DNA of 64,000 bases. Source: Actinomycetota bacterium. Its GTDB lineage: Bacteria > Actinomycetota > Nitriliruptoria > Nitriliruptorales > JAHWKO01. Made by a program: the position numbers and the translations under genes. Under the pieces are notes generated by a model. It was not told the DNA's origin, searched no databases, and worked only from the letters and a program-made list of their open reading frames with translations. The stretch spans positions 1-64,000 of the forward strand of contig JAHWKW010000013.1 of assembly GCA_019347675.1 (NCBI GenBank). Reading direction: 5' to 3'. Each line of letters starts with the position of its first letter. The stretch's first letter is position 1. Shown here piece after piece: positions 1-64,000 of the stretch.

Positions 1-116
1 AGCTCGATCGCCACCGTCGGTCGCCCCGCACGCCCCATGCCAGCTCCTGGTCGCCACCATCAGCCCGTCACAGGGAATCTACACCCGCCCAGCCATTATT
101 TACCGTATTTAGCGGA

Positions 117-2368
117 CGGCACACTAGGTGGTTGGTGTTTTTCGCGCGGGTAGCGCGACTGGGCGGGCTGGTCTGGGAGAATGACATCGGTGTCGTTCTC
201 GCGGAAGGTCGTGGTGTGACGTTGGGGTTGGCGGAGCGGCAGGGCGATCTGCTGGACGAGGTGACACGGTTCTGCGACGGGGCGGTGGCCGAGGACTCGG
301 TGTTCTGGCTGTTGCATCGCGAGCGGGACAACCTGTTTCCTGACGAGTTCTTCGCTGATCTGTTCACTTCGAGGGGGCGCCGGTCGGTGCCCCCGTCGAT
401 CGTGGCGACGGTGATCGTGCTGCAGAAGCTGGGGGGCCTGTCCGATCGCGAGGCGGTGGAGCGGTTCACCTACGACGCTCGCTGGCGGTACGCGGCGGGG
501 GTGGGCGGCTGGGATCGGGGTCCGACCGGTTTCGCGCACACGGTGTTGGTGGACATGCGCGCCCGGCTGCGCGCGTCGGACGATCCGGACCGGATCAAGC
601 GGGCCACGACCGAGGTGGCTGCGGACGCGGGGCTGTTGGGGTTGAAGCGGGCGTTGGACTCCGCGCCGTTGTTCGACGCGGTCGCCACGATGGACACGGT
701 GACGTTGGTGCGGTCGGCGATCCGGGGGCTGCTGCGCGCCTGCCCGTCGCAGCTGGCCGCCGAGGTCCGCGCGGTGCTGGAACGTGACGACGACTATGTC
801 GCGGCCGGCAAGCCGCCGTGTGATTGGGATGACGCCGAGGCGCGCGAGCAACTGGTCGACGCGCTCATCCGCGACGGGCTGGCCGCGCTGGGGGTGCTCG
901 AAGACCGGGAGCTGCCGGCAGGGGTGATCGAAGCGGTGGAACTGCTGGCCACGGTGGTGGGCCAAGACGTCGAGCGGGGCGGCGACGGGGTGTTCCGCAT
1001 CGCGCGGAAGGTCGCCAAAGATCGGGTGATCTCCACGGTGGATCCCCAGGCCCGTCACGGCCACAAGTCCACGGCGCGCAAGTTCGACGGCTACAAGGGC
1101 CACGTCGCGGTGGATCCCGACAGCGAGATCATCACCCAGACCGCGGTCACCGCGGCCAACGTCGGTGACGCCGAAGCGACCGAGGTGCTGCTCACCGAGT
1201 TCACCGTCGCCTGCGCCCAGGACGCTGCGGCCGACGGCGACGACGCTGACCGGCCGGATGGCCCCGACACGACACACAACGGCGAAGCCGTCGCCGGTTC
1301 GCGCAACAACCACGCCGACGATGGCAACGACGACGGGCCGAGGGTGTACGGCGACGCCGCCTACGGCAGCGGGCAGAACCTGGCGCTGCTCGACAAGCTG
1401 GGTGCGGACGCGATGACCAAGGTCGCCGCGGCGACCGCGCCGGGCGGGCGGTTGCCCAAGGACCGGTTCGACATTGACCTGGACGCCGCCACGGTCACCT
1501 GCCCCGCCGGGCAAAGCGCGCCGTTGCGGTTCGCGGCCAACGGGCACGGCGTCGCCGCGTTCGGTAAGCGGTGCGTGGAGTGCCCGCTGCGCCAGCAGTG
1601 CACCGCATCGGCGCGCGGTCGCAACGTCAACGTCGGCCCCTACGAGGCGCTGCTGGCCGCCGCGCGCGCCCGTCAACAAGACCCCCAATGGCAGGCCGAC
1701 TACGGCGCCAACCGACCCAAAGTCGAACGCCGGCTCGCGTACCTGCTGCGCCGCTGGCACGGCGGGCGCCGCGCCCGGGTGCGCGGCCGACAACGCGTCG
1801 CCCAAGACTGGGACCTCAACGCCGCCGCTCACAACCTGGCACGTCTCGCCGTCCTCGGCGTACGCAAAACCGCCATCGGATGGCATGCAGCAGCCGCATG
1901 AAAACGAGCAGACAGCCGCAGACGTCCCGGCCAGGGCATTCCACGGCTCAACCCCGCGCCCTCGAAGCCGTGCCCCCCAAGTCGGGTTCGCTCCCGGCCG
2001 CCCACCGGGCCGTCCCACCACGGACACACCAATGAGGCGGTCACTTCACACTGCTCGTTCCACACCAGCCACCTAGGGATCCCGCCACCGACCGGCGCGC
2101 GCTGACTCGACCGGCTGAGCCTGGGGCCAAGCGCCAAACGGACGGCGCGGCGTACGACGCCGATTTTCCCAAACAGAACCCCACACACGTTTGGGTGATG
2201 TGGGTAGGAACCTGTCCGGCGTGACGGACGCGCCATCGTGTCCCACCAACCACGCGCAACCGACCCCGTGACACCATCGTGACACCATGAGATCGGGAAC
2301 ACCACGACACAGTGGGTGACCATCCGGCATTACACCGATGTGTTTCCGCAGGTCAGCGGCACACTAGG
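117..2368 (+). mobile_element. Insertion sequence (IS1182-like), boundaries tentative
   Basis: A 12-base direct repeat, CGGCACACTAGG, occurs at 117-128 and at 2357-2368 and brackets the transposase gene. An imperfect inverted pair, GTGGTTGGTG at 128-137 and its complement at 2244-2253, lies just inside. An AT-rich patch at 93-113 precedes the gene and is unusual for this GC-rich sequence. Neither signal alone proves the ends. The 12-base repeat could be a target duplication, or a repeat of the larger integrated element. Confidence 0.35.
216..1901 (+). CDS. IS1182-family (DDE) transposase
   Basis: Catalyses cut-and-paste movement of an insertion sequence. The N-terminal third has the IS1182/IS5-like helical domain with EFFADLF, then GGLSDREAVERF. 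The centre carries the RNase H-like fold: ATMDTVTL, KFDGYKGHVAVD (first acidic residues) and VYGDAAYGSGQN (second Asp). A Cys cluster (KRCVECPLRQQC) and a C-terminal ERRLAYLLRRWHGGRRARVRG segment match the usual 'KCRYCPLR ... ERKFAELKRWHGLRRARYRG' layout of the family. The reading frame is open back to a TTG at 132, but the GTG at 216 has a GGAAGG ribosome site nearby and gives a family-like N terminus, so it is preferred. A low-complexity Asp/Asn-rich insert (about 1215-1340) sits between the catalytic residues. The gene appears intact. Family level is confident; exact group less so. Confidence 0.85.
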   Translation: MTLGLAERQGDLLDEVTRFCDGAVAEDSVFWLLHRERDNLFPDEFFADLFTSRGRRSVPPSIVATVIVLQKLGGLSDREAVERFTYDARWRYAAGVGGWDRGPTGFAHTVLVDMRARLRASDDPDRIKRATTEVAADAGLLGLKRALDSAPLFDAVATMDTVTLVRSAIRGLLRACPSQLAAEVRAVLERDDDYVAAGKPPCDWDDAEAREQLVDALIRDGLAALGVLEDRELPAGVIEAVELLATVVGQDVERGGDGVFRIARKVAKDRVISTVDPQARHGHKSTARKFDGYKGHVAVDPDSEIITQTAVTAANVGDAEATEVLLTEFTVACAQDAAADGDDADRPDGPDTTHNGEAVAGSRNNHADDGNDDGPRVYGDAAYGSGQNLALLDKLGADAMTKVAAATAPGGRLPKDRFDIDLDAATVTCPAGQSAPLRFAANGHGVAAFGKRCVECPLRQQCTASARGRNVNVGPYEALLAAARARQQDPQWQADYGANRPKVERRLAYLLRRWHGGRRARVRGRQRVAQDWDLNAAAHNLARLAVLGVRKTAIGWHAAAA

Positions 2369-2400
2369 GGATGAGGCGACCCCAGCTGCCACCGGCTGTG
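1902..2400. other. Non-coding flank between transposase and tRNA fragment
   Basis: No credible gene is seen here; open frames are antisense or have no recognisable composition. The stretch holds the candidate right inverted repeat (2244-2253), a tandem GTGACACCAT pair (2268-2287) and the right copy of the 12-base direct repeat (2357-2368). These look like the terminal, non-coding end of an integrated element. Confidence 0.4.
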
Positions 2401-2457
2401 CACGGTTGAGGGCCGTGTCCCCGTAAGGGGGTGGGGGTTCAAGTCCCCCCTCTCGCA
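2401..2457 (+). other. 3' part of tRNA-Leu(GAG): integration (att) site remnant
   Basis: Bases 2401-2417 fold into a perfect anticodon arm: CACGG, loop TTGAGGG with anticodon GAG, CCGTG. A long variable arm with CCCCGTAAGGGG follows, then a perfect T-arm (GGGGG TTCAAGT CCCCC, 2433-2449), the 3' acceptor strand CTCTCGC (2450-2456) and discriminator A. The expected 5' acceptor strand GCGAGAG and a leucine D-arm are absent upstream. The break therefore lies at or just before the anticodon stem, where tyrosine integrases commonly cross over. The intact tRNA-Leu should be at the other end of the element, to the left of this window. Confidence 0.75.
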
Positions 2458-2872
2458 CTTCGCCGCTAGACCCCCTCTAGCGCCGCAGATATCGCACAAA
2501 TCGCCAGGACGCTCGCGAACTCTCTCAGTGGCGTTTTCGGTTTCCGTAACACCATCTTGACACGGTGCGCAACGGATGAGCGCGGGAGCCGGTTGAGGGG
2601 ATGGGGTCGCGCCTGTGGCGCCTTCGGTGTTCAGCGCGGCCACGGCGCGGGCGCGAAGGCGTTGGTGCACTGCTGTCGTGGCGCTTGGCGTCGTGCTGCC
2701 CGACCTCGAGCCCAAACCCCAGGTACTCGCCTTGGCGCAGCTCTGGTGGGGCCGTATGCGAGCACACGTCCGGATCGAAGTTGGCTCACCATCCATGCGT
2801 CTACGGTGACCGCCGAGCCCCCGGCCGGTCAGGCAGACTCGGGTCTTCCCTCGGGAACATGGAGGTACGGCG
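2458..2872. other. Intergenic region right of the att site
   Basis: No gene can be supported. Bases 2546-2565 repeat, at 17 of 20 positions, the GTGACACCAT tandem found at 2268-2287 on the other side of the tRNA fragment. These may be integrase arm sites or remnants. The end (2861-2865, GGAGG) is the ribosome site of the next gene. Confidence 0.4.
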
Positions 2873-3358
2873 ATGGCCAGCGAGGTGGAGGAGACACCGC
2901 TTCCAGGTGTGGGAATGCGCTACAGCTTCGTCGCATCGAGCGGCGCCCGGGTGTCGGTCCTGCACCACCGCTCCGGCCGACATCAGGTGTTCGTGGGTGA
3001 CCCTGGCGATCCGGACGCATTCCGGTTGGCGGTCGAACTCGATGACGATGACAGCCGCGTCCTCGCGGAGCTGCTGGGTGCCTCGCGGGTCGTGCGAGAG
3101 ATCGATCGGCTCCAGCAGTCGGTTGCTGGCCTGTCGATCGAATGGCTGCGGATCCCTCCCGACACCCGAGCGGCGGGTCGCACGATCGGCGACCTGGAGA
3201 TCCGTTCGTCCACGGGCGTCACGGTGGTCGCTGCCCTGCGTGGAGGCGAAGCGCTCCCGGTACCAGGCCCTGACTTCCTCATCGAGTCGGGTGACACGCT
3301 GGTCGTGATGGGCCGCCCTGATGCCATCCGGCGGGCTGATGCGCTGCTGCGCGGCTGA
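2873..3358 (+). CDS. khtT: KhtT-type regulatory subunit of a cation/proton antiporter
   Basis: A soluble 161-residue protein that gates the membrane antiporter encoded immediately downstream. Residues 9-75 match the KhtT N-terminal domain (LPGVGMRYSF, then LHHRSGRHQVFV and a helical LAELLG segment). Residues 85-161 are a TrkA-C/RCK-C domain (GRTIGDLEIRSSTGV ... GDTLVVMGRPDAIRRADALL). This domain binds nucleotides such as c-di-AMP in relatives, which is family knowledge and not visible here. The start has GGAGG seven bases upstream. The next gene begins two bases after its stop, so the two are co-transcribed and probably form the antiporter complex. Confidence 0.88.
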   Translation: MASEVEETPLPGVGMRYSFVASSGARVSVLHHRSGRHQVFVGDPGDPDAFRLAVELDDDDSRVLAELLGASRVVREIDRLQQSVAGLSIEWLRIPPDTRAAGRTIGDLEIRSSTGVTVVAALRGGEALPVPGPDFLIESGDTLVVMGRPDAIRRADALLRG

Positions 3359-3360
3359 CG

Positions 3361-4503
3361 ATGGACACGGCGACTCTGCTACTCGAGCTCGGGGCGGTGC
3401 TGCTCGTGCTAGCCGTGGCTGCACGGATCGCCCTTCGGTTCGGCCTGTCGCCGATCCCGCTGTACCTACTGACCGGGCTCGCACTGGGCGAAGGTGGTCT
3501 GTACCCGGTCCTGACTGCCGAGAGCTTCATCACACCCGCCGCCGAGATCGGCGTCATCCTGCTGCTGTTGCTGCTCGGACTGGAGTACAGCCCTCAGGAG
3601 CTAACCGCTGGTCTGCGGACCGGCTGGCGGCTGTCGATCGTCGACCTGCTCGCCAACTTCACCCCGGGGCTGCTCGCCGGGACCATGCTCGGCTGGGGCG
3701 CCCCGGCCTCCCTCGTGCTCGGCGGTGTGACCTACATCTCCTCATCCGGGATCGCCGCCAAACTCATCGACGACCAGCAATGGCTGGCCAACCGTGAGAC
3801 CCCGCTCGTGCTGTCGGTCTTGGTCGCCGAGGACCTGGTGATGGCCGTCTACCTCCCGCTGCTGGGAGGCGTCCTCGCAGGTGGGAGCGTCCTGGCCGTG
3901 GGCGGATCCGTGACCGTCGCGCTGGCCGTGGCCGGGCTGGCCCTGTTGGTCGCGTTCCGCTACGGGCACACCATCAGCCAGTCCCTGGCCTCGCCCTCGG
4001 GTGAAGCGCTGCTCCTCAGCGTGATGGGGCTCACGCTGGTCGTGGCAGGACTCGCAGAGCAACTGCACATCTCCGCAGCGGTGGGTGCGTTCCTCGTCGG
4101 GATCGCCCTGTCGGGCCCGGTGCAAGAGCGTGTCCACGGCCTACTCCAACCCGTGCGGGACCTGTTCGCCGCCAGCTTCTTCGTGCTGTTCGGACTATCG
4201 GTCGACCCCCGCAACATCCCACCGGTCCTCGCCGCCGCCGCCGCTCTCGCTCTGGTCACCGCAGCGACCAAGATGGCGGGGATCTGGTGGGGAGCAGCAC
4301 GCGCGGGCATCGGCCCCAGAGGACGCCGACGCGCCGCCTCCGTCCTCGTCGCGCGCGGCGAATTCTCCATCGTCATCGCCGAGATCGGCGTGGCCGCCGG
4401 CATCGAGCCCCGCCTCGGCCCGCTCGCCACAGCCTACGTTCTACTGCTCGCCATCACCGGTCCGGTCATCACTCGCAGCGCTGGCCAACCGGCAAGGCTG
4501 TGA
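3361..4503 (+). CDS. khtU: CPA2-family cation/proton antiporter (KhtU-like)
   Basis: An integral membrane antiporter of 380 residues, about the family length, exchanging K+ (or Na+) for H+. About eleven hydrophobic segments run through the protein. Family signatures include PLYLLTGLALG, LLLLLLGLEY, the TYISSSGIAAKLI segment and VLVAEDLVMAVYLPLL, where the acidic pair is expected to bind the cation. The protein stops after the membrane domain, with no C-terminal RCK domain. This fits the regulatory domain being supplied in trans by the upstream KhtT-like protein. Confidence 0.88.
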   Translation: MDTATLLLELGAVLLVLAVAARIALRFGLSPIPLYLLTGLALGEGGLYPVLTAESFITPAAEIGVILLLLLLGLEYSPQELTAGLRTGWRLSIVDLLANFTPGLLAGTMLGWGAPASLVLGGVTYISSSGIAAKLIDDQQWLANRETPLVLSVLVAEDLVMAVYLPLLGGVLAGGSVLAVGGSVTVALAVAGLALLVAFRYGHTISQSLASPSGEALLLSVMGLTLVVAGLAEQLHISAAVGAFLVGIALSGPVQERVHGLLQPVRDLFAASFFVLFGLSVDPRNIPPVLAAAAALALVTAATKMAGIWWGAARAGIGPRGRRRAASVLVARGEFSIVIAEIGVAAGIEPRLGPLATAYVLLLAITGPVITRSAGQPARL

Positions 4504-4519
4504 TCGGCCAGAACAGCGC

Positions 4520-4747
4520 GTGATCCCCGCACTCGTGGCTGCGGGTCTGATGACGCTCGCTTCGCCTGCCACCCCGGCCCGGGCGCTGGCAGGCCATCCG
4601 GGGCATCGCATGGTGGTCGTGGCGGCCGCGGCGATCGCGCTCAGCGGGTGGTGCCTGCCGGGGTCATCTCGGCGTTGTCCTGACCCGGCCGGCGACCGCA
4701 CGGTCAGGATCCGAAGGTCAGACCACCCCGGTCGTCACTCCTGGTGA
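4520..4747 (+). CDS. Possible small membrane protein (doubtful)
   Basis: A GTG-initiated frame of 75 codons begins 17 bases after khtU. It has an N-terminal Ala-rich stretch (VAAGLMTLASPATPARALAG), a second hydrophobic segment (MVVVAAAAIALSGWCL) and an arginine-rich tail. No family was recognised and no convincing ribosome site is seen. It is listed because the gap would otherwise be empty. Confidence 0.2.
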   Translation: MIPALVAAGLMTLASPATPARALAGHPGHRMVVVAAAAIALSGWCLPGSSRRCPDPAGDRTVRIRRSDHPGRHSW

Positions 4748-4763
4748 ACCGTAGACTCCAAGG

Positions 4764-5201
4764 GTGCTCCAAGTGCAGATCATGGCTGCGATGCGTCGCA
4801 TGATGCGCCGCCACCAGGGACTGCCGGCCAGTGGCAGCAAGCTACCGATGTGGCGGCTCATCGCCGGGGAGATCGGCTGGGCGGGGCGGCAGCTGCTACA
4901 ACGCCCGTCGGTGCTCGTCGCGCTCGTCGTGGGTTTCGCGGCGACGCTGAGCGTCCTCGGTGCCGCCGCTCCCGGACCGGTCCTTACGATCCCGTGGCGA
5001 GTCCTCACGGCCATCACCGCTGGATGGCTCGTCGCTTCCGCGGTGCGCGGGATCCAGGTGGCGCGCGCGCACGGCGACGAGCCGGCAAACCGGGCAGGCG
5101 AACAGCGACCAGTGTTGGGTGCCGCGGTGATCAGCGGCGGTCTCGCGGTCGCGGTCCTGACGATCTGGCTGGCTGTGTGGTTGGTCGCGTGGGTGACCTG
5201 A
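4764..5201 (+). CDS. Membrane protein of unknown function
   Basis: A 145-residue protein with a basic, Met-rich N terminus (MAAMRRMMRRHQG, from an internal ATG at 4782) followed by about three membrane spans (VLVALVVGFAATLSVLGAA, LTAITAGWLVASAV, ISGGLAVAVLTIWLAVWLVAW). No family was recognised. A TAGACT -10-like hexamer at 4752-4757 ends six bases before the GTG at 4764, so the mRNA may be leaderless and this start is kept. It lies alone downstream of the antiporter pair. Confidence 0.6.
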   Translation: MLQVQIMAAMRRMMRRHQGLPASGSKLPMWRLIAGEIGWAGRQLLQRPSVLVALVVGFAATLSVLGAAAPGPVLTIPWRVLTAITAGWLVASAVRGIQVARAHGDEPANRAGEQRPVLGAAVISGGLAVAVLTIWLAVWLVAWVT

Positions 5202-5692
5202 TCCTCACCGACGTCACCATCAGGCCAGCATTCGACCCCCTGCGCAAATCGCCTACAGCCACTGGCCGTGCCCTGCCTGCGGAAACACCCAGCCACTCCG
5301 GCAGATGTGTTCCGCGTCAGAGTTCACCGACGTCTCGCAAGGCGTCTTCATCGACGAGAGCGGCTCGACCGCCGAGCAGCGCACCGAAGAAGGAGACGGC
5401 CACATTCCCCCGGCGGACACACCGGTCCAGATGCGCAACCCGGAGCGAACAGCCTGCAGCGTTCCTTTTCTGGTTCGTCGTCGATCCCGAACAGTCATTC
5501 GCGCCAGAAGCAGGCCTCAACCAGTGACCGGGCGTTCGTGACGCATCGTCACCCGCGCAAGGGGATCGAAGGATCGCCGCAAGCCGACGAAGACGCCGCC
5601 CAGAACGGGTTCACAGGAAGAGGCACGCGGTGGGAACGGCGCTGCGGCGGCCCGTTAGGGTCGGCGTCGACAGCGATCGGATGGAGGACCGA
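5202..5692. other. Intergenic region with possible degraded gene
   Basis: No intact gene is supported. One plus frame reads through WPCPACGNTQPLRQMC (about 5260-5310), a zinc-ribbon-like CPxCG sequence. It has no upstream ATG/GTG/TTG before a stop and carries no recognisable domain afterwards, so it may be a decayed remnant or chance. The end of the region holds GGAGG (5683-5687), which sets the start of the next gene. Confidence 0.3.
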
Positions 5693-6157
5693 ATGGGACT
5701 GAACCTCGGGGACCTGTCACTGTCGAGCCCGGCGTTCGACAACGGCGGCCCGATCCCCCGGCGGCACACCAGCGAAGGCGAGGACGTCTCCCCAACCGTG
5801 GAGTGGAGCAACGTCCCCGACGGGACGAGCGAGTTGGTGCTCGTGTGCCACGACCCGGATGCGCCCCTCGTCCGCGGCTTCACGCACTGGGTCGTGCACG
5901 GCATCCCCGCGTCGGCAAGCGGGATCGGGGAGGGGGGCGGCGGCCAGTTCACTGAAGGCCAGAACGACTTCGGCAACGCTGGCTACAACGGCCCAGCACC
6001 GCCCGAGGGCCACGGCCCGCACCACTACTACTTCTGGCTGTACGCGCTCGACACTGGTCTCGACGCGGGCCCTGGCCTCACGCGCGAGCAGCTGCTGGAC
6101 CGCATCGAGGGGCACGTGATCGAGCAGGCGCGACTGGTCGGCACCTACGAACGCTGA
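5693..6157 (+). CDS. YbhB/YbcL (PEBP, Raf-kinase-inhibitor-like) protein
   Basis: A 154-residue phosphatidylethanolamine-binding-protein fold of the bacterial YbhB/YbcL class, usually cytosolic with no settled bacterial role. Signatures are [15 protein letters not shown], the HDPDAP ligand-pocket motif followed by [11 protein letters not shown], and [23 protein letters not shown]. The ATG at 5693 is chosen because GGAGG lies five bases upstream; in-frame starts at 5630 and 5681 give extensions foreign to the family. It is followed after 13 bases by msrB, likely in one transcript. Confidence 0.88.
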
Positions 6158-6170
6158 AGGGGGGAACGAC

Positions 6171-6569
6171 GTGACCGAGCGTGTCGAGCTCACCGAGGCT
6201 GAGTGGCGCGAGCGCTTGAGCGCCGAGCGCTACCACGTGTTGCGCGAGAAGGGGACCGAACCGCCCTTCTCCGGCGAGTACCACGGCAGCAAGGTGGCGG
6301 GGACCTACGGCTGTGCGGCGTGCGGTCAGCCCTTGTTCGACTCGGACGCCAAGTACGACTCCGGGACCGGATGGCCCAGCTTCTGGGAGCCGCTCGACGA
6401 CTCTGCGGTCCGCCTCGAGGACGACCACAGCCACGGGATGACCCGCACGGAGGTGCTGTGCACCGCCTGTGACTCCCACCTCGGTCACGTGTTCCCCGAC
6501 GGCCCGCCACCCACGGGTCTGCGGTACTGCATCAACTCGCTGGCGTTGGAGGTCCAAGCCGACGGCTGA
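6171..6569 (+). CDS. msrB: Peptide-methionine (R)-S-oxide reductase MsrB
   Basis: Reduces R-methionine sulfoxide in oxidised proteins in the cytosol. The whole 132-residue protein is one SelR domain. Zinc ligands are two CxxC pairs, C48/C51 (CAACGQPLF) and C97/C100 ([12 protein letters not shown]). The catalytic cysteine is C120 in GLRYCINS, and GTGWPSFW forms the substrate pocket. The GTG start has AAGGGGGG just upstream. The single catalytic Cys and zinc site are complete, so the enzyme should be active. Confidence 0.95.
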
Positions 6570-6662
6570 ATCGGCGGCCATCTGTGCAGAGTCGTTCCCG
6601 CCGACGGGAAGAGGGTGTGACACGGTCGGTACCGTGCCGTCAGGCAACGAGGAGGCCTCACC

Positions 6663-7736
6663 ATGCGCGTGGTGATCACCGGGGCGACGGGCAACGTCGG
6701 CACGAGCTTGATCGACGTCCTCGGCCACGAGGACCAGGTCACGTCGATCGTCGGGCTGGCCCGACGCCCGCCGGCATGGCAGCCGGCCAAGACGAGGTGG
6801 GGCCGCGCCGACGTCACCAAGGACGATCTGTCCACCTACTTCGACGCCGCCGACGTGGTGGTTCACCTCTCGTGGATCTTCCAGCCCACCCGCGATCCGC
6901 TGGCGACCTGGCGGACCAACGTCCTGGGCAGCATCCGGGTCTTTGAGGCGGTGTCCGAGGCGACGGTCCCCGCGCTCGTCTACGCATCGTCGGTCGGTTC
7001 CTACTCGCCGGGCCCGCAACACGACCGCGTGGACGAGTCCTGGCCGACCCACGCCCTGCCGACCGCCGCCTACGGGCGCGAGAAGTCGTACGTCGAACGA
7101 CTGCTGGACACCTTCGAACGCGACCACCCGGAGACCCGTGTGGTCCGCCTCCGCCCCGGGTTCATCTTCAAGCGCGAGTCGGCGGCCGAACAGCGCCGCC
7201 TGTTCGTGGGACCGCTGCTGCCCAACCGCCTCGCCCGCCCCGACCTGATCCCGATCGTGCCTGATCTGCCCGGCCTGCGGCTCCAGGCGCTGCATACCCG
7301 CGACGCTGCAGAGGCCTACCGTCTCGCGATCGTCCGCGACGTGCGTGGCCCGTTCAACATCGCCGCCGAACCCGTGCTCGACCCTCCGGCGCTCGCAGAA
7401 CTCTTCGACGCTCGTCCGGTCAAGATGCCCGTCGGCGCGCTGAGGGCGGCGATGTCGGCGGCGTGGCGCCTGCACCTGATCCCGGCCAGTCCCATGCTGT
7501 TCGACCTCGCGCTCAGCCTCCCGGTCATGGACACCACCCGCGCCCGCACCGAGCTGGGCTGGGAGCCGTCTCGCACCTCCCAGGAAGCCATCCGCGAAAT
7601 GATGGAGGGCCTGCGCGAAGGCGCCGGGATGGACACGCCCCCGCTGCATCCAAAGTCGGGCGGGAAGCTGCGGCAACGCGAGATCGCCACGGGGATCGGC
7701 GAGCGCGCCCGCGCCCGACCCGACGTCGGCCGGTGA
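6663..7736 (+). CDS. NAD-dependent epimerase/dehydratase (extended SDR)
   Basis: A 357-residue extended short-chain dehydrogenase. The Rossmann nucleotide-binding motif is at the N terminus (VVITGATGNVGTS). An acidic turn and DVVVHLSW follow, then the catalytic YGREK (about residues 140-144) after the SSVGSY serine region. The C-terminal half (PGFIFKRESAAEQRRLFVGPLLP, then a DAAEAYRLAIV segment and a terminal helix with TELGWEPSRTSQEAI) is typical of sugar-nucleotide epimerase relatives. Substrate is unknown. GAGGAGGCC before the ATG is a good ribosome site. Confidence 0.85.
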   Translation: MRVVITGATGNVGTSLIDVLGHEDQVTSIVGLARRPPAWQPAKTRWGRADVTKDDLSTYFDAADVVVHLSWIFQPTRDPLATWRTNVLGSIRVFEAVSEATVPALVYASSVGSYSPGPQHDRVDESWPTHALPTAAYGREKSYVERLLDTFERDHPETRVVRLRPGFIFKRESAAEQRRLFVGPLLPNRLARPDLIPIVPDLPGLRLQALHTRDAAEAYRLAIVRDVRGPFNIAAEPVLDPPALAELFDARPVKMPVGALRAAMSAAWRLHLIPASPMLFDLALSLPVMDTTRARTELGWEPSRTSQEAIREMMEGLREGAGMDTPPLHPKSGGKLRQREIATGIGERARARPDVGR

Positions 7737-7773
7737 GGCGGGCGACCCGGCGCGGGGACCGACGGAGGCGCCG

Positions 7774-9891
7774 TCACGTGGAGGCGGGAGCCTCCTCCGT
7801 TGCTATCTCGGCCTGCTGGGGTTGCGGGTAGGTGATACGCGGGTGGTACACGCCGCAGAGTGTCTCGAGGAACGACGCCCTGACCGCAGCGACGTCCTGG
7901 AACGTCAGGGGGCTCTCGTCGAGCTGACCGTCTTCGATGCGGGCGGCGAATAGGCTGTCCACCAGCTCGGACAACTGGTCGCGCGACAGGTTGCGGTCAT
8001 TTTGGGCGGCGGCGCGGCTGGCCGCCTCGCAGCAGTCGGCGAGCATCAGCACCGCGGTCTCTTTGGTGGTCGGTTTGCGACCCTTGTAGCGGTACACCCC
8101 CTCGTCCACGTGCTGTCCCGGCGCGGCTTCACGTACGGCCTTGAGGTAGAAGTACGTGACGACCGTCGTGCCGTGGTGCGTCGCGATGCCCTGCACCACC
8201 TCCGGCGGGAGACGGTAGGACCGGGCCATCTTGATCCCGTCGGTGACGTGTTCCTGGATGATCGTGGCTGAGATGTCCGGTCCCAGGCCGTCGTGCGGGT
8301 TGGAGATCCCGAACTGGTTCTCGATGAAGAAATACGGTCTGCGTACCTTGCCGATGTCGTGGTACAGCGCCATAACGGACCCAAGCAGCGGGTCGGCGTT
8401 CACAGCCCGGCAACCACGCTCGACCAGCGTCGCGACGACGATCGAGTGGTTGTACGACCCGAGTGCCTTCTGTTCCAGCTCCCGTAGCAGCGGATGGTTC
8501 CGGTCGGCGAGGTCGATCAGGCCGGTGGCGGTGACCAAACCGAACGCCGACTCGATGAACGGCAGGCCGCCCACCACCAGGATCCCGCCGCTCACGCCGT
8601 GGATCGCTCCCGCTAGAGCGGGACGGAGCAAGCTGTCGGTGCCCTCGAAGGTGACCGCGAACGTCACCGCCAGCACGATGTAGCCACCCGTGGCGAACAG
8701 AGCCGCTCGGCGCAGGTCGCCGCGGACCGACAGGCGGGTGACCAGCGGGACGCTCAGCAGCGTCGCGGCCGCCGCGTACGCGACCACGCCTGTCGTTCCG
8801 GGGGCGACGTAGGCGGTGAGCAGGGTGACCGGCACGGCGAGCAGCACCCCGACCGGGGCGCCCAGCAGGATCGTGGCGAGCATCCCCAGCGCCCCGGACG
8901 GCACCGCGTACAACCACACCTCGGTGCGCTCGATCACCAGTGTCGCCCCGGCGAGGATCGCGGCGTAGCCGAACATCAGCGTCGCCAGCAACAGCAGCTT
9001 GCGGTTCGAGCGCCACACGGAACGTCGATGGGTGCGTAGGTACAGCGCCGAGACGGCGGCGGCGATTGCGGTGATGGCGAGCGCGCGGGCGACCTCCCAG
9101 CGTGGATCGGACCCCGCCAGCCCGACCCGTTCCAGGGCGGCCAGCTGAACGGGCGTGACCTCCTCCGCGGCGGAGACGATCACCGACCCGGTGGGGAAGG
9201 TCCGCATCGCCTCGTCGACGTTGGCGGCCGCGCGCCGCCGCGCCTCATCGGTGGCCTCGTGGTCGACCACGACAGTCGGACGCATCGCGCTGCGGATCAG
9301 CGGCTCCACGACCGCATCGGTGAGGTTCGTAGGGACGTCGCGCACGGTCGCCTCGACCCGCAGCTGCTCATCGAGGACATCGTCGACCTGCCCCGCCCGG
9401 ATCGATTGGCGGGTCAGTTGCTGCACGATGCTGATCGTCTCGCTCCGTAGGGAGTCGAAGGTGGGTGCGTCGATGGTGACCAGCAGACGCAGCCCGGTGT
9501 CGTCGAGCATCGCGAGCCGATCGCGGAGCGCGTCGACCCGCTCTTCGGTGGATGGCGGCTCGGCGCCTTCGGCGGTGGGTGCCTGCCGGATCTCTTGCAC
9601 CACGTCGAACTGGTTGCGGATGTCCTCGACCGTGGCGATACGCGCCTGGTCGTCACGCTGCATGATCGGCTCGACCGCCTCGGCCGCCTGGCGACGTGCC
9701 CGCTCTGTCGCTTCCTCGTCGACGATGCGGATGAGGTTGGGGGCGACGACCGTCCGCGGCGACGCCTCCCCGGCCCGGATCGGGGATTCGTCCAGGAACG
9801 CAGGGAGGCTGAGGGCGGCGGGGATGCCGATCAGCACCACCGCAGCGATGAGGAGTCGGTACGCGCGGTACCGCCTGACGAGTCGCTCCAC
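7774..9891 (-). CDS. 7TM-HD family phosphohydrolase (PgpH-like)
   Basis: A membrane HD-domain phosphohydrolase of 705 residues. The layout is one N-terminal membrane helix, a long extracellular 7TMR-HDED domain (about 30-270), about seven transmembrane helices (about 275-455) and a cytosolic HD domain. The HD residues are SYNHSIVVATLVERG and LYHDIGK (about residue 512), then THHGTT. PgpH relatives cleave c-di-AMP, so an osmotic/K+ signalling role is plausible given the antiporter and K+ channel elsewhere in the window, but this is inference. It starts at GTG and converges with the epimerase gene. Confidence 0.88.
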   Translation of the reverse strand: MERLVRRYRAYRLLIAAVVLIGIPAALSLPAFLDESPIRAGEASPRTVVAPNLIRIVDEEATERARRQAAEAVEPIMQRDDQARIATVEDIRNQFDVVQEIRQAPTAEGAEPPSTEERVDALRDRLAMLDDTGLRLLVTIDAPTFDSLRSETISIVQQLTRQSIRAGQVDDVLDEQLRVEATVRDVPTNLTDAVVEPLIRSAMRPTVVVDHEATDEARRRAAANVDEAMRTFPTGSVIVSAAEEVTPVQLAALERVGLAGSDPRWEVARALAITAIAAAVSALYLRTHRRSVWRSNRKLLLLATLMFGYAAILAGATLVIERTEVWLYAVPSGALGMLATILLGAPVGVLLAVPVTLLTAYVAPGTTGVVAYAAAATLLSVPLVTRLSVRGDLRRAALFATGGYIVLAVTFAVTFEGTDSLLRPALAGAIHGVSGGILVVGGLPFIESAFGLVTATGLIDLADRNHPLLRELEQKALGSYNHSIVVATLVERGCRAVNADPLLGSVMALYHDIGKVRRPYFFIENQFGISNPHDGLGPDISATIIQEHVTDGIKMARSYRLPPEVVQGIATHHGTTVVTYFYLKAVREAAPGQHVDEGVYRYKGRKPTTKETAVLMLADCCEAASRAAAQNDRNLSRDQLSELVDSLFAARIEDGQLDESPLTFQDVAAVRASFLETLCGVYHPRITYPQPQQAEIATEEAPAST

Positions 9892-9994
9892 CGTTCGGAG
9901 GCCTTCCGACGACGGACCGCAAACGACCGTACCCCGCGCAGGGCGCGAGACCAGCGGCCGACCGGACCGGAGACGCTATCGTACGGCACGGCGC

Positions 9995-10888
9995 CTACCG
10001 TGGCGGGGCCAGGACACGCCACGCCGCTGGGCGGATGCGGTACCGCCGCTGGCGGAGGGGGCGCGACAGCTCTCCGTCGGCGTTGTACCGCACCGGGTCA
10101 CCCAAGATGCGCACGTCCTGGCCGCGGACGTGCTCGACGTCGTCTCGGGTCAGGTGCCGCCCGCGCTGCAGGGCCGCCCCGAACGCCGCCCGCGCTGCCG
10201 GGCCGACCGCGGCGACCACCACGACATCGAGTCGTCCGTCGTCGGGCTCGGCGGGGGCGCACAGCGGGGTCCCCCCACCGATGCAACCGGCGTTGGCGAT
10301 CCCTACCATCAGCACCGGACGGGCGACCTGTGACACAGGCGCCCCGTCGACCTCGACCTCGAGCGTCCATCCCGTCTCGCGAACGCCGGCCACCAGGGCC
10401 CCGACCGGGTACGCCAGAGCGCCGAGGTCGTCCTTCAACGGGACCGAGCGCTGCGACGCCTCCGCACCCAGCCCGGCATGGACGGCGTTCACGGCCAGCT
10501 GGCCGTCGTCGGCTTCGAGCAGGTCGACGCTGCGGGGCTGATACGCCAAGAGGTCGCGTGCGGCCGCGGCCGGATCCTGCGGGATCCCAAGTGAACGCGC
10601 GAAGTCGTTTCCGGTCCCCGTCGGCACGATCCCGATCGTGGTCGAGGCCAGGATCCCGGCAGCCGCGAGGCGGTTGACCGCGACGTGCAGAGTCCCGTCG
10701 CCGCCGGCCACAACCAGGGTTCGACCGTCGAGCGCGGCGATCGCCTCGTCCACCTCCGCCGGGTCGGTCGTGGTGAGCAACTGGGTGGGGCAGGCTTCGT
10801 CGAGGACGTGACGGGCTGCCTCGCTCTGTTCCCGTGCCGCCTGGCCGGCATGGGGGTTGACGACCAGGACGTAGCCAGGACCGCGCAT
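9995..10888 (-). CDS. Diacylglycerol/lipid kinase family protein
   Basis: A 297-residue ATP-dependent lipid kinase of the DAGK-catalytic family. VVNPHAGQAA opens the domain, VVAGGDGTLHVAVN is the nucleotide-binding GGDGT loop (about 60-72), and GIVPTGTGNDFARSLG is the second signature. The C-terminal beta sandwich is present (VNAVHAGLGAEASQ, DGRLDVVVV, YNADGE). The ATG at 10888 follows GGGAGAGGG. The reading frame stays open far upstream across the neighbouring gene, but that extension is antisense to an acyl-CoA synthetase and is not part of this gene. It is divergent from that synthetase. Confidence 0.88.
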   Translation of the reverse strand: MRGPGYVLVVNPHAGQAAREQSEAARHVLDEACPTQLLTTTDPAEVDEAIAALDGRTLVVAGGDGTLHVAVNRLAAAGILASTTIGIVPTGTGNDFARSLGIPQDPAAAARDLLAYQPRSVDLLEADDGQLAVNAVHAGLGAEASQRSVPLKDDLGALAYPVGALVAGVRETGWTLEVEVDGAPVSQVARPVLMVGIANAGCIGGGTPLCAPAEPDDGRLDVVVVAAVGPAARAAFGAALQRGRHLTRDDVEHVRGQDVRILGDPVRYNADGELSRPLRQRRYRIRPAAWRVLAPPR

Positions 10889-11095
10889 CCCTCTCCCGCT
10901 CCCGGTCCGCCGAGCATACGGCGCCCCGTCGCGGCCCTCGGCGCGTTCCGAGGTCGAACGTGCGCGGCCACAGCGGGGCCGTTGGGAACCGGCGGCGCGG
11001 GCGTGCACGGGGGCCGGCCGCGAGCCGGCGGGCGAGCGACCCGTGCTAGCTTGCCGCCTTCCGAGCCTGCCCCAGCGCTCGTCGCGGAGGTCGCC

Positions 11096-12895
11096 ATGCG
11101 AGAGTTCACTGGTCCCGGCGCTGCCACGATCGGGCCCGACACCAACCTGACCGAGATCCTGTGGGAGCACGAACGTGCCCAACCGCACCGGGCGGCGCTG
11201 GCGCACCGCGTGGGGGGCCAGTTCGTCGACGTCCGCGTCCAGCAGTTCGCCGAACGGGTCCGTCGCCTCGCGGCCGGTCTGATCGGTCTGGGGATCGAGC
11301 CGGGGCAGCGCGTGGCGGTGATGTCGCGAACGCGGATCGAGTGGACGCTGCTGGACTACGCGATCTGGAGCGCGGGGGCCGTCACCGTCCCGATCTACGA
11401 GACGTCGGCCGCCGAACAGATGGAGTGGATCCTGGGCGACAGCGAGGCGGTCGCGGCGATCTTCGAGAGCGTGGAGTTGCGCTCCCGCTACGACGAGTCC
11501 GCAACCCGGTTGCCCGCATGCAAGCACGTGTTCGTGATCGACGACGGCGGGCTCGATGAGCTGTCTGCGCACGGTGCCGAGATCGACGACGAGCAGGTCC
11601 TGGGCCGGGCCCGGACGGTCACCATCGAGCATCCCGCCACGATCGTGTACACATCGGGGACCACGGGGAGGCCGAAGGGCTGTGTGCTCACCCACGGCAA
11701 CCTGGTGTGGGATCTCACCCAGGTCGGGGCCGGCGCCCCCGAGCTGTTCAGAGACGGCCGCTCCACCCTGCTGTTCCTTCCGCTGGCGCACATCTTCGGG
11801 CGGATCATCCAGTGTGTCTGCGTCGCAGAACGGGTCAAGATCGGGTACGCCACCGACCCCACCAAGCTCACCGAGGAACTGCCGCTGTTCCAGCCGACGT
11901 TCCTGCTGTCGGTGCCACGTGTCTTCGAGAAGCTGTACAACGGCGCGCAGGCCAAGGCGTACGCCGACGGCAAGGGCCGGATCTTCGATGTGGCGTCTCG
12001 CGTCGCCATCGACCACTCGCGTGGCACGCAGGTCGGCCGAGTCCCCCTCAAGACCCGAGCGCTGCGCGCCGTCTTCGACAAGCTGGTGTACGGCAAGCTG
12101 CGGTTGGCCGTCGGGGGGCGCGTGGAGTACTCCGTCTCCGGCGGTGCGGCGCTCGGCGAGCGGCTCGGGCACTTCTTCAACGGGGCAGGTATCACGGTCC
12201 TGGAGGGCTACGGCCTCACAGAGACGTCGGCGGGCGCCACGCTGAACACGCCCCCGCATCTGCGCATCGGCACGGTTGGGCGGCCGCTGCCCGGCTGCAC
12301 CGTCCGCATCGCCGACGACGGCGAGGTCCTGATCAAGGGAGGGAACGTCTTCTCGGGGTACTGGAACGACGACGAGGCGACCCGCGAAGCGCTCGACGAC
12401 GAGGGTTTCCTGCACTCGGGCGACATCGGTCAGCTCGACGCCGACGGGTTCCTGCGGATCACCGGACGCAAGAAGGAGATCATCGTCACCGCGGGCGGGA
12501 AGAACGTCGCCCCGGCGCTCCTCGAGGACCGGATCCGCGCGCACCGGCTGGTGTCGCAGGCGATGGTGGTGGGCGACGGTCGCCCGTTCATCGCTGCCTT
12601 GATCACGCTGGATCCCGAGGAGGTCGGGCGCTGGGCGGAGCAGCACGGCAAGCCGGGTCGGACACCGGCCGAAGTGATCGCCGACCCTGATCTGCGCGCA
12701 GAGGTCCAGACTGCGGTCGACCAGGCCAACCGGGCGATGTCGCGGGCGGAATCGATCCGCGCGTTCCGGATCCTCCCCGAGGACTTCACCATCGACGGTG
12801 GTGAGCTCACGCCGACCCTGAAGGTGCGGCGAGACGTCGTCACCGAGCGGCACGCAGCCACGATCGAGGAGCTGTACTCGGCGGCGAGCCGCTGA
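11096..12895 (+). CDS. Long-chain fatty-acid-CoA ligase (FadD-like), copy 1
   Basis: A 599-residue AMP-forming acyl-CoA synthetase that activates fatty acids. Adenylation motifs are in order: YTSGTTGRPKGC (P-loop, about 184), LLFLPLAHIFGRI, the GYGLTET motif, DIGQLDADGFLRITGRKKEIIVTAGGKNVAP (hinge region) and a C-terminal FTIDGGELTPTLKVRR with catalytic Lys. The start is the ATG with GCGGAGG five bases upstream; the longer frame reading into the divergent kinase is rejected. It is closely paralogous to the next gene and 90 bases from it. Confidence 0.9.
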   Translation: MREFTGPGAATIGPDTNLTEILWEHERAQPHRAALAHRVGGQFVDVRVQQFAERVRRLAAGLIGLGIEPGQRVAVMSRTRIEWTLLDYAIWSAGAVTVPIYETSAAEQMEWILGDSEAVAAIFESVELRSRYDESATRLPACKHVFVIDDGGLDELSAHGAEIDDEQVLGRARTVTIEHPATIVYTSGTTGRPKGCVLTHGNLVWDLTQVGAGAPELFRDGRSTLLFLPLAHIFGRIIQCVCVAERVKIGYATDPTKLTEELPLFQPTFLLSVPRVFEKLYNGAQAKAYADGKGRIFDVASRVAIDHSRGTQVGRVPLKTRALRAVFDKLVYGKLRLAVGGRVEYSVSGGAALGERLGHFFNGAGITVLEGYGLTETSAGATLNTPPHLRIGTVGRPLPGCTVRIADDGEVLIKGGNVFSGYWNDDEATREALDDEGFLHSGDIGQLDADGFLRITGRKKEIIVTAGGKNVAPALLEDRIRAHRLVSQAMVVGDGRPFIAALITLDPEEVGRWAEQHGKPGRTPAEVIADPDLRAEVQTAVDQANRAMSRAESIRAFRILPEDFTIDGGELTPTLKVRRDVVTERHAATIEELYSAASR

Positions 12896-12985
12896 GATTC
12901 CACCGCACGAGGCAACCACGTCAACCGATGGCGCTGACGCCCCGGTGCTAGCCTCCCATGGACGTCCTGACGTCGTGGAGGACTC

Positions 12986-14776
12986 ATGCGCGAATACACA
13001 ACGCCGGGCGAGGTCGCCCTCCCGGACAACGCAACCCTGCTGCACCCGCTGTGGTACCACGCCGACGAGAACCCCGATCGACGTCTGCTGGCCTACCGCG
13101 ACGGCAACCGGTTCGTCGACGTCACCGCCGCCGAGTTCGCTGACACGGTGCAGCGGCTGGCGAGAGGCCTGATCGGGCTCGGTCTGGAGATCGATGACCG
13201 TGTGGCCATCATGTCCAAGACCCGGATCGAGTGGACCTACCTGCAATACGCGGTGATGGCCGCCGGCGGCACGGTCGTCCCGATATACGAGACCGACTCC
13301 GCCGACCAGATCGAGTGGATCCTGACCGACAGCGGTGCACGCATCGCGGTGTTCGGTACCCCCGATGACCGCCGGGAGTGGGAGCAGGTCTCGGCCACGG
13401 CCCCGCTCAACCACGTCTTCGTGATCGACGAGGAGGGCCTGGACCGGATCGAGGAGTCCGGCACGGACGTCGACGCAGATGAGCTCGACCGGCGAGCGGA
13501 GCGGATCGGTCCCGAGTCGATCGCCACGATCATCTACACGTCGGGCACCACGGGGAAACCGAAGGGCTGCGTCACGCTGCACCGCAACCTGCGCTGGGAC
13601 GCCGTGCAGGCGACGACCGCGCTCGAGGAGCTGTTCGGCCCCGACGACCGGACGCTGCTGTTCCTGCCGCTGGCGCACTCCTTCGCGCAGCTGATCCAGG
13701 CCGGCAACGTGGAGGTCGGCGTGCAGATGGCCTACGCCACCGACCCGCAGCAGCTCGCCGAGGAGCTGCCGATGTTCCAGCCGACGTTCCTGCTGGCGGT
13801 GCCCCGTATCTTCGAGAAGGTCTACAACGCGGCGGTCTCCCGGGCCAACGAGGAGGGCAAGGGCAAGATCTTCGAGAGAGCGGTGCAGGTCGCGATCGAC
13901 TACTCGCGGCAGGGCCAGGGCGGCGGTGTGAGCCTCGCGACCAGGATCCAGCACACCGTTTTCGACCGGCTCGCGTACGGCAAGCTCCGGGACCGGATGG
14001 GCGGCAAGCTGCGCTATGCGATCTCCGGTGGCGCGGCGCTCGGTGAGCGACTCGGCCACTTCTACAACGGAATCGGGCTCACCATCCTCGAGGGCTACGG
14101 CCTCACGGAGACCACTGCGGGGGCGACAACGAACCGCCCGGACGCCCTCAAGATCGGCACGGTCGGGCAGCCGTTCCCCGGCTGCACCGTCCGGGTCGAC
14201 GATGACGGTGAGGTCCTGATCAAAGGTGGCAACGTCTTCGCCGGGTACTGGAACAACGACGAGGCGACGCAAGAGGCCATCACCGACCAGGGTTTCTTCC
14301 GCACCGGCGACCTCGGTGAGCTCGACGACGACGGGTTCCTGCGGGTCACCGGCCGGAAGAAGGAACTGATCGTGACTGCGGGCGGGAAGAACGTCGCCCC
14401 GGCGGTCCTCGAGGATCGGCTGCGTTCACACCGGCTGGTCAGCCAGTCGATGGTGGTGGGCGACGGGCGGCCGTTCATCGCGGCGCTGATCACGATCGAC
14501 CCCGAGGAGTTCCCCCGTTGGGCGGAGCAGCACGGCAAGACGGGGAAGACGGTGGCTGACCTCACCGACGACCGCGAGTTGCGCGCCGAGATCAAGAGTG
14601 CGGTTGACCACGCCAACCAGGCGGTGTCGCGCGCCGAGTCGATCCGCGAGTTCCGGATCCTCCCCGAGGACTTCACCATCGACGGTGGTGAGCTGACCCC
14701 GACGCTGAAGGTCAAGCGCCGAGTCGTCGCCGACAAGTACGGCCATGTGATCGACGACATCTACCCCGAGGAGTAG
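12986..14776 (+). CDS. Long-chain fatty-acid-CoA ligase (FadD-like), copy 2
   Basis: A 596-residue paralogue of the preceding gene, aligned over its whole length. Motifs are YTSGTTGKPKGC (about 183), LLFLPLAHSFAQLIQ, EGYGLTETTAGAT, TGRKKELIVTAGGKNVAP and FTIDGGELTPTLKVKRR. GGAGG sits seven bases before the ATG. Both copies are preceded by a TGCTAGCYT element (11044-11052 and 12946-12954), so each may have its own promoter. The pair looks like a tandem duplication that diverged, perhaps in chain-length preference. Confidence 0.9.
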   Translation: MREYTTPGEVALPDNATLLHPLWYHADENPDRRLLAYRDGNRFVDVTAAEFADTVQRLARGLIGLGLEIDDRVAIMSKTRIEWTYLQYAVMAAGGTVVPIYETDSADQIEWILTDSGARIAVFGTPDDRREWEQVSATAPLNHVFVIDEEGLDRIEESGTDVDADELDRRAERIGPESIATIIYTSGTTGKPKGCVTLHRNLRWDAVQATTALEELFGPDDRTLLFLPLAHSFAQLIQAGNVEVGVQMAYATDPQQLAEELPMFQPTFLLAVPRIFEKVYNAAVSRANEEGKGKIFERAVQVAIDYSRQGQGGGVSLATRIQHTVFDRLAYGKLRDRMGGKLRYAISGGAALGERLGHFYNGIGLTILEGYGLTETTAGATTNRPDALKIGTVGQPFPGCTVRVDDDGEVLIKGGNVFAGYWNNDEATQEAITDQGFFRTGDLGELDDDGFLRVTGRKKELIVTAGGKNVAPAVLEDRLRSHRLVSQSMVVGDGRPFIAALITIDPEEFPRWAEQHGKTGKTVADLTDDRELRAEIKSAVDHANQAVSRAESIREFRILPEDFTIDGGELTPTLKVKRRVVADKYGHVIDDIYPEE

Positions 14777-14781
14777 ACCGC

Positions 14782-16170
14782 TCAAGCCGGCGGGTCGTAC
14801 ACCGGCTCGCGCGTGTCCCACCACTTGCGGTCCTGCTCCCCGAGTGGGGTAGCCGGAGGGGCGTCCTCGACGTACTCGGCGCGGATCTGGCGCCAGTCGT
14901 TGGCCGCCCGCAGACGTCCCAGGACGCTGTTGATCCCGAAGTGGATGCGGTTGAGCAGCAGGTAGTCGGGCGGGAGGTTCAACGGGCGCAGCACCTTGAG
15001 GTACTTGCTCCGCGGGTCCGTCGTGGAGCGGATGACCTCGGTTGCGAACTCGGGGGTGAACGTGAACGGCTGTTCGGCCAGGACCGGTCGCATGTACAGC
15101 TGCCACCACTCGTACATCAGCTCGGCGTCGACCTCGACGCCGGGGGGGAGGAACCCGGCTTCGCGCAGTCGTCGCACGACCTCGTCGGGGTCGCCTTGCT
15201 TCACCGTCCGGTTCATGCGCTGCATGTGTTGGAACCGCTCCCGGCTGAACATCTTCACCGAGCCGTAGTCGAGGAAGGCCACCCGTCCGTCGTCCTCGTA
15301 CAGGTAGTTGCCTGGGTGCGGATCGCCGTTGAACAGCCGGAAGCGCTCGATGGTGCCGAAGGCGTAGCGGAAGATGATCTCGCCGAACCGTTGCCGCTCC
15401 TCGTCGGTGCCCCGGTCGGCGATGTCGTTGAACGATCGACCGCGCACCCGTTCGGTCACCAGCACCCGTCCACGGCACATGTCGGCCACGACCTCGGGGA
15501 CGTGGACGAACGGATGGCCGTCGTAGCGGTTGGCGAACGCCCGCTGGTAGTTGGCCTCACGCTCGTAATTCAGCTCGTCGCCGACCCGTTCGCGCAGCTC
15601 CTCCACGAGGGGCTCCACCTCCAGGTGGGGGGAGATGATCCGCGCCAGCGGCGAGAACGCCTCGGCGTTGCGCAGGTCAGCGCGGACCGCCTCGGCCACG
15701 CCCGGGTACTGGACCTTCACGACCACCTCGCGCCCGTCGTCGAGCCGGGCCGCGTGGACCTGGCCGATCGAAGCAGCGGCGATGGGCTCACGGTGCCACT
15801 CGGCGAAGATGGCTCTGGCCGGCGCCCCGAACTCCTCGGCGACCACCTGCTCGATCAGCGCGGGATCCATCGGCGGGGCGCTGTCGCGCAGGCTGGCGAG
15901 CGCGTCGTGGTAGATCGACCGCACGTCGGGTGGGAGGTCGACGTCGACGAAGGACAGCAGCTGACCGAGCTTCATCGCTGCGCCCTTCATCTCGCCCAGG
16001 ACGTCGACGAGGATCTCAGCGGTGACCCGGTGGAACTCCTCGGGGTCAGCGTCCCCACCGGTCAGCTGGCGCGCCTTGGCTGCGGCCAGGCCAGCCGCGG
16101 ACCGCACCCCGGTTCCCGCCAGGCGCGCGCCCCGGCCGACCCGCCCGCCCAGTCCCTCACGTCGCGGCAC
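14782..16170 (-). CDS. ABC1/AarF/UbiB-family atypical kinase
   Basis: A 462-residue protein kinase-like fold of the ABC1/UbiB family. The family-specific KxGQ motif is present (GAAMKLGQLLSFVDVD), with the Ala-rich nucleotide loop PIAAASIGQVHAARL, the lysine VVVKVQYPGV, the catalytic NGDPHPGNYLY and the metal-binding DYGSVK. Relatives support quinone or lipid metabolism. The start is a GTG without an obvious ribosome site, nine bases after the stop of the small upstream gene, so translation may be coupled to it. Confidence 0.85.
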   Translation of the reverse strand: MPRREGLGGRVGRGARLAGTGVRSAAGLAAAKARQLTGGDADPEEFHRVTAEILVDVLGEMKGAAMKLGQLLSFVDVDLPPDVRSIYHDALASLRDSAPPMDPALIEQVVAEEFGAPARAIFAEWHREPIAAASIGQVHAARLDDGREVVVKVQYPGVAEAVRADLRNAEAFSPLARIISPHLEVEPLVEELRERVGDELNYEREANYQRAFANRYDGHPFVHVPEVVADMCRGRVLVTERVRGRSFNDIADRGTDEERQRFGEIIFRYAFGTIERFRLFNGDPHPGNYLYEDDGRVAFLDYGSVKMFSRERFQHMQRMNRTVKQGDPDEVVRRLREAGFLPPGVEVDAELMYEWWQLYMRPVLAEQPFTFTPEFATEVIRSTTDPRSKYLKVLRPLNLPPDYLLLNRIHFGINSVLGRLRAANDWRQIRAEYVEDAPPATPLGEQDRKWWDTREPVYDPPA

Positions 16171-16179
16171 GGTCGGTTG

Positions 16180-16368
16180 TTACTCGACGGGGTCAGCGAG
16201 CGGGTTGCCCTCCGCCCGGGCGTCTTCCAGGCGCCTGGCGAGCTCCGAGCGACGCTCCTCGGTTAGGCAGTCACAGCCGACATCGTGATCCTTGTAGTGA
16301 CCGACGTTGGTGCGATGGGTCGGACAAGCGGCCACTTCAAGGCGGGTGATCAGCTGCGTGCGCGCCAT
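16180..16368 (-). CDS. Small Cys/His-containing protein, unknown
   Basis: A 62-residue protein with GTAGGAGCCCCC before the ATG, a clear ribosome site. It contains CPTHRTNVGHYKDHDVGCDC, whose three Cys and three His could bind metal, then a charged helical tail (LTEERRSELARRLEDAR). No family was recognised. It lies in the same direction just ahead of the AarF-like gene and is probably co-transcribed with it. Confidence 0.6.
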   Translation of the reverse strand: MARTQLITRLEVAACPTHRTNVGHYKDHDVGCDCLTEERRSELARRLEDARAEGNPLADPVE

Positions 16369-16400
16369 GGGGGCTCCTACGGGATGCGCCGGGTGCGAAC

Positions 16401-17495
16401 CTACACCGCGAAACGGAAGCGGATGACGTCACCATCGGCGACCGGGTAGCCCTTGCCTTCGAGTCGGAGCCGCCCCGCATCCCGGACGGCGGACTCCGAG
16501 CCGTAGGTCACGTAATCCTCGTACGAGATCACCTCCGCGCGGATGAACCCCCGTTCCATGTCGGAGTGGATCTCGCGCGCGGCGCGCTGGGCGCGGGTCG
16601 CGCGGCGGACGGTGACGGCGCGGGCCTCCTTGTCATCTGCGGTGAAGAAGGTCACCAGGCTGAGTAGCCGGTACGCGGCGTGGACCAGTCTCTCCAGACC
16701 GCTGCGCTCCAGTCCGAGCGCGCCGAGGTACTCACGCTGCTCGGGCTCGGGTAGTTCGGGGAGCTCCGCCTCGACCTGCGCGCAGACGACGACCACCTCG
16801 GCTTCCTGCTCCGCGGCCAACTTCCGGAGCGGCTCGACCAGGGGTCCGCCACCGGGCAAGTCGTCCTCGCCGACGTTCGCCGCGTAGACCACCGCTTTGG
16901 CGCTGAGCAGGAACAGATCGCGGACCAGGTCGGCGTGGACAGCGGCGTGCTCGAAGCGGCGTGCAGGCTCTCCCGCTGCCAGGTGGTCACGCAGGCGACC
17001 CAGGACTCCCGCCTCGTCGGCTGCTGCCGTGTCCCCGCTGCGCGCCACACGGGTGATGCGTTCCAGACGCTTCTCGACCGTCTCGAGGTCCTTGATGATG
17101 AGCTCGGCCTCGACGATGTCGACGTCACCGACGGGGTCGACCGCGCCGGACACGTGCACGACGTCGTCGTCGTCGAAGCAGCGCACGACGTGACAGATCG
17201 CGTCGACCTCGCGGATGTGCGCGAGGAACTGGTTGCCCAACCCCTCACCGGTGCTCGCCCCGGCCACGAGCCCCGCGATGTCGACGAACTCGATCGTGGT
17301 GGGGACGGTCCGGCTCGAGCCGGCCAGCTCCGCGACGCGGTCGAGGCGTTCGTCGGGAACCGCGACGACCCCCACGTTCGCGTCGATCGTCGCGAACGGG
17401 TAGTTCGCCGCGAGCGCCCCCGCACGCGACAGCGCGTTGAACAGCGTCGACTTCCCGACGTTCGGCAGACCAACCAGTCCGACCTGCAGCCCCAT
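16401..17495 (-). CDS. ychF: Redox-regulated ATPase YchF
   Basis: A 364-residue Obg-family P-loop protein that binds ATP rather than GTP and associates with ribosomes. G1 is GLPNVGKST near the N terminus, G2/switch I FATIDANVGVV, G3 DIAGLVAGAS, and the Obg-specific helical region follows. The G4 position reads YAANVGEDD, the non-GTP variant typical of YchF. The C-terminal TGS domain ends with GKGYPVADGDVIRFRF. Length and all motifs fit the family. Confidence 0.95.
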   Translation of the reverse strand: MGLQVGLVGLPNVGKSTLFNALSRAGALAANYPFATIDANVGVVAVPDERLDRVAELAGSSRTVPTTIEFVDIAGLVAGASTGEGLGNQFLAHIREVDAICHVVRCFDDDDVVHVSGAVDPVGDVDIVEAELIIKDLETVEKRLERITRVARSGDTAAADEAGVLGRLRDHLAAGEPARRFEHAAVHADLVRDLFLLSAKAVVYAANVGEDDLPGGGPLVEPLRKLAAEQEAEVVVVCAQVEAELPELPEPEQREYLGALGLERSGLERLVHAAYRLLSLVTFFTADDKEARAVTVRRATRAQRAAREIHSDMERGFIRAEVISYEDYVTYGSESAVRDAGRLRLEGKGYPVADGDVIRFRFAV

Positions 17496-17678
17496 GCACG
17501 CTCACCTCTGTCTGCGATCAGACGTTCGCTGGCAGCGTACGGGCGGGGTGGTCCGGCCCTGGATCACCGATCGTGCGGCGGGCCGCACGCGGACAGTACC
17601 CCGACGGTCGGACAGGACGGGGCGGCGTCGCCGCCCGAGGACGGGTCACAGTGAAGGAGCCAGTTGAGAGGAACCAGG

Positions 17679-17846
17679 ATGTGCTACACCTGCGGCTGCG
17701 GAGAGCCCACCAGCGATCACGGCGACGAGCGCAACATCACGGAGCGCGACTTCGAACGAGCAGCCGACGCCATGGACATCTCTCCGGAGCAGGCCCGGCG
17801 CAACGCCCTGGGCCTGCTCCGCGAGGTCGAGAGCCAAGGTGCCTGA
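17679..17846 (+). CDS. Small conserved Cys-rich actinobacterial protein
   Basis: A 55-residue protein starting MCYTCGCGEPTSDHGDERNIT and ending in a helix (SPEQARRNALGLLREVE). Short proteins beginning MCxTCGC with a downstream DHGD are, from memory, widespread in Actinobacteria without a known function. The ATG at 17679 is chosen because GAGAGGAA lies seven bases upstream; an in-frame TTG at 17664 is less likely. The Cys triad suggests metal binding. Confidence 0.65.
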   Translation: MCYTCGCGEPTSDHGDERNITERDFERAADAMDISPEQARRNALGLLREVESQGA

Positions 17847-17876
17847 CCCGGCCGGGGCGCCACTCCTCCTTCGTGG

Positions 17877-19055
17877 TTAGCCGTCGCCGACCGGTGGGCC
17901 GGCGGGAGCCGTCTCCAGCAGGCCACGGAGCCGGTCGGACCGGGATGGGTGGCGCAGCTTGGTCAGGGTCTTGGATTCGATCTGGCGGATCCGTTCACGG
18001 GTCACGCCGTACTCCGCGCCGACCTCCTCCAGGGTGCGGCAGTTGCCGTCGAGCAGGCCGAACCGCATCAGCACGACACCACGCTCCCGTTCGTTGAGGG
18101 TCGACAGCACGGTGTGGAGCAGCTCGCGGGTGAGGACGAAAGCGGCCGAGACCTCGGGGTCGACGGCCTCCTCGTCGGCGACCAGGTGGCCCATGGTGGT
18201 GTCGCCGTCCTCGCCCACCGGCGTGTCCAGTGACAGCAGTTCCCGAGTGGCCGAGCGGATGTCGCGGAGCCGTTCGATCGGCATGTCCATCGCCTCGGCG
18301 AGCTCCGCCTCCGTGGGGTCGCGTCCCAGCTGCTGAACGAGGTCCAGCTCGGCCCACCGCAACTTGCCCAGGGCCTCGTGGACGTGGACGGGCAACCTCA
18401 ACACCCGCGACTTGTCCGCCAGGCCTCGTGTGAGCGCCTGGCGGATCCACCAGGTGGCGTACGTGGAGAACTTGTAGCCCTTGGTGTGATCGAATTTCTC
18501 GACGGCCCGCATCAGACCGAGGTTGCCCTCCTGGATCAGGTCGAGGAGATCCAGTCCGCGGCCGCGGTAGCGGCGCGCGACGGAGACGACCAGCCGGAGG
18601 TTGGCCCGGACCATGTGGTCCTGAGCGCGGCGCCCATCGCGATCGACCTGACGAAGCTGCGCACGCTGACGAGGGGTGAGCGACGCCCCGTTGCCGAGGA
18701 AGCGCCGAGCCGCCTGGCCGGCCTGGTCGCGCTTGGCCAGGTCGACCTCTTCCTCGGCGGTGAGCAGCGCCGTCCTGCCGATGGCGTTGAGGTAGTGACG
18801 GACGGGGTCGGTCGACGAGCTGATCACGTCGGCGACGGGGCGCTCCGCGTCGTCGGCCTGGTCATCGACGACCTCGAGCCCGAGGTCCTCCACGGCGCGC
18901 ATCGCCCGGTCGATCCACTCCGAGTCGTCGTTGAGCGGGTCGTAGTGGTCGTGGAGCTCGGACAGCAGGACGTAGCCCCGGCCACGACCCCGCTCGAAGA
19001 GCTCACCGAGCCCGGGTTTGTGGGTGACCAGCTCCCGAGCCTCGCGCTGCTCCAC
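17877..19055 (-). CDS. rpoD: RNA polymerase sigma factor, primary (sigma-70/RpoD) type
   Basis: A 392-residue sigma factor with regions 1.2 to 4.2. Region 1.2 is [14 protein letters not shown]. Region 2 includes [37 protein letters not shown] and the -10 reading [16 protein letters not shown]. Region 3 is present, and region 4.2 is [28 protein letters not shown], which reads the -35. Region 1.1 is short and not acidic-extended, so it could be a second principal-like factor. The GTG at 19055 is preferred (AAGGAG eight bases upstream); the frame stays open to 19307 with composition foreign to sigma factors. Confidence 0.88.
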
Positions 19056-19077
19056 CCGCTTGGCTCCTTGTGCGCTC

Positions 19078-19101
19078 GGAGCCGCGCCCGCATGCGGCTC
19101 C
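19078..19101 (-). promoter_or_regulatory. Hairpin in the sigma-factor 5' leader
   Basis: Perfect eight-base arms, GGAGCCGC and GCGGCTCC, enclose an eight-base loop. On the minus strand the stem ends nine bases before the AAGGAG ribosome site of the sigma factor. It could affect mRNA stability or ribosome access. Confidence 0.35.
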
Positions 19102-19274
19102 GGCCTCCGGCGAGCCGACCACGGTGTCAGGGCGGCTCGGCTGGTGGGAGGCGCAGACGCTACCAGCCGGCGGACGCGACGTCCTGGCAGGCCGGCATCG
19201 TGGCGGCGCCGGCCGCGCCCTCCGCTACGGTGCCGCCACATGGGGATCTCCGTGCCGGTCCGGGCGGCCTGACC

Positions 19275-19937
19275 GTGCGCCTGATCGTCGCGCGGTGTCG
19301 CGCCCACTACGACGGCAGGCTGTCGTCCACCCTGTCATCGGCCGTGCGGCTGGTGATGGTCAAGGCGGACGGGTGCGTCGCGATCCACGCCGACGTCGGG
19401 GCGTACAAGCCGCTCAACTGGATGAACGCCCCCAACACGATCGTCGATGAAGGCGGCGTCTGGCGGGTGCTGAACCCGCGCGGCGAGACCCTGACGATCG
19501 AGTTCGAGGAGGTCCACGAGGATCTCACCGTCGACCTCGACACCGAGCGTGGACTCACCCTGGACGGCGTCGAGCGGCAGCTGCAGGAACTGCTCGCGAC
19601 GCATCCCGACCACATCGCGGAGGGCTCACGGCTGGTCCGGCGGGAGTTCCCCACCGACCTGGGTCCGGTGGATCTGCTGCTGCGCGACGCGGACGGCCGC
19701 GCCGTGGCGGTCGAGGTCAAACGGGTCGGCGAGATCGCCGGCGTCGAGCAGCTCGCCCGTTACCTCGACCGGCTGCAACGCGATCCGCTCCTCGCGCCGG
19801 TGCGTGGGGTCCTCGCCGCAACCCAGGTCAAGCCCCAGGCCCGGGTCCTCGCCGACGCGCGCGGGATCGCCTGGGTCGAGATCGACCTCGACGCGCTCCG
19901 TGGCCGCGACGACGGGACCCTAAGGCTCTTCGAGTGA
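19275..19937 (+). CDS. nucS: Mismatch-repair endonuclease NucS (EndoMS)
   Basis: A 220-residue endonuclease replacing MutS/MutL in many Actinobacteria and Archaea; it cuts both strands at mismatches. The N-terminal beta-rich DNA-binding domain has RLIVARCRAHYDGRLSS and AIHADVGAYKPLNWMNAPN. The C-terminal RecB-like nuclease has the PD-(D/E)xK set: LVRREFPTDLGPVDLLLRD, then AVAVEVKRVGEI and GVEQLARYLDRL. The GTG start fits the family N terminus; the long upstream extension is antisense to the sigma factor. It overlaps the next gene by four bases. Confidence 0.93.
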   Translation: MRLIVARCRAHYDGRLSSTLSSAVRLVMVKADGCVAIHADVGAYKPLNWMNAPNTIVDEGGVWRVLNPRGETLTIEFEEVHEDLTVDLDTERGLTLDGVERQLQELLATHPDHIAEGSRLVRREFPTDLGPVDLLLRDADGRAVAVEVKRVGEIAGVEQLARYLDRLQRDPLLAPVRGVLAATQVKPQARVLADARGIAWVEIDLDALRGRDDGTLRLFE

Positions 19938-20935
19938 CGCCCACTCGCCGCTTGCGGGTGGCGTTCTCGATCTACCTCGGCGTCCTGGTCGTGGGGGTAG
20001 TCGGGTACCAGGTCCTGGAGGGCATGAACCTCCTCGACGCGCTGTACATGACGGTGATCACGGTCACCACGGTCGGCTTCGCGGAGGTCGCCCCCCTCGA
20101 CGGACCGGGCAAGGTCTTCACGGTCCTGCTGATCGTCGGTGGGGTGGCGAGCGCCACGTACGCCGCCGTGAGCGCCGCGGAGTTCGTGGTGGAAGGTCAC
20201 CTGCGGCGGATCATCGAAAGGCGACGCATGGAACGCCGGATCAACGCCATCGACGGTCACGTGATCGTCTGCGGGTACGGGCGGGTTGGACGTCACCTGG
20301 TGGCCGAGCTGAGGCGCGAGGGGATGCCGTTCGTGGTCGTCGACAACGACGAGGACAAGATCGCCGAGGTCGCCGAGACGGGCTTCTTGCACGTCGAGGG
20401 CGACGCCACCGCCGAGCACGCGCTGCGGGACGCCGGGCTGGAGCGTGCCCGTGCTGTCGTCGCCTGCGTCAACACCGACGCCGACAACGTCCTGATCGCG
20501 CTGACCGCGAAGGGCCTGCAGCCGGGATGCACGGTGGTGGGCCGGATCAAGGCCGACGAGAATGAAGCCAAGCTGCGCCGCGCCGGCGCCGACCGGGTGA
20601 TCGCGCCGTCGACCATCGGAGGGCGGCGCATCGCTCAGCTGCTGACCCGCCCGGTCGTGTCGGACTTCCTCGACGGGATCGGCGCCGGCGGCATCGAGTA
20701 CACCCTCGAGGAGGTCCCGGTGAGGTCCGGCAGCCCGCTGGACAACCACACGCTGCGCGAGGCGGCGATCCGCGAGACGTACGGCTGCACGGTCCTGGCG
20801 GTCCTGCACGCCGAAGACGGCTCGATGGACACCCACCCGTCGGCCGAGTCGGTCCTCCACGACGGTGACGTCCTGGTCGTGATGGGAAGCGAGCAGGAGG
20901 TCGCAAGCATGCGTGATCGCTTCCGTCCTCCCTGA
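19934..20935 (+). CDS. Potassium channel with RCK domains (TrkA-N/TrkA-C)
   Basis: A 333-residue two-helix K+ channel fused to a ligand-gated ring subunit. TM1 is residues 9-28, then the pore helix and filter TVTTVGFAEV, with TVGF in place of the usual TVGY/TVGD, and TM2 about 57-80. From about 105 an RCK-N Rossmann domain begins (VIVCGYGRVGRHLVAEL) and a TrkA-C domain ends the protein (GSPLDNHTLREAAIRE ... GDVLVVMGSEQEV). It shares a four-base GTGA overlap with nucS, implying translational coupling of a K+ channel to a repair nuclease. Confidence 0.9.
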   Translation: MTPTRRLRVAFSIYLGVLVVGVVGYQVLEGMNLLDALYMTVITVTTVGFAEVAPLDGPGKVFTVLLIVGGVASATYAAVSAAEFVVEGHLRRIIERRRMERRINAIDGHVIVCGYGRVGRHLVAELRREGMPFVVVDNDEDKIAEVAETGFLHVEGDATAEHALRDAGLERARAVVACVNTDADNVLIALTAKGLQPGCTVVGRIKADENEAKLRRAGADRVIAPSTIGGRRIAQLLTRPVVSDFLDGIGAGGIEYTLEEVPVRSGSPLDNHTLREAAIRETYGCTVLAVLHAEDGSMDTHPSAESVLHDGDVLVVMGSEQEVASMRDRFRPP

Positions 20936-20969
20936 TGCGTGCCAGCGCGGCGGGATCGCAGCGTCCCCG

Positions 20970-21782
20970 TCATGGGTTGGGGATCGTGAGGCCCAGCTCG
21001 CCGATCAGCTGCTGGGCGGAACGACGCAGGCCGACCACGAACGGGCCGAAGTCCGCGTAGCGGGCGGACGCCTCGTCGTAGCGCATGCGGTACACGATGT
21101 GCTTGAGATCGGCCACGTCGTGGGCGAACAGGGTCACGCCCCACTCCCAGTCGTCCAGGCCCGTCGAGCCGGTCACCAGCTGCAGCACCCGACCGGTGTA
21201 CGCCCGCCCGGACCGGCCGTGCGCGTGCATCAGGCGCATCCGTTCCTCGAACGGCAGCAGGTACCAGTTGTCGTCGCCGATCCGCCGGTGTGACATCGGG
21301 TAGAAGCAGGCGACCTCCCAGCGCGGCATCTGCGGGTACAGCTTGTGCCGCTTGTACTCGTCCTGGCGGTCGGCGAAGGCGGCGACGCGCCGCTCGAGCT
21401 CGTCGCCGGCGACGCCCTTGGCCGCGAGGTCGTCCCGGTACGACTCAGCGGTTGGCGTGTACTCCGACGTCTCGGTGAGGCTGACGTAGGACCACGGCAG
21501 CTGCAGCGCGGGGCCGAACTCGCAGGTGGTGATGGCCGTCTGCAGGCGGCGGAGGACCGACAGGTCAGGCGACAGGGCGAAGACCATGGCGTCGGCCTTG
21601 TGGCCCAGCACGGAGAACAGGTGCACCTGCGCCTCGGGGTCGTCGTCGAAGCGCTCGAGGACCCCGGCGAGATCCTTGGCCGCCGTCTCGGGCAGGGTCG
21701 CCGCGACCGCCCGGTCGACGCGGACGAACAGGTGCAGGACCCCCCAGCCCTCGGCGGGGCGGATCCGCTGTGGCTGGTCCAT
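20970..21782 (-). CDS. hemQ: Coproheme decarboxylase HemQ (chlorite-dismutase family)
   Basis: Last enzyme of the coproporphyrin-dependent haem pathway, converting coproheme to haem b with peroxide. The 270-residue protein shows the actinobacterial HemQ features: a ferredoxin-like N-terminal half, SYVSLTETSEYTPTAE with the radical tyrosine, RHKLYPQMPRWEVACFYPMSHRR, LPFEERMRLMHAHGRSGR and DWEWGVTLFAHDVADLKHIVYRMR. GGAGG lies six bases before the ATG. No other haem gene is adjacent in this window. Confidence 0.93.
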   Translation of the reverse strand: MDQPQRIRPAEGWGVLHLFVRVDRAVAATLPETAAKDLAGVLERFDDDPEAQVHLFSVLGHKADAMVFALSPDLSVLRRLQTAITTCEFGPALQLPWSYVSLTETSEYTPTAESYRDDLAAKGVAGDELERRVAAFADRQDEYKRHKLYPQMPRWEVACFYPMSHRRIGDDNWYLLPFEERMRLMHAHGRSGRAYTGRVLQLVTGSTGLDDWEWGVTLFAHDVADLKHIVYRMRYDEASARYADFGPFVVGLRRSAQQLIGELGLTIPNP

Positions 21783-21818
21783 CGAGCACCTCCGGGCGCG
21801 ACGCCAGCCTACCGACGG

Positions 21819-23942
21819 TCAGCGCGCGTCGACCGCAGCTTGCAGCTCGTGCAGCGTCCGTGAGGACACGGCGGCACGGCCGCCCAACACCCACCCGTGG
21901 TCGATGTCGTGGCCGGTCAGCCACTGCCATGTCGCGGGCGACGCGGACGCCGCCGCCGGGTCGGTGAGCAGCAGGCCGGCGCCCCGACCCCCCGCGAACG
22001 GGCCGCCCGACAGGGCGTCGGGGAACGCTGCGCCCGAGGCCAGCACCGCGGCGGTCGTGGGCAGTCCCGTGGCGGCGACCGCCCACTCGACCAGCCGTGC
22101 GGAGGTCTCGTAGCGGTTGGCGCCGGCGACGCGGGTGACGGTCATCCCCCGGGCCTGCAACTGGGTGACGACCGCGTCGGACACGGCTCTGCCGCCCCCG
22201 GCCAGGACCACCTCACGGACGCCGAGCACGGCCAGGGCGTCGGCGGTGGCCGAGGCCAGCTGATCGGGCCAGGTCAGCAGGAGCGGGGCGGCGCTGCGGG
22301 CCGCGGGGACCGTCGCGCTCAACGCGTCCGGGAACGTCGCGGCCGACGCGAGGAACGCCCTTCCCGACGGGGCGCCGAGCTCGCGGGCGACGCTCGCGGC
22401 TGTTGCGGTCCGGTCGGCGCCGAACACGCGGCGCACCTCGGGCACGCTGCGACGCAGCTCAGCCACCACGCGATCGGACACGACCGCCGGACCGCCGAGC
22501 ACCAGGGCCCGCTGGGGTCGCAGGCGGCTGAGCGCGCCGGCGGTCGCCGGGTGGACCTGGTCGGTGTCGACCAGCAGCAGCGGGGCGCCGTGCGCCGTGG
22601 CCAGGGGCCCGCCGGCGAGCGCGTCGGCGAAGCTGGCGGCGTTGGCGAGCACCACCGTGGCGGCCCCGCCGGGCCAGCCGGCGTCGGCGATCGCAGCGGC
22701 CGTGGAGAACCGGTCGGGACCGGCCAGACGGTCGACGTTCGGGGTCGGTGACCACACGACCAGCGACGAGGCGACCGGACGCAGCTGACCGCAGGTGGAC
22801 GGCGAGGAGCACGGCACGTTCACCGTGCGCTGGTCGGCGACCATCGTGGTCGATCCACCCCCGTCCATCATCACGGCGTCGACCGCGCCCAGCGCTCGGA
22901 CCAGTTCCGCGGTCTGCTGGGTGGTCAACCCGACGCTGTCGGGTTGACGGCCGTCGACCGTCAGCAGGAGCATCTCGTTGGGCGCGGTGAACGCCACGAC
23001 CGTGCGCGGGTGCAGAACCTCGTTGTGGTGCTCGTGGGAGAAGCCCTCGGCGTACCAGCTGCTGCTTGGGGTGATGGCCCCGTCCTTGACGATCAGCGGA
23101 CCGGCGGCCACCGCCTGGTGGGCACCGGCCCACTCGGTTCCCGCCGTGTAGACCTTGACCTCGACGGGTTCGCCGGCATGTGCCTGCAGCGTCGCGGCGT
23201 GGGTCCCGGTCGCGGCCACGACCGTGCCACCGGCCGGGATCGGCGCCCCGCCGGACGCGGACGCCGCGGGCATCACCACCTCAGCCTGGGTCAGGGCGCG
23301 CAGCTGCAGGTCGGGGAAGACGAACTCGACCGTGCCTGCGGGCGTCGTGGTCGACGGGCCGTAGGCGCGGTTGAACGCGACGACCTCGCTGCCGGTGGGC
23401 TGGCGGTTCACCGCGGTGATGTCGACCCGGGTGCCGTCGTAGAAGCGCAGGTACCCCTCGAAGCTCGGCCGGCCGACGTCGTACGGTCGTCGCCAGGTCT
23501 CGGCCGGATCGAACAACGCGAACGCCCCCGGCCACGACGCCCCGTTGAGGACGTTCTCCGACAGCACGATCCCGTGTCGAACCAGCAGGCCACAGGGCTC
23601 GCCGGGCGGGTCCGTCGTCGGGCAGGCCGGGTTCGAGAAGCTGGCGTTCACGGCGCCGACCGCGTCTTCGCCGAGGCGGCGGGTGGTGCTCAGCACCGTC
23701 TCGCGCCCGGGGATCATCCCCTGTCCCAGCTCGGGGACGACACGCACGCGCGGGTGTCCCAGCGCCAGACGCAGCACCTGCACGTTGCTGGGCCCGTGCG
23801 CGGTGTGGTGACGGTAGACCTCGCGGACCAGGCCGGGGACCACGTCGAGCCGCTGCACGAGGCCCGCCGCGCTGTCGGCCTCGGCGGGAGCCGGCGCCAC
23901 CGGCGTGAGCGCCCCCAGCGCGGCGACGGCTGCGGCGGACAC
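21819..23942 (-). CDS. Secreted phosphodiester glycosidase with three cell-wall-binding repeats
   Basis: A 707-residue exported protein. An Ala-rich hydrophobic N terminus ending APAPAEADS is a probable signal peptide. Residues about 60-400 match the NAGPA/phosphodiester glycosidase domain (GAVNASFSN, VVAFTAPNEMLLLTVDGRQ, VDAVMMDGGGSTTMV). The C-terminal 300 residues hold three cell-wall-binding repeat 2 units, each starting R-x-x-G-x-x-R (LAGPDRFSTAAAIA, VFGADRTATAASVA, VAGANRYETSARLV) and containing LGG/AGG-x-AVS. The start is a GTG with no clear ribosome site, and the usual positive n-region is missing, so the true start may be a non-standard upstream codon. Confidence 0.82.
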   Translation of the reverse strand: MSAAAVAALGALTPVAPAPAEADSAAGLVQRLDVVPGLVREVYRHHTAHGPSNVQVLRLALGHPRVRVVPELGQGMIPGRETVLSTTRRLGEDAVGAVNASFSNPACPTTDPPGEPCGLLVRHGIVLSENVLNGASWPGAFALFDPAETWRRPYDVGRPSFEGYLRFYDGTRVDITAVNRQPTGSEVVAFNRAYGPSTTTPAGTVEFVFPDLQLRALTQAEVVMPAASASGGAPIPAGGTVVAATGTHAATLQAHAGEPVEVKVYTAGTEWAGAHQAVAAGPLIVKDGAITPSSSWYAEGFSHEHHNEVLHPRTVVAFTAPNEMLLLTVDGRQPDSVGLTTQQTAELVRALGAVDAVMMDGGGSTTMVADQRTVNVPCSSPSTCGQLRPVASSLVVWSPTPNVDRLAGPDRFSTAAAIADAGWPGGAATVVLANAASFADALAGGPLATAHGAPLLLVDTDQVHPATAGALSRLRPQRALVLGGPAVVSDRVVAELRRSVPEVRRVFGADRTATAASVARELGAPSGRAFLASAATFPDALSATVPAARSAAPLLLTWPDQLASATADALAVLGVREVVLAGGGRAVSDAVVTQLQARGMTVTRVAGANRYETSARLVEWAVAATGLPTTAAVLASGAAFPDALSGGPFAGGRGAGLLLTDPAAASASPATWQWLTGHDIDHGWVLGGRAAVSSRTLHELQAAVDAR

Positions 23943-24001
23943 GATGCAACGGATCAGGCGGCTCGAGTGGATGGTCGACCCCCGGTCGAGGTCGCAGCAT
24001 G

Positions 24002-24649
24002 CTACTGCGGTTCGGCGTCCGCCGGTTCCTCGTCGAGGTCCAAGACCTTCTTGTCGAGGACGGTGCCGTCCTCCTTCAGCTCGTAGAGCAGCGGCACCCC
24101 GGTGGGCAGTTCCAGGCCGGGGACCTGCTCCTCGCTCAGCTGGTCGAGCTCCATCACGATCGAGCGGTTGGAGTTGCCGTGCGCCACCACCAGGACGTCC
24201 TTGCCCTGACGGATATCGCCGAGGATGGACCGTTCGTAGAACGGCAGGGTCCGTGCGGCGGTGTCCTTCAGCGCCTCACCGTTGGGCGGAGGCACGTCGT
24301 AGGAGCGCCGCCACAGGTGCACCTGTTCGGCGCCGTACCGCTCACGCGTCTGGTCCTTGTTCAGCCCCTGGAGATCGCCGTAGTGGCGCTCGTTCAACGC
24401 CGGGTCACCGATGACCGGCAGGTCGTCGTAACCGGCCACGTCCATCAGGATGCGGAGCGTTTCGGTGGCGCGCTTGAGGGCCGAGGTGTAGGTGATGTCG
24501 AAGGTCAGCCCCCGCTGTTGCATCACCAGTCCGCCCCGCCTGGCTTCCTCCTCACCGAGCGGGGTCAACGGGACGTCCACCCAGCCGGTGAACCGGTTCT
24601 CGAGGTTCCACAGCGACTGGCCGTGGCGCACCAGGGCGAGCGTCGGCAT
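24002..24649 (-). CDS. gpmA: 2,3-bisphosphoglycerate-dependent phosphoglycerate mutase
   Basis: Interconverts 3- and 2-phosphoglycerate in glycolysis. The 215-residue protein has the phosphohistidine motif LVRHGQSLWNLENRFTGW (His9), ALNERHYGDLQGLNK, and the second His in VVAHGNSNRSIVMEL. GGGAG precedes the ATG. The protein is somewhat shorter than the E. coli enzyme but includes both catalytic histidines and the C-terminal GVPLLYEL segment. Confidence 0.93.
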   Translation of the reverse strand: MPTLALVRHGQSLWNLENRFTGWVDVPLTPLGEEEARRGGLVMQQRGLTFDITYTSALKRATETLRILMDVAGYDDLPVIGDPALNERHYGDLQGLNKDQTRERYGAEQVHLWRRSYDVPPPNGEALKDTAARTLPFYERSILGDIRQGKDVLVVAHGNSNRSIVMELDQLSEEQVPGLELPTGVPLLYELKEDGTVLDKKVLDLDEEPADAEPQ

Positions 24650-24734
24650 CTGGGCTCCCCGCGCGTGACCAGCAAGCGAGGCTACCGCAGGTGCCCGGCG
24701 CTCCTGGGACCATCCGGCCGGCTCGGCAGGCCGG

Positions 24735-26033
24735 TCATTGGATGACCGCCCGCAGCTCGAAGTGCATCCCGTCCGGGGTCGACCAGTGCCCGCCCCACCC
24801 GAACCCCCAGCGCTGGAAGATCTCGACGATCCGCCCGTCCATGGTCGGTCTCGCGCCGTACTGGTTGGTGGCGACGTTGAAGTCGACGGCGAGCCCCCAG
24901 GCGTGCATCGACAGGGGCTTGTTGGGGTCGAACAGGATGTGGCGGGGAACCCAGCACCCGCCGTACCCGCCGCGGTCGATCAGGTGAGCCAGTCCGCGGG
25001 CCTCGACCTCGCGCAGCGCGTTGATCAGCTGGGGCATCATCACGCGGTGGCAGCGGGCGACGCCACCGAAGATCGGCAGGCGGGCGGAGACGATCCACTT
25101 GCGGACCCACGCCGGATCGATCGTGATCATCCCGTCGCCGTGATCGATGTAGCTGAACGGCTGGAACTGCTTGGCTCCGACACCCACCAGCCGGGCCCGT
25201 TGCTCGGTCGGGGGCTGCACGGGGGAGACGTCTCCACCTCCGATCGCCTCCACCAGCTGCCGGCCGATCGCCTGCGCGGCGGTGTCATCGGACACGGCGA
25301 TGACGAGGAGGTTGGCGGCGGCCGCGCCCAGCTGCGCACCGACCTGCCAAGACACCAGCGCGTCGGCCAGTGGAGGCGCCCCGTTGGACGCGAACGCACC
25401 GACGCGCAGCACGAGCGTCTCGCCGGATGGCCCGTACACCGTGGCGTCGCCGCCCAGTGGGAGCTGCAGGTGGTGAGCGATGTCGTGCCGGACGACCAGC
25501 TCCCCCTCGGTGAGGCGCTCCCAGACCCCTTTGGTCTGTGCCGTGGACGATGGGGTGAGCGGTCGGAAAGCCACCGGGTCGACCACCAGGATCTTCACCT
25601 GCTGCGCGCTCCCCAGCGCCTGGATGCCGCCGTCGAGCTCGACCGCGCCGGCCAGGTGGCGGATGCCGGGGACGTTCAGTGCGGTCACCAGCCCGTCGGG
25701 CTGGACGGGCTCGGCCGGGCGGACCAGCAGCTGGGGCTGGACCGGCTCGACGGTGTCCGCGACCGGTGGCTGCGGCGCGTCCGGCTCGGGGGCCGCGGCT
25801 GTCGTGCCCTGCTGCTGTGCGGCCGGGTCGGAAGGTTCGACGCCACCGGGGCCGACGGGGGCGAACTCGGCCTGCGGTGGTGCCACCGCGGTGGTCTGGG
25901 CGGCGACACGTTCCCCGGTGTCGGTCCCGAGAGGGGACACCAGCAGCGGCAGCACGAAAACCAGGGCCGCCGCAGTCCGCCACCGGGGGCTGTTGACCAG
26001 CCGCAGCCCCGAGCGTCTCAGGCGCGTCCACAC
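24735..26033 (-). CDS. Exported M15-family peptidase (D-Ala-D-Ala carboxypeptidase-like)
   Basis: A probable cell-wall peptidase of 432 residues. The N terminus (WTRLRRSGLRLV, then WRTAAALVFVLPLLVSPLG) is a signal peptide or anchor, followed by a Pro/Ala/Gln-rich linker (about 45-125). A middle region of unknown fold follows. The C-terminal M15C domain has HAWGLAVDFN (zinc His and Asp), WGFGWGGHWSTPDGMHFEL (catalytic and zinc His). The GTG at 26033 is preferred because CGGAGAG is ten bases upstream and the signal peptide follows at once; an in-frame ATG at 26204 adds about 57 low-complexity residues. Confidence 0.8.
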   Translation of the reverse strand: MWTRLRRSGLRLVNSPRWRTAAALVFVLPLLVSPLGTDTGERVAAQTTAVAPPQAEFAPVGPGGVEPSDPAAQQQGTTAAAPEPDAPQPPVADTVEPVQPQLLVRPAEPVQPDGLVTALNVPGIRHLAGAVELDGGIQALGSAQQVKILVVDPVAFRPLTPSSTAQTKGVWERLTEGELVVRHDIAHHLQLPLGGDATVYGPSGETLVLRVGAFASNGAPPLADALVSWQVGAQLGAAAANLLVIAVSDDTAAQAIGRQLVEAIGGGDVSPVQPPTEQRARLVGVGAKQFQPFSYIDHGDGMITIDPAWVRKWIVSARLPIFGGVARCHRVMMPQLINALREVEARGLAHLIDRGGYGGCWVPRHILFDPNKPLSMHAWGLAVDFNVATNQYGARPTMDGRIVEIFQRWGFGWGGHWSTPDGMHFELRAVIQ

Positions 26034-26200
26034 GGTCGACGCTCTCCGATCCGGTTCGCTCGGCCCCTGAAGCAACCTGGCGGGTAAGCGCGTGGTAGAG
26101 CCTACGCCAGCGGCGCGGCCGCCGTCTGCGCTGTCGTGCCGCCTTCGTGACACGCCGCTCTCCTCGCGGTGCGCTGATCCTCCGCCCGGCCGGTCGCGGA

Positions 26201-27337
26201 TCATGGCCCGACGTGGACCGGGCTTGGCCGCACGGTGCCGTGGCGGATCCCGCCGTGCGTGAGCGTCGGCGTCGTCAGCGGTGACAGCCGGTGGGCGGTG
26301 AGCTCACTCGACGGGAACGTCAGGCGGAAGTCGCCGTCGGAGGTGGGATCGGCCACGAGCGCCTCGGCGACCATGGAGTTGTACTGCCAGGCGGTGAACT
26401 CCAGGGTGCTGGCGTTGAGGACGACCTCCTGTCCCCAGTCGCTGCACCAGCGCCGGACGCCGGGGATGCGCGACGCGCGGGGGGTCCACGAGTCCGCGGC
26501 CACACCGTTCCCGCTGGCAACCCACACTCCCCGGTCGGTGTGCAGCGCCAGGGTCTGGGTCCCGGCCGTGTGACCGGGCGTGTACAGCAGCGCGACGCCG
26601 GGTCCCAGGCGGACGTCGCCGTCGACGAACAGCAGCGACTCCGGGGGAAGGTCCTCGTAGGCCCACGGCTGGTACCAGGGCACCTGCAGCGGGTGCAGGT
26701 GGAGGATCGTCTCCCACTCGCGCACCTGGGTGATCATGCGGGCGTTGGGCAGCCACCCAGCCAGCGACTCGTCGGCCGCACCCAGGTCCGGGGCGGGGCG
26801 GGTTGTCCCAAGCAGCCGACGCACGTCCTGACCGTGGAGGTGGTCGAAGCCGACGTAGTCGACATCAGCCGGGTCGATCCCGAGCACGCGCAGGTGACCC
26901 AGCACGGTGCCGTGTACCCGGGTCAGGAACCGGTGAGGAACGACCGAGCGCTGTTTGAGGTCGGCCAAGTACGGCGTGTGCTCGCCACGTTCGTGGTCGG
27001 AGGGCTCCCACAGCAGCGTGCGGCGGCGCTGTTGGGGATCGGTCCACTGCACGACCAGCATGCGGTTCGTGATCCACACGAACGGGGCGGGGCTGGCCGC
27101 GGCCCGCCACAGAGCGAACCGTGTGGGGTACGGGAAGGTGATCAGATCGCAGGTGGTGACGGCGTCGGGGCGTCCGCTGGTGAAGATCGCGTCGCGGACA
27201 TCGACGGCGGCCTCGCGGATGGCGGTGAGTTCCGCGCCTGGCGGAACGCCACGGAGCGCCTGACCCGGCCGGACGCCGCGAGCCTCCATGAACGGTCGCA
27301 GCTCGGGGAACTCCTCGCTGGCGACCGCGTCGAGCAC
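26201..27337 (-). CDS. Metallo-beta-lactamase-like hydrolase of unknown substrate
   Basis: A 378-residue protein whose C-terminal half resembles the MBL fold: VDYVGFDHLHGQDVRRLLG stands where HxHxDH is expected, then LLYTPGHTAGTQTLAL, the second metal His strand with the fold's typical 'PGHTxG'. The first motif is irregular (HLHGQD instead of HxHxDH), so a one-metal or altered site is possible. The N-terminal half (PYPTRFALWRAA, FVWITNRMLVVQW) is not recognised. The GTG at 27337 has GAGGAGG six bases upstream, which fixes the start. Confidence 0.65.
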   Translation of the reverse strand: MLDAVASEEFPELRPFMEARGVRPGQALRGVPPGAELTAIREAAVDVRDAIFTSGRPDAVTTCDLITFPYPTRFALWRAAASPAPFVWITNRMLVVQWTDPQQRRRTLLWEPSDHERGEHTPYLADLKQRSVVPHRFLTRVHGTVLGHLRVLGIDPADVDYVGFDHLHGQDVRRLLGTTRPAPDLGAADESLAGWLPNARMITQVREWETILHLHPLQVPWYQPWAYEDLPPESLLFVDGDVRLGPGVALLYTPGHTAGTQTLALHTDRGVWVASGNGVAADSWTPRASRIPGVRRWCSDWGQEVVLNASTLEFTAWQYNSMVAEALVADPTSDGDFRLTFPSSELTAHRLSPLTTPTLTHGGIRHGTVRPSPVHVGP

Positions 27338-27504
27338 AGGTGGCCTCCTCACGGCCGCACGGCCGGCTGGGGTCCAGACCGCCTCACACGCCGGAACGTG
27401 CACCCGGTACCAACGATCGGACGCCGTCGCGGTCACGCGCCAACAGCCCCGCACTGTGTGACAGGCAGTTTCGCGAGATCCGCTCGGGGCAGGGGCCGGA
27501 GCCG

Positions 27505-27510
27505 TACCAT
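27505..27510 (+). promoter_or_regulatory. -10 element (TACCAT), probably leaderless
   Basis: TACCAT ends seven bases before the ATG of the M50 protease gene at 27518, which has no ribosome site, so transcription could begin at the start codon. No good -35 box was found. Confidence 0.35.
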
Positions 27511-27517
27511 CCTGCAC

Positions 27518-28318
27518 ATGCTCGTGCGACGCAGGAGGCTCCGCTCGGCGCGGCGAGGTCGCCGCGCGTCCCACGATGACGGTCCCCGACCACCCGCGAT
27601 GCGCCTCGGTGAGGTCCTCGGCATCGAGGTCGCCGCCGACCGGTCGTGGTTGGCCATCGCGTCGGTCCTGCTCGTGGCGTTCGCGGTGGTCTTCCGCGGA
27701 TGGTTGGAGCCCGCTCCGGCCGCCGTGGCCACGTTCGCGGTGACCGGCGCGGTCCTCGCCAGCATCGTGATGCACGAGCTCGCCCACGCGCTGGTCGCGC
27801 GTCGGCTGGGCATGGAGGTCGTCGGCATCACCCTGTTCGTGTTCGGTGGGATCGCGCACCTGCGCGATCACCCGTCCAGGGCGGACCACGCGTTCGCGGT
27901 CGCGCTCGCAGGTCCCCTGGCCAACCTCCTGGTCGGTGGCCTGCTGATCGCCGCGCCCGACCTCCTGTCGGTGGCCGACCCGCTGACCGTCACCATCCTG
28001 ACGTACCTCGGGGTGTTCAACGCCGCGGTGGGGTTGTTCAACCTCCTACCGGGCCATCCCCTCGACGGCGGCGTGCTCGTGCGATCGGCGGTGTGGGCCC
28101 GCACCGGCGATCCCGAACGAGGCCGGCGTGCGGCGCGGCGCTGCGGGCTGGGGCTCGGCGTCGTGACGATCGCTGCGGGGGTGTCCCTGGCGGTCGCCGT
28201 GAGCGTGCCCGACGGCCTGTACCTCGCGGCGGTCGGAGGGTTCCTGCTGCATGCGGCACGGCAGGCCGCACGTCTGCATGCGGAACCGGACAGCGATACG
28301 GTCCCGGCCGAGACGTAG
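27518..28318 (+). CDS. Site-2-protease family zinc metallopeptidase (M50)
   Basis: An intramembrane protease of 266 residues, SpoIVFB/Rip3-like in size. The zinc motif is HELAH (86-90) in a hydrophobic helix, followed by GGIAHLRDHPSRADHAFAVALAGPLAN and the third ligand motif LLPGHPLDGG, near residue 190. Five to six membrane segments are predicted by eye. There is no PDZ or CBS domain. A basic Arg-rich N terminus (from ATG 27518) precedes an alternative in-frame ATG at 27599. The next gene starts 48 bases downstream, so co-transcription is likely. Confidence 0.87.
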   Translation: MLVRRRRLRSARRGRRASHDDGPRPPAMRLGEVLGIEVAADRSWLAIASVLLVAFAVVFRGWLEPAPAAVATFAVTGAVLASIVMHELAHALVARRLGMEVVGITLFVFGGIAHLRDHPSRADHAFAVALAGPLANLLVGGLLIAAPDLLSVADPLTVTILTYLGVFNAAVGLFNLLPGHPLDGGVLVRSAVWARTGDPERGRRAARRCGLGLGVVTIAAGVSLAVAVSVPDGLYLAAVGGFLLHAARQAARLHAEPDSDTVPAET

Positions 28319-28366
28319 GCGCCCGGGTTCACCGTCCCCGACGGCCGCCGCTCAGGGAGAACAACC

Positions 28367-29518
28367 ATGCGCGTCCGTCTGCGCAACCCTGACCGAGAGG
28401 TCGAGCTGGAGGGCCCGCGCACCGTGCGGCAGGTCCTCACCGAGTTGGACATCGACCCCCACACCGTCCTGGTCATCCGCGACGGCGAGCTCGTCACCGA
28501 CCGGATGGCGATCGCCGACGAGGACGAGATCGAGATCCGTCCGGTGATGTCGGGTGGGGCCGGCGACCCGCGCTGCGTGGTCTGCCGCGTCCCGGCGGTG
28601 ATCGAGGAGCCGCGCCACCGCTCGGCGTGGTGCGGCGCTCACTTCGTGGACCACGTGCACAACCAGATCCGCAAAGCCATCGACCGCAACGCGATGTTCA
28701 GCTACCGGGACCGCATCCTGGTGGCGGTCTCCGGCGGGAAGGACAGCCTGGCGCTGTGGGACGCCCTGGTGACCATGGGCTACCGCGCGGACGGGCTCTA
28801 CGTCGGGCTGGGGATCGGTGGGTACAGCACCCGCTCCGGTCGGATCTGTCGCGATTTCGCCGCGGCGCGCGACGTCACCCTGGTCGAGGTCGACCTGGCC
28901 GACGCCTACGGCTACGCCGTCCCGCACGCCTCCCAGGTCGCGGACCGTGCGACGTGTGGGGTGTGCGGGTTGTCGAAGCGGTACGTGTTCAACCGCGAAG
29001 CCGTGCGGGGCAACTACGACGTCGTCGTCACCGGCCACAACCTCGACGACGAGGCGGCGACCCTGCTGGGGAACGTCCTGCGCTGGCAGGGTGGCTTCCT
29101 GGCGCGGCAGCGCCCCGTCCTGCCCGCGACGGGTGCGAACCAGCCGCGCAGGTGCAAGCCCCTGTACCGCCTGTCGGAGCGGGAGATGGCCGCCTACTGC
29201 GTCGTCCGCGGCATCGAGTACGTCGTCGAGGAGTGCCCCCTAGTCGCCGGGAACACCGGCATGGAGCTCAAGGAGGCCCTCAACGTGGTGGAGCGGCACG
29301 CCCCGGGGACCAAGGCGCGGTTCCTGTTCGGTTTCCTGGAGAAGCACGCCGACAAATGGGACACCGCGGAACTCCACGACCAGGCGGGCGTCGCGCTCAC
29401 CGCCTGCACCGCCTGCGGCATGCCGACCTCGTCGCGTGACGGTGCCCACGTCCCCGTGTGCGCCTTCTGCCGCCAGCGCGACCGGATCGTGGCGCGGTTG
29501 CCCGCCCGACAGGCGTGA
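28367..29518 (+). CDS. Fusion: ThiS/MoaD-like sulfur carrier + TtuA/TtcA-type tRNA thiolase
   Basis: A 383-residue fusion. Residues 1-64 form a beta-grasp domain of ThiS/MoaD/TtuB type (LRNPDREVELEGPRTVRQVL, EDEIEIRPVMSGG) ending in Gly63-Gly64, here internal. Residues 70-92 hold a CxxC...C..H zinc finger. From 115 is an ATP-pyrophosphatase: PP-loop SGGKDS (122-127), CGVC (C197, C200) and EECP (C290), spaced like the three Fe-S cysteines of TtuA, plus CKPLYRLSEREM. The C terminus has a second zinc finger (C347, C350, C365, C368). It most likely 2-thiolates a tRNA base. The ATG follows GGGAGAACA, and the stop overlaps trmI by four bases. Confidence 0.88.
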   Translation: MRVRLRNPDREVELEGPRTVRQVLTELDIDPHTVLVIRDGELVTDRMAIADEDEIEIRPVMSGGAGDPRCVVCRVPAVIEEPRHRSAWCGAHFVDHVHNQIRKAIDRNAMFSYRDRILVAVSGGKDSLALWDALVTMGYRADGLYVGLGIGGYSTRSGRICRDFAAARDVTLVEVDLADAYGYAVPHASQVADRATCGVCGLSKRYVFNREAVRGNYDVVVTGHNLDDEAATLLGNVLRWQGGFLARQRPVLPATGANQPRRCKPLYRLSEREMAAYCVVRGIEYVVEECPLVAGNTGMELKEALNVVERHAPGTKARFLFGFLEKHADKWDTAELHDQAGVALTACTACGMPTSSRDGAHVPVCAFCRQRDRIVARLPARQA

Positions 29519-30330
29519 GCGCCCGGCTGCCGGGCGCCGACGCCCCACTCCAGGCCGGGGAGCGGGTCATCCTCCGCGACCGCAAGGAGCGCCGTTACCT
29601 GGTCGTCCTGGAGGTCGGCGGCGAGTGGCACAGTCACGCGGGGGTGCTGCGTCACGACGACCTGATCGGACGCCCGGAGGGCAGCGCCGCACGTACCTCC
29701 AAGAACATGGCCGTGGTGGCGTTCCGCCCAACGCTGGAGGACTTCACCCTCAAGATGCCGCGCGGCGCGCAGGTGGTGTACCGCAAGGACCAGGCGATGA
29801 TCGTGGCGCTCGGCGACGTCCGCCCGGGCTGCACGGTCGTGGAGGCCGGCGCCGGGTCGGGCGCGTTGAGCCTGGCGCTGCTGGCGGCCGTGGGCCGCGA
29901 GGGGCGCGTGATCTCCTACGAGCGGCGCGCCGACCATCTGGCGTACGCCCGCCGCAACGTCGAGAACTTCCTCGGCGGTCCGCCGCCGAACTGGGAACTG
30001 CACGCGGGCGATCTCGCCGACGCGCTCCCCGGACTGTCCTGCCACCGACTGGTCCTCGACGTGCTCGAACCATGGGAGCTCGTGGCGGGGGCGGCCCGGG
30101 CGATCCGTCCGGGCGGGATCCTGATCGCCTACACCCCCACCGTCACGCAAGTGATGCGGCTGGTGGAGACGCTGCAGGCAGACGGAGGCTTCGGGTTGGT
30201 GCGGTCGTCCGAGACGCTGCACCGGACCTGGACGGTGTCGGGCCTGGCAGTGCGCCCCGACCACCGCATGGTGGCGCACACGGCGTTCCTCACCACGGCA
30301 CGGCGGATCGAGACGCTCGAACCCGCCTGA
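29515..30330 (+). CDS. trmI: tRNA (adenine-58-N1)-methyltransferase TrmI
   Basis: Methylates A58 in the T-loop of tRNA using SAM; the bacterial/archaeal enzyme is a homotetramer. The 271-residue protein has an N-terminal beta domain (AGERVILRDRKERRYLVVL), FTLKMPRGAQVVYRKDQAMI, the SAM motif VVEAGAGSGALSLAL (about 108-122), YERRADHLAYARRNVE and the motif around VLDVLEPWE. The GTG start overlaps the stop of the thiolase fusion (GTGA), so two tRNA modification enzymes are coupled. In mycobacteria trmI also precedes mpa. Confidence 0.93.
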   Translation: MSARLPGADAPLQAGERVILRDRKERRYLVVLEVGGEWHSHAGVLRHDDLIGRPEGSAARTSKNMAVVAFRPTLEDFTLKMPRGAQVVYRKDQAMIVALGDVRPGCTVVEAGAGSGALSLALLAAVGREGRVISYERRADHLAYARRNVENFLGGPPPNWELHAGDLADALPGLSCHRLVLDVLEPWELVAGAARAIRPGGILIAYTPTVTQVMRLVETLQADGGFGLVRSSETLHRTWTVSGLAVRPDHRMVAHTAFLTTARRIETLEPA

Positions 30331-30371
30331 TGGCAGCCGTTCGACTCATCGGCAGCCCGACCGTATCCACC

Positions 30372-30377
30372 TATACT
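30372..30377 (+). promoter_or_regulatory. -10 element for mpa (TATACT)
   Basis: TATACT, close to the TATAAT consensus, lies 40 bases before the mpa GTG in the short gap after trmI. No clear -35 is seen. Confidence 0.4.
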
Positions 30378-30417
30378 CGACCCCGACGAGCGCTGTCCGG
30401 CCCCAAAGGGAGGCCCC

Positions 30418-32211
30418 GTGACCGAGCGTCACTCCGACCGCCATCCTGATGACGTCCGCCGCCGCGCCGAGCACCAGCCAGAGGTGTTCGTCGGCAGCAT
30501 CGACGATCACGACGAGCTGCAGGCTGAGCTGAAGTACCTGCGCGAAGAGGTGGAGCTGCTGCGGCGCCGCCTCGAGGCGAGCCCCAACCGCATCCGCCTC
30601 CTCGAGGAGCGGGTCCTGGAGACCAAGGGCCAGCTGCAGGGCGCCCTCAACCAGAACGCCAAGCTCGCCGAGACCCTCCGCGCCGCACGGGAGCAGCTGG
30701 CCACTCTCCGCGAGGAGGTCGAGCGCCTCTCCAGCGCCCCGCAGAGCTACGCGTCGTTCTTCCGGCCCTACGACGACGGGACGGCCGACGTCTCGTCGCA
30801 GGGCCGCAAGCTCCGGGTCAACGTCGGACCTGACGTGGACGTTGACGAGCTCAGCCCCGGTCAGGAGGTCCTGCTCAACGAGGCGCTGAACATCGTCGGT
30901 TCCAGCCGGTACGAGGATGCCGGCGAGGTGATGATCGTCACCGAGCTTCTGGGCAAGGGCCGTGCGCTGGTGATGGGCCGTGGCGACGAGGAGCTCGTGG
31001 TCCGCCTGGCCGACCCGCTCCTCGATCAGCCGCTCAAGGCTGGCGACTCGGTCCTGGTGGACTCCCGCGCCAACTACGCGTTGGAGATCGTGCCCAAGGC
31101 CGACGTCGAGCAGCTGGTGCTCGAAGAGGTCCCCGACATCACCTACGACCGGATCGGGGGCCTGGCCGAGCAGGTCGAACAGATCCGCGACGCCGTCGAA
31201 CTGCCGTACCTGCACGCGGACCTGTTCGCCGAACATGAGCTCAAGCCGCCCAAGGGCATCCTGCTGTACGGCCCGCCCGGATGCGGCAAGACGCTGATCG
31301 CCAAGGCGGTCGCCAACGCTCTCGCCAAGCGGGTGGCGGAGAAGACGGGGAAGTCCGACGCGCGGAGCTACTTCCTCAACGTCAAGGGCCCCGAGCTGCT
31401 CAACAAGTACGTCGGTGAGACCGAGCGGCAGATCCGACTAATCTTCCAGCGCGCTCGCGAGAAGTCCGCTGAGGGCTACCCGGTGATCGTGTTCTTCGAC
31501 GAGATGGACTCGCTGTTCCGCACCCGCGGGTCGGGTGTCTCCTCGGACGTGGAGAACACCATCGTCCCGCAGCTGCTTGCGGAGATCGACGGGGTGGAGT
31601 CGCTGAAGGACGTCGTCGTGATCGGCGCGTCCAACCGTGAGGACATGATCGACCCGGCGATTCTGCGCCCCGGCCGCCTCGACGTGAAGATCAAGATCGA
31701 ACGGCCAGACAAGGACGCCGCCCGCGAGATCTTCCGCATCTACCTCCACGCGGGGCTCCCGCTCGACCAGGCCGAGGTCGATGGCCACGGAGGCGATCGC
31801 GCCGCGGTGATCGAGGCGATGATCGACCGCACCGTGGAGAAGATGTACGCCGAGGACGAGGACAACCGCTTCCTGGAGGTGACCTACGCCAACGGGGAGA
31901 AGGAGATCCTGTACTTCAAGGACTTCAACTCCGGAGCGATGGTGCAGAACGTGGTCGACCGTGCCAAGAAGTATGCGATCAAGCGCTTGATCGCGTCCAC
32001 GGAACGTGGGTTGCGCACCGACGACCTGGTCCGGGCCATCCGCGACGAGTGGCGCGAGAACGAGGACCTGCCCAACACCACCAACCCGGACGACTGGGCG
32101 CGCATCTCGGGCAAGAAGGGCGAACGGATCGTCTACGTGCGCACGCTCGTGAGTGGTGCCGAGGACAGCGGGAAGGCGATCGAGAACGTCAACGCGGGCC
32201 AGTACCTGTAA
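30418..32211 (+). CDS. mpa: Proteasome-associated ATPase Mpa/ARC
   Basis: The AAA ring ATPase that recognises pupylated proteins, unfolds them and feeds them to the 20S core. The 597-residue protein has an N-terminal coiled coil (about 25-100) that binds Pup, tandem OB domains (about 105-240) and one AAA domain: Walker A GPPGCGKT (about 284), Walker [13 protein letters not shown] (about 355), and the [17 protein letters not shown] segment. It ends GQYL, the penultimate Tyr motif that docks on the alpha ring. The GTG start follows GGAGG. Its 3' end is partly duplicated just downstream. Confidence 0.96.
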
Positions 32212-32249
32212 GGGTCCCACCCGCGGCAAGTACCTGTAAGGGTCCCACC
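32201..32249 (+). repeat. Tandem duplication of the mpa 3' end (2 x 21 bases, period 28)
   Basis: The 21 bases at 32201-32221, which include the last two mpa codons (Tyr-Leu) and the TAA, are repeated exactly at 32229-32249. The period of 28 puts the second TAA in another frame. Confidence 0.9.
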
Positions 32250-32255
32250 GCCTCC

Positions 32256-32287
32256 GTGGCCCGTCTTGGCAAGCCCAAGACGGCCAC
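32256..32287 (+). terminator. Hairpin between mpa and dop
   Basis: A stem of about 12 pairs with a one-base bulge: GTGGC(C)CGTCTTGG pairs with CCAAGACGGCCAC around a short AAGC-type loop. No U-tract follows, so termination may be partial or the stem may protect the mpa mRNA end. Confidence 0.5.
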
Positions 32288-32392
32288 TCCGGTTTCACGC
32301 CCGGTCAGGCCCAGACACCTCGGTCAGCAGCCTTGGATCGCGTCCCGGCCTACCCTTAGCGACGACGGCCACGCACGACCGAAGGGTGTTCG

Positions 32393-33874
32393 GTGGTCCT
32401 TCCCAAGTACATCGGCACGGAGACCGAGTTCGGGATCACCGTGCAGGGTCAGCCCGACGTCAACCCGGTGCTCGCCTCGTCGCTGGTCGTGTCGTCCTAC
32501 CAGCCGACCGCCCGCCACCAGGTCAAGTGGGACCACTCGGAGGAGCACCCGCTCCGCGACGCGCGCGGCTACGAGGAACCGTCGTCGCAGGAGCCACCCA
32601 GCGACGAGGACCTGGGGCTGGCGAACACCGTGCTGACCAACGGGGCGCGCTTCTACGTCGATCACGCCCACCCAGAGTACTCCAGCCCCGAGTGCAGCAA
32701 CCCCCGCGACCTCGTGATCTGGGACAAGGCCGGGGAGCGCATCCTCGAGGTCGCCGCGCAGCACGCAGCGAACGCGCTCGCCGGCGGCCGAGTCCTGATC
32801 CACAAGAACAACACCGACGGCAAGGGCGCTGCCTACGGGACCCACGAGAACTACCTGGTCGACCGGGCCGTCCCGTTCCCCACACTGGTCAGACAGCTGA
32901 TCCCCGTCTTCGTGTCGCGCCTGCTGTACGTGGGGGCGGGGCGTATCGGGAACGAGTTCGACGACCCGGACGTGGACTACCAGCTGTCCCAGCGGGCCGA
33001 CTTCTTCGAGGTCGAGGTCGGGCTGGAGACGACGCTCAAGCGGCCGATCATCAACACCCGCGACGAGCCTCACGCCGATCCGGAGCGCTACCGACGTCTG
33101 CACGTCATCAACGGCGACGCCAACCTGTGTGAGGTCGCGACGTTCCTGAAGCTTGGGACCACCGCGATCATCCTGTCGATGATCGAGGATGGTGCGGCAC
33201 CCGACCCACCGGAGCTGGCGAAGCCGGTGGCTGCCTTCCACGCGATCAGCCATGACCTGACCGGCCGTGGGACCGTCATGCTCAAGGACGGGCGGCAGGT
33301 CACCGCTCTCGACCTGCAATGGCGGTACCTGGAGGCGGCCAAGCGGTACTGCAAGGACCTCGACCTCGACCCGGTCCACGCCGAGGTGCTGCAACGCTGG
33401 GAGTCGGTCCTGACCACGGCCGAGGAGGACCCGCGACGGCTAGCCGGTCAGGTCGACTGGGCAACGAAGCTGCAGCTGCTCGACCAGTACCGCCAGCGGC
33501 ACGGCCTGGATTGGCGCGACGACCGTATGAAGATGGTGGACCTGCAGTACCACGATGTTCGGCGGGACAAGGGCCTCTACCACCGCCTCGCGGAGCGCGG
33601 CAAGGTCGAACGGCTGGTCGCCGAGAGCGAGATCGAACGGGCGGTGTGGCACCCGCCGGCCGACACCCGCGCGTACTTCCGCGGCCGCTGCCTGGAGAAG
33701 TTCCGCAACCACATCGTCGCTGCCGGCTGGGACGCGCTGATCTTCGACGTGGGCCGTGACGCCCTGCAACGGGTGCCGATGATGGACCCGGGGAAGGGCA
33801 CCGCTGCCCACGTCGGCGACGTCCTGGACGCAGCTGAGACGGCCGAGGACCTGCTGGCGTCCCTGACCGGCTGA
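32393..33874 (+). CDS. dop: Pup deamidase/depupylase Dop
   Basis: Deamidates the C-terminal Gln of Pup to Glu so that it can be ligated, and removes Pup from targets. The 493-residue glutamine-synthetase-like enzyme begins PKYIGTETEFGI, with the metal-binding Glu. It has the Dop-specific loop around residues 60-75 and the catalytic Asp90 in ARFYVDHAHPEYSSPE. IHKNNTDGKG and [24 protein letters not shown] bind nucleotide and metal. The start is a GTG. It lies directly ahead of pup, whose product here ends in Gln and so needs Dop. Confidence 0.95.
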   Translation: MVLPKYIGTETEFGITVQGQPDVNPVLASSLVVSSYQPTARHQVKWDHSEEHPLRDARGYEEPSSQEPPSDEDLGLANTVLTNGARFYVDHAHPEYSSPECSNPRDLVIWDKAGERILEVAAQHAANALAGGRVLIHKNNTDGKGAAYGTHENYLVDRAVPFPTLVRQLIPVFVSRLLYVGAGRIGNEFDDPDVDYQLSQRADFFEVEVGLETTLKRPIINTRDEPHADPERYRRLHVINGDANLCEVATFLKLGTTAIILSMIEDGAAPDPPELAKPVAAFHAISHDLTGRGTVMLKDGRQVTALDLQWRYLEAAKRYCKDLDLDPVHAEVLQRWESVLTTAEEDPRRLAGQVDWATKLQLLDQYRQRHGLDWRDDRMKMVDLQYHDVRRDKGLYHRLAERGKVERLVAESEIERAVWHPPADTRAYFRGRCLEKFRNHIVAAGWDALIFDVGRDALQRVPMMDPGKGTAAHVGDVLDAAETAEDLLASLTG

Positions 33875-33882
33875 AGCGTGGG

Positions 33883-33888
33883 TACCCT
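33883..33888 (+). promoter_or_regulatory. -10 element for pup (TACCCT)
   Basis: TACCCT begins nine bases after the dop stop and 31 bases before the pup start, leaving room for a leader with AGGAGGG. Pup may therefore have its own strong promoter. No clear -35. Confidence 0.35.
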
Positions 33889-33913
33889 CCGCACGACGAC
33901 CAGGAGGGACAGC

Positions 33914-34108
33914 GTGAGCGACGGGGGACGTACCCAGAGGCGAGCCCGGACCCGGGAGGCCGACGACGAGCAGTCGACCCAGACGGCCGAGTCGACCTCC
34001 GAGGACGTGATCGAGGACGTCGACGAGCTCCTCGACGAGATCGACGAGGTCCTCGAGGAGAACGCCGAGGAGTTCGTCAAGAACTACGTCCAGAAGGGCG
34101 GCCAGTAG
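33914..34108 (+). CDS. pup: Prokaryotic ubiquitin-like protein Pup
   Basis: A 64-residue intrinsically disordered protein tag that PafA attaches to lysines to mark proteins for the proteasome. It has an Arg-rich then Asp/Glu-rich N-terminal part, the Mpa-binding helix segment VDELLDEIDEVLEENAEEF, and the conserved tail FVKNYVQKGGQ. It ends in Gln, so Dop must deamidate it. The GTG at 33914 is chosen for AGGAGGG five bases upstream; the frame opens earlier at 33878 but without a ribosome site. Confidence 0.96.
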   Translation: MSDGGRTQRRARTREADDEQSTQTAESTSEDVIEDVDELLDEIDEVLEENAEEFVKNYVQKGGQ

Positions 34109-34118
34109 CTCCGACTCG

Positions 34119-34144
34119 CCGTGACCGCGTCCCGGCGGTCACGG
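34119..34144 (+). terminator. Bidirectional hairpin after pup
   Basis: Perfect ten-base arms CCGTGACCGC and GCGGTCACGG enclose a GTCCCG loop. It lies ten bases after the pup stop and contains the stop codon of the convergent DMT transporter gene, so it can end both transcripts. Confidence 0.6.
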
Positions 34145-35128
34145 AGCAATGGCACCTGCAGCCACGTCGGTTGGCCGAGCGGTGCGGCGATGCGCCGTGA
34201 CAAAGACCGCAGGCGAGCGACGCCGCGGTGGCGCGGCATCCTCCGCGCCCACACGCTGGGCGAGCCAGATGCCGGGGACGGTGAGCAGCACCCCGACGAC
34301 GGCCTCCATCGCGACCTGCTCGCCGCGCGCGAACCAGCCCAACGCCAACCCGACGGCAGGGGAGAGGTAGCTCACCATGGCGGCGTTGCTGGCACCAACA
34401 CGCTGGATGAGCCGGTAGTAGAGGATGAATCCGCCGGAGGTGCTGACGCAGGCCAGCAGCAACCACGCGATCCACACGCTCGCCGGCGCCGCCAGCGACG
34501 GCTCCACCTCGATGCGGACCGCCAGCGGCAGCGCGACCACGGCCGCGGCGGTGAGTTGGCCGGCCACGCTCACAGCGGGGTCGAGCCGGTGGAGGTAGCG
34601 ACGGGTGTACACGCCGCCGGCGGAGAACAGGACGACGCTGGCCAGGATCATGGCGACGCTGCCGAGCCGGCCGGACGCCGTGGCCGAGCCCGAAACGACC
34701 AGCACGATGCCGGCGAACGCGAGCAGCATCCCGCCGGCGCGCCGGGCCGTCACCCGCTCCAAGCCGACGGCCGCGGCGATCGCGAGGGTCATGGCGGGCG
34801 TGGGCGCGCCGAGCAGGGTGGCCAGGCCCGAGGGGATCTCGTCGCCGGCGGCTGCGAGCAGCGTCCACGGCACCGCCATCGCGCCGGCTCCGACCACGGC
34901 CAGGTGCAGCCAGGTCCTCGGTGCGCGCGGCAGGCGCTCTCGGCGCAGCGCCACCACGATGGCGGCCACCGTCAGGCCGCCGAGCGCCCGGCCCGCGACC
35001 AGCCAGAGCGGCGCGACGTGGTCGACGACGACGCGCACGAACAGTGCAGAACAGCCCCAGATCGAGCCGAGCAGGAGCAGCAGCAGCCCGTCGGACAGCC
35101 GGAACGACGAGCGTGAGGCGGTGGGCAT
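34139..35128 (-). CDS. DMT-superfamily (EamA) transporter
   Basis: A 329-residue inner-membrane exporter with ten predicted helices in two EamA repeats (LLLLLLGSIWGCSALFVRVVV ... and SVAMILASVVLFSAGGVYTRRYL ...). Substrate cannot be told. The ATG at 35128 gives the family N terminus; the frame stays open to 35248. It sits on the minus strand inside the block that separates pup from prcB. The gene itself looks intact. Confidence 0.82.
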   Translation of the reverse strand: MPTASRSSFRLSDGLLLLLLGSIWGCSALFVRVVVDHVAPLWLVAGRALGGLTVAAIVVALRRERLPRAPRTWLHLAVVGAGAMAVPWTLLAAAGDEIPSGLATLLGAPTPAMTLAIAAAVGLERVTARRAGGMLLAFAGIVLVVSGSATASGRLGSVAMILASVVLFSAGGVYTRRYLHRLDPAVSVAGQLTAAAVVALPLAVRIEVEPSLAAPASVWIAWLLLACVSTSGGFILYYRLIQRVGASNAAMVSYLSPAVGLALGWFARGEQVAMEAVVGVLLTVPGIWLAQRVGAEDAAPPRRRSPAVFVTAHRRTARPTDVAAGAIAP

Positions 35129-35314
35129 GGCAAGAGGCCTGTCACGAGTACGCCTCAGGAATCGGCACGCCGGCGGCCGACTGTAGGGACCGGCCGCAAG
35201 CGGGCCCCCACGCGGAGACGCCAGGCCGGTGCTGAACGCCCCGAGCACGGCGGGCGACGCCGCGACCTCGGCGTCGAGGCTCGCCCAACCGCATGCCAGG
35301 GTCGTCGCCGCCGG

Positions 35315-35670
35315 TCAGGACGGCGACGTGAGCTCCGGGAACATCGGGAAACGCTTGAGGTTGCGGGTCCACAGGGCTGCGTCCAGGATCCCGCCGTGGC
35401 CGCGACGACGCAGTCGACCGGGTCGACGCCAGGGTGGACGGGAGGTAGCGGTTCGCCATCTGCCCGGCCTGTTCGGTGATGGTGTCATCCACGGGAATCC
35501 AGTCAGGACCTCCAGGAGCCGACGAGTCGCTGGTTCTTGGCCCGATCGCGTCCCGGGCGAGCACCTCCCCTTGGTGACGATTGAGGCCGCCAGTCGCTCC
35601 CCATCGTCCGCCGCCATCCTCAGCGCCTGCCGCGCGTCTGGATTGCCGCGCAGATGGTCGCCGCTGGTTG
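35315..35670 (-). pseudogene. Broken VapC/PIN-domain toxin
   Basis: Pieces of a VapC toxin occur in order on the minus strand but in different frames: DHLRGNPDARQALR (N-terminal, starting 'DHLRG'), LAASIVTK, SGQEPATRRLLEVL, WIPVDDTITEQAGQMANRYL, then ILDAALWTRNLKRFPMFPEL before the stop at 35315. In intact relatives these form one protein ending 'LWTxNxKHFPMF'. At least two frameshifts and loss of the first residues make it non-functional. No VapB antitoxin is left next to it. Confidence 0.75.
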
Positions 35671-35671
35671 A

Positions 35672-36217
35672 ACCGACCGGCAGACGCCCGGTGAATGGTT
35701 GGCTGACGACCCGGAAGCGGCCGAGTCGCTGATCGGCGCCACGGACAAGACCCCACGGGACACCGCGCTGTCGTACGTGGCCACCGCCCGGGTGGCGCTG
35801 CGGGCCTACGAGACCCCTGCAGCGGTGACGTCCACGACGTTGCTGCCCCAGGTCGATCGCGATGCGCTGCCCGACAGCTGCCGCCACGCCGAGGTCGCGC
35901 TGTCCGGCATCAGCGACCGGAGGATGCTCGAGTACCTGTCGGGGCTGCTCGGCGACGAACAGATCCGGCAACGGTCCACCTCGGGACGGGCCTCGCAGCT
36001 GTCGGAGTCCGAAACGTGGCGGCCGCTGGCCACGGTCGACGAGCTGCGGTGGCTCCCCCCGGACCGGGCCGTGCTCGTACACACATCGACTTGACCCGCC
36101 CGGATCCATCTGCGCCCCTACGACCGGCAGCGTCACTGGCGACACCTGGCCGACGGAATGGCAGCCGGCCGCGTCGTCCGACTGAAGCGCCGGCAAAAGA
36201 GTGCGGTCAGAGTTTGA
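35672..36217 (+). pseudogene. Remnant of a type IV coupling (VirD4/TraG-like) protein
   Basis: Residues DDPEAAESLIGATDKTPRDT, then ALSYVATARVALRAYETPA, match the middle of actinobacterial VirD4/TraM-recognition coupling proteins. After PDSC the frame jumps to VALSGISDRRMLEYLSGLLG and WRPLATVDELRWLPPDRAVLV, the C-terminal region. About 80 residues expected between the two (including the 'DEAANIAPLP' Walker B segment) are missing. A frameshift near 36093 moves the tail (RIHLRPYDRQRHWRHLADG) to another frame ending at 36217. So it has an internal deletion, a frameshift and no N terminus: debris of a conjugative element. Confidence 0.72.
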
Positions 36218-36399
36218 GCTGGCCGCGAATCGACAGGATGGCCAGGCCGAGGGGCACCGGGCCCACCCACATCCAGAAGGCGTTCCTATGGACCCTGACC
36301 GACGCCAGGCTCGACGGGGCGCAACCTGACCGGAGTCTCAACCGCGGACCTGACCGGCGTCGAGAAGCTCGAGCAACCTCACAGTAGATTCGGGTGGAT

Positions 36400-36890
36400 A
36401 TGAACCCCTTCTCGCACCCAGCCATAGCCGCAGCGATCGGCGAACTCGGCGGTGACCACGAGCCGGTCATCGCCGCTGACCGCGGTGATGCGATCGCGGT
36501 CGTCCTCGTGAACGACGACAACAAGCGCACCGTGATCGTCGAACGGGAAGGTGGCCAGTGGCCGCTCCCGAAGCTGGTTGGCGGTATCGGACGGCGCGTT
36601 GCGGTCAGACAGCCGACCACGGTCCCCCATGAACCCTCCGGTGAGCTCACCTGGAAGGCTTCAGGCCGGACACGCGCCGACGGCAGTCCGCCAGAGGTGG
36701 TGTGGTGGGCGCTCAGCGGGACGCCGCGGAAGATGTCGATGCCGTCCACGTCGAGTCGGCGCGAGATCAGGTAAAGGTGGAGGTGCGCGAGGACGGCTGG
36801 TTCCTGGCGCTGCTGCGGGGACCTCGACGTTGTCAGGCAACGGTCAAGGTGCAAAGCCATGACGGCACGTGGCGACCCATCAGCCTGTAG
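36400..36890 (+). pseudogene. Frameshifted hypothetical gene
   Basis: Frame 1 from the ATG at 36400 reads NPFSHPAIAAAIGELGG, IVEREGGQWPLPKLVGG and PPEVVWWALSGT. Near 36716-36722 the sensible reading moves by one base to AAEDVDAVHVESARDQVKVE, VREDGWFLALLRG and DGTWRPISL, ending at 36890. Together these make one globular protein of about 163 residues. No family was recognised. Either the gene is broken by one indel or the base call is wrong. A TAGATT hexamer at 36384-36389 could be its promoter. Confidence 0.5.
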
Positions 36891-37077
36891 GTGTCGGGTT
36901 GCTTCGCCGCCGTCCAGACGTTCCGATCCTCTTCGGGGCCCACACCGCCGAGCGGGCCGATCGCAGGAGGGCAGCGAACCGTGAGCGGTCGCCTGCTGAG
37001 GTCGCGAACTCGCCGAGTCACTCCGCGTCGCGCGACACACCGTTCACGGTGGCGCGACCACCCTGCGCGCGGTGGCT

Positions 37078-38298
37078 TTACCGGCGCCGGTCCCGTCGGC
37101 GCAGGGTGAGCACCAACACCGCCAAGCCGACTGCGCCCGCCCCCCCGGCGCTGACCGCGATCAGCGGCCGCCCCGCCGATGCGGTCGGCTGCGATGTGGT
37201 GGCTGGTGGCTGCACAGCGTCGTCGTCACGGGCTGGCTGGTCCGGGACGGCCGGTGAGTCGCCAGGAGGGTCGACCGCGTCCGGGCGCGGCGGGGCCAGC
37301 ATCGCCACCATGATCCCCATCACGTCCTGCCAGGTGCGGCTGCTGTCGTAGACCGCGGTCAGGCGGAGCACATCGCCCGACTCCACCGGGACGCCGTCGG
37401 GATCCGCGAACGTCGTCATGCCCGTCAGCTGCCACGGTGGGCCGGGCGTGCTGTGGATCGCGTCGGACGTGAACAGCTGCGCCGCGGCCGTGGCGTTGTC
37501 CAGCCGCAGCTGCAGCCCGCCGTCGTGCAGGTGACCGCCAGCGAACACGAACCGACCGCTGATCGGCATCTGGTAGGTCCAGACCTCCTCGTGCACCCCG
37601 CCCCCGCCGCTGCCAGCCTCGACGGTGAACACGGGGTGGGCGCTGCAGTTGCGCACGTCGAGCCACACGGGCCGGACGGGAACGATGTCGTCTGCGGCGT
37701 CGACCTCGGCGACGTAGCCGAGGTCGAGCTGGATGAACGCCTCCGGGTGACCGGCCAAGCCGTCGAGCATCGCGACGAGCACCCAGCCGGGCACGTCGGT
37801 GTCTGCCTGCTGCGCCGGGCTGACCCAGTGGTAGCCGTACCCGTCGGGGAGGGCAGCCTCGGTGCGCTCGCTTCCCGTGGCGAAGAAACGTTCGTAGTTG
37901 GGCGCGGTCCCTCCGTAGGTCTCGCAGGTGAGGTCGCCCCGGTGGGAGTTGAGCCAGACCGCGTGGTGCAGGTGCACCGCGTGGTGGTGCACTTCTCGAC
38001 CCTCGGCGTCGACCAACGTCGCGCGAGCCGAGGTGACGTACCCGGCTTCGGGCGGGGCGGCCACGCCGCTGAGCAGGTCGACGCGTTCGCCAGACGGCAC
38101 CGGGATCGGCCCGGCCACGCAGCGGTACCCGTCAGCGGTCGCATCGCACCACGACGGCACGTCCCCCGATCGGGCGACCGCTTCCGCTCGCGGAGCGCCC
38201 GCAGCCACGAGGAGCGTCGCCGCTGCGGCGACCGCGGCGATCCGGGCGACGATCGACCGCCGTCGGATCGGGCCGACGGCTGCACGCGGCCGCTGCAT
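37078..38298 (-). CDS. Exported, membrane-anchored SURNod19-like protein
   Basis: A 406-residue surface protein. The N terminus (RRRSIVARIAAVAAAATLLVAAGAPRAEA) is a signal peptide. The body resembles the 'stress up-regulated Nod19' family, related to copper monooxygenase folds: VHHHAVHLHHAVWLNS is His-rich and GGHLHDGG is a second His pair, as expected for metal binding. A Pro/Asp/Thr linker follows and a C-terminal helix with RRRDRRR anchors it to the membrane. The ATG at 38298 is preferred over a GTG at 38364, since it puts the signal peptide first. It lies upstream of prcB, divergent from it. Confidence 0.65.
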   Translation of the reverse strand: MQRPRAAVGPIRRRSIVARIAAVAAAATLLVAAGAPRAEAVARSGDVPSWCDATADGYRCVAGPIPVPSGERVDLLSGVAAPPEAGYVTSARATLVDAEGREVHHHAVHLHHAVWLNSHRGDLTCETYGGTAPNYERFFATGSERTEAALPDGYGYHWVSPAQQADTDVPGWVLVAMLDGLAGHPEAFIQLDLGYVAEVDAADDIVPVRPVWLDVRNCSAHPVFTVEAGSGGGGVHEEVWTYQMPISGRFVFAGGHLHDGGLQLRLDNATAAAQLFTSDAIHSTPGPPWQLTGMTTFADPDGVPVESGDVLRLTAVYDSSRTWQDVMGIMVAMLAPPRPDAVDPPGDSPAVPDQPARDDDAVQPPATTSQPTASAGRPLIAVSAGGAGAVGLAVLVLTLRRRDRRR

Positions 38299-38380
38299 CG
38301 CCAGGGTCCGTCCATCACACGGCGGCCCGTCGCGAGCCGGTTCGGCCGGATCGTAGAGCAGCACGCCTGACCCGGTGTCC

Positions 38381-38386
38381 TACTAT
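38381..38386 (+). promoter_or_regulatory. -10 element for the prcB operon (TACTAT)
   Basis: TACTAT lies 39 bases before the small upstream ORF and 83 bases before the prcB start. It is in the divergent gap beside the SURNod19-like gene. No good -35. Confidence 0.4.
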
Positions 38387-38424
38387 CCATAGCGCTGCAG
38401 CGGCCCGACGACGTAGGAGTGGCG

Positions 38425-38472
38425 ATGCGAAGGAGCGTCCCGACGCATCCGACCACGGTGGTTCGCCGTTGA
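38425..38472 (+). CDS. 15-codon upstream ORF overlapping the prcB start
   Basis: ATG at 38425 with TAGGAG five bases upstream encodes MRRSVPTHPTTVVRR. Its TGA (38470-38472) overlaps the TTG start of prcB (38469-38471). Since prcB has a weak start and no ribosome site of its own, translation of prcB is probably coupled to this leader. Confidence 0.5.
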   Translation: MRRSVPTHPTTVVRR

Positions 38473-39341
38473 CGCCCGACCAACCACGCGCCGGCCTGTG
38501 GGGCGAGCTCCGGCTGCCGACGCCGTTCGACCCCGACGGGTCGTCGTTCTTCGAGGTGATGCGGCGGCGGGCGCCCGACGCGATGCCCGGGATGCTGCGT
38601 GGTTCCGACAGCGGGGACGCACGCGACGTACTCGGCGAGCTCACCGCCGAAGGCACAACCGTCCTGGCGTTGACCTACCGCGACGGCGTCGTGGTGGCCG
38701 GCGACCGTCGCGCCACCGCCGGGCATCTGATCTCCAAGAAGGACGTGCGCAAGGTCTTCCCCGCCGACCGGTTGAGCGCCATCGCGATCAGCGGGGCGGC
38801 GGGCTTCGCAATGGAGCTCGCCAAGGTCTTCGCCACCGAGCTCGAGCACTACGAGAAGGTCGAGGGAGACACGCTGTCGCTGGAAGGCAAGGCCAACCGG
38901 CTGGCGCACATGGTCCGCGCCCATCTCCCGTTCGCGATGCAGGGCCTGGTGGTGGTCCCGCTGTTCGCCGGAGTGGAGGCGGCGGACACCCACGGTCGGA
39001 TCTTCGAGTACGACCCGGTCGGGGGCCGCTACCTGTCGGCCGACTACGCCGCCACGGGATCAGGTGGGCGCGACGCCCGTGGGGCCCTGAAACGTGACCA
39101 CGATCCTGACGCGCCGCAGGAGCACGCTGTCCGCTTGGCGGTCAGCGCCCTGTTCGACGCCGCGGAGGAGGACAGCGCCACCGGCGGGCCCGACCTGATC
39201 CGGCGCATCTACCCGATCGTGGCCGTGATCGACGGTGACGGGTACCGGGAGATGAGCGAGGAGTCGGTCGGCCAGCACGTCGAGGACGTGGTCGCGTCGC
39301 GCGAGGAACGCACGATCGCGGACATACCGCCGCAGCGGTGA
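38469..39341 (+). CDS. prcB: Proteasome beta subunit PrcB
   Basis: Catalytic subunit of the 20S proteasome. The 290-residue precursor has a 62-residue propeptide removed at ELTAEG/TTVLAL, exposing Thr63 as nucleophile. The catalytic Asp is in GVVVAGDRRATAG and the Lys in ISKKDVRKVFPADR. GSGG with the downstream Asp completes the active site. TTG 38469 is the first possible start in frame and overlaps the leader ORF stop. The gene starts the second half of the split proteasome locus. Confidence 0.93.
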   Translation: MTPDQPRAGLWGELRLPTPFDPDGSSFFEVMRRRAPDAMPGMLRGSDSGDARDVLGELTAEGTTVLALTYRDGVVVAGDRRATAGHLISKKDVRKVFPADRLSAIAISGAAGFAMELAKVFATELEHYEKVEGDTLSLEGKANRLAHMVRAHLPFAMQGLVVVPLFAGVEAADTHGRIFEYDPVGGRYLSADYAATGSGGRDARGALKRDHDPDAPQEHAVRLAVSALFDAAEEDSATGGPDLIRRIYPIVAVIDGDGYREMSEESVGQHVEDVVASREERTIADIPPQR

Positions 39342-39372
39342 CCGTGCCGGCAGCCTGACGGGAGACACCACC

Positions 39373-40053
39373 GTGGCGATGCCCTTCTACGTCTCGCCCG
39401 AGCAGATGATGAAGGACCGGGCCGAGTACGCCCGCAAGGGCATCGCCCGGGGGCGGGCACTGGTGGCCATGGAGTACGACGACGGCGTGGTGTTCGTCAG
39501 CGAGAACCCGTCGCGGTCGCTGTACAAGACCTCGGAGATCTACGACCGGATCGCGTTCGCGGCGGTCGGAAAGTACAACGAGTTCGAGGCGCTGCGGGTC
39601 TCGGGCATCCGCCTCGCCGACGCCAAGGGGTACCAGTACGGCCGGGAGGACGTCACCGTCAAGTCGCTGGCCAACGCCTACAGCCAGGCGCTCGGTGCGA
39701 TCTTCATGGGGGAGGGCAAGCCCTTCGAGGTGGAGATGCTGATCGCCGAGGTCAGCGGCGAGGACGGGGCGGAGCTGTACCACATCCTCTACGACGGGTC
39801 GATCGTCGACGAACACCGCTACGTGGCGATCGGCGGGGAGTCCGAGGAGCTGGCCCGCGCCCTGGAGTCCCGCTACCGGGACGGCTCGTCACTCGACGAC
39901 GCCGTCCGGCTGGCCGTGTCGGTCCTCGGACCCGACCGCGAGATCGCGCCCGGCGACCTGGAGGTGTCGGGGCTGTCGCGTGAGCGTGAGCGGCGCAAGT
40001 TCTTCCGGCTCGACGACCAGGACATCGCCAGGATCCACAGCGAGGGGGCGTGA
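39373..40053 (+). CDS. prcA: Proteasome alpha subunit PrcA
   Basis: Forms the outer rings that gate the 20S core and dock Mpa. The 226-residue protein begins MPFYVSPEQMMKDRAEYARKGIARGRALVA, the N-terminal gating helix of actinobacterial alpha subunits, and lacks a propeptide and catalytic Thr. GGGAG precedes the GTG start. It begins 31 bases after prcB, and its stop overlaps the start of the next gene by four bases. Confidence 0.95.
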   Translation: MAMPFYVSPEQMMKDRAEYARKGIARGRALVAMEYDDGVVFVSENPSRSLYKTSEIYDRIAFAAVGKYNEFEALRVSGIRLADAKGYQYGREDVTVKSLANAYSQALGAIFMGEGKPFEVEMLIAEVSGEDGAELYHILYDGSIVDEHRYVAIGGESEELARALESRYRDGSSLDDAVRLAVSVLGPDREIAPGDLEVSGLSRERERRKFFRLDDQDIARIHSEGA

Positions 40054-41357
40054 CCGTCACCGACCGCTGGTCGCTGCACGCCAGCTTGATCGCCGTGGCC
40101 GCCGTCGTGATCGGCGTCACCGCGGGAGCCGTGGCGGTGGAGCGTTCTCGGGTGCTGGCTCCCGACCGCCCCGCCACGGCCCCGTCCACACCGGCCCCAG
40201 CCGGCACCTTCGATCGCCTCGACGGGCAGCTGCAGCGGGTGGCACGCATCGTGTCGGAGGTCCGCGGGCTGGACTTCGAACAGGTCCCGCGACCGACCTA
40301 CCTCACACCCGACCAGCTCGCGGCGCGCGCACGGGCGCTGGTCGACGAGTACACGGAGGAGGAAGCCGAGGCCGACCGGCGGATCCTGGTCGCTTTGAGG
40401 GCGATCCCGCCGGGGACGGACCTGCGTGAGATGCTCGCGACCGCCCTCGGGGAGCAGGTGGCGGGCTTCTACGACAAGCGCACCCGCGACCTGGTCGTCC
40501 GGGCCGGCCACGGGGAGCAGCTCGGTCCGCTGGACGAGGTCACCCTGGCCCACGAGCTCGAGCACGCCCTGGTCGACCAGGTCCTGGGGCTGCCGTTCTC
40601 CGACCGTGATCCGGGCCCCGGCGAGGAGGACGCGGCCTTCGCGGCCAGCGCGCTGGTGGAGGGCGACGCCACCCTGACCATGATCCGGTACGCCGAGCGT
40701 GCACTGACGCCCGAGCAGCACGTGGAGCTGCTGGCCGAACAGGCACGGCTCGCCGCCGAGATCGGCGACCTGACCGACCTTCCCCACATCGTGCAACGGT
40801 CGCTGTCGTTCCCGTACGAGGAGGGGCTCGCGTTCGTCGTGCACCTGTGGGACATCGACGGGTTCGCGGCCGTGAACGGCGCGTACCGTCGCCTGCCCAC
40901 CACCACGTTGCAGATCCTGGTCCCCGAGCGCTACGTCGGCCAAGAGGGCGACGCGGCCGATCCCCGCGACGTCGCGGACCTGCCCGCGCCGTGGACCCGC
41001 CACACGTCGCTGGCCGTCGGTGCCGCGGATCTGCTGTTCCTGTTCGAGGCACCCGGGGACGACCCGACGCAGGCGCTGGACGACCCGCGCGGCGCAGCGA
41101 CCCGGTGGCGGGGCGGTGAGGTGGTCTTGTTCTCCGACGGCGACCGCAGCGCGGTCGCGATGGCACTGGAGGGCGAGACCGGGCTGTGCGCCGCGGTTGG
41201 CGAGTGGTACGCGGCGGCGTTCGGACCCGGCCGCGGCAGCCAGGCCCGGATGGAGTTCGAGGCCCCCACCCAGGATGCGGTGGTGACCTGCGAGGGGCCG
41301 GAGGTGCGGCTGGGGATCGGTCCCGACCTCGCCACGGCCGCTGCGCTCGCCGCCTGA
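40050..41357 (+). CDS. Membrane-anchored HExxH (gluzincin-like) protein in the proteasome operon
   Basis: A 435-residue protein with one N-terminal membrane helix (LIAVAAVVIGVTAGAVAV), so its bulk is outside the membrane. An HExxH zinc motif lies at about 167-171 in TLAHELEHALVDQ. SALVEGDATLTMIRY, about 40 residues later, offers the third (Glu) ligand. This is a gluzincin-type metallopeptidase layout, though activity is inferred. Similar proteins are known to me only as uncharacterised. The GTG start overlaps prcA's stop (GTGA) and pafA follows 63 bases later, so it is an integral member of this operon. Confidence 0.7.
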   Translation: MTVTDRWSLHASLIAVAAVVIGVTAGAVAVERSRVLAPDRPATAPSTPAPAGTFDRLDGQLQRVARIVSEVRGLDFEQVPRPTYLTPDQLAARARALVDEYTEEEAEADRRILVALRAIPPGTDLREMLATALGEQVAGFYDKRTRDLVVRAGHGEQLGPLDEVTLAHELEHALVDQVLGLPFSDRDPGPGEEDAAFAASALVEGDATLTMIRYAERALTPEQHVELLAEQARLAAEIGDLTDLPHIVQRSLSFPYEEGLAFVVHLWDIDGFAAVNGAYRRLPTTTLQILVPERYVGQEGDAADPRDVADLPAPWTRHTSLAVGAADLLFLFEAPGDDPTQALDDPRGAATRWRGGEVVLFSDGDRSAVAMALEGETGLCAAVGEWYAAAFGPGRGSQARMEFEAPTQDAVVTCEGPEVRLGIGPDLATAAALAA

Positions 41358-41386
41358 AGCACGCCGCCGCGACCGCGCTGGGGCCG

Positions 41387-41392
41387 TACCAT
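41387..41392 (+). promoter_or_regulatory. -10 element for pafA (TACCAT)
   Basis: TACCAT overlaps an in-frame ATG at 41391, making that ATG an unlikely start and pointing to the ATG at 41421. The spacing leaves a short leader containing GAGGAA. Confidence 0.35.
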
Positions 41393-41420
41393 GGCGTCCG
41401 ACGAGCTCGCGAGGAACCGG

Positions 41421-42773
41421 ATGCGGCGCAGGATCTTCGGCATCGAGAACGAGTACGGCGTCACGTGCACGTTCCGTGGCCAGCGCCGTCTGAGTCCAGA
41501 CGAGGTCGCCCGCTACCTGTTCCGCCGCGTGGTCTCCTGGGGCCGCTCCAGCAACGTCTTCCTGGAGAACGGCGCACGTCTGTACCTCGACGTGGGCAGC
41601 CACCCGGAATACGCCACGCCCGAGTGCGACTCGCCGCGGCAGGTGGTGATCCACGACAAAGCCGGGGAGCGGATCCTGGAGGACCTCGTGCACGCCGCGG
41701 AGCAGCGGCTGCACGAGGAGGGCATCGCCGGCGACATCTCGTTGTTCAAGAACAACACCGATTCGGCGGGGAACTCGTACGGCTGCCACGAGAACTACCT
41801 GGTCACGCGGGTCGGCGAGTTCCAGCGCCTGGCGGACGCGCTGATCCCCTTCCTGGTGACCCGCCAGATCTTCACCGGTGCGGGGAAGGTCTTGCACACC
41901 CCCCGGGGGGCGGTCTTCAGCCTGTCGCAGCGCGCGGAGCACATCTGGGAGGGGGTGTCGTCGGCGACCACCCGGTCACGGCCGATCATCAACACCCGTG
42001 ACGAGCCGCACGCCGACGCGGAGCGCTACCGCCGGTTGCACGTGATCGTGGGCGACTCGAACATGAGCGAGTACGCCGCCTGGCTGAAGGTCGCCACCAC
42101 GGACCTGGTGCTGCGCATGCTCGAAGAGCAGTCGATCATGCGCGATCTCACGCTGGAGAACCCGATCCGGTCGATCCGGGAGGTCAGCCACGACCTGACC
42201 GGACGGCGGCGACTCCGGCTGGCCACGGGGCGCGAGCTGAGTGCGCTCGAGATCCAGCAGGCTTACCTGGAGCGGGTCGAGCGGTTCGCCGCGGCGACCG
42301 ACATGGACCCCGACGCCAAGGAAGCCCTCGACCAGTGGCGCTACATCGTCGAGACCATCGCCGAGGATCCGTTCCGCCTGCACAGGGAGCTGGATTGGGT
42401 CGCCAAGTACCGCCTGATCGAGCGTTTCCGCACCCGTCACGGCCTACCGCTGTCCCACCCCCGGGTCGCCATGGTCGACCTCGCGTACCACAACGTCGCC
42501 CGTGACCGGGGCCTGTTCCACGTTCTGCAGCGTCGCGGGGAGCTGCAGCGGCTGTTCGACACCGAAATCGACGAGGCCAAGTTCGAGCCGCCGCCCCACA
42601 CGCGGGCGGCGCTCCGCGGCCGCTTCATCCGTCAGGCCAAGGCCCGCCGCCGCGACTACACGGTGGACTGGGTCCACCTCAAGCTCAACGACCAGGCCCA
42701 GCGCACCGTCCTGTGCAAGGACCCCTTCCGCTGGCAGGACGAGCGCGTCGAGAAGCTGATCGCGTCGATGTAG
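41421..42773 (+). CDS. pafA: Pup-protein ligase PafA
   Basis: Ligates deamidated Pup to target lysines, using ATP. The 450-residue enzyme is the glutamine-synthetase-like partner of Dop. It begins [15 protein letters not shown] (Glu9, metal site) and has [19 protein letters not shown] with catalytic Asp57. It continues with [19 protein letters not shown] and [22 protein letters not shown]. The C-terminal domain ends [23 protein letters not shown] 41421 with GAGGA fits the usual PafA N terminus; ATG 41391 is rejected. Confidence 0.95.
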
Positions 42774-42787
42774 GAACAGGACTCCGT

Positions 42788-42793
42788 TAGCCT
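42788..42793 (+). promoter_or_regulatory. -10 element for pafB (TAGCCT)
   Basis: TAGCCT ends nine bases before the pafB ATG, which has no ribosome site, suggesting a leaderless transcript for pafBC. Confidence 0.35.
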
Positions 42794-42802
42794 GCGGCCG
42801 CG

Positions 42803-43735
42803 ATGACGGCGAAGGTCGAGCGGCTCATCAACCTCACGGTGGCGCTCCTCGAGACGCGCCGCCCGCTCACCCTCGCCGAGATCCGCCGTGAGGTCGCTGG
42901 CTACGGCCACGACGATCCGGAGTCCGCGCGGCGGATGTTCGAACGTGACAAGAACGACCTGCGACAGCTGGGCGTGCCGATCGAGACCCGTCCGGTGGAT
43001 CCCCTCGGCCCGGACGTGGGTTACCTGATCGAGCCTGACGCCTACGCGCTGCAGCCGGTGGAGCTGTCCGCAGAGCAGATCGCGGCCCTGTCGATCGCCG
43101 TGCAGCTCACCGGCGAGGAGGCCGCCCGCCCCGGCCTGGCCAAGGTCGCGACACGGGCCCCCGACCCGGCGGCGGTCCCGATCCCGCCGGCACGGATCGA
43201 CGTCGGCGCCGACGCGCTCGACGGCGTCGCCGACGCCGTCGTCGAGCGGCGCAGCGTCCGCTTCGGGTACCGCACCGCCAGCGGTGAGGCGTCGACCCGG
43301 ACCGTGGATCCCTACGGGGTCATCCAACGGCGGGGGGCCTGGTACCTGGTCGGACGCGACCACGACCGCGACGCCGTCCGCGCGTTCCGCATCGACCGTC
43401 TCACCACCGCGCCGGCGGTCGCCAGCGAACCCCACGCCTTCACCACGCCCGCGGACCTCGACCTGGCGGCACACGTGGCGGGACCGGTCGGTCAGACCGT
43501 CGCCGCGGTCGTGGCCTTCGCCCCCGGGGTCGCCTGGGAGGTCGCCGCCCGCCGCGGCGTGAGCCAAGGCACCCGTGCGGACGGCTGGGTGGTCGCCCGG
43601 TTCGACGAGGTGGACCCGCAGCGGTTCCTGCCCTGGGTCCTCGCCTTCGGTGCGGACGCCGAGGTCGTCGGGCCGCCGGATCTCCGCGCCGAAGCCCGGA
43701 CACGACTCCGGGACGTCTGGGAGGCCAACCGGTGA
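42803..43735 (+). CDS. pafB: WYL-domain transcriptional regulator PafB
   Basis: One half of the PafBC activator that drives the RecA-independent DNA-damage response in mycobacteria. The 310-residue protein has an N-terminal winged-helix domain (VERLINLTVALLETRRPLTLAEIRREV), a WYL domain centred on GAWYLVGRDHDRDAVRAFRIDR (about 172-195) and a C-terminal WCX domain. The start has no ribosome site. It overlaps pafC by four bases (GTGA). Confidence 0.93.
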   Translation: MTAKVERLINLTVALLETRRPLTLAEIRREVAGYGHDDPESARRMFERDKNDLRQLGVPIETRPVDPLGPDVGYLIEPDAYALQPVELSAEQIAALSIAVQLTGEEAARPGLAKVATRAPDPAAVPIPPARIDVGADALDGVADAVVERRSVRFGYRTASGEASTRTVDPYGVIQRRGAWYLVGRDHDRDAVRAFRIDRLTTAPAVASEPHAFTTPADLDLAAHVAGPVGQTVAAVVAFAPGVAWEVAARRGVSQGTRADGWVVARFDEVDPQRFLPWVLAFGADAEVVGPPDLRAEARTRLRDVWEANR

Positions 43736-44700
43736 CCGCCGCCGACGACGCCGCGCGGATGCTGACGTTGGTGCCGTGGTTCCTGGAACGTCCGGCTGCC
43801 ACGATCGACGAGGCCGCCCAGGCTTTCGGCGTGGACCGGCGGACCATCCTCGCCGACCTCGACACGATCGGGTACTGCGGCCTGCCCGGCCTCGGTGGGG
43901 GAGACCTGTTCGATATCGACGTCGTCGGCGACCGGGTGGTGGTGCGTGTCGCGTGGGTCGAGGAACCGCTGCGGCTCACCGCCCGCGAAGCGCTCCGCCT
44001 GGTGCTGGCGGGAGAGGCGGTCGCAGCCGCTCTCGGCGAGGACCTGCCGGCGCTCCGCTCCGCGCTGGACGAGGTGCGTGCCGCTGCCGGGATCCCGGAA
44101 GGCGTCCGGGTCCAGCTCGCCGAGGACGGCACCCACTGGCTCCCGCCGCTTCGGACGGCGATCGCCGACCACCGACGCGTGCGGCTGCGCTACCGCAGCC
44201 GGGGCGGAACCGCCCCGAGTCCCCGCCAGGTCGACCCCTGGGCCCTGCAGGTCTCCGACGGCTCCTGGTACGCTCACGGGCTGGACCACCGCTCCGGCGA
44301 GCGACGCAGCTTCCGCCTCGACCGCATCGCCGGCCTCGACGTGCTGGACACCCCGGCGACGCCCCGCCCTGCCGACCTCGACCCTGCCCCGCCACGGTAC
44401 GAACCGGGACCTGGCGACATCGCGGTTGAGCTGGTTCTCGCCCCTGACGTGCGCTGGGTGGCCGACAACGTGCGTCCCGACATCGTCGAGGAACTCGCAG
44501 ACGGCGGCCGGCGGGTCCTGTTGCACACCGACGCGCTGCGGTGGATGCAGCGGATCGTGCTCAGCGCAGGACCGGGCGTGACGGTGCTGCGGCCCCGTGA
44601 ACTCCGCGACGCCGTGCGCCGAGCCGCTTCCGCCGCGCTCGAGCGCTACACGCATCCGGACGAGGCCTCAAGCCGCCCCCGCCGAAAGCCGACCACCTGA
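43732..44700 (+). CDS. pafC: WYL-domain transcriptional regulator PafC
   Basis: The second PafBC half; the two proteins act together. The 322-residue protein starts with a helix-turn-helix (ARMLTLVPWFLERPAATIDEAAQAFGVDRRTILADLD). Its WYL motif is GSWYAHGLDHRSGERRSFRLDR, with Ala for Leu. The remaining WYL/WCX architecture is intact. The GTG start overlaps the pafB stop, so the two are co-translated. Confidence 0.93.
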   Translation: MTAADDAARMLTLVPWFLERPAATIDEAAQAFGVDRRTILADLDTIGYCGLPGLGGGDLFDIDVVGDRVVVRVAWVEEPLRLTAREALRLVLAGEAVAAALGEDLPALRSALDEVRAAAGIPEGVRVQLAEDGTHWLPPLRTAIADHRRVRLRYRSRGGTAPSPRQVDPWALQVSDGSWYAHGLDHRSGERRSFRLDRIAGLDVLDTPATPRPADLDPAPPRYEPGPGDIAVELVLAPDVRWVADNVRPDIVEELADGGRRVLLHTDALRWMQRIVLSAGPGVTVLRPRELRDAVRRAASAALERYTHPDEASSRPRRKPTT

Positions 44701-44728
44701 CCAACGCCAACACGGAAGGGGAGCGGCG

Positions 44729-45094
44729 ATGACCACGATCCGGGCGACGTGCCCCGAATGCGGTGAGGTCGGCCTCACTCCAGACGACATCCGTCTGACG
44801 GTCGTGCGCGGCGCCGACTCCCCGGTCGGCCCCGATAGCCACTACACCTTCACCTGCCCGATCTGCCGGTCCGTGGTCAACAAGCCCGCCGACGAGCGCG
44901 TCACGCGCCTGCTCACCACCGGTGGCGTCACCGTCAACGTGATCCAGGCAGCCCCGGTGCTGCCCCCCCACCCCGAGGATCCGCCCGGCGGCGCGCCGTT
45001 CGGCCACGACGACGTGTTGGATCTGCACCTGCTGCTGCTCCTCGACGACTGGTTCGAGCACCTCCTGAGCGCCACCACGACCGGCAGGGCCTAG
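44729..45094 (+). CDS. Small zinc-ribbon protein, unknown function
   Basis: A 121-residue protein with an N-terminal zinc ribbon: CPECGEVGL and, after a 30-residue loop, CPICRSVVNKPAD. A Pro-rich stretch follows, then a helix HDDVLDLHLLLLLDDWFEHLL. GAAGGGGAG lies just before the ATG. No named family was recognised. It is 28 bases after pafC and is probably in the same transcript. Confidence 0.65.
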   Translation: MTTIRATCPECGEVGLTPDDIRLTVVRGADSPVGPDSHYTFTCPICRSVVNKPADERVTRLLTTGGVTVNVIQAAPVLPPHPEDPPGGAPFGHDDVLDLHLLLLLDDWFEHLLSATTTGRA

Positions 45095-45122
45095 ACTCGA
45101 AGGTCCTACCGATGGGCTCACC

Positions 45123-45392
45123 GTGCTGGTCGTTGCCGCCGCGATCGTCGTCGTGGCGCTGGCCGTCCTCGCCGCCGCCACGTTGCTGCTGGTCCGACGC
45201 GTCAAGGGTCTCGCGGCCACGCTGAGGGCGCAGCGATCAGCGCTTGAGCCGGGGATGGTCCTGATCGGCCATGAGGCACGGGCCGCACAGTCGGCGCTGA
45301 CACAGCCGCGCGCCGGGCCAACGCCGGCCGACGGACACGTCGCATCGACCAGCCGCCCCCGACCGGACCCGCGTACTCCAGGTCTTCGCTGA
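45123..45392 (+). CDS. Short membrane protein upstream of tatA
   Basis: An 89-residue protein with one N-terminal membrane helix ([23 protein letters not shown]), a basic amphipathic segment ([21 protein letters not shown]) and a disordered Pro/Arg tail. The frame is read from a GTG with no strong ribosome site; TAGACT at 45092-45097 may be its promoter. No family was recognised. The stop codon lies inside the first copy of a 17-base repeat. Confidence 0.5.
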
Positions 45393-45419
45393 CCCGAGAC
45401 ACGTCTTCGCTGACCCGAG
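45382..45419 (+). repeat. Two 17-base direct repeats upstream of tatA (period 21)
   Basis: GTCTTCGCTGACCCGAG occurs at 45382-45398 and 45403-45419. A TACACT -10-like hexamer follows at 45425-45430, 50 bases before tatA. The period of 21 puts both copies on one DNA face, so they could be paired operator sites. Confidence 0.6.
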
Positions 45420-45477
45420 GACGTACACTCGTTGCGGGCACCGCCGCCCGCACCCGCGTCCACGTCAGGATCAGCCC

Positions 45478-45660
45478 ATGAACCCCGGTGCGCCAGAGCT
45501 CATCATCGTCCTCGTGATCATCTTGCTCCTGTTCGGCGCGAAGAGGCTCCCAGATCTGGCCGGCTCCGTTGGCAAGAGCATCAAGGAGTTCCGCAAGGCC
45601 TCCAACGAGCCTGATGTCGAGGACTCGGACGCCACGGAGCGCGACGCGCCCACCGCGTGA
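45478..45660 (+). CDS. tatA: Sec-independent translocase subunit TatA
   Basis: Pore-forming component of the twin-arginine export system. The 60-residue protein has one short helix ([29 protein letters not shown] in outline) with the FG hinge at FGAKRLPDL, then an amphipathic helix and an acidic tail. The stop overlaps the tatC start by four bases. No tatB is present nearby, as in many Actinobacteria where it is elsewhere or replaced. Confidence 0.94.
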
Positions 45661-46466
45661 CCACCGCCGACTCCGCCGCGACGAACGAGGTTCGCCCGGC
45701 CGAGCTGACGCTCGGCGAGCACCTGGCCGAGCTGCGGACGCGGCTGCTACGCGTGGTGATCGCTGTGGCTGCCGGGGCGGTGGTCGGCTGGTTCGTGTAC
45801 GAGCCCGTCCTGGCGTTCGTCAAGCAGCCCTACTGCAACCTGCCCAGCGCCTACCGCGACGCCCAAGGCGACTGCTCGCTGGTCTTCCTCCGCGTCCTGG
45901 AACCGTTCGGGGTCCGGGCCAAGATCGCGCTGATCGTCGGGCTGTTCCTCACCGCTCCGGTGCTGTTCCACCAGGTGTGGCGCTTCGTGGTTCCGGGTCT
46001 GACCGAACGGGAACGGCGGTACACCCTCCCGTTCGTGGTGTTGAGCCAGCTGATGTTCACGCTCGGGGCCGCCTTCGCGTACGTGGTCATCCCGCGCGGT
46101 CTGGGCTTCCTGATCGGGCTGGGTGGGGAGCAGGTCACCACCCTGCTGTCTGTCGCCGAGTACGTGTCGTTCATCCTGACCACGGCGGTGGCGTTCGGCC
46201 TCGTGTTCGAGGTCCCGCTGGTCCTGGTCTTCCTGGCCGCGGTCGGGATCGTGTCGAGCACACAACTGCGTCGTTTCCGCCCGTACGCCCTGGTGTTGAA
46301 CGCCGTCGTCGCCGCGCTGGTCACACCGACGGCCGACGCGGTCACGATGCTGTTCATGGTGGCGCCCATGGCAGCGTTGTACGAGGGCTCTATCCTGGCC
46401 GCCTGGCTGATCGAACGCAGCCGGCGACGGCGTGCGACGGCTGTGGCGGAGGGGACGACCAGATGA
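45657..46466 (+). CDS. tatC: Sec-independent translocase subunit TatC
   Basis: The receptor for twin-arginine signal peptides. The 269-residue protein has six membrane helices and the signatures [16 protein letters not shown] near the N terminus and [26 protein letters not shown]. The GTG start overlaps tatA (GTGA) and its stop overlaps the next gene (ATGA). Confidence 0.95.
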
Positions 46467-47185
46467 GCACCGGCACCCGCGGGCCTCGGACCGGGAGGAT
46501 CCCGCCACACATCCAGGATCGCCTGGCGGCCAAGCGCGCCCGCGCCGAACGCCGCGAGCTGCTCGGACCGTGGTACCGCCGGGCCCCGTTCGTTGGTGTC
46601 GTGGCTGCACTCGTTGGTCTGGCTGCCGGGATCGCGGTCGGTCGGGTCACCGCGCCCGACCCGCTCGCCGCCGCCGCGGAGGAGCTCGGATCGCTGGCGT
46701 TGGCGGTCGACCAGTCAGCGATGATCTGGGACTCGGGGTTGCCGACCGGCGAACCGTCCGTCCAGAGCGGTCTCACGACGCTCCGCGATGGCGACCCGTC
46801 GGTCGTCACCGAGCACCTGGACACGTGGTTGCGTGCCTACGGGCAGGTGATCGCGGCGCTGGAGGCCGCCGAGGTGTCACCCGCCGCGGACGGCACCCGC
46901 CAGCTGTTCGTCGCCGCCGCGGAGCTGTCGCGAGACGCGACCGAGACGGTCGGGGCGGCAGCCGCGGTCGAGGCGGGCGCCCGTGAAGTCCTCCTGATCG
47001 AGGCCGAACGCATCCGTGCGCGGGCGGTGACCTACGCCGACGCTGGCGAGCGCGTGCTGCAACGCCTGCAGGGCGAAGACGTCGGGTCCGAGCCGTCGCC
47101 GGCCACGGCCCCCGAGTTGCCCCGCCCCGCGGCGGTCACCGAGGAGGACGGCGCCGAACCGGAGCCGACCACCGCCAGCTCGTGA
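46463..47185 (+). CDS. Single-pass membrane protein between tatC and helY
   Basis: A 240-residue protein with a basic N terminus (IPPHIQDRLAAKRARAERREL), one membrane helix (FVGVVAALVGLAAGIAVGRV) and an extracytoplasmic Ala-rich helical region, then an acidic Pro-rich tail. No family was recognised. It overlaps tatC upstream and helY downstream by four bases each, so it is tightly co-expressed with both. Confidence 0.65.
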   Translation: MSTGTRGPRTGRIPPHIQDRLAAKRARAERRELLGPWYRRAPFVGVVAALVGLAAGIAVGRVTAPDPLAAAAEELGSLALAVDQSAMIWDSGLPTGEPSVQSGLTTLRDGDPSVVTEHLDTWLRAYGQVIAALEAAEVSPAADGTRQLFVAAAELSRDATETVGAAAAVEAGAREVLLIEAERIRARAVTYADAGERVLQRLQGEDVGSEPSPATAPELPRPAAVTEEDGAEPEPTTASS

Positions 47186-49869
47186 GCACCGCCGATCGCG
47201 CCAGCATGCCGCAGCGTTTCGCCGAGGGGTACGGCTTCCCGCTCGATCCCTTCCAGCAGCGTGCCGTCGACGCGCTCCTGGCGGGGCGCTCCGCCCTGGT
47301 CGCCGCCCCGACCGGGGCCGGGAAGACGGTCGTCGGCGAGTTCGCCTGCTTCCACGCGTTGGCCGCCGGCGGGCGATGCTTCTACACCACCCCGATCAAG
47401 GCGCTGTCCAACCAGAAGTACCGGGACCTCGCCGGCCGCCACGGCGAGGACCAGGTGGGGCTGCTGACCGGGGACCGTTCCGTCAACGGCGACGCACCGG
47501 TGGTCGTGATGACCACGGAGGTGCTGCGCAACATGATCTACGAGGATTCCGTGTCGCTGCGCACGCTGCGCTACGTCGTCCTCGACGAGGTCCACTACCT
47601 GGCCGACCGTGCGCGCGGGGCGGTGTGGGAGGAGGTCATCACCCAGGTCCCCGCCACCGTGCAGCTGGCGGCGCTGTCGGCCACCGTCAGCAACGCAGAG
47701 GAGTTCGGTGAGTGGCTGTCCGAGGTCCGCGAGGGCGACTGCGAGGTCGTGATCGAGGAGCGTCGTCCCGTCCCGCTGCGCCACCACTACTACGTCAACG
47801 ACCGCATCCACCCGACGTTCGTCTCGACCAGGAAGGGAAAGCAGGGCAAGGAGGCCCGGGAACGTGCCGCCCAGGCGCTGGCCGGGGTCCCCAACCCCAA
47901 GCTGTTGATGCTCGAACGGCAGGCACGCCAAAGCCGCGGACGCCGCATGGGTCCGCCGGTCCGGCTGCGTTGGCCGAGCCGCGCCACCGTGGTCACGGAG
48001 CTGGCCGATCGTGGGTGGCTCCCCGCCATCGTGTTCGTGTTCAGCCGGACGGGGTGCGAGAAGGCGGTCGACGAGCTGCTGCGCAGCGGCATCTCGCTGA
48101 CCACCCCGCACGCACGTCGACGGATCGCGGACATCGTCGAGGAAGCGGTCGCGGGGATCCCCGACGAGGACCTGCAGGTCCTGGGCTACCCGACCTGGCT
48201 CGACGCTCTGATGCACGGCGTCGCGGCGCACCACGCTGGCCTGGTGCCCGCCTTCAAGGAAGCGGTGGAGACCGCCTTCCAGCAGGGCCTGCTCGACGTC
48301 GTCGTCGCCACCGAGACCCTCGCCCTGGGCATCAACATGCCGGCCAAGAGCGTCGTGATCGAGCGACTGGAGAAGTGGAACGGCGAGCGCCACGTGCTGC
48401 TGACCCCCGGCGAGTACACCCAGCTGACCGGCCGCGCCGGGCGCCGCGGCATCGACCCGGTCGGCCACGCGATCGTGCTGCATCAGCGCGACATCGATTT
48501 CCGCACCGTCGCCGGCCTGGTGGGGACCCGGGCCTACCCGCTGACGTCATCGTTCGCCCCGTCGTACAACATGGCGGTCAACCTCCTGCGCCGCCACGAT
48601 CTCAAACGTGCCGAGCGGCTGCTGACCGCATCGTTCGCGCAGTTCCAGACGGACCATTCGCTGGCCGGGACCGCCCGACGGGTCGCCGAACTCGAGGACG
48701 GCATGGCCGGGTACCGCCAGCACCTGCACTGCTCCCAGGGCGACTGGGCGACGTACTGGTCCCTGCGGCAGGAGCTGACCGAGCGTGACAAGCGCGAGGC
48801 ACGGCGCCGGCGAGCCGCCCGACGCGAAGCGGTCGAGGCCCGGATCGCCCGGCTCAACCCCGGCGACGTGGTGCACTGGCCGGCCGCGCCCGGCAGGGGG
48901 CTGGCCGCGGTCGTGGGCGCCTCCATCACCGGACGGGGCACGGTCCTGGCACGCGTGGTCACCGAGGACCGCCAACTGGTGCGCCTGGGCCCACGAGACG
49001 TCGACGCCCCGCCGGAGCGCGTCGCCGCCATCGAACTGCCAGCCGCCGGCAACCCCCGCCAGCCGGCCTTCCGCGCCAAGGTCGCGGCACTCCTCGACGA
49101 GCTGGCCCCACCGACCTCCTCCGCCGCCCCCAGCGACGATGGCGGCGCGATCGGCGACGACGTCCGCCGCCTCGGCCGTCGGCTGCGTGACGACCCCGTC
49201 CACCACTGTCCTGACCGGGCCGAGCACGAGCGCTGGCAGCTGCGCTACGACGAACTCGCCGACGAACACCACCGCCTGCACCGCCGTCTGGAACGTGAGT
49301 CGGGGTCGCTGGTCCGCCAGCTGCACCGGATCCTGCGGGTCCTGACCGATCTCGGCTACGTCGACGAGACACCGGCGCCGACCCCGGAGGGGATGCGGTT
49401 GGCGGGGATCTACGCCGACGCGGACCTGGTGGTCGCCGAGTGCCTGCGCCAGCGGATCTTCGACGGACTCGCCCCCGCTGAGATCGCGGGGATGTGCGCA
49501 CTGTTCGTGTACGAGTCGCGGACCGACGAACCGACCGTCGTCCGACGCTGGCCCAGCGCCGCGCTCGCCACCGCCGTGGATGCGGCCCAGGCTGTGTTCG
49601 CGCGCATCGCCGAACGGGAGGTGGACGCCGGCCTGCAACCGACCCGCGACCTGGACCCCGGGTTCGTGGGTGCGGCCTACCGGTGGGCCACGCTGGCGGA
49701 TCTGGATACGGCGATCGGCCAGCTGCAGCTGACCGGCGGGGACTTCGTGCGCAACGTCAAGCAGGTCGCCGACCTGGCCGGCCAGGTCCGCGACGTGAGT
49801 TCGGGGGACCTGCGTGGCGCCGCGTCAGGAGCCGTCGACGTGCTGCGCCGCGGCGTGGTGGAGGCGTAG
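47182..49869 (+). CDS. helY: DEAD/DEAH-box RNA helicase HelY
   Basis: An 895-residue Ski2/Mtr4-like helicase, the conserved actinobacterial neighbour of tatC. Motif I is APTGAGKT (about 43-50), motif II LDEVHYL (about 134), motif III LSATVSN, and motif VI TGRAGRRGID (about 412). A large C-terminal part has DSHCT-like features (FDGLAPAEIAGMCALFVYESR). It probably acts in RNA processing or decay. The GTG start overlaps the preceding gene (GTGA). Confidence 0.93.
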   Translation: MSTADRASMPQRFAEGYGFPLDPFQQRAVDALLAGRSALVAAPTGAGKTVVGEFACFHALAAGGRCFYTTPIKALSNQKYRDLAGRHGEDQVGLLTGDRSVNGDAPVVVMTTEVLRNMIYEDSVSLRTLRYVVLDEVHYLADRARGAVWEEVITQVPATVQLAALSATVSNAEEFGEWLSEVREGDCEVVIEERRPVPLRHHYYVNDRIHPTFVSTRKGKQGKEARERAAQALAGVPNPKLLMLERQARQSRGRRMGPPVRLRWPSRATVVTELADRGWLPAIVFVFSRTGCEKAVDELLRSGISLTTPHARRRIADIVEEAVAGIPDEDLQVLGYPTWLDALMHGVAAHHAGLVPAFKEAVETAFQQGLLDVVVATETLALGINMPAKSVVIERLEKWNGERHVLLTPGEYTQLTGRAGRRGIDPVGHAIVLHQRDIDFRTVAGLVGTRAYPLTSSFAPSYNMAVNLLRRHDLKRAERLLTASFAQFQTDHSLAGTARRVAELEDGMAGYRQHLHCSQGDWATYWSLRQELTERDKREARRRRAARREAVEARIARLNPGDVVHWPAAPGRGLAAVVGASITGRGTVLARVVTEDRQLVRLGPRDVDAPPERVAAIELPAAGNPRQPAFRAKVAALLDELAPPTSSAAPSDDGGAIGDDVRRLGRRLRDDPVHHCPDRAEHERWQLRYDELADEHHRLHRRLERESGSLVRQLHRILRVLTDLGYVDETPAPTPEGMRLAGIYADADLVVAECLRQRIFDGLAPAEIAGMCALFVYESRTDEPTVVRRWPSAALATAVDAAQAVFARIAEREVDAGLQPTRDLDPGFVGAAYRWATLADLDTAIGQLQLTGGDFVRNVKQVADLAGQVRDVSSGDLRGAASGAVDVLRRGVVEA

Positions 49870-49974
49870 GGCCGGTTGTCGCGAGCGGTCGCACGGGGCG
49901 TCGCGCAGCCCCGGTGGCCATCTGCACCCCAGCCCACGGCGTTGGCCGGACGAAGCATCTGCCGACGGTGGGGC

Positions 49975-49980
49975 TACGCT
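49975..49980 (+). promoter_or_regulatory. -10 element (TACGCT), probably leaderless
   Basis: TACGCT ends nine bases before the ATG at 49990, which has no ribosome site. Confidence 0.3.
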
Positions 49981-49989
49981 CGGCCGCCG

Positions 49990-51429
49990 ATGGAAGCTGC
50001 GCTCGTCGACGCGTTGGCGGCGGTGCTCCCCGCCGAACGGGTCAGCACCGACCGCCACACCCTGTGGTTGCACGCCCAGGACTTCTGGCCCCGGCTGGTG
50101 ATGGCCCGCCGCCGCGGCGAGGACCTGCCGCTCCCGGCCGCGGTGGTCTCACCGGCGTCCCGCGACGAGGTCGTGGCCGTGCTGCGCTGGTGCCACCAGC
50201 AGGGGGTCGCGGTCGTCCCCTACGGGGCGGGCACCGGCGTCTGCGGTGGCGCGGCCGCGGTCGCGGGTGCGATCACGCTCGACCTCAAAAGGATGAACGC
50301 CGTGACCGACGTCGATGAGGTCTCGGGCACGGTCACCGTCCAGCCGGGGATCATCGGCCAGGCCCTGGAGGACCACCTCGCCGACCGCGGCTGGACGCTG
50401 GGCCACTACCCATCGTCGAACCACTGCTCCACGATCGGCGGGTTCCTCGCGGTCCGCAGCGCCGGTCAGGCATCGTCGTTCTACGGCAAGCTCGAGGACA
50501 TGGTCGTTGGTCTGGAGGTGGTCCTGGCCGACGGGACGGTCGTGCGGTCACGCCCCGTGCCGTCATCGGCGGCCGGGCCCGACCTCGCCCGGCTGTTTCT
50601 CGGCGGTGAGGGCACCACCGGGGTGATCACCGAGGCCACGCTGCGGATCTGGCCCCGCCCCGCCACGGCCCGCTACCGCGGTGTCCTCGTCAACGACGTC
50701 GTGGCCGGTCTCGACGCCGCGCGTGCCCTGCTGCGCACGGGCCTGCGACCGACCGTGTTCCGCCTCTACGACGAGACCGACACCGCCATGGTCTTCGGGG
50801 CTCAAGGGTTGGAGGTCCCGCCTGGTTGCCTGATCGTGGTGGGTGTGGAGGGCGACGCGGACGTCGTGGAGTTCACGTCGCGGCACTTCCTGCAGCTGCT
50901 GACGGCAAGGGGAGCCCGCGACCTGGGGCCGGACCCCGGCGAACACTGGCGCGCTCACCGCTACGACATCTCATACCGGTTCGCCGAGTACATGCGCCCC
51001 GGCGGTGCGTTCGGCGACGCGGTCATGCTCGACACGATGGAGGTCGCGGCGCTGTGGTCACGGCTCGCCGAGGCGTACGACCAGATCCGGGCCGCACTAT
51101 CCGTCCACGCCGACCTTGTCCTGGCCCACGTTAGCCACATCTACCCCGAGGGCGCATCGATCTACTTCACGTTCGGTGCCGCAGGCCAGGGCGACGAGGA
51201 GGCGGTCGCCGCCCGCTACGACGCCGCCTGGGACGCAGGACAGACGGCCGCTCTTCGCACCGGGGCGACGATCACCCACCATCATGGCGTGGGGCGGCTG
51301 CGGGTTCCGTGGTTGGCTGAAGAACTCGGTCCCGGCGGACTGGACGTCCTCCAGCGCGTCAAGCGTGCGCTGGATCCGATCGGGATCTTGAACCCGGGCA
51401 CGCTGGGGCTGACCGAGGAGCGGCGGTGA
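49990..51429 (+). CDS. FAD-linked oxidase (GlcD / alkyl-DHAP synthase-like)
   Basis: A 479-residue flavoenzyme with an N-terminal PCMH FAD-binding domain (about 47-220: VVPYGAGTGVCGG, TVQPGIIGQALEDHL, YPSSNHCSTIGGFLAVRSAGQ, LGGEGTTGVITEATL) and a C-terminal FAD-oxidase domain. The C terminus carries THHHGVGRLR and DPIGILNPG. Relatives are D-lactate/glycolate oxidases and alkyl-dihydroxyacetone-phosphate synthase; THHHGVG fits the latter especially. ATG 49990 is chosen, as the frame's earlier start has an unrelated extension. The next gene overlaps by four bases. Confidence 0.85.
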   Translation: MEAALVDALAAVLPAERVSTDRHTLWLHAQDFWPRLVMARRRGEDLPLPAAVVSPASRDEVVAVLRWCHQQGVAVVPYGAGTGVCGGAAAVAGAITLDLKRMNAVTDVDEVSGTVTVQPGIIGQALEDHLADRGWTLGHYPSSNHCSTIGGFLAVRSAGQASSFYGKLEDMVVGLEVVLADGTVVRSRPVPSSAAGPDLARLFLGGEGTTGVITEATLRIWPRPATARYRGVLVNDVVAGLDAARALLRTGLRPTVFRLYDETDTAMVFGAQGLEVPPGCLIVVGVEGDADVVEFTSRHFLQLLTARGARDLGPDPGEHWRAHRYDISYRFAEYMRPGGAFGDAVMLDTMEVAALWSRLAEAYDQIRAALSVHADLVLAHVSHIYPEGASIYFTFGAAGQGDEEAVAARYDAAWDAGQTAALRTGATITHHHGVGRLRVPWLAEELGPGGLDVLQRVKRALDPIGILNPGTLGLTEERR

Positions 51430-52481
51430 TCGAACCGCTCGATGCCGTCGCCGACGAAGCCATCCACGGCAGCTACTGCCCGAAGATGTGCAACTTCTCG
51501 TGCCCGGTGCTGACCGCGACCGGAGACGAGCGGGCCGCGCCGTGGGCGCTGCACACGGTCGTCGCCGGGCTCGCGACCGGGGATCGCACCGCCGACGCCG
51601 CCGCGTACAACGACCTGTACGGGTGCACCGGATGCCATGCCTGCCGGGCCGCGTGCCTGTACGACCTCGATGTCCCCGCCGAGGTGCGTGCCGCCCGCGC
51701 CGTGGCCATCGCCGCCGGAGCCGACCCGCCGGCCGTCGCAGCCGCGGCGCGACACGTCCGTGCGGGACGGTCACCGTACGGCGACGCCCCTGCCGCCCTC
51801 CCTGTCAGCCGGGCCGACGCGGACGTCGCGGTGATCGCCGGTTGCCGCGACGAACCGGCCACGCTGCAGGCCATCGACCAGCTCCTGGCCGCCGCGGGTG
51901 TGGCCGCCAGCTGGGTGCGTCCGTCGGGGTGCTGCGGCGCGACGCCGGCGGATCTCGGCGACGCCGCCACCGCCGGCGCGTGCGGCGAGCAGCTGGCCGC
52001 GCACCTCCGCGACGCGCCACCCACCGTGGTGGCCACCGATCCGCACTGCCTGCCGGCGCTCCGCGCCGTCGCGGGGGAGCGCACTGTGCGCGACGTGTCC
52101 TCGGAGCTGGCTGACCATGCCCACCGCCTACGGCTGCGTGGGCTGGGTGCGGTGACCTACCACGACCCCTGCGTCCTGGCCCGCGACGAAGGCGTCATCC
52201 AGGCGCCGCGCACGCTCCTGGCCGCTGCCGGGGCCGACGTGATCGAGCCGCCCGGTGCCGGCCGGGCCACCGCGTGCAGCGGCGCAGGTCTGGCCCTCGA
52301 GCTGGTCGCCCCGGATGCGGCTGGGGCGGTGGCCCGCCGCCGCACGGCCCAGCTCAGCGACGACCGCCCGGTGGTGACCGCCTGCGCCCGGGCGCGGCGC
52401 CTGTTGGCCGCAGCCGGGCTCGCCGTCCGTGACCTGTTCGTCGTCCTCGCCGACCACGTCGATGCGGAGCGGGGGCGGTGA
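51426..52481 (+). CDS. Fe-S / CCG-domain protein (heterodisulfide-reductase-like)
   Basis: A 351-residue electron-transfer subunit. N-terminal iron-sulfur motifs are YCPKMCNFSCPV and GCTGCHACRAACLYD. Two CCG-like cysteine segments follow, around SGCCGATPAD and, later, YHDPCVLARDEG with TACSGAGLAL. Such proteins partner FAD-linked oxidases (GlcF/GlpC type), which matches the upstream gene. The first FeS motif is unusual (CxxxCxxxC). It overlaps both neighbours by four bases. Confidence 0.82.
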   Translation: MIEPLDAVADEAIHGSYCPKMCNFSCPVLTATGDERAAPWALHTVVAGLATGDRTADAAAYNDLYGCTGCHACRAACLYDLDVPAEVRAARAVAIAAGADPPAVAAAARHVRAGRSPYGDAPAALPVSRADADVAVIAGCRDEPATLQAIDQLLAAAGVAASWVRPSGCCGATPADLGDAATAGACGEQLAAHLRDAPPTVVATDPHCLPALRAVAGERTVRDVSSELADHAHRLRLRGLGAVTYHDPCVLARDEGVIQAPRTLLAAAGADVIEPPGAGRATACSGAGLALELVAPDAAGAVARRRTAQLSDDRPVVTACARARRLLAAAGLAVRDLFVVLADHVDAERGR

Positions 52482-53404
52482 GCAGTCCCTACGGGCAGAT
52501 GCTGCTGATCGCCAACCCGGTCGCGGGACGTGGCCGCGACGCGGTCGTGCCACGCCTGCGGCAAGCGCTGGCGGAACGGGGTCTGGACCACCGTGTGGTG
52601 ACGACCGAGGGTCCCGGCCACGCCGCGGCCCTGGCCCGTCAGGCGGTCGAGGAAGACGGGCTGCGGTTCGTGGTGGCCGTCGGCGGCGACGGCACCGTGC
52701 ACGAGGTCGTGAACGGGCTCGTCGACCCCCAGACCGGCCCGCGAGCCCCCGATGTGGTGTTCGGGGTGGTCCCGGCCGGGTCGGGGAGCGACTTCGTGCG
52801 GACCTTCGGCCTGGACCGCAGCCCCGAGCGTCTCGCCCGTCACCTGGATGGTGACCAGGTGTACCCCATCGACGTCGGCCGGGCGCGCCTGGCGAGCCGC
52901 CAGGGGCACGAACGTGCCGTGTGCTTCGCCAACATCGCCGAGGCCGGGTACGGCGGCGTGGTCGTTGACCGGGCCAACCGTCTGCCGCGGTTCCTGGGCC
53001 GGGGCCGCTACCTGGTGGGGATCTTCGCGGCGATCCGCCGGTTCGACCTCCAGGACATCCGCGTGGTGCTCGACCACACGGAGGTGACCGGTCGCTACTC
53101 CAACGTGGTGGTGGCCAACTGCCAGTTCTTCGGCGGGAACCTCAAGGTCGCCCCGCGGGCCCTGCCCGACGACGGGCGGTTCAACGTCCAGCTGTTCCGC
53201 GGAACCCCACGTGACGTGTTCCTGCTCACGCCGCGGATCCGCAAAGGCGAGCACCTCCCGCACCCGCAGATCCAGGAGTACCAGTCCTCACGCGTGCAGG
53301 TGCACAGCGCCACGCCCCTCCTGGTCGAGGCCGACGGCGAGGTCCTGGGCACGACCGACGCCGTGTTCGATCTGCTCCCGAGGGCGCTGGCGCTGAAGAT
53401 CTGA
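52478..53404 (+). CDS. Diacylglycerol/lipid kinase family protein (second copy)
   Basis: A 308-residue DAGK-family lipid kinase. LIANPVAGRG opens the domain, VVAVGGDGTVHEVVNG is the nucleotide loop (about 62-76) and GVVPAGSGSDFVRTFG the second motif; NIAEAGYGGVVV and VVVANCQFFGGNLKVAP complete it. The C terminus VEADGEVLGTTDAVFDLLP fits. The GTG start overlaps the Fe-S gene, giving a three-gene unit of oxidase, Fe-S partner and lipid kinase. Confidence 0.88.
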   Translation: MSSPYGQMLLIANPVAGRGRDAVVPRLRQALAERGLDHRVVTTEGPGHAAALARQAVEEDGLRFVVAVGGDGTVHEVVNGLVDPQTGPRAPDVVFGVVPAGSGSDFVRTFGLDRSPERLARHLDGDQVYPIDVGRARLASRQGHERAVCFANIAEAGYGGVVVDRANRLPRFLGRGRYLVGIFAAIRRFDLQDIRVVLDHTEVTGRYSNVVVANCQFFGGNLKVAPRALPDDGRFNVQLFRGTPRDVFLLTPRIRKGEHLPHPQIQEYQSSRVQVHSATPLLVEADGEVLGTTDAVFDLLPRALALKI

Positions 53405-53417
53405 GCGTCGGTCGGCC

Positions 53418-53852
53418 TCAGCGCCGCGCCGCTGCGGTCACCGGCTCCGGTTCGGCGATGATGTGGGTGACCGGCAGGTCGAACTGGCGCTCGACCCGGG
53501 AGGGCAGATCCATCCACAGCCAACGCGACAGCCCGGCCGGGAGCGTCGACAGGATGATGCCGTCGTAGTGGTCGCCGAGGAGCGCGTCGACGATGGCGTC
53601 AAGGGGTCGCTCGTCCCCGACCTCCCCGGTGACGTCGGCGTCGAGCCGAGAGAAGCGCTCCAACGCCCGGTCGAGACGGGCACGTGCGAGTGCCCGGGCC
53701 TGTCCGTCGGTGGCCACCAGGTGGTCTTGGGGGAGCGTGGCCGGTACCACCACGTAGAACGCACAGGGCCCCTCGGCGATGCGGCGCTGCATCTCGTCGA
53801 TGATGTGGTCTCCGCCGAGAGTCTGGTTGGCGACGATCAGGAAGCGTCGCAT
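53418..53852 (-). CDS. Small UspA-fold-like protein
   Basis: A 144-residue protein with the alternating strand/helix pattern of universal stress proteins: RRFLIVANQTLGG, FYVVVPATLP, VTGEVGDERPLDAIVDALLG and IILSTLPAGLSRWLWMDLPSRVERQFDLPVTHI. The last segment mimics the UspA ATP-binding C terminus (GxxGL-x9-S). GAGGAG precedes the ATG. The function is unknown. Confidence 0.65.
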   Translation of the reverse strand: MRRFLIVANQTLGGDHIIDEMQRRIAEGPCAFYVVVPATLPQDHLVATDGQARALARARLDRALERFSRLDADVTGEVGDERPLDAIVDALLGDHYDGIILSTLPAGLSRWLWMDLPSRVERQFDLPVTHIIAEPEPVTAAARR

Positions 53853-53961
53853 GACGGCTCCTCACGCGGGGATGCTCTCCACGCTACTCGCCACCGTCGG
53901 GTGGTCCAACGGGTGCCGACGGGGCCGTCGGGGGGGGCCGACGACCGCGAAGACCGACCCC

Positions 53962-55674
53962 TCAGGCGGTCCGACCCGCCTCCGCGGGCGCATCGAGCCA
54001 GTCCTTGTCGACCGGGACGATCCCGCGTTCGCGATCGACCTCTGCGATGTACGAGCGCAGCTCCGCGTCGCACTGCTCGCCGTTCCAGCCGCGCTCCTCG
54101 CCGAACGCCTGTGCCGCCCACCGGGCCGCATCACCGCCAGCGGCGCGATCGCGCAGGGATACCCGCAGTCGGCGCTGCAGGACGTCGTCGAGGGTGCGCG
54201 CGAGCTCGCGCTGCGCCGCCCAGCGCACCTCGCCCCTCAGGTAGGGCAGGTGCGGGAGCAGCCGGTCGCTCTCGCCGTGTTCGACGCAGAACACCGCGAC
54301 CGCGGCGGCTTCGTTGCCGTGACGGTGCAGCAAGGATCCCGCCAAGAAGGGGTCGACGTCGAGGATCCTGCACACCTCCTGCAGGCCCGCGAGGGCGTCA
54401 TCGACGCGCTCGCGCAGACCGATGGGGAGCCGGTCGGTGACGCATTCAGCCTTGGATCCTTCGGCCGCGACGATCCGATCGACGACGTCCTCGGCCATCT
54501 TGCGGAACGTGGTCAGCTTCCCTCCCGTGACCGTGATCAGCCCCGGCGGTTCCTCGAAGATCGCGTGCCGCCGCGACAGGTCCGCCGACGCGGCCGTCTC
54601 GCCCCGGCCGCGGAGCAGTGGCCGCAGGCCCGCCCACGCCCCCAGCGTGTCCGCGAGCGTGAGGTTGGTCCCGAACGACCAGTTCACCGCGTGCAGCAGG
54701 TACCCGGCGTGCGGGGCGCTCACCGTGGGCGCGTCGAGGGCGCCGTCGTAGCGCTCGTCGGTGGTCCCCACGATGACCTGCTCGCCCCACGGGATCACGA
54801 AGATCCGGCGACCGTCGTCCGCGCCCGACGGGATCAGTGCCGCGTCGCGGACCCGCACCACCTGCCGAGGGAACGTGACGTGGATCCCCACCGACGGGGT
54901 CAGCAGCGGCCGCTCCTCCTCCCGGGTCATGTCACGGACCCGATCGGCCCACACGCCGGTCGCGGAGACGACCCAGCGGGCGGTGACGTCGAGCTCGTCG
55001 CCGGTGAGCCGGTCGCGGATGGTCGCCCCGACGACGCGATCACCGAAACGCAGGAACCCGACCGCCTCGGCGTGGTTGACGACCAGCGCACCGAGCCGCC
55101 GGGCGGTCTGGACGACCGCCAGGGTCAGGCGGGCGTCGTCGGTCTGGCAGTCGTAGTAGCGGAACCCGCCCAGACCGATGCCGTTGACAAGGCCGGGGAC
55201 GGACGTCAACAGATCGGCGATGTCCAGTGCCCGGTGGCTGCGGACGTTGCGGCCGAAGGCCATCGCGTCGTAGATGGTCAGGCCCGCGCGCATCAGCCAC
55301 CGATCGGTGCGGTCGGCGACGGGGACGGCGAACCCGAGCGGACGGACCAGGTGCGGGGCGATCTGGCGCAGGAGGTTGCGTTCGCGGACGGCTTCGTGCA
55401 CCAGGCCGAACTCGCGTTGCTCGAGGTAGCGCAAGCCGCCGTGGACCAGCTTCGAGGATTTCGACGAGGTTCCCGACGCCAGGTCGGCGCGCTCCACCAA
55501 CGCCACGGTCAGCCCCCGTGAGGCGGCGTCCAACGCGATCCCCGCACCGGTGATGCCGCCCCCGATGATCAGCACGTCCAGGGGACTGCCGGCCGCGCGG
55601 TCGAGCGCATCCTCGCGATCGACCAGCGGCTCGACCGGGGGAACAGGGCCGGCGGGGCGGCCTGAGGGGGGCAT
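53962..55674 (-). CDS. glpD: Aerobic glycerol-3-phosphate dehydrogenase GlpD
   Basis: Membrane-associated FAD enzyme oxidising glycerol-3-phosphate to DHAP. The 570-residue protein starts with a Rossmann FAD motif, DVLIIGGGITGAGIALDAASRG, and has SGTSSKSSKLVHGGLRYL, the GlpD signature, then VVSATGVWADRVR, the C-terminal DAO domain and a Zn-free cap. GAGGAGG precedes the ATG. Its substrate or product links it to the lipid kinase and oxidase upstream, which is only inference. Confidence 0.93.
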   Translation of the reverse strand: MPPSGRPAGPVPPVEPLVDREDALDRAAGSPLDVLIIGGGITGAGIALDAASRGLTVALVERADLASGTSSKSSKLVHGGLRYLEQREFGLVHEAVRERNLLRQIAPHLVRPLGFAVPVADRTDRWLMRAGLTIYDAMAFGRNVRSHRALDIADLLTSVPGLVNGIGLGGFRYYDCQTDDARLTLAVVQTARRLGALVVNHAEAVGFLRFGDRVVGATIRDRLTGDELDVTARWVVSATGVWADRVRDMTREEERPLLTPSVGIHVTFPRQVVRVRDAALIPSGADDGRRIFVIPWGEQVIVGTTDERYDGALDAPTVSAPHAGYLLHAVNWSFGTNLTLADTLGAWAGLRPLLRGRGETAASADLSRRHAIFEEPPGLITVTGGKLTTFRKMAEDVVDRIVAAEGSKAECVTDRLPIGLRERVDDALAGLQEVCRILDVDPFLAGSLLHRHGNEAAAVAVFCVEHGESDRLLPHLPYLRGEVRWAAQRELARTLDDVLQRRLRVSLRDRAAGGDAARWAAQAFGEERGWNGEQCDAELRSYIAEVDRERGIVPVDKDWLDAPAEAGRTA

Positions 55675-55775
55675 CGGCGTGCCTCCTCGGTCGCAGCCGC
55701 ACCCGCTCGCGAGCCTAGCAGCCGGGGGTCACCGCTTCCGTACGATGCCGGCGGATCGAAGTCCGGAGAGACCCC

Positions 55776-56954
55776 GTGAGCGACGCTCCACAGGAGCGGC
55801 GCAAGCGTTCCCCGGGGAAGGCCCCACGCATGGGAGGTAATCAGATCAGCGACCACGCCGAGCGCCTGGCCCGCGCCCGTGCGGTCCTGCGCGCCCGTGG
55901 CCTCGACGCCTTCCTGGCAGGGCCATCCGCGGACCTGTTCTGGCTGGTCGGCTACCGCGCCCCGGCGCTGGAGCGGCTGACCATGCTGGTGGTCCCGGCC
56001 GAGGGTGACGCGACCCTGGTCGTCCCCGAACTGGAAGCGCCCCGCGCGGCAGCCAGCCCGGCGCCCGATGTCGCCGACGTGGTCACGTGGCCCGAGTCGG
56101 GCGACCCGGTCGGCGAGGTCCGCTCGTCGCTGGTGCGCGCCGAGGTCCCCGGCGACGCGGTGCTGGCCGTGCAGGACCGGTTGTGGAGCATGTTCCTGCT
56201 ACAGCTGCAGGACGCGCTCCCCGCGGCACGGTGGCGGACAGGCAGGGACGTCAGCCGCGACCTCCGCCTGCGCAAGACTCCCGCAGAGGTGAACCTACTC
56301 CGCGCCGCAGCGGCCGCGATCGACCGGGTCCACGCGCGTGTGCCCCACTTCGTCCGTCCCGGCCGAACCGAGGCGCAGGTCGGGCGTGACATCGCCGAAG
56401 CGATCCTCGAGGACCACGACCAGGTCAACTTCGTGATCGTCGCGTCGGGGCCCAACGGCGCGAGCCCCCACCACGAGGCCGGAGACCGGGTGCTGCAGGA
56501 CGGTGACGCGATCGTGGTCGACATCGGCGGAACCCGCGCCGGCTACTGCTCGGACATGACCCGCGACTACGTGCTGGGACGCATCCCCGACGGGTACGCG
56601 GAGCTGCATGGCGTCTTGGAGGAGGCCCAACGTGCCGGGGTCGACGCGATCCGAGCGGGCGTGGCGGCGGAGGAGATCGACCACACGTGCCGTTCGATCA
56701 TCGCGGCGGGCGGGTACGGGGAGCTGTTCACCCACCGCACCGGCCACGGCATCGGCGTCGAGGAGCACGAGGATCCCTACCTGGTCGCCGGGAACGACGA
56801 GCCGCTCGAGTCGGGGATGGCCTTCTCGGTGGAGCCGGGGATCTACGTCCCCGGCCGGTACGGGGCGCGCATCGAGGACATCGTGGTCGTCACCGAGTCC
56901 GGGGCGGAGCGGCTGAACCGACTCGACCGCGGCATCGTCGAGGTGGGAGGGTGA
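55776..56954 (+). CDS. M24-family aminopeptidase (Xaa-Pro dipeptidase-like)
   Basis: A 392-residue metallopeptidase with a creatinase-like N domain (ARAVLRARGLDAFLAGPSADLFWLVGYR) and pita-bread catalytic domain. The five metal ligands are in VVDIGGTRAGYCSDMTRDYV (two Asp), HRTGHGIGVEEHEDPY (His), SVEPGIYVPG (Glu) and GARIEDIVVV (Glu). An in-frame ATG at 55830 could be the true start; the GTG at 55776 has GGAGAGA before it. It is followed by an overlapping GNAT gene. Confidence 0.88.
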   Translation: MSDAPQERRKRSPGKAPRMGGNQISDHAERLARARAVLRARGLDAFLAGPSADLFWLVGYRAPALERLTMLVVPAEGDATLVVPELEAPRAAASPAPDVADVVTWPESGDPVGEVRSSLVRAEVPGDAVLAVQDRLWSMFLLQLQDALPAARWRTGRDVSRDLRLRKTPAEVNLLRAAAAAIDRVHARVPHFVRPGRTEAQVGRDIAEAILEDHDQVNFVIVASGPNGASPHHEAGDRVLQDGDAIVVDIGGTRAGYCSDMTRDYVLGRIPDGYAELHGVLEEAQRAGVDAIRAGVAAEEIDHTCRSIIAAGGYGELFTHRTGHGIGVEEHEDPYLVAGNDEPLESGMAFSVEPGIYVPGRYGARIEDIVVVTESGAERLNRLDRGIVEVGG

Positions 56955-57415
56955 TCGGACCGCCCGACCGGGAGGCGTCCGTGCAGGTGCGGCGGGCCCG
57001 GATCGAGGAGATCCGTCCGCTGGCCGAGGCGTATCGCGACGAGTCGTCGCAGAACACCGCCCCGTCGGACCCCCCGCAACCTGCCGGGGGGATCTTCTGG
57101 ATCGCCGAGGAGGCGGACGGCGGCGAACCACTCGGATACGCCGGTGGGACGCTCCGTCCGGGCGGGCTGACGATCGGCCCTGTCTACGTCCGGCCGGCCG
57201 CCCGCCGACGGGGGATCGGTGTGCAACTGCTCCGTGAAGTCCAGCGCTGGGCCGCACGCACCCGCATCCCCGTGGTGGAGGTTTCGGTCGCGGTCGACAA
57301 CGACGAGGGACGCGCCTTCCTCGAGGCGCGTGGGTACGTGCCGCGACGGATCCTGTTCTCTCCCACGCCCGAAGCCCGCCCTGACGCACCAGGTGCCGGG
57401 GCAGACACGCGGTGA
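56951..57415 (+). CDS. GNAT-family N-acetyltransferase
   Basis: A 154-residue acetyltransferase. The conserved A motif for acetyl-CoA is VYVRPAARRRGIGVQLLREVQRWA (about 85-108), and the C-terminal B motif is ALGY-like (VDNDEGRAFLEARGYVP). The N-terminal RRARIEEIRPLAEAYRDES is the typical alpha1. The GTG start overlaps the M24 stop. Substrate is unknown. Confidence 0.85.
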   Translation: MIGPPDREASVQVRRARIEEIRPLAEAYRDESSQNTAPSDPPQPAGGIFWIAEEADGGEPLGYAGGTLRPGGLTIGPVYVRPAARRRGIGVQLLREVQRWAARTRIPVVEVSVAVDNDEGRAFLEARGYVPRRILFSPTPEARPDAPGAGADTR

Positions 57416-57723
57416 ACGGCGACCAAAACATCGACCGCAAGGCACGGCGCGCCTGGCGCATCGCCGGGTACGGCACGCTCGTGGTGGGAAGCGGCCTCGC
57501 GGCCGCGGGGGGGACGCGCGGCGCCTCGGGCGAGACCGGGATGGTGCTGTTCCTGCTGGGGGCGCTCGTCGCGTGCGGCGCCGGGACGCTGTACGCGATC
57601 GTGAGCGGGGCGGTCGACCAGATCCGCGACCAGCCGGTCGGACGCGCCCGGTTCCGGGCCGCCGTCGCGCTGGGCGCGCTGACGATGCTGCTGCCGTTGC
57701 TGCTGGTCGGTGCCGCGCGCTGA
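57412..57723 (+). CDS. Small membrane protein
   Basis: A 103-residue protein with three hydrophobic segments (YGTLVVGSGLAAAGG, MVLFLLGALVACGAGTLYAIV, FRAAVALGALTMLLPLLLVG) and a short basic N terminus. No family was recognised. It overlaps the GNAT gene by four bases, so it is part of the same transcript. Confidence 0.6.
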   Translation: MNGDQNIDRKARRAWRIAGYGTLVVGSGLAAAGGTRGASGETGMVLFLLGALVACGAGTLYAIVSGAVDQIRDQPVGRARFRAAVALGALTMLLPLLLVGAAR

Positions 57724-57794
57724 CTGCGGTCCCGGCGTCCGTCACCTTGCTGGCAGAGCGACCGGGCTTGTAGGCCGCGACGACACGACGTTGG

Positions 57795-57800
57795 TAGCCT
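57795..57800 (+). promoter_or_regulatory. -10 element (TAGCCT)
   Basis: TAGCCT lies 24 bases before the TTG start at 57825, in the 101-base gap after the small membrane gene. GGAG at the start of the gene supplies the ribosome site. Confidence 0.35.
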
Positions 57801-57824
57801 CGACTCGCCCGTGGTCGGAGAACG

Positions 57825-58877
57825 TTGACGCTGAGCGACGCGATCGGCGTGTCCCGCTCGAGCGAGCCTGCGGGGGTGTTGCCGCGGGACGCGTGGCGGC
57901 TGGACAACCATCCTGACCTCCGCCCCGGTGAAGCCCGGCTGGACGTCGAGTTGCTGCGGCTCCCCGCCGGGCTGCTCACCCACCTGCGCGACACCGTGGC
58001 GGACGAGCCCGGTGCCCGCCGGGCCGTGCTGCTCGAGACGGTGGCGGAGCGCGGCAAGCTGCAGGCACCGCACGGCGGGAGCGACGGGAGCGTGGTCGGA
58101 CGTGTGGCGGCCAGCGCCGATCACCCGTCCGGTGTCGCGCCGGGGCGACGGGCGGTCGCGGCCGCCACGCTGGGAAGCGTCCCGTTGTGGCTGCGTCACA
58201 TCGCCGCCTGGGACGGGATGTCACCCATCGTGCCCGCCACCGGCCACGCGATCGTGCTGCCGACCACACCGCTGGCGGTGGTCCGCGACGATCTCGACAC
58301 CGCGGTCGCTGTCAGCGCCGCGGAGACCGCCCCGGTGGTCGCTGCTCTCCGCCGGTTGGTCGCCGTCGACGGCCGTGTCGCGCTGCTGGGTGGTACCGGC
58401 GGGGCCGGGGCGGTGGCAGGGGTCGCCGCACGAGAGGCTGGGGCCACGTCGGTGGCGGCCACCGCCGCGACGCTGCGCGACGCTCGCCTGATCGAGCACG
58501 TCGGGGCTGCCACGCCGGTGGTGTGCGACCCCGGCGACGCGGTCCAGGCAACGCGTTCGCTGGGCGCGGTCCTCGGTGGACCCGCCGACGTCGCCGTGGC
58601 CGTTGCGGGCGCGGTGGCGGCCGCGGCGCTCACCGTCCGGGTCGGCGGGACGGTGGTCGTCGCCCCCTCCAACGACACGCTCGCCGACGTGGCAGCGTCA
58701 GTGCGTGCCGTCGGTCGCGACATCCAGCTGCTGCTGGCCGGCGGGCACGTCGCCGGAGAGGTGGCACTCACCCTCGACCTGGTGGGGGAGTACCCGCGGC
58801 TGAGGGCCGTCATCGCCTGGCACACGGGGACAGGGACCGATCCCACGCTCGGCGCGGCCCAGCGGAGACGGCCGTGA
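57825..58877 (+). CDS. kdd: L-erythro-3,5-diaminohexanoate dehydrogenase-like enzyme (Kdd)
   Basis: A 350-residue zinc-free MDR-type dehydrogenase. The N-terminal AGVLPRDAWRLDN and ETVAERGKLQAPHGGSDGSVVG parallel the KDD enzymes of lysine fermentation (family pattern 'GVLPQ ... ERGKMQNPVTGSGG'). A nucleotide-binding segment is VDGRVALLGGTGGAGAVAGVAAREAGA. In the pathway it deaminates 3,5-diaminohexanoate after lysine aminomutases. No KamA, KamD/E or Kce gene is in this window, so the substrate may differ. The TTG start has GGAG close by. It overlaps the amidohydrolase by four bases. Confidence 0.62.
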   Translation: MTLSDAIGVSRSSEPAGVLPRDAWRLDNHPDLRPGEARLDVELLRLPAGLLTHLRDTVADEPGARRAVLLETVAERGKLQAPHGGSDGSVVGRVAASADHPSGVAPGRRAVAAATLGSVPLWLRHIAAWDGMSPIVPATGHAIVLPTTPLAVVRDDLDTAVAVSAAETAPVVAALRRLVAVDGRVALLGGTGGAGAVAGVAAREAGATSVAATAATLRDARLIEHVGAATPVVCDPGDAVQATRSLGAVLGGPADVAVAVAGAVAAAALTVRVGGTVVVAPSNDTLADVAASVRAVGRDIQLLLAGGHVAGEVALTLDLVGEYPRLRAVIAWHTGTGTDPTLGAAQRRRP

Positions 58878-60460
58878 CCGCAGCTGCCCGCGGCACCCTC
58901 CTCGTCGCCGACCGGGTCGTCACGCTGGGCCACGGCCGCACCGAGGCACACGCCGTCCTGGTCCGCGGCAAGCGCGTGGTGTGGGTCGGAGACGATCCGG
59001 CTGCGGCGCCGCAGCACGCTGCCCGGTTCGAGCTGCCGGGATGCACCTTCGGCCCGGCGTTCGTCGACGCGCACGCGCACCTGACGATGACCGGGCTGTC
59101 GCTGACCGGACTCGACCTGTCGCAGGTCGCCAGCGGCGCGGAGCTGCTGCACACGGTTGCGACGTACGCGCAGGTGCACACCGGCCGGGTGCTGTGGGGC
59201 CACGGCTACGACGACCACGACTTCCCCGACGCGCTTCCGTCCGCAGACCAGCTGGCGGACGTCACCCCGCACTGCGCGGTGTACCTGACCAGGACCGACA
59301 GCCACTCCTGCCTGGTCGACCGCCACACGCTGGCCGCCGCGCCGCTGGCGCGGGCCGCCGGTGTCGAGCGCGATCCCGACGGGCGCCAGACCGGGGTGCT
59401 GCGGCGCGAGGCGCACCGCATCGCACGCCGCTGGGCGTTGGGTGCGATAGCCGAAGGCGACCTCACCGCCGCCCGCGAGACTGCGGCGGGACACACGGCC
59501 TCGTTGGGGATCGGCTGCGTTCACGAGATGGGCGGCCCGGACATCATGGGGACCGGAGATTTCGACGCGTGGATCACCGACCGCTGGCCGGTCGAGGTGA
59601 TCGGGTACTGGGGCGACCTCGACCTCACGTTCATCGCCGAGCGCGAACTACGCCAGGCCGGCGGCGACCTCTTCCTCGACGGGTCGCTGGGATCGCACAC
59701 CGCGGCGTTGGAAGCCCCGTACGCCGACGCGCCGTCGGAGAACGGCCTGCTGTTCCACTCCGACGACGAACTCGTCGAATCCTTCCGGGACGCGACCCGG
59801 TCGGGGGTCCAGGTCGGGGTGCACGCCATCGGCGATGCCGCGATCCGCCAGGCGGTGCGCTGCTGGCAGGCGGTCAACGCCGAGCTCCCCGACTACCTGC
59901 ACGGTGAGATCCGTCGCCTCCGCCACCGGCTCGAGCACGCCGAGGTCCTCCCCCCCAATCTGCTGGCCGCGATCGCGGAGCTCGGTTTGGTCGCCAGCGT
60001 GCAGCCGGCCTTCGAGGCGACCTGGGGTCGCCCCGGTGGGATGTACGAGCGTCGCCTGGACCCCGCACGCCGCGAGTGGATGAACCCCTACCGCGCGTTG
60101 GCCGACCTGGGTGTGCCGCTGGCGTTCGGCTCCGACGCCAACGTGACCCCCATGGACCCCTGGAGCGGCGTCCACGCGGCCGAGCATCGCCACCACCGCC
60201 GGCACGAGCTGTCCCGACTCGAGGCGGTCAGCGCGAGCTGCCTGGGTGGCCGTTACGCCGCCCGCCAGGACCGCGTCTCGGGCGTGGTCCGGGCCGGGAT
60301 GCGTGCCGACCTGGCCGCGTGGGAGGGGGATCCATTCGAAGCCGACGATCCGCGCGGTGCCCGGTGCGTGCTCACGATCGTGCGCGGGCGAGTCACCCAC
60401 GGCGATGCACCACTGCCGCGCTGGGACGAGGAGCCCGGCGACACGCCGCTGGGGTCGTGA
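58874..60460 (+). CDS. Amidohydrolase family protein (YtcJ-like)
   Basis: A 528-residue amidohydrolase of the composite-domain, metal-dependent type. Signatures are the HxH metal site DAHAHLTMTG, EMGGPDIMG, DGSLGSHTAAL, HAIGDAAIRQAVRCW and HRLEHAEVLPP, with FGSDANVTPMDPWSGVHAA as last ligand. The pattern is that of YtcJ/NfdA-like exo-enzyme relatives that hydrolyse N-substituted amides. The GTG start overlaps kdd (GTGA), so it is co-translated with it. Confidence 0.83.
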   Translation: MTAAARGTLLVADRVVTLGHGRTEAHAVLVRGKRVVWVGDDPAAAPQHAARFELPGCTFGPAFVDAHAHLTMTGLSLTGLDLSQVASGAELLHTVATYAQVHTGRVLWGHGYDDHDFPDALPSADQLADVTPHCAVYLTRTDSHSCLVDRHTLAAAPLARAAGVERDPDGRQTGVLRREAHRIARRWALGAIAEGDLTAARETAAGHTASLGIGCVHEMGGPDIMGTGDFDAWITDRWPVEVIGYWGDLDLTFIAERELRQAGGDLFLDGSLGSHTAALEAPYADAPSENGLLFHSDDELVESFRDATRSGVQVGVHAIGDAAIRQAVRCWQAVNAELPDYLHGEIRRLRHRLEHAEVLPPNLLAAIAELGLVASVQPAFEATWGRPGGMYERRLDPARREWMNPYRALADLGVPLAFGSDANVTPMDPWSGVHAAEHRHHRRHELSRLEAVSASCLGGRYAARQDRVSGVVRAGMRADLAAWEGDPFEADDPRGARCVLTIVRGRVTHGDAPLPRWDEEPGDTPLGS

Positions 60461-61057
60461 CGATCACGCGAGCAGCGTCCGGGCGGTCGGGCCGCCGTCC
60501 CGACGCAACCGGATGGTCGTGCGGTCCGCGCTCCCCGGTGTCCACACCACCCATACCCCCGGTGACCTGCGACGATGCCGCTGGCGAGGTCGTTGTCGCG
60601 CCGCAGAAGACGTCGGTCACAGGCCGCCGGCCGGGCGACTCTTGACGTGATCTGAAGCGGCCAGCATCCTGCTGGCGTTGGTTCGTTCGGCGCCCACCGG
60701 GGGCGGACGCGACGGAGCGGGGGACCGGGGGTGTTGCGCAGCGGAGCGGTCGCGAGCGACCAGTCAGCGCCGGCCCAGGCCGACCCGGCCGCCGTGGGGA
60801 CCGCCACCAACGCACGTCGCGTCCCGGCGGCATGCTGGAAGGACCGACGACCTAGCGCAGCGGGCTTAGTAGACAACGCCGGCGGGCCTCCGCTTCCCGC
60901 CTGAGCGGCACCAACGGCACGCTGCGCGCACCGTTGAAGGCCCCGGGGCGACCCGGGGCCTTCGGCGTCGGACCGGGAACAGCGACCACCGCGCCGACGT
61001 TGCCTGCCGTGCACGGGCCTGGTACGACAGCCGCTCACCAACGAGGAGAACCCTTCC
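60461..61057. other. Intergenic region with terminator-like hairpin
   Basis: No gene is supported in these 597 bases; all open frames have chance-like composition. A strong hairpin (60936-60963) stands near the right, followed by the leader of the DUF4193 gene with ACGAGGAGAA just before it. The region has no recognisable RNA gene. Confidence 0.4.
60936..60963. terminator. Perfect 12-base hairpin
   Basis: Arms GAAGGCCCCGGG and CCCGGGGCCTTC pair around a GCGA loop. No U-tract follows, but in GC-rich actinobacteria such stems often terminate transcription. It would end the upstream transcripts, or on the other strand insulate the DUF4193 gene. Confidence 0.6.
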
Positions 61058-61483
61058 GTGGGACGCAAGGTCAGCCCGACCCGGACGGTCGACGACTTCC
61101 ACATCACCAACGACGTTGACGACGACGTGCGCGACGACGAGTTCCTCGACGCAGACGACGACCTCGACGACGATCTACTCCCCGGGGACGACGACGAGGA
61201 GGACGAGGTCCTCACCGATGCGGACGACGACGTCCTGGCCGAAGACGACACCGACACAACCGAGGACGTCGAGGTCCCACTCGCCACGGTCGACCAGGAC
61301 GAGGATGACGATGAGGACGCCGACGCGGACGTCCTCGTCCGCGTCGTCGAGGACGACGAGGAAGACGAGCAGGATGTCGACGGTCTCCGCGAGGGAGAGT
61401 TCATCTGCAGTTCCTGCTACCTGGTCAAAGGACCGACCCAGCTCGCCGACGCCAAGAAGATGATCTGCCGCGACTGCGTGTAG
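61058..61483 (+). CDS. DUF4193 acidic zinc-ribbon protein
   Basis: A 141-residue protein of unknown function found across Actinobacteria. The first 110 residues are almost all Asp, Glu, Val and Thr (e.g. DVDDDVRDDEFLDADDD). The C-terminal 30 residues are a zinc ribbon with CSSCYLVKG and CRDC. AGGAGAA precedes the GTG start. It is the last gene before lnt, and its stop lies 80 bases before the assigned lnt start. Confidence 0.82.
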   Translation: MGRKVSPTRTVDDFHITNDVDDDVRDDEFLDADDDLDDDLLPGDDDEEDEVLTDADDDVLAEDDTDTTEDVEVPLATVDQDEDDDEDADADVLVRVVEDDEEDEQDVDGLREGEFICSSCYLVKGPTQLADAKKMICRDCV

Positions 61484-61563
61484 CCGCAGCGCTCGTCCTG
61501 GCGGTCGCGGCCGGCGTCGCGGGGTGGGCGGCACACCCGCCCGTCGCCGCCTGGCCGGCCTCG

Positions 61564-63003
61564 TTGTTGGTCGTGGCGCTGCTGCTTGCGGCCGTGGACC
61601 TGGCCGCGGCGACCCGGCGTCCGCTCCTGCCCGCCGCCGTCGGTGGCCTGGCGGGGCTCGTCACCTTCCTCCCGATGCTGCACTGGGTCCTCGCCCCGGC
61701 GGGGCACGTGGGTTGGGTCCTGCTGGCGGCGACCCAGTCGGCCTGGTACGCGCTCGTCGCCGACCAGCTGCGCCGGTGGACGCGGAGCGTGTGGGTGCTG
61801 GCGCTCGCGCCGCTGCTGTGGACCGCGATGGAGGCGTGGCGCGCGACCTTCCCGTCGAGCGGGTTCGGCTGGGGCGACCTGGCGTACGCCCACGTGCACG
61901 GCTCGCCGCTGCTGGGTGCCGCCAGGATCGTCGGCGGCTACGGGTTGACGTTCCTGACAGCGCTGATCGGCGCCGGACTGTGGCTGGCGCTGGCCGGAGA
62001 CGCCCGGCGGCGGGTGCTCCGCCTGTCGGGTGTCGCAGCCGCCGCTGCGGCGGTCGCGTTCGGCGTCGTGGCGGCTCCCCCGGCGCCCGCCTCCACGACG
62101 CGCACCGTCGACGTCCTGACGGTGCAGGGCAACGATCTACAACGACCGGGCGCCGACGCCCGCGCCGATGACGTGGCCATCGCTCAGCGGATGCTGAGCG
62201 AGACGCGCCGGTCGGTGCGTGAGGCGGGGCGGCCTGATCTCACCGTGTGGCCGGAGAGCAGCATCGATCGCGACCCGTTCCGGGAGTCGGGCGCTGACCT
62301 GCTGCCGTTCGTCTCGGACGCCGCGGCTGCGGTCGGCGGCCAGCTGCTGTTCGGGACGAACCTGGACGGTCCGCGGCCGGCGACCTTCTACAACGCTGTG
62401 ACCCTGGTCGACCGCGACGCAGTGGTCGTCGACCGTTACGTCAAACGCCGCTACGTGCCGTTCGGCGAGTACGTCCCGCTGCGGCCGATCCTGGGGGCGC
62501 TGCCGCCGTTGCGGCAGGTGCCACGCGACGGGGTCGCAGGAACCGGACCGCACACGATCCGCGCGGACGCCAGCGGGGTCGCCGTCGTCGTCTGCTTCGA
62601 GACCTTGTTCTCGGATGTCGTCCGCAGCAACATCCGAGCTGCCGACGCGGGCCTTGTGGTTGCCGTGACCAACAACGCGTCGTTCGGCCGGAGCGCCCAG
62701 AGCGCCCAGCACATCGCTCAGACGCAGTTGCGGGCCGTGGAGACCGGACGGTGGGCCGTGCACGCGGCCCTGTCAGGGGCATCGGCGTTGGTCGACCCGG
62801 ACGGACGGGTCCGGGCTCGCACCGGGCTGTTCGAGCGTGCCACCATCCGCGCCGACGTTCCGGTCATCACTGCCGAGACCCCGTTCCTCCGCGTCGGTGA
62901 TGTGGTGGGGACCACCGCCCGGTGGTCGGGGCTCGCGTTCTTGGCGTACCAGCTCCTCCAACGCAGGCGCCGCCGGGCCCGACGCCTCCAGGACGCCGCA
63001 TGA
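61564..63003 (+). CDS. lnt: Apolipoprotein N-acyltransferase Lnt
   Basis: Adds the third acyl chain to lipoproteins. The 479-residue protein (from TTG 61564) has an N-terminal membrane domain and a C-terminal carbon-nitrogen hydrolase domain with the Glu-Lys-Cys triad in VWPESSI, YVKRRYVPFGEYVP and VVVCFETLFSD. TTG is the first standard start in frame, but a plausible first membrane helix continues upstream to about 61474, where no ATG, GTG or TTG is found. A non-standard start or frameshift is possible. The stop overlaps the next gene by four bases. Confidence 0.88.
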   Translation: MLVVALLLAAVDLAAATRRPLLPAAVGGLAGLVTFLPMLHWVLAPAGHVGWVLLAATQSAWYALVADQLRRWTRSVWVLALAPLLWTAMEAWRATFPSSGFGWGDLAYAHVHGSPLLGAARIVGGYGLTFLTALIGAGLWLALAGDARRRVLRLSGVAAAAAAVAFGVVAAPPAPASTTRTVDVLTVQGNDLQRPGADARADDVAIAQRMLSETRRSVREAGRPDLTVWPESSIDRDPFRESGADLLPFVSDAAAAVGGQLLFGTNLDGPRPATFYNAVTLVDRDAVVVDRYVKRRYVPFGEYVPLRPILGALPPLRQVPRDGVAGTGPHTIRADASGVAVVVCFETLFSDVVRSNIRAADAGLVVAVTNNASFGRSAQSAQHIAQTQLRAVETGRWAVHAALSGASALVDPDGRVRARTGLFERATIRADVPVITAETPFLRVGDVVGTTARWSGLAFLAYQLLQRRRRRARRLQDAA

Positions 63004-63761
63004 GATCACCATCAGGTCGCGCACTCGTGGTGACGCCGACCTACAACGAGCGAGACACCGTCGCGGAACTGGTGCGCCGCGCCCTGACGGCGGCCGACGT
63101 CGACGTGCTGATCGTGGACGACGCGTCGCCGGATGGCACCGGCACCATCGCCGACGAGCTCGCAGCCGCCCACCCTCGGGTGCACGTCCTACACCGCCCC
63201 GCCAAGCACGGCCTGGGTTCCGCGTACCGCGCTGGGTTCCGATGGGGGATGCAGCACGGCTTCGACGTCTTCGTCGAGATGGACGCCGACCTCTCGCACG
63301 ATCCGGGTCAACTGCCACAACTCCTGGAGGCGACCCGGATGGCCGACGTCGTGATCGGCAGCCGCTACGTCCGTGGAGGCCACACCCGTAACTGGCCGTG
63401 GTACCGCCGGCTGTTGTCGTGGGGCGGGAACCTCTACGTCCAGCTCGTGACGGGGATCCCCGTCCGCGACGCCACAAGCGGGTACCGCGCCTTCCGGCGT
63501 GAAGTCCTCGCCGAGCTCGAGGTCGAGTCGCTGCGCTCGGACGGGTACTCGTTCCAGGTCGAGACGGTGTTGCGCGCCTGGCGGGCCGGCTTCGTCGTGA
63601 CGGAGATCGCGATCACGTTCGTGGAGCGTCGAGCGGGGAGCAGCAAGATCAGCCGCGCCATCGTCGCCGAAGCGGTCTGGCGCGTGCTGCGTTGGGGTTT
63701 GCAAGGGCCGCGCAACGCCGCTGACCGCCACCCACGGTCGGTCCGCAGCCCCGTCGGCTGA
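63000..63761 (+). CDS. ppm1: Polyprenol-phosphate mannosyltransferase (Dpm1/Ppm1-like GT2)
   Basis: Transfers mannose from GDP-mannose to polyprenol phosphate, the donor for extracytoplasmic mannosylation. The 253-residue GT2 enzyme has VVTPTYNERDTVAELV, VDDASPDGTGTIAD, the DXD site FVEMDADLSHDPGQLPQL and the SGYRAFRREVLAE segment. There is no C-terminal membrane extension. Lnt and Ppm1 are fused in M. tuberculosis and adjacent in corynebacteria; here they overlap by four bases. Confidence 0.9.
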   Translation: MRSPSGRALVVTPTYNERDTVAELVRRALTAADVDVLIVDDASPDGTGTIADELAAAHPRVHVLHRPAKHGLGSAYRAGFRWGMQHGFDVFVEMDADLSHDPGQLPQLLEATRMADVVIGSRYVRGGHTRNWPWYRRLLSWGGNLYVQLVTGIPVRDATSGYRAFRREVLAELEVESLRSDGYSFQVETVLRAWRAGFVVTEIAITFVERRAGSSKISRAIVAEAVWRVLRWGLQGPRNAADRHPRSVRSPVG

Positions 63762-63788
63762 TACCTTCGCGCAGAGCCCGTCAGCTAC

Positions 63789-63861
63789 GCCCCCATCGTC
63801 CAGCGGTCCAGGATCCCACCCTTTCAAGGTGGTGACACGGGTTCGAATCCCGTTGGGGGTA
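63789..63861 (+). tRNA. tRNA-Glu (anticodon TTC)
   Basis: A full cloverleaf of 73 bases. The acceptor arm is GCCCCCA with TGGGGGT (a G-T pair at the end). The anticodon arm is CCACC, loop CTTTCAA (TTC), GGTGG. The T-arm is ACGGG TTCGAAT CCCGT. The sequence matches actinobacterial tRNA-Glu, including the GTCCAGCGG D-arm region. Confidence 0.96.
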
Positions 63862-63952
63862 CTTCAGCGACGCGCCCGTTCGCCTGGTCGTTCCAACATC
63901 CGCACCCGTACCGACGTCCCTGATCGACCCCTGCCGGGCAGGTACCAAGGAA

Positions 63953-63970
63953 GTGTGATCGAGATCACAC
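63953..63970. promoter_or_regulatory. Perfect CRP/GlxR-type operator
   Basis: GTGTGATC GA GATCACAC is a complete palindrome containing TGTGA-N6-TCACA, the CRP-family consensus used by actinobacterial CRP and GlxR. The gene it controls lies beyond the right edge. It is 92 bases after the tRNA-Glu. Confidence 0.7.
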
Positions 63971-64000
63971 ATCGATCCACGACGTCGTCGGGCATCGCGG

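Follow-up and report, generated by a model that had tools for sequence, protein, structure and literature searches.

We describe a Pup-proteasome locus of the order Nitriliruptorales in which a stretch of unrelated genes, some of them relics of mobile-element genes, comes between pup and prcB. Roughly half of the genomes of the class Nitriliruptoria in which this junction could be measured have it open, with a -10-like element before prcB when the two genes are split and rarely when they are adjacent. In our reading, the pup-prcB junction is probably a permissive break point in this class, one that opens and is refilled while pup and prcBA are served by separate promoters. The common picture has pup and prcBA next to each other, forming a single unit. 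The split and adjacent genomes form a natural series that bears on whether production of Pup has to keep pace with that of the proteasome core, and the same series bears on how an operon breaks without loss of function. The titles and opening parts of abstracts, and the passages of PMC8223512, PMC6466877 and PMC2920845 that were consulted, hold no description of a split between pup and prcB.

Architecture of the locus and contents of the block

The window, the whole 64,000-nucleotide stretch of DNA that was analysed, comes from contig 13 of a draft genome of 3.49 Mb in 76 contigs. All six Pup-proteasome genes (ARC, dop, pup, prcB, prcA, and pafA) are present and open in it (Table 1), in the order and orientation usual for described loci of this kind. 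According to passages of PMC8223512 and PMC6466877, Pup-proteasome genes are encoded in close proximity, and proteasomal subunits have been lost in some groups (passages of PMC8223512). In the window, ARC, dop, and pup stand in a row (30418-34108), with prcB, prcA, a 435-aa ORF, and pafA downstream of the gap. Here pup does not immediately precede prcB, as 4,360 bases lie between the pup stop at 34108 and the TTG start of prcB at 38469. Three features set the window apart from the usual locus: the 4.4-kb run of unrelated genes that divides pup from prcB, a candidate promoter before prcB, and the 435-aa ORF between prcA and pafA. The start of pup is likely the GTG at 33914, ahead of which an AGGAGGG site can be read in the sequence; the mechanical ORF start is 33878. 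The TTG of prcB is followed by the codons ACG CCC GAC, and prcB of G018 and G014 begins alike. The 435-aa ORF (40050-41357, +) has no Pfam match; a homologue with 50% identity is found at the same place in G020.

Table 1. Genes, relics, and sequence signals of the split Pup-proteasome locus in the window
Feature	Position	Strand	Evidence or remark
ARC/Mpa proteasomal ATPase	30418-32211	+	as query, found upstream of dop in relatives
Dop (depupylase)	32393-33874	+	
TACCCT, -10-like element of pup	33883-33888	+	
pup	33914-34108	+	PF05639 E 1.3e-20, match 33923-34105
Hairpin after pup, between convergent pup and EamA	34108-34147	+	fold z -3.2
EamA-family transporter	34139-35248	-	single open frame, PF00892 E 4.2e-35
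VapC (PIN) toxin relic, three frames	35318-35660 (about)	-	alignment to homologues
Coupling-protein (TraG/TraD C-terminal) relic	35672-36199	+	TraG-D_C E 9.3e-5, just over cut-off
Hypothetical gene, one frameshift	36394-36866	+	G029 homologue
SURNod19-like gene	37078-38364	-	single open frame, PF07712 E 1.4e-6
TACTAT, candidate -10 of prcBA	38381-38386	+	83-88 bases upstream of start
prcB, proteasome beta subunit	38469-39341	+	TIGR03690 E 2.8e-89
prcA, proteasome alpha subunit	39373-40053	+	
pafA, Pup ligase	41391-42773	+	

A preliminary description of this DNA had reported that pup and prcB are split by a block with dead mobile-element genes, and had listed the block gene by gene as EamA, VapC, coupling protein, hypothetical gene, and SURNod19-like gene. 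Both statements proved right, the gap being as measured above with the relics inside it. Its view of the block as decayed applies to the middle 1.6 kb (about 35318-36866) but not to the EamA and SURNod19-like genes, both of which are open. At E<=1e-40, 28 of 40 relatives have EamA homologues (36-43% identical), which lie at other loci; for the SURNod19-like gene, a threshold of E<=1e-10 gives homologues in 2 of the 65 other genomes of the class.

The VapC relic shows homology to open VapC proteins across most of its length. Homologues up to 70% identical are present, at E<=0.01, in 16 of the 65 other genomes of the class, and most of them lack internal stops; the N-terminus of the relic was not found. 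The Pfam PIN model is weak on the joined pieces (E 0.21) and, when run across the window's own genome, gave no match at the relic, which a read-through search did match; this miss is probably due to the shortness of the pieces. The coupling-protein relic carries an internal deletion, an in-frame nonsense codon, and a frameshift. A second copy in the same genome (C21:233-550), 83% identical and itself a fragment, keeps a stretch that is lost from the window copy and contains what we take to be a Walker-B-like motif, and the homologue in G049 is an open frame of 668 aa. The C21 fragment (L178, G000:C21, 247-780, -) adjoins a 614-aa ORF (898-2742, -), and an ORF that reads as TadA/CpaF-like is also nearby. 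The frameshifted hypothetical gene is matched in two frames by a 167-aa open frame of G029, and the frames 36388-36774 and 36645-36890 gave insignificant Pfam matches only. Among the block frames scanned with Pfam there was no integrase, relaxase, or transposase, and the only conjugation-type gene among them is the C-terminal relic of the coupling protein.

Attachment repeats, which the preliminary description had proposed to look for at the borders, did not come to light: a search for direct repeats across 33850-38700 gave no convincing pair, and the true borders are uncertain. Nor is there a tRNA at the borders, the only one found in the window being at 63789. These results give no support to the arrival of a mobile element in one piece between pup and prcB; such an element may have entered an interval opened earlier.

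Frequency and contents of the open junction among relatives

Pup and PrcB were searched in 66 class genomes, and the gap was measured where both genes lay on one fetched stretch. It exceeds 500 bases in 18 of the 37 class genomes with both genes on one contig: 13 of the 17 measured genomes of the order and 5 of the 20 from the rest of the class. In Salsipaludibacter albus (L052) the two genes are adjacent. The assemblies of many relatives are fragmented; when 11 genomes in which the contig end sets a lower bound above 500 bases are added, the order stands at 24 split out of 28. This count assumes that prcB lies further on; three of the 11 (G021, G024, and G030) gave no PrcB match at all, and G014 gave no Pup match at all. 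The order's other 8 of 36 genomes comprise four of genus g3, with a Pup match and no PrcB match, and four that are uninformative.

Gaps of this size were found at none of 46 prcB-prcA junctions, 1 of 30 ARC-dop, 8 of 46 dop-pup, and 7 of 35 prcA-pafA junctions measured, and the comparison of pup-prcB with these gives Fisher p values of 0.014 to 2e-8 when relatedness is ignored. The prcA-pafA count is too low because pafA falls outside the fetched stretch in 11 further genomes, and this junction may be nearly as variable as pup-prcB. Outside the class, the census covered the best 80 of more than 500 loci by PrcB similarity. The outgroup consists of 66 loci (L055-L120) grouped by title alone, the titles naming no Nitriliruptor- or Euzebya-group organism; pup is in the stretch in 54 of the 66, and the gap to prcB is at most 106 bases in 52 of these 54 and more than 500 bases in 2. 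At one of these 2, L059, two Endonuclease VII-family ORFs (9153-9578 and 9669-9968) lie between pup and prcB; at another locus, L072, the gap is 857 bases, similar in length to that of L059.

The preliminary description implied a split peculiar to the window genome and caused by one decayed element, a view that finds no support in an order that is split in 13 of 17 measured genomes, with other contents in relatives. On the proteasome-gene tree, which carries no support values, G020 is the sampled genome closest to the window's; it is split as well, and its interval, which does not match the block genes, holds a glyoxalase-like gene and, by reading of the sequence, a HAD-like phosphatase gene. 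Block DNA matched none of the relatives' intervals longer than 200 bases at E 1e-3, and among the proteins of 83 interval ORFs (L121-L160) only the window's own three matched the block at E 1e-5. The same block in intact form was seen in none of the sampled genomes, which include none from the window's own family.

A TRAP cluster, made up of a TAXI-type binding protein, DUF1850, DctM, and Usp, or parts of these, is common to seven genomes. At L129, L132, L135, L155, L157, and L147 the cluster ends in a universal stress protein (Usp) gene directly before prcB. Where the contig reaches prcB (five of these loci), Usp ends 46-109 bases before that gene, on the same strand; the contig of L155 ends first. 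Histidine kinases are found in the intervals of three of four g2 genomes and of G030. A Pfam comparison of 77 interval ORFs of relatives, which covered part of the ORFs and in one batch 25 of 31 families, had no integrase, transposase, or relaxase among the matches listed. The junction resembles insertion hotspots and variable intervals in that the same conserved flanks enclose different contents in related genomes, with passengers and decayed mobile genes among them; it differs from insertion hotspots in having neither a tRNA nor attachment repeats here, and the families listed for the relatives' intervals include no integrase.

Candidate promoter and terminator signals

The usual form of the -10 element in actinobacteria is TANNNT. 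In a 105-base stretch upstream of pup, taken as a positive control, every one of the 44 genomes tested has it, whether split (25) or adjacent (19); upstream of prcA, the negative control, it is present in 0 of 26 split and 1 of 19 adjacent genomes. By a motif test devised after the upstream sequences had been read, and applied to genomes that are not independent and to extrapolated gene starts, 22 of 26 split genomes have TANNNT in the 80 bases ahead of prcB, versus 2 of 19 adjacent genomes, namely G017 and G040; dinucleotide shuffles give 3.5 (maximum 9) and 1.9, respectively. Within 110 bases the counts are 24 of 26 versus 2 of 19; the TACTAT of the window falls outside the shorter test stretch and inside the longer one. 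At dop the motif is present in 9 of 15 adjacent versus 4 of 17 split genomes, and at pafA in 9 of 14 versus 5 of 20. Upstream of outgroup prcB genes it occurs in 2 of 2 split loci, within the shuffle range, and in 4 of 52 adjacent ones.

Three regulatory proposals had accompanied the preliminary description. A promoter of its own for prcBA finds support in the -10-like TACTAT ahead of prcB, but no -35 element is evident there and a sigma-70 consensus scan of 34000-38600 found no promoter; the -10-like element is compatible with transcription apart from pup. The proposed uncoupling of Pup from the core particle draws support, at the sequence level, from the -10-like elements in split genomes. 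That pup ends at its own hairpin agrees with the predicted fold behind the gene, whose z of -3.2 becomes -1.6 in a 70-base stretch with simpler shuffles, but the hairpin has no T tract. The terminator signal after pup showed no clear difference between split and adjacent genomes (median z -0.4 versus 0.1).

We infer a mechanism in which ARC-dop-pup and prcB-prcA are mostly kept as two units, between which foreign or relocated genes would accumulate, decay, and be replaced. The window interval would then consist of two open passengers (EamA and SURNod19-like) flanking the wreckage of conjugation and toxin-antitoxin genes. Pup would be transcribed from its own promoter up to the hairpin that faces the convergent EamA gene, and prcBA would have its own promoter in the gap of about 100 bases held in common with the divergent SURNod19-like gene. 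More tentatively, prcBA may have gained a promoter in the Nitriliruptorales such that the supply of Pup and of the core could be set separately, with the freed junction serving as a lasting docking site for other genes, among them, in some members of the order, the TRAP-transporter/universal-stress cluster.

History of the junction

Insertion of a single mobile element between adjacent pup and prcB in the lineage of the window, followed by decay, would account for coupling-protein and VapC relics with several lesions, and for the similar coupling-protein fragment on another contig of this genome. We consider it unlikely in an order that is mostly split, including G020 with other genes, and for a block with no convincing border repeats, no nearby tRNA, no integrase, relaxase, or transposase among the frames scanned, and outer genes that are open. 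That a misjoined contig and indel errors mimicking frameshifts produced the arrangement is very improbable: the genome is a 76-contig draft, but the proteasome genes of the window are open along their whole length, the lesions cluster within 1.6 kb, with a deletion and a nonsense codon among them, and relatives are split at the same place. The passengers might also be functional partners, with prcBA co-transcribed with upstream stress or transport genes, as the same-strand Usp gene shortly before prcB in five genomes could suggest. This too seems quite unlikely, given that the adjoining gene in the window is divergent, that contents vary, and that a -10-like element lies between Usp and prcB in those same five genomes.

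A 47-tip tree of proteasome proteins, built from the locus's own proteins, requires at least 8 state changes, compared with a mean of 14.9 and a minimum of 9 for shuffled labels; without any closures, 11 separate openings (all-split clades) are needed on it. In the adjacent genome G017 (gap of 112 bases) there is a TACGCT element resembling the one in G018, its split sister, and the TRAP cluster before prcB in G018, G007, and the g13 genomes diverges roughly as PrcB does; together these suggest an old opening with later turnover. We see about an even chance that the ancestor of most of the order was already open, its contents being replaced since and the junction occasionally re-closed by deletion, as opposed to numerous independent insertions at an intact junction. 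Against such an ancestor stand the 11 all-split clades if closure never occurs, as well as G006 and G015, which are adjacent (-13 and -16 bases, from extrapolated starts) with no element within 110 bases. A further point against it comes from one genus elsewhere in the class, in which the gaps of G059, G060, and G062 are 54, 68, and 1 base and that of G061 is 14,233 bases, which suggests at least one insertion into a closed junction in the class outside the order.

Variation at the same place is also known in the Corynebacterium glutamicum type, in which prcBA has been lost; the window differs from it in keeping prcBA. C. glutamicum, used as a control, gave a Pup match and no PrcB match. Pup without a PrcB match is likewise found in all four genomes of genus g3 (G002/L158, G004/L159, G009/L160, and G019; 1.1-1.7 Mb). 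In the three that were fetched, ARC, dop, pup, and pafA stand in a row without prcBA, with 6-26 bases between pup and pafA, and by their gene content the g3 genomes may carry out pupylation without a proteasome core.
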